From assembly GCA_937950065.1 (NCBI GenBank), contig CALFEN010000066.1:1-10622 (forward strand): a stretch of 10,622 nucleotides of DNA, read 5' to 3'. The position numbers were made by a program, and so were the translations under genes. The stretch is from an uncultured bacterium (GTDB lineage: Bacteria; Patescibacteria; JAEDAM01; Absconditabacterales; Absconditicoccaceae). The notes beneath the pieces were generated by a model, which was given only the letters and a program-made list of their open reading frames with translations, made no database searches and had not been told where the DNA came from. Each line of letters begins with the position of its first letter. Positions within the stretch are counted from its first letter, which is position 1. Shown here one piece after another: positions 1 to 10,622 of the stretch.

Positions 1-1
1 T

Positions 2-3000
2 TATACTTACAATACTACTCTCACTAACTTATCTATTCCGCGATCTTTTACTGACGGGAATAACTTTTGGAAAATTAGAGCTCAAGATGCTACTGGGAAC
101 CTATCCGACTATACCGACGAAATGCAATTTACTGTGAGTTGATGAATTTCTTCAAACTGATGAATTATATTTTTATCCGGCAAATATACTAATAACAGCA
201 GTACTAGCGTAAAAGTTTATTCCTCTTGATATAATTTCTTTACAATGAGCGGTAGTGGAATAGAATGAATACTAACATGAACTTTTGTATGATCATGAGT
301 TTATGACGTATCTCTCTCTACTTGAAATTGACAAAAAAACGTTTCTATACAATTCTCAAGCGGATCTACATATTCTGATATTTACACATGAAGTATTATA
401 CTAGATACTGTAGGCCCTACTATATCTGTTACAAATTATAGTTCCTGACAAAATGTAACATGAAATATTACTCTAATTTGAGTATTTAATGATACATATA
501 GTATTACAGGTTTTAATATCTTGCATAACTGGACAAGTATTAATCATACTTATTCTTTTGGATGATATGGTCTTGAATATACTCCAGCATGATCTATATC
601 AGATTCATGAGACTGATACTCCTATGCAGCCACTTGAAACGGCACAAGCGTTGTATCTTCATGGACTAAAAATCTGACATTGAGTTGCTGAAAAAATACA
701 ATAACTATAACATGACAAGATTATGCATGAAATCCAGCCAGTACATCATTGGATATTTATAGAAATTGATTGTTGTCATCTAGCTATGCAACCCCTATAG
801 ATTGAAATACAGTAACTATGCATATATACTTTGATATACCTGTAGCCTGATATTCTATACAATATGGAACTGACGCAAGTAATCTCACAGGTATTATTGG
901 TGGAGGGTCTTCTTCTTACTTTACATGAATTAGCGTTACTTTAGGTAGTCTATCAGCAAACACTAGGTATTATTATAAAATACAAGCTACAGACTGTGGT
1001 GATTCGCCTATATCCAATTTGATGACATTTACTACTCCAAAAACAATAAATATTTCCGAACTTACTTGAACAATTATCACTACATGATCAGTGATATTTA
1101 CAGGAATAACTTCTACATGAGCAATTTTTAATACAACATGAACTCTTGATTTGAATTCTGAAACATGAGCAAATAATATCACACTAAACGCAAGTGGTCT
1201 TACTATTACAGCCAGCGGTTGAAATTGGGATTGAATTATCCTTGCTCCATATCTTATGCCTACCACTTGAAGTATTGTTATAAGCGGATATTCCAGAATA
1301 GACGACCTTACATATGGAATATGAAATCCAGATGTTGAATTATTCTTTTCAGGGCAGGTAGCTAATGTGAGTCTTGATGTATGAAGTAGCTATAATGGAC
1401 AGACTTTATACGTATACAGATCTTGAGATGGTTGATTGACTTATTCAAGCATTTGAAGCTGTCTAGTCTCATTATGAATATGTAAATTTACTACAGACAG
1501 ATTTTCAGTATTTACTCTGCTACAAAGCACTGACGATGTTCCAGACCAATTTACATTTGTAGATCAATGAAGTTTGGATCTAAATACTACAGTCACTTCA
1601 AACCAAATCACCATATCCTGAATAACAACATGAGTAACTGCTACTGTTTCTTGAGGTGAATACAAAGTAAACAATGGATATCGGGTAACAACTAATACCA
1701 CAGTTTATAGTGGAGATCAGATTACTTTGAGAGGAACGACATCATCAAACTATTCCACAACAGTAAATGTAGTTTTTAATGCATGAAGCGTTTTTGATAC
1801 CTTCTCTATTACAACCAAATCATGAGGCTCAAGTTCAGGCGGTGGAAGTACTATCGGCGGTGGTTGATCCTACTATCCTTCAAGGCTCTCTTGAGATGAT
1901 GATGACGATAGTGATGACGATGACGAAAATAATAATGAAAATCCAGATTCATGAGATGACGATCAATGAGACGATGATAGCGATATAAGCCAATCAGAAA
2001 AAGATCTATTGGAAGAAGCACAATCTCTAAATAAAATTCCTTTGGAAGTAGTTATAAACTGAATCACATATTATATAAATGTTCCTGTATTTAAAGATGA
2101 TGGTTATAATGATAAAATGCAGAAAATTTCTTTACAAGTATCAGAGTATCTAAAAAAGAAAAAGTTTGCAGACACTAAAACCAAAGAAGCAATAGATAAA
2201 TACAATGACTTCCTTGGTATGCTGAAACTATCCAAAGACAGATGAAATGATGATGCAAAAGATTTTGCAAAAAAATATTTAAACGAATTTGTACAAATCC
2301 TTAAATCTTCAAATTCATGAGACTCCAATACCAATCCTTCAGATGGATCACGAGACGACAGTAAAAATCCTTCTACTTGAAATGATTACAATAGTGAAAT
2401 ATCAAAGGCATTGATATTTATGTATGACAACTGACTTACAAAATACTATACTTTGAATTATTATAGGCCTTATGAAAAAATAACCAGAGAGCAAGCCGCT
2501 AAAATGCTAGTATGATTTGCAAAAAACGTGCTATGAAAGAAACCGGATTTATCAAAAACTTGTTATTTTTCAGATATATCAAACGCTGATCCTAGTTTGA
2601 AAAGCTATATTACAGAATCCTGTCAACTTGGTATATTTAAGTGAACTGGCGGAAAATTTTATCCGTTTGCTCCTATGACAAAAGCGGAAATCTCTGCTGT
2701 ATTGGTAAGGACGCTGTACGGAAGCATGAATGAAAGCGGAAACTATTGGTTTGCAAATTATGCAACCAAAGCTAAAATAATGGGAATAACAAACGAAACA
2801 AATATATCTAACTTCTTGAAACCATTGACCAGATATGAAATAGCATTGATGATCTATAGAGCTTCACAGTTTGCAGACAGTTCCAATTATATAAGCTCAT
2901 CATCAAGCAATTCTACATCAAGTTCTACGGCATCATCTTCAACCTCTGACAGCGGCATCTCGACCAGCCAATCTGTAGAATCTAGTGAAGATTCTCAAAC

Positions 3001-3043
3001 AGAATCAGAATTTGATTCCTTGATAGAAAATCTTTTTAAATAA
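2..3043 (+). CDS. Large secreted surface protein, Ig/FN3-like domains plus C-terminal SLH domains (5' end outside window)
   Basis: The frame stays open for 1013 codons to TAA when TGA is read as Gly (about 59 in-frame TGAs); the start lies upstream of the window. Visible order: Ser/Thr/Gly/Asn-rich beta domains of Ig-like type; an FN3-like domain at residues ~263-346 with the typical strand LSANTRYYYKIQATD; a beta module ending in C-x(6)-CKFTTDRFSVFTLL (~residues 420-500); another beta domain; a Gly- then Asp-rich linker (~600-660); a Lys-rich helical segment (~665-770); then three SLH-like segments (~800-845, ~852-907, ~916-963) containing ITREQAAKMLVGFA, TKAEISAVLVRTLYG and LTRYEIALMIYRA; and a Ser-rich acidic tail. 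Two Cys in SLH segment 2 could form a disulfide. SLH domains usually anchor proteins to cell-wall polymer, so I infer a long cell-surface protein, possibly for attachment. The Asp-rich stretch may bind calcium. The ligand is unknown. Confidence 0.88.
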
Positions 3044-3069
3044 GTTTTATCTTATAATCATTTCTAAAG

Positions 3070-3096
3070 AGCTACTCAACATTGAGTAGCTTTTTG
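3070..3096 (+). terminator. Rho-independent terminator after the SLH surface protein gene
   Basis: A perfect 10-bp inverted repeat (AGCTACTCAA / TTGAGTAGCT, 3070-3091), with a very short loop that would open to about 4 nt, is followed by a T run. It lies 26 nt after the TAA stop of the SLH gene and about 100 nt before the next start, so the two genes are probably separate transcription units. Confidence 0.88.
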
Positions 3097-3137
3097 TAAA
3101 AAAAATAAAATACTGTAGATTTTTTTTATAAAATTAT

Positions 3138-3143
3138 TATAAT
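3138..3143 (+). promoter_or_regulatory. Putative -10 element for the DUF333 gene
   Basis: A perfect TATAAT lies 50 nt upstream of the ATG at 3194. No good -35 is found at normal spacing; TGTAGA at 3114-3119 (18-nt spacer) is the nearest and matches poorly. In an AT-rich intergenic region a single hexamer is weak evidence. The surrounding AAATTATTATAA is shared with the promoter candidate upstream of the 4808 gene. Confidence 0.35.
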
Positions 3144-3193
3144 AAATTTAAGAGAATTTTTTCTCAATTATTTTTATTTTATAATTACAAAAG

Positions 3194-4576
3194 ATGAAAA
3201 AAATAGTATTTTTTTTAACGCTCTTATTCGCAAGTTTTGGAACTTTTGCTATGTCAAACCCAGCTTCAGAAAATTGTACAGCTAATTGAGGGGAGATAAA
3301 ACTTGAAAAAATTTGAGACGGATCAGTAATCGGTGTTTGTTATTTTGATGACAACAGACAATGCGAAGAATGGGCTATGTACAGAAATGAATGTCCTGTA
3401 GGATGATTGAAAGTCACAGGGTATGTACTAGATTCTTCTAGATACTGTGCAATCGTAGGAGGAACATTTACTCCAAAACAAGATGAATCAATCCCAGAAA
3501 AAGCTGACCAACTTGGGACTTGTACTTTACCAAACGGAAAGACATTAAACGCTCGGGATCTATACAACAATAAAGCAGATAGCGGATTAAGTTGAGATTT
3601 TTTGAGTTGAGAAGTACTTCCTTTGAGCGGAACAGGAGAAATAAGTGCTGAAGTCGCTATGACAAATACAACTCAAAGCTGTGGTTCTATTTGAGCAGCA
3701 TTAGAAGAACAAAACATGGCATTAGCCGACGCTTTCGTAGTAAAATATAATAAGAAATTATCAACATTAAGCGCAGACAAACAAGAGAAACTTCAAATAA
3801 AAGTTATTGCAAATTTGGATAAATTTATACAAAAATATGAAGGGGAAACTTGAGATAAATATACAGAAATAGTAAATGTATTGAGATACATAGAATGTAT
3901 GATAGACAAGTCTACAGGAGTAGACAATCCTGATACAGATACTGACACTACTTCACAAGAAATCCAAACATTGAGTATAGACGATATAACCGATGTAATG
4001 TCATGAGATGACAGAGTAATATTATACGACAGTGGATATATTGTACTGAATATCAAGTATCCTGTAGTATGATTGGCAGAAATCGATGATGCTACAAAAA
4101 CTTTTGTGTATAGCGAGATAGAAAACTTTATCAAAGATCTGCCTCAAGAAAAACCTTATGTAGAAGATATGCAATATTCATTATATATAGATTATACATT
4201 GAATAACGTAGATAATAAATATATAACTATAAAATTTAGCCTATCATCTTATTTTGGATGAGCACATCCAAGTAATTATATCAAAACATTCAATTTTGAT
4301 AAAGAAACTCAAAAAGACATTTCTTTGGAAGAATACTTAACATGAAAAGCTGATTATCTAACTAAACTTTCAAATTTATCTTATGCTGCATTGTCAGGAA
4401 ATGAAGCCTTGACAGATTTGAATCGGATAAAAGAATGAACAGCCGCTACAGGCACAAACTACCAATTTTTTAATGTAATAGACTGATGACTTACTGTTTA
4501 TTTCCCTGCATATCAAGTTGGTCCTTATGCCGCTTGAGAACAATCTATAGATATAAAACTAGACGATATAAAATAG
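3194..4576 (+). CDS. Secreted protein with two DUF333 units and a DUF3298/RsiV-like C-terminal domain
   Basis: 460 residues, 15 in-frame TGA read as Gly, stop TAG. The start is the first ATG of the frame and gives an ideal signal peptide: MKK, a hydrophobic core, then a likely cut after TFA at residue 19; there is no lipobox Cys. Residues 22-71 are a textbook DUF333 domain: NPAS-x-NC, GG, GVC-x-F, QCEEWA, ECPVGG, with Cys 28, 49, 57 and 67 probably disulfide-bonded. Residues ~83-125 look like a second, degenerate DUF333 unit (YC..VGG.F, LG.C.LPNGK, LYN). A middle helical region (~170-240) and a Thr/Asp linker follow. Residues ~261-460 match the DUF4163/DUF3298 type found in PdaC and RsiV: YFGGAHPSNYIKTFNFD with SLEEYL, and the closing VYFPAYQVGPYAAGEQ. 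Neither domain has an assigned catalytic role here. I infer an extracellular or envelope protein, perhaps wall-associated; the 'hemolysin' label sometimes given to DUF333 is not supported. Confidence 0.9.
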
Positions 4577-4580
4577 AAAA

Positions 4581-4601
4581 TTTATAGAATTAATCTATAA
4601 A
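4581..4601 (+). repeat. Inverted repeat just after the stop codon
   Basis: TTTATAGA and TCTATAAA form a perfect 8-bp stem with a 5-nt loop, starting 4 nt after the TAG stop of the DUF333 gene. It is AT-rich and has no following T run, so it is not a terminator by itself. It may protect the 3' end of the mRNA or be fortuitous in such AT-rich sequence. Confidence 0.45.
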
Positions 4602-4618
4602 TCTTTAGATAAGCAAAT

Positions 4619-4651
4619 AAAGAGAGGGGGAAAACAAACCTCTCTTTTTTT
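4619..4651 (+). terminator. Rho-independent terminator after the DUF333 gene
   Basis: AAAGAGAGG (4619-4627) pairs with CCTCTCTTT (4639-4647) around an 11-nt loop, and the T run reaches 4651. It ends the single-gene transcript of the DUF333/DUF3298 protein. Confidence 0.85.
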
Positions 4652-4748
4652 GATATAAAATAATTTTTTTTAAAAAATAAAATACCAGACATAATTATAT
4701 ATTTTTATAATATATTTTCCTATCTTCAAAAAATACAGAAAATTATAT

Positions 4749-4776
4749 TTGATTTTCTGATAAAAATTATTATAAA
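4749..4776 (+). promoter_or_regulatory. Putative promoter of the small gene at 4808
   Basis: TTGATT (4749-4754), a 16-nt spacer, and TATAAA (4771-4776) lie about 31 nt upstream of the ATG. The same layout, TTGA(T/A)T with a 16-nt spacer, recurs in the two candidates of the 6340-6574 region, which raises confidence that this is the organism's housekeeping promoter form. A second TATAAT at 4706-4711 has no -35 partner that I could see. Confidence 0.5.
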
Positions 4777-4807
4777 TTTTTTAATTTTATATAAATAGAT
4801 ATTCAAA

Positions 4808-5020
4808 ATGCCTGAAAGCAGATATGACAAATGATTAAGTCTTGGTTATCCTAGTTTTGGCAGTCAAAGAGAATATAGAGATTATATAGAAAATTGTGAA
4901 GAGATAGAGTGTGTCCTTGGAAGAAGAGTAATAGAAGATAGAAAAAGAAACATAAAGACTGTAGAATATAGAGAAAGCATCTCTTCTCTTTGAGAAGCAA
5001 AGAAAAGAAAAAAGAGATAG
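4808..5020 (+). CDS. Small basic hypothetical protein (70 residues)
   Basis: I do not recognise this protein. The ATG opens a 71-codon frame ending in TAG, with two TGA codons read as Gly. It begins MPESRYDKGLSLGYPSFG, continues with a charged, probably helical part (REYRDYIENCEEIECVLGRRVIEDRKR) and ends in a strongly basic tail (EAKKRKKR). There is no signal peptide or membrane segment, so it is probably cytoplasmic; the basic tail could touch nucleic acid, but that is a guess. Support that it is a gene: a promoter candidate about 30 nt upstream, a terminator 56 nt downstream, and no good alternative for this interval. An opposite-strand frame here is low-complexity and runs into clpP and the terminator. 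No Shine-Dalgarno, as elsewhere in the window. Confidence 0.6.
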
Positions 5021-5075
5021 TAGTCCAATTGAAAATTTAAAAAACTTATTTCCGACAAAATTTAAAAATAAAAAT

Positions 5076-5101
5076 AAACTGCCTGATTGGGCAGTTTTTT
5101 C
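5076..5101. terminator. Bidirectional terminator between convergent genes
   Basis: AAACTGCC (5076-5083) and GGCAGTTT (5090-5097) form an 8-bp stem with a 6-nt loop. On the plus strand a T run follows (5095-5100), ending the small gene. On the minus strand the stem is followed by TTATTTTTATTTTT-like sequence, so it also serves clpP, whose stop ends only 5 nt away at 5106. Confidence 0.85.
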
Positions 5102-5105
5102 ATTA

Positions 5106-5708
5106 CTATTTTCAAAGGTTTGCAACGTCTTTAGGGTAGATTATTTTATCTATGATTCAATAATTTAAAGCATCTTCTGCTGTCATGTATTTATCTCTTT
5201 CCATATCTTGAGCAACTCTTTCCAATGGTTGTCAACTATGAAAAGCTGTTATTTCATTAAGTTTTTTTTTGAGCCTCAAAATCTGTTCAGCGTGAATAGC
5301 AATGTCTGTAGCCTGTCACTCAAGTCATGATAATGAAGGCTGATGTATCATTATTTCAGCGTTTGGCAGAGCAAATCTTTTTCATTTACTTCATCAGTTT
5401 AAGAGGAATGCTCACATACTTGCAGCAAGTCATAGACATACAGTCACTACATCACACTGGATATACTGCATAGTATCGTATATAGCAAGTCATGAACTAA
5501 CCACTCAACCAGGTGAATTTACATACATCAAAATATCTTTTTCAGGATCCTGTTTTTCCAAATACAGTAATTGTGCTATTATAAGGTTCGCCATATTTGG
5601 CTCTACTTGTGTTCACAAAAATATTATCCTATCCTCCAACAATCTGGAGTAAATATCATAAGCTCTTTCTCATGCGCTTGTTTTTTCTATTACGGTAGGT
5701 ATTATCAT
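5106..5708 (-). CDS. clpP: ATP-dependent Clp protease proteolytic subunit ClpP
   Basis: 200 residues, the normal length for this serine peptidase, which forms tetradecameric chambers and degrades proteins fed in by a Clp ATPase in the cytoplasm. The catalytic triad is present: Ser97 in GLAASMGAFLL, His122 in MIHQP, and Asp172 in [13 protein letters not shown]. Other family marks are VNSPGG (63-68), the start of the oligomerisation region after it, and EGQATDI (130-136). Of 15 Gly codons, 14 are TGA, including Gly68, the Gly before the active Ser, and Gly99 right after it, so with the standard code the gene would be unreadable. The ATG was chosen because it gives the usual [24 protein letters not shown]-terminus. 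It begins 4 nt after the stop of the nitroreductase gene, so the two are probably co-transcribed. No Clp ATPase gene is in the window. Stop TAG. Confidence 0.97.
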
Positions 5709-5712
5709 TATT

Positions 5713-6339
5713 TTATTTTATATATATAAATACGTCTTCTTTGGGAAATCTTAATTTAGCCATTTTGGAGTAAACATCATCCTCTGATCTGTAACCTATA
5801 GGACACAGTGTTATAGATCAAAGTGATAATTTATCTAATCACAGTATTTCATCACACTTATCATTATCAAACCACTCTATAGGACAGCAATCTATGTCTA
5901 ACATCGCACAAGTATACACCAAGAATCCTAATGCAATATAAACTTGTTTTTGCAGCCAGACATTGCCATCATGTTCTTTGGAGGCCTTGGAGATAGCTCT
6001 ATTTCTAAACATCTCCAATTCCTGAAAAGGCACATGTCTTTTTTCAGATATCTCTTTGATGTATTTATCAATATGATCTTCTCACATATCTTTGATATAG
6101 CACAAAACGATGAGATGTGAACAGTCAGTGATTTGAGATTGATCTTTTGCTATTTCTCTTATCTGTTGTTTTATTTTTGGGTTTGTAATTACCACAAATT
6201 TCCAGCCTTGTAATCCATAAGAAGAAGGAGCAAGCCTGATACTCTCCAAAATAGTATCAAGATCTTTGTCAGACACTTTTTTATCTTTATCAAATACTTT
6301 TACCGAGGCTCTAGTATTTAATTTTTCTATTATATCCAT
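5713..6339 (-). CDS. NfsB-like FMN-dependent nitroreductase family protein
   Basis: 208 residues, typical of the nitroreductase superfamily of homodimeric FMN-dependent NAD(P)H oxidoreductases. The N-terminus MDIIEKLNTRASVKVFD carries the FMN-binding R-x-S (Arg10, Ser12). APSSYGLQGWKF (37-48) corresponds to the PSS-x(3)-QPW motif of NfsB, with Gly45 in place of Pro. Further NfsB-like stretches are VWLQKQVYIALGFLVYTCAMLDIDCCPIEWFD and CPIGYRSEDD, and the closing KLRFP places Lys195 and Arg197 where NfsB contacts the FMN phosphate. The physiological substrate (quinone, nitro compound, flavin or other) cannot be told. Three of eight Gly codons are TGA, which split the frame in the standard code. 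It is the first gene of a minus-strand operon with clpP. The ATG lies about 30 nt downstream of a promoter candidate. Stop TAA. Confidence 0.93.
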
Positions 6340-6371
6340 AAAGATTTTTTATGCAAATAAAAGCAATAACA

Positions 6372-6399
6372 ATTTTAAATATTTTGTAAGTAAAATCAA
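6372..6399 (-). promoter_or_regulatory. Putative promoter of the nitroreductase-clpP operon
   Basis: On the minus strand, TTGATT (6399-6394), a 16-nt spacer, and TAAAAT (6377-6372) would start transcription about 25 nt before the ATG at 6339. The -35 hexamer lies inside the first copy of the 21-bp repeat. Confidence 0.5.
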
Positions 6400-6410
6400 C
6401 TTGAATTTTT
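6390..6410. repeat. 21-bp palindromic direct repeat, copy 1
   Basis: Identical over 21 bp to 6513-6533. Its core TCAACTTGA is a perfect palindrome around a central C, flanked by AAAA on the left and ATTTT on the right. It covers the -35 of the leftward promoter candidate. The form suits a dimeric regulator's operator, or two back-to-back -35 hexamers. Confidence 0.75.
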
Positions 6411-6512
6411 AAAAAATTCTTTGGGAGAATACTTGAGAAAAAAATAAAACCAACAATCGTTATTTTATATCCAAAAATATATTAATTTTTTCTATGTTTT
6501 TTGTAAAATCAA

Positions 6513-6533
6513 CTTGAATTTTTGAAATTAAAC
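6513..6533. repeat. 21-bp palindromic direct repeat, copy 2
   Basis: Exact second copy of 6390-6410, offset by 123 bp. It contains TTGAAT, the -35 of the rightward promoter candidate for the gene at 6575. Both copies lie in the non-coding stretch between divergent operons. Confidence 0.75.
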
Positions 6534-6551
6534 GTTAAAGTTGTATATATT
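6524..6551 (+). promoter_or_regulatory. Putative promoter of the helical protein-pseudopilin operon
   Basis: TTGAAT (6524-6529), a 16-nt spacer, and TATATT (6546-6551) lie 23 nt upstream of the ATG at 6575. Its -35 is part of repeat copy 2, and its layout mirrors the leftward promoter in copy 1. Confidence 0.5.
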
Positions 6552-6574
6552 TATTTAATAAAATAAAATAACAG

Positions 6575-8224
6575 ATGAATAAAAAAATCTTTATGTTTAT
6601 GCTATTAATTTTTGGTTTATTTTCTCTTACTAGTATAAACATAGTAAGTGCAGACAACGATGATGAAACTTGAAATGTCAATTATACATATTCTGGAATC
6701 GATGAAGCAAAACAAATTTTATCTGACAAATTAGACGAATATAACACAGCTTTGGTAAATTCTCTAGAGACTTTACAAAGTAAATTTAAAAACAATACAG
6801 ATTATCTAATCCTCAAAGCTCTCGGGAAAATAAATATCGGAGATATAAACGTCAAAATGCTTGAACAATATTTTAGTATAAAAACTTCTCTGGTTTCTGA
6901 TTACACTACTATAAATTCAAACTTTTCAATACTTGAAGAAAAGAAAAAATATTGACTTGTTTCTGATACAGATTACACCAGTCAGAAACAGAATTTAAAC
7001 GCCTCCGTTGATGCATTTTTCAGTAAATATTTATCTCTGATTACAGGATTTAACTCCACATACAGCGGAGATAGCGGACAGGTAGCAAATTTCAGCGGAA
7101 ATATTACTAACCTCATATCCTCAAACCAGTCAATATTATCAGGATACGAAGCTCAATACTCTACAATGCAGGATATTGTTTCTAAATACAAAACGTTTGA
7201 TACATATGTGAATCAAATTAAAAATTTATACGATGTAAATTATGACAATCTTTATAATTATATTTCAGATGTAAAGGATATTACAGCAAAAGATTTGGAA
7301 TCTTCTCTGGAAAAACAAATAAGCAATTATTATTCTCAATACAAAAATCTAGAGTATTACAGCGGAGACATCTCTTCCTATAAAGACTCTACAATCTCTT
7401 CATACAAACTTGAAATAGATAATTTTTTAGTAAGTCTTATAAAATCTTTTTATACATCAGATGAATATGATTTTATTACCAATAATTATCTTTCTTTTAA
7501 AACAACTTATATGACCGGCGACGATATAGATTTTAATGCTCTTGTAAATACATCTTTATCCGGAGTATATACAAAGCTTAACTCTACAATGGAAGACGTA
7601 AACGCAAACATAAAAGCTAAACTCAACGCTCTAAACAATCCTTGAACCGTAAATGATGTACAGACAGTCTTGAATCAAGAAGTAGAAAACTATTACAAAA
7701 CAAACAAACAAACAAAACTTGACGATTTTAAATCTTATCTAGACAAGGAGGTAGAACTTATGACTTATAAAACTTCAAGCGAACTTGATTCTTATAATGT
7801 GATAGCAGGCAGAGTCAGTGATGCTCAATCCTTAACATGAGAAGAAAAGCTAGCCGCACTGAAATCATTGATTGATGATATATCAACATTTGAAAGTGGT
7901 CTTATAGACCAATCACTAAAGTCTCAATCAATGAAAATATGGGCTCAAGCTAAAATTGATTATATAGACGCATACATAGAAAACTGAAATTTTAACGTGG
8001 TAGCAGCCAAATACGGAGATATAGATTCCCAATTAAAAAGTATAATGTTATCATTGGAAGAAGACGCTAAAACAAAATGAAAATCTGATACACTTATAGG
8101 AAAAGTACAAACCTGAATAGTAAATGCTGAAAAACTTTTGGCTAAAGATAATGTTTCAAGTAAGAACCAATATCTTATCTTAAAAATAGAAAAAGCCTTG
8201 ATTCGGTTTATATATATAAAATAA
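6575..8224 (+). CDS. Secreted helix-rich protein of unknown function (549 residues)
   Basis: I do not recognise a family. A clear signal peptide (MNKK, hydrophobic core, likely cut after VSA at residue 26) is followed by an acidic start DNDDE. The mature part is nearly all predicted helix, rich in Lys, Asp, Ser, Tyr and Asn, with heptad-like stretches such as IDEAKQILSDKLDEYNTALVNSLETLQSKF and SLEEDAKTKGKSDTLIGKVQ, suggesting elongated helical bundles or coiled coils. No cysteine was found and only one Trp. NTDYLILKALGKI near residue 76 resembles NQYLILKIEKALI at the C-terminus, hinting at repeated helical units. There is no lipobox, transmembrane anchor, LPxTG or SLH motif. Seven TGA codons are read as Gly. 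Stop TAA. It is followed after only 8 nt by the pseudopilin-RCC1 gene, so the products probably act together at the cell surface, but that is inference. The ATG fits the signal peptide; there is no Shine-Dalgarno. Confidence 0.85.
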
Positions 8225-8232
8225 TTTTCTTT

Positions 8233-10622
8233 ATGAATAAACTAAAAAGGAATAAATCATTTACCATTATAGAACTTTTATTTGTAGCTGTTGTTTCTGC
8301 TATGATTCTTACCGTAGTTATAATGCTATATATAAGAATGATAGGAGTAAAAAGTGAAATAGAATGAAAACAAACCTTGATACAATCCGCTTATGGAATG
8401 ATGGAAAGGGTTGGAGTATTGATGCAAAACTATACCATAGATTATGAAGAATATTATAACAGAAAACTTCACTGATGTGGCGGAGGAATGTGATGATGAT
8501 TTTGGAATGTAGATAAGACTTGAGAAGGAGGAACTTGAAATTGTGCAAATTTCACAGAATACGGCAATAATAGTTCTTATGCTTTTGGTTCTTATGCTAC
8601 ATGATTTTGGACCCCATGAAGTGATGGGATCTGGGGAACTGATGACGACTATGACGCTGGAGATTCTGTTGATGCGATATCAGACAATAATAATGTGCAA
8701 GAACTTTATCTTATTTCCAAAGATAAAAAAGAAAGGCTATTTTTGAGAAGAAAATTTTTGTGAACTGCTAACTACTCATGATTTGAGGCAGGTAATAACT
8801 ATACTTCCGACAGACTATACAGCATACAAATGTTAAGACTCAGATGATTTGACGCTGGTAAAGATCACAATTTTACGATTAATGCTACAAATGGAGCCTA
8901 TGACGGAAAAATAGACACTCGAGCTTGTGACTACTCAAAATGATTCACTTGAAGTTGAGCAGCATTGCCTTCTCCATACTCCAATTATCATCTGCCTGCT
9001 AACTCTGACGATTGTCGAGTAGACTTTTTCCCAAGTAATCTAACTATATCTTCTTGGAATTTGGAAATAAATCCTACCAAAGACCCTACTTTAGCTTGGG
9101 ACAATTTGGATGTACAAATGAATCCATATGTAAAAATAAACATAAAAGCCAAGTTATTTGCTGAATCATGGTTTTCTAAAATCCCAAGCAAAAGACTAAA
9201 CAACTACGAAATAAATTTACAAACTATGTTTAATATAAAAACTAATTATGCAAATCCTTCATCAAATACTCAAGACATAAGCGTTTCCGGTTTGACACCT
9301 GCTTCTGCAACTAGTAGTTCCTGATGATGAAGTACGCCGACTTCTACTCCTATTAATGGAGTATGCTGAACAGCAAATAAAACTTATTCATACACAGATA
9401 CAAGTTTTGGTAGTGATACTCTATGTACTTCGTGAACTGCTAGTCCTGCCAGTATTATTTTCCCAGATCCTGGAACTAGTGTTTCACGACAATGTCTATG
9501 ATTAAGTTGATGAGTAGACACTGTTTGTACTGCAAGCAGGGATAATCTAACAATAGTACACACTGAATGACCTCTCTGACTTTGAGATAATTTTTGATGT
9601 GCTTTATCTTCCGATGCTTCCGTGTACTGCTGGGGCTACAATGGACAATGAGCTCTATGAGATGGGACAAAAGTAAGTAGAACTACTGCCAGCAAAATCC
9701 CTACCAGTATACAATTTAGTGCCATTGGAGCAGGGTTTTATCATGCTTGCGGAATAACCGCAGCTGGAGATATATACTGTTGGGGAGATAACGCCTTCTC
9801 TCAATTATGAGATGGAACTAATACAGACAGAACGTCTCCCACAAAAGTGAATACTAGTATAAAATTTAAATACATGAGCGTGTGATGAAACAACACCTGT
9901 GCTATATCCACAGACGATTATGTATATTGTTGGGGACGGAATCTTGACTGACAAATATGAGACGGTACAAGCGGAGTTGGCACTAATAAAGCGGTTCCGA
10001 CCAAAGTAAGCGGGACTTTAAAATTTGCTACAATAACCGTGGGAAGTCGACATGTATGCTGATTATTGGACGATGGTACCGCTTACTGCTGGGGAGGAAA
10101 CAACAATGGAGAATTATGAGATGGAACAAAAATAGATAAAAATGTTCCAACAGCTGTATCCACAACATTAAAATTTACTCAAATAACATATGGCTGCGGA
10201 TTGTCTACTGACGGTCGGACTTACTGCTGGGGAGCAAATGAACACTCACAACTTTGAGATGGAACTTCAGCAACTTTTAGATCTAAACCTTCCAAAGTAT
10301 ATACCACCGTCAAGTTTTCTTACATATTTGGGAGGGGAGACAGATATTGAGTAACCTCAAACTTTACTCCTTATGTATGGGGGATCAACTGATATGGGCA
10401 AGCCTGAAGACCAGCAGGAAGCAGCGGAGGAGCCGACCGGATTACTCTTCCTATGACATTAAGTGCTAGTACTATGAAATTTTCTAGTATAGATGACTGA
10501 TGAAATTTTTGTTGTGGAATAAACGCGGCAGATAATAAAGTGTATTGTTGGGGACGGGGAGCCGGTGGAGAATTATGAAATTGAGTATCAAACTCATCTC
10601 TTTACCAACATATACCTGTGCC
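8233..10622 (+). CDS. Type IV pilin-like protein fused to an RCC1-type beta-propeller (3' end outside window)
   Basis: At least 796 residues; the frame is open to the window edge. MNKLKRNKSFTIIELLFVAVVSAMILTVVIMLYI is a class III/type IV prepilin leader and N-terminal helix: basic leader, F10 as +1, Glu14 as the conserved +5. Position -1 is Ser, not the usual Gly. Next come a Gly-rich stretch (80-92), an Asp-rich segment (TDDDYDAGD), a pilin/PulG-like globular region to ~350, a Ser/Thr/Gly linker with three consecutive TGA-coded Gly (364-366), and a Cys-rich module (NGVCGTANKTYSY, residues ~376-440). From ~448 there are seven RCC1 repeats of about 50 residues with the motif C-(A/G)-(I/L)...YCWG-x-N-x-x-(G/S)-Q-L-GDGT; Trp codons start at 9631, 9781, 9931, 10090, 10228, 10378 and 10549. 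Seven matches a closed RCC1 propeller. In six repeats a Cys pair could form a disulfide; repeat 6 is degenerate and lacks both. Probably a surface-exposed minor pilin or adhesin. Confidence 0.88.

What the first reader, a model, noticed from the sequence alone, without database searches (positions are those of the whole stretch)
8233..10622. Pseudopilin fused to a complete seven-repeat RCC1 propeller
A type IV pilin N-terminus leads through linkers and a Cys-rich module into seven RCC1-like repeats with regular spacing of 46-57 residues. Seven blades is the number needed to close the fold. Six blades carry a C...YCWG Cys pair, which suits an extracellular, oxidised propeller. Such a tip-like adhesin on a pilus could be a host-binding device of an episymbiotic bacterium.
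Basis: partly seen in the sequence, partly recalled or inferred. Interest (0 to 1): 0.7.

Follow-up and report, generated by a model that had tools for sequence, protein, structure and literature searches.

The report
Pilin carrying an RCC1 propeller head
A bacterium that reads the stop codon TGA as glycine makes a pilus subunit ending in a seven-bladed, receptor-like propeller that probably helps its pilus stick to another cell; a similar protein is already known from a related parasite, but here the head sits on a different pilin.

The parts
8233..9249 (+). Pilin module, residues 1-339: short basic leader, then FTIIE (F10 as +1, Glu5 = E14), long helix 12-64, beta sheet; ends LQTMFNIKTNY
   Evidence: Family of 362 proteins; F10, T11 and E14 invariant in 16 of 16 aligned members; AF2 helix and sheet; N_methyl 16.4 bits, below cut-off
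9250..9342 (+). Low-complexity Ser/Thr/Gly/Pro linker, residues 340-370; starts at the graft junction
   Evidence: Stand-alone relatives P0124 and P0125 end at the residue before it; pLDDT under 50
9343..9552 (+). Cys-rich module, residues 371-440, four Cys
   Evidence: 38-56% identical matches in stretches of 3 unnamed Patescibacteria-phylum genomes, in several copies in one of them; no Pfam match; not modelled with confidence
9568..10620 (+). Seven RCC1 repeats forming a closed propeller, residues 446-796; the frame runs off the window
6575..8224 (+). Upstream gene for a 549-aa protein with a signal-peptide-like start, 8 bases before the pilin ATG; possible operon partner
   Evidence: ORF under table 25; no Pfam match above its cut-off

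Best explanation
It is a modular type IV pilin of a code-25 bacterium (Absconditabacteria/Gracilibacteria). The N-terminal pilin module would be cut by prepilin peptidase and built into the minor-pilin complex at the end of a type IV pilus. The flexible linker and Cys-rich module hold a seven-bladed RCC1 propeller out from the filament, and the propeller's face binds a protein or glycan on another cell, tethering this episymbiont or predator to its host. Shown here: the architecture, the graft point and the predicted folds. Inferred: assembly into a pilus, tip position, binding and host contact.
For: Continuous code-25 frame with TGA used for Gly in every segment (15 of 32, 3 of 4, 5 of 8, 21 of 58). 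Pilin family confined, among the 6 of 120 listed members with an organism name, to Absconditabacteria/Gracilibacteria. Closest relatives end at the graft point. Confident pilin core and propeller. Precedent: loss of the RCC1-propeller pilin PilX2 in TM7x cuts host binding (PMC12206443, passages). Modular pilins present binding modules, probably at tips (PMC8179133, PMC9934059, passages). Vampirococcus lugosii, whose protein P0231 is in this pilin family, has many type IV pilus proteins and kills its host (PMC8080830, passages).
Against: No ligand, no tip data and no pilus genes in the window. N-methyl motif below the Pfam cut-off. Only one copy of this exact fusion was found, so it is rare or poorly sampled. 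The Cys-rich module is unmodelled. The PilX2 carrier is of another kind, so its phenotype transfers only by analogy.
Confidence: 0.62

Rival explanations
1. The propeller caps or primes the pilus, as PilY1 does, and helps assembly rather than binding a host.
For: The TM7x authors raise priming for PilX1 and PilX2; delta-pilX2 changed thick-pilus diameter and length (PMC12206443, passages).
Against: Thin pili were still made in delta-pilX2. Closest relatives of the present pilin have no propeller, so the family does not need one.
Confidence: 0.15
2. The pilin works in a type II secretion-like pseudopilus or DNA-uptake pilus, and the propeller captures secreted protein, DNA or nutrients.
For: Sources name some relatives 'type II secretion system protein' or 'PulG'. 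Vampirococcus pili are thought to serve DNA uptake too (PMC8080830, passages).
Against: Such names follow the shared N-terminal motif. No secretion gene was seen in the window.
Confidence: 0.13
3. The pilin-like start only anchors a surface propeller in the membrane; the protein never enters a filament.
For: N-methyl motif is weak; Ser, not Gly, precedes the cut site; no pilin genes beside it in the window.
Against: A complete pilin core with Glu5 is kept and is conserved in 16 of 16 aligned relatives.
Confidence: 0.07
4. The fusion is an assembly artefact.
For: GC rises from 0.33 in the pilin to 0.41 in the propeller; no second species with the fusion was found.
Against: GC3 is alike (0.25 and 0.29), TGA glycine runs through all segments, the frame is unbroken, and the catalogue holds the protein on two contigs, the longest 26,169 bases.
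Confidence: 0.03

Closest known systems
PilX2 of Nanosynbacter lyticus TM7x (Saccharibacteria), PMC12206443
   Same: Minor pilin with a C-terminal seven-bladed RCC1 propeller in an episymbiont; needed for normal host binding there
   Different: PilX2 was not predicted to have a PilD signal; PilX2-like carriers found here lack Glu5 and show no detectable similarity to this pilin module. This protein keeps Glu5 and adds a Cys-rich module.
Stand-alone Absconditabacteria/Gracilibacteria pilins (P0124, P0125; P0153 of Absconditicoccus praedator)
   Same: Homologous pilin module along its length
   Different: They end at the NIKTNY-type terminus, without linker, Cys module or propeller
Modular pilins PilB and PilC of Streptococcus sanguinis, PMC8179133 and PMC9934059
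   Same: Pilin plus a linked binding module presented by the pilus
   Different: Modules are vWA and lectin; the passages read name no RCC1 architecture (0 occurrences of RCC1)
UVR8 / RCC1-like domains; BLIP-II
   Different: Not attached to pilins
PilC/PilY1 pilus adhesins
   Same: A beta-propeller linked to pilus tips
   Different: Another propeller family; not itself a pilin (PMC8179133, passages)

Membership tests
Modular type IV pilin | N-terminal prepilin motif followed by a long hydrophobic helix | tested here: met
   SFTIIELL with F10/T11/E14 invariant in 16 of 16; helix 12-64. Against: Pfam N_methyl 16.4 bits, cut-off 21.2
Modular type IV pilin | Pilin module plus a separate non-pilin module | tested here: met
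   Stand-alone relatives end at residue 339; RCC1 domain follows
Modular type IV pilin | Assembled into a filament | not testable with these tools
   Needs pili; no genome held
RCC1-like propeller | RCC1 repeats above the family cut-off | tested here: met
   PF00415 164 bits (cut-off 21.7), PF25390 202 bits (cut-off 150)
RCC1-like propeller | Seven blades closing a ring | tested here: met
PilX2-type carrier | PilX/K-like pilin start without Glu5 | tested here: not met
   E14 present; hhalign of the pilin family with the PilX2-like start of L072: probability 0.3
PilX2-type carrier | Gene in a row of minor pilin genes | tested here: inconclusive
   None upstream in the window; the window ends inside the gene, so downstream is unseen
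J-position (PilW/GspJ-like) minor pilin | Homology to the third pilin of a minor-pilin row | tested here: inconclusive
   Match to the third pilin in L091 (probability 98.8, 281 columns), but only 30 columns, probability 33.8, to the pilin before the propeller gene in L072
PilC/PilY1 | Neisseria PilC beta-propeller domain (PF05567, number recalled) | tested here: not met
   No such match up to E 0.1

The most novel reading that the evidence does not exclude
The RCC1 propeller is an interchangeable host-recognition head that parasitic small bacteria have mounted several times, independently, on different pilins of the pilus tip: on PilX/K-like pilins in Saccharibacteria-like genomes, on a PilA-like pilin (L074), and here on the J-like pilin of a code-25 lineage whose relatives are predators.
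Probability: 0.45. Interest if true: 0.62.

Novelty: new variant of a known kind. Interest (0 to 1): 0.42.

Why it matters
How small parasitic bacteria recognise their hosts is largely open. If the same propeller was mounted repeatedly on unrelated pilins, it marks the host-recognition part and gives a soluble, foldable domain to test for ligands. The stand-alone relatives give natural no-head controls with an exact junction.

Tried and rejected
Single-genome checks of pilB, pilC and pilD: not possible, no genome is held. Search of 379 genomes of the phylum of L008 for a code-25 relative with the window's ClpP: among the matches listed none had the several in-frame TGA expected of a code-25 genome, but the list was cut. 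Viral contigs and phages: nothing. A search for proteins of 438-1393 aa with this pilin module returned only the gene itself and P0122 (458 aa, no propeller) among 4299 candidates; the later profile search could only see about 188-597 aa, so longer fusions may have been missed.

First alignment (A1) put other proteins' repeats on the pilin module and was not used. The alignment for the full-length model (A3) had all 16 RCC1 rows misplaced, which I saw only after handing the job in; hence its propeller is poor (mean pLDDT 63, pTM 0.50) and the second job modelled residues 366-796 alone. Neither model shows the Cys module. A sequence profile against solved structures gave only geopilin at E 0.07.

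I considered an unprecedented architecture and dropped it because of PilX2. I considered the Cys pair as a special mark of this protein and dropped it. My first motif screen for pilin starts required Glu5 and therefore missed the PilX-like carriers seen.

Full report
What is there. The window uses the code of SR1 and Gracilibacteria: with TGA read as glycine, 8233-10620 is one frame of 796 residues containing 44 TGA and no TAA or TAG, open at the window end. The same code opens the neighbouring genes (SLH protein: TGA is 59 of 106 glycine codons; ClpP: 14 of 15). A catalogue protein, P0002, is the same gene read with TGA as Trp; it has 803 residues, seven more than the window, and lies on two contigs, the longest 26,169 bases. 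I could not see whether it ends at a stop codon.

Pilin module. The profile search with residues 1-341 and P0122 found 362 proteins, of which 120 are listed. Six of the 120 carry an organism name, and all six are Absconditabacteria, SR1, Gracilibacteria or Vampirococcus (that these belong together is partly recalled). In the printed last 22 residues, 119 of 120 end at or shortly after the same LQT-type terminus; P0168 has a tail of some 24 residues. P0124 (340 aa, 64%) and P0125 (336 aa, 66%) are near-identical in length to the module and end at NIKTNY, exactly before this protein's linker. This marks residue 339 as the graft point. The search only admitted proteins of about 188-597 aa, so it cannot tell how often the family carries large heads. 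In the AF2 model the helix 12-64 and most of the sheet have block means over 90, with dips at 81-90, 91-100 and 211-230.

Cys-rich module. Matches of 38-56% identity occur in the stretches from genomes G024, G265 (five copies in L044) and G288. It is a recurrent module of such genomes, without a Pfam name.

Precedent and relatives. TM7x PilX2 is a minor pilin with a hepta-bladed RCC1 propeller; bound hosts fall from about 10.6% to 4.6% in its deletion, thin pili remain, and the authors propose it as adhesin (PMC12206443, passages). Of the library's papers, one holds RCC1, propeller and pilin together and one holds RCC1 and Patescibacteria, this same paper; subscription papers are mostly not held. 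In 379 genomes of the phylum of the Nomurabacteria locus L008, 48 match the protein somewhere. I fetched 38 stretches; they hold 29 frames with two or more RCC1 motifs, and by my reading 7 of 29, from 6 genomes, start like a pilin (two of the 29 have no visible start). Six of the seven have a PilX-like start without Glu5; five of these six share further residues. L073 matches PilX_N at 19.3 bits, cut-off 25.5; L074 has N_methyl at 34.2 bits, cut-off 21.2. In L065, L068 and L072 the gene stands in a row of pilin genes: of 10 neighbours tested, 9 match N_methyl at E 0.01 or better and 8 reach its cut-off.

Independent graft. The profile of the present pilin family does not match the PilX2-like start in L072 (probability 0.3), and the propellers are only 31% identical, less than the 39-44% that unrelated proteins reach over comparable stretches. 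It does match the third pilin of the row in L091 (98.8). Against a simple J label, it matches the pilin just before the propeller gene in L072 only over the N-terminal 30 columns. In the HIJK scheme K lacks Glu5 and caps the tip (PMC9934059, passages). So the same head appears on a K-like carrier there and on a Glu5-bearing, perhaps J-like, carrier here. P0031 (1077 aa) is a further pilin-like start with 11 RCC1 stretches.

How it would work. Inferred: prepilin peptidase cuts before F10, the pilin joins the minor-pilin tip complex, the linker lets the propeller stand out, and its face binds a host surface molecule, giving first contact before closer attachment. I put this at 0.62, priming at 0.15, secretion or DNA capture at 0.13, a plain membrane anchor at 0.07 and an artefact at 0.03.

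Verdict. The new points are the lineage, the different carrier, the exact junction with head-less relatives, and the likelihood that the head was mounted more than once.

Noticed in passing
window 2-3043 +: Surface protein with an SLH domain, open at its 5' end; TGA is 59 of 106 glycine codons.
   Followed up: partly
window 3194-4576 +: Protein with a signal-peptide-like start and DUF333, DUF3298 and PdaC matches.
   Followed up: no
window 6575-8224 +: 549-aa protein with a signal-peptide-like start and no known family, 8 bases upstream of the pilin gene; might be a partner.
   Followed up: no
P0031: Another protein with a pilin-like start and RCC1 repeats (11 Pfam stretches), on an unrelated carrier.
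   Followed up: partly
   Followed up: partly
pilin family, residues 67-82 and 137-139 of the window protein: Strongly conserved (T)IDYEEYxxR..GC stretch after the first helix and an Asp-rich loop (D139 invariant in 16 of 16), possibly a metal site.
   Followed up: no
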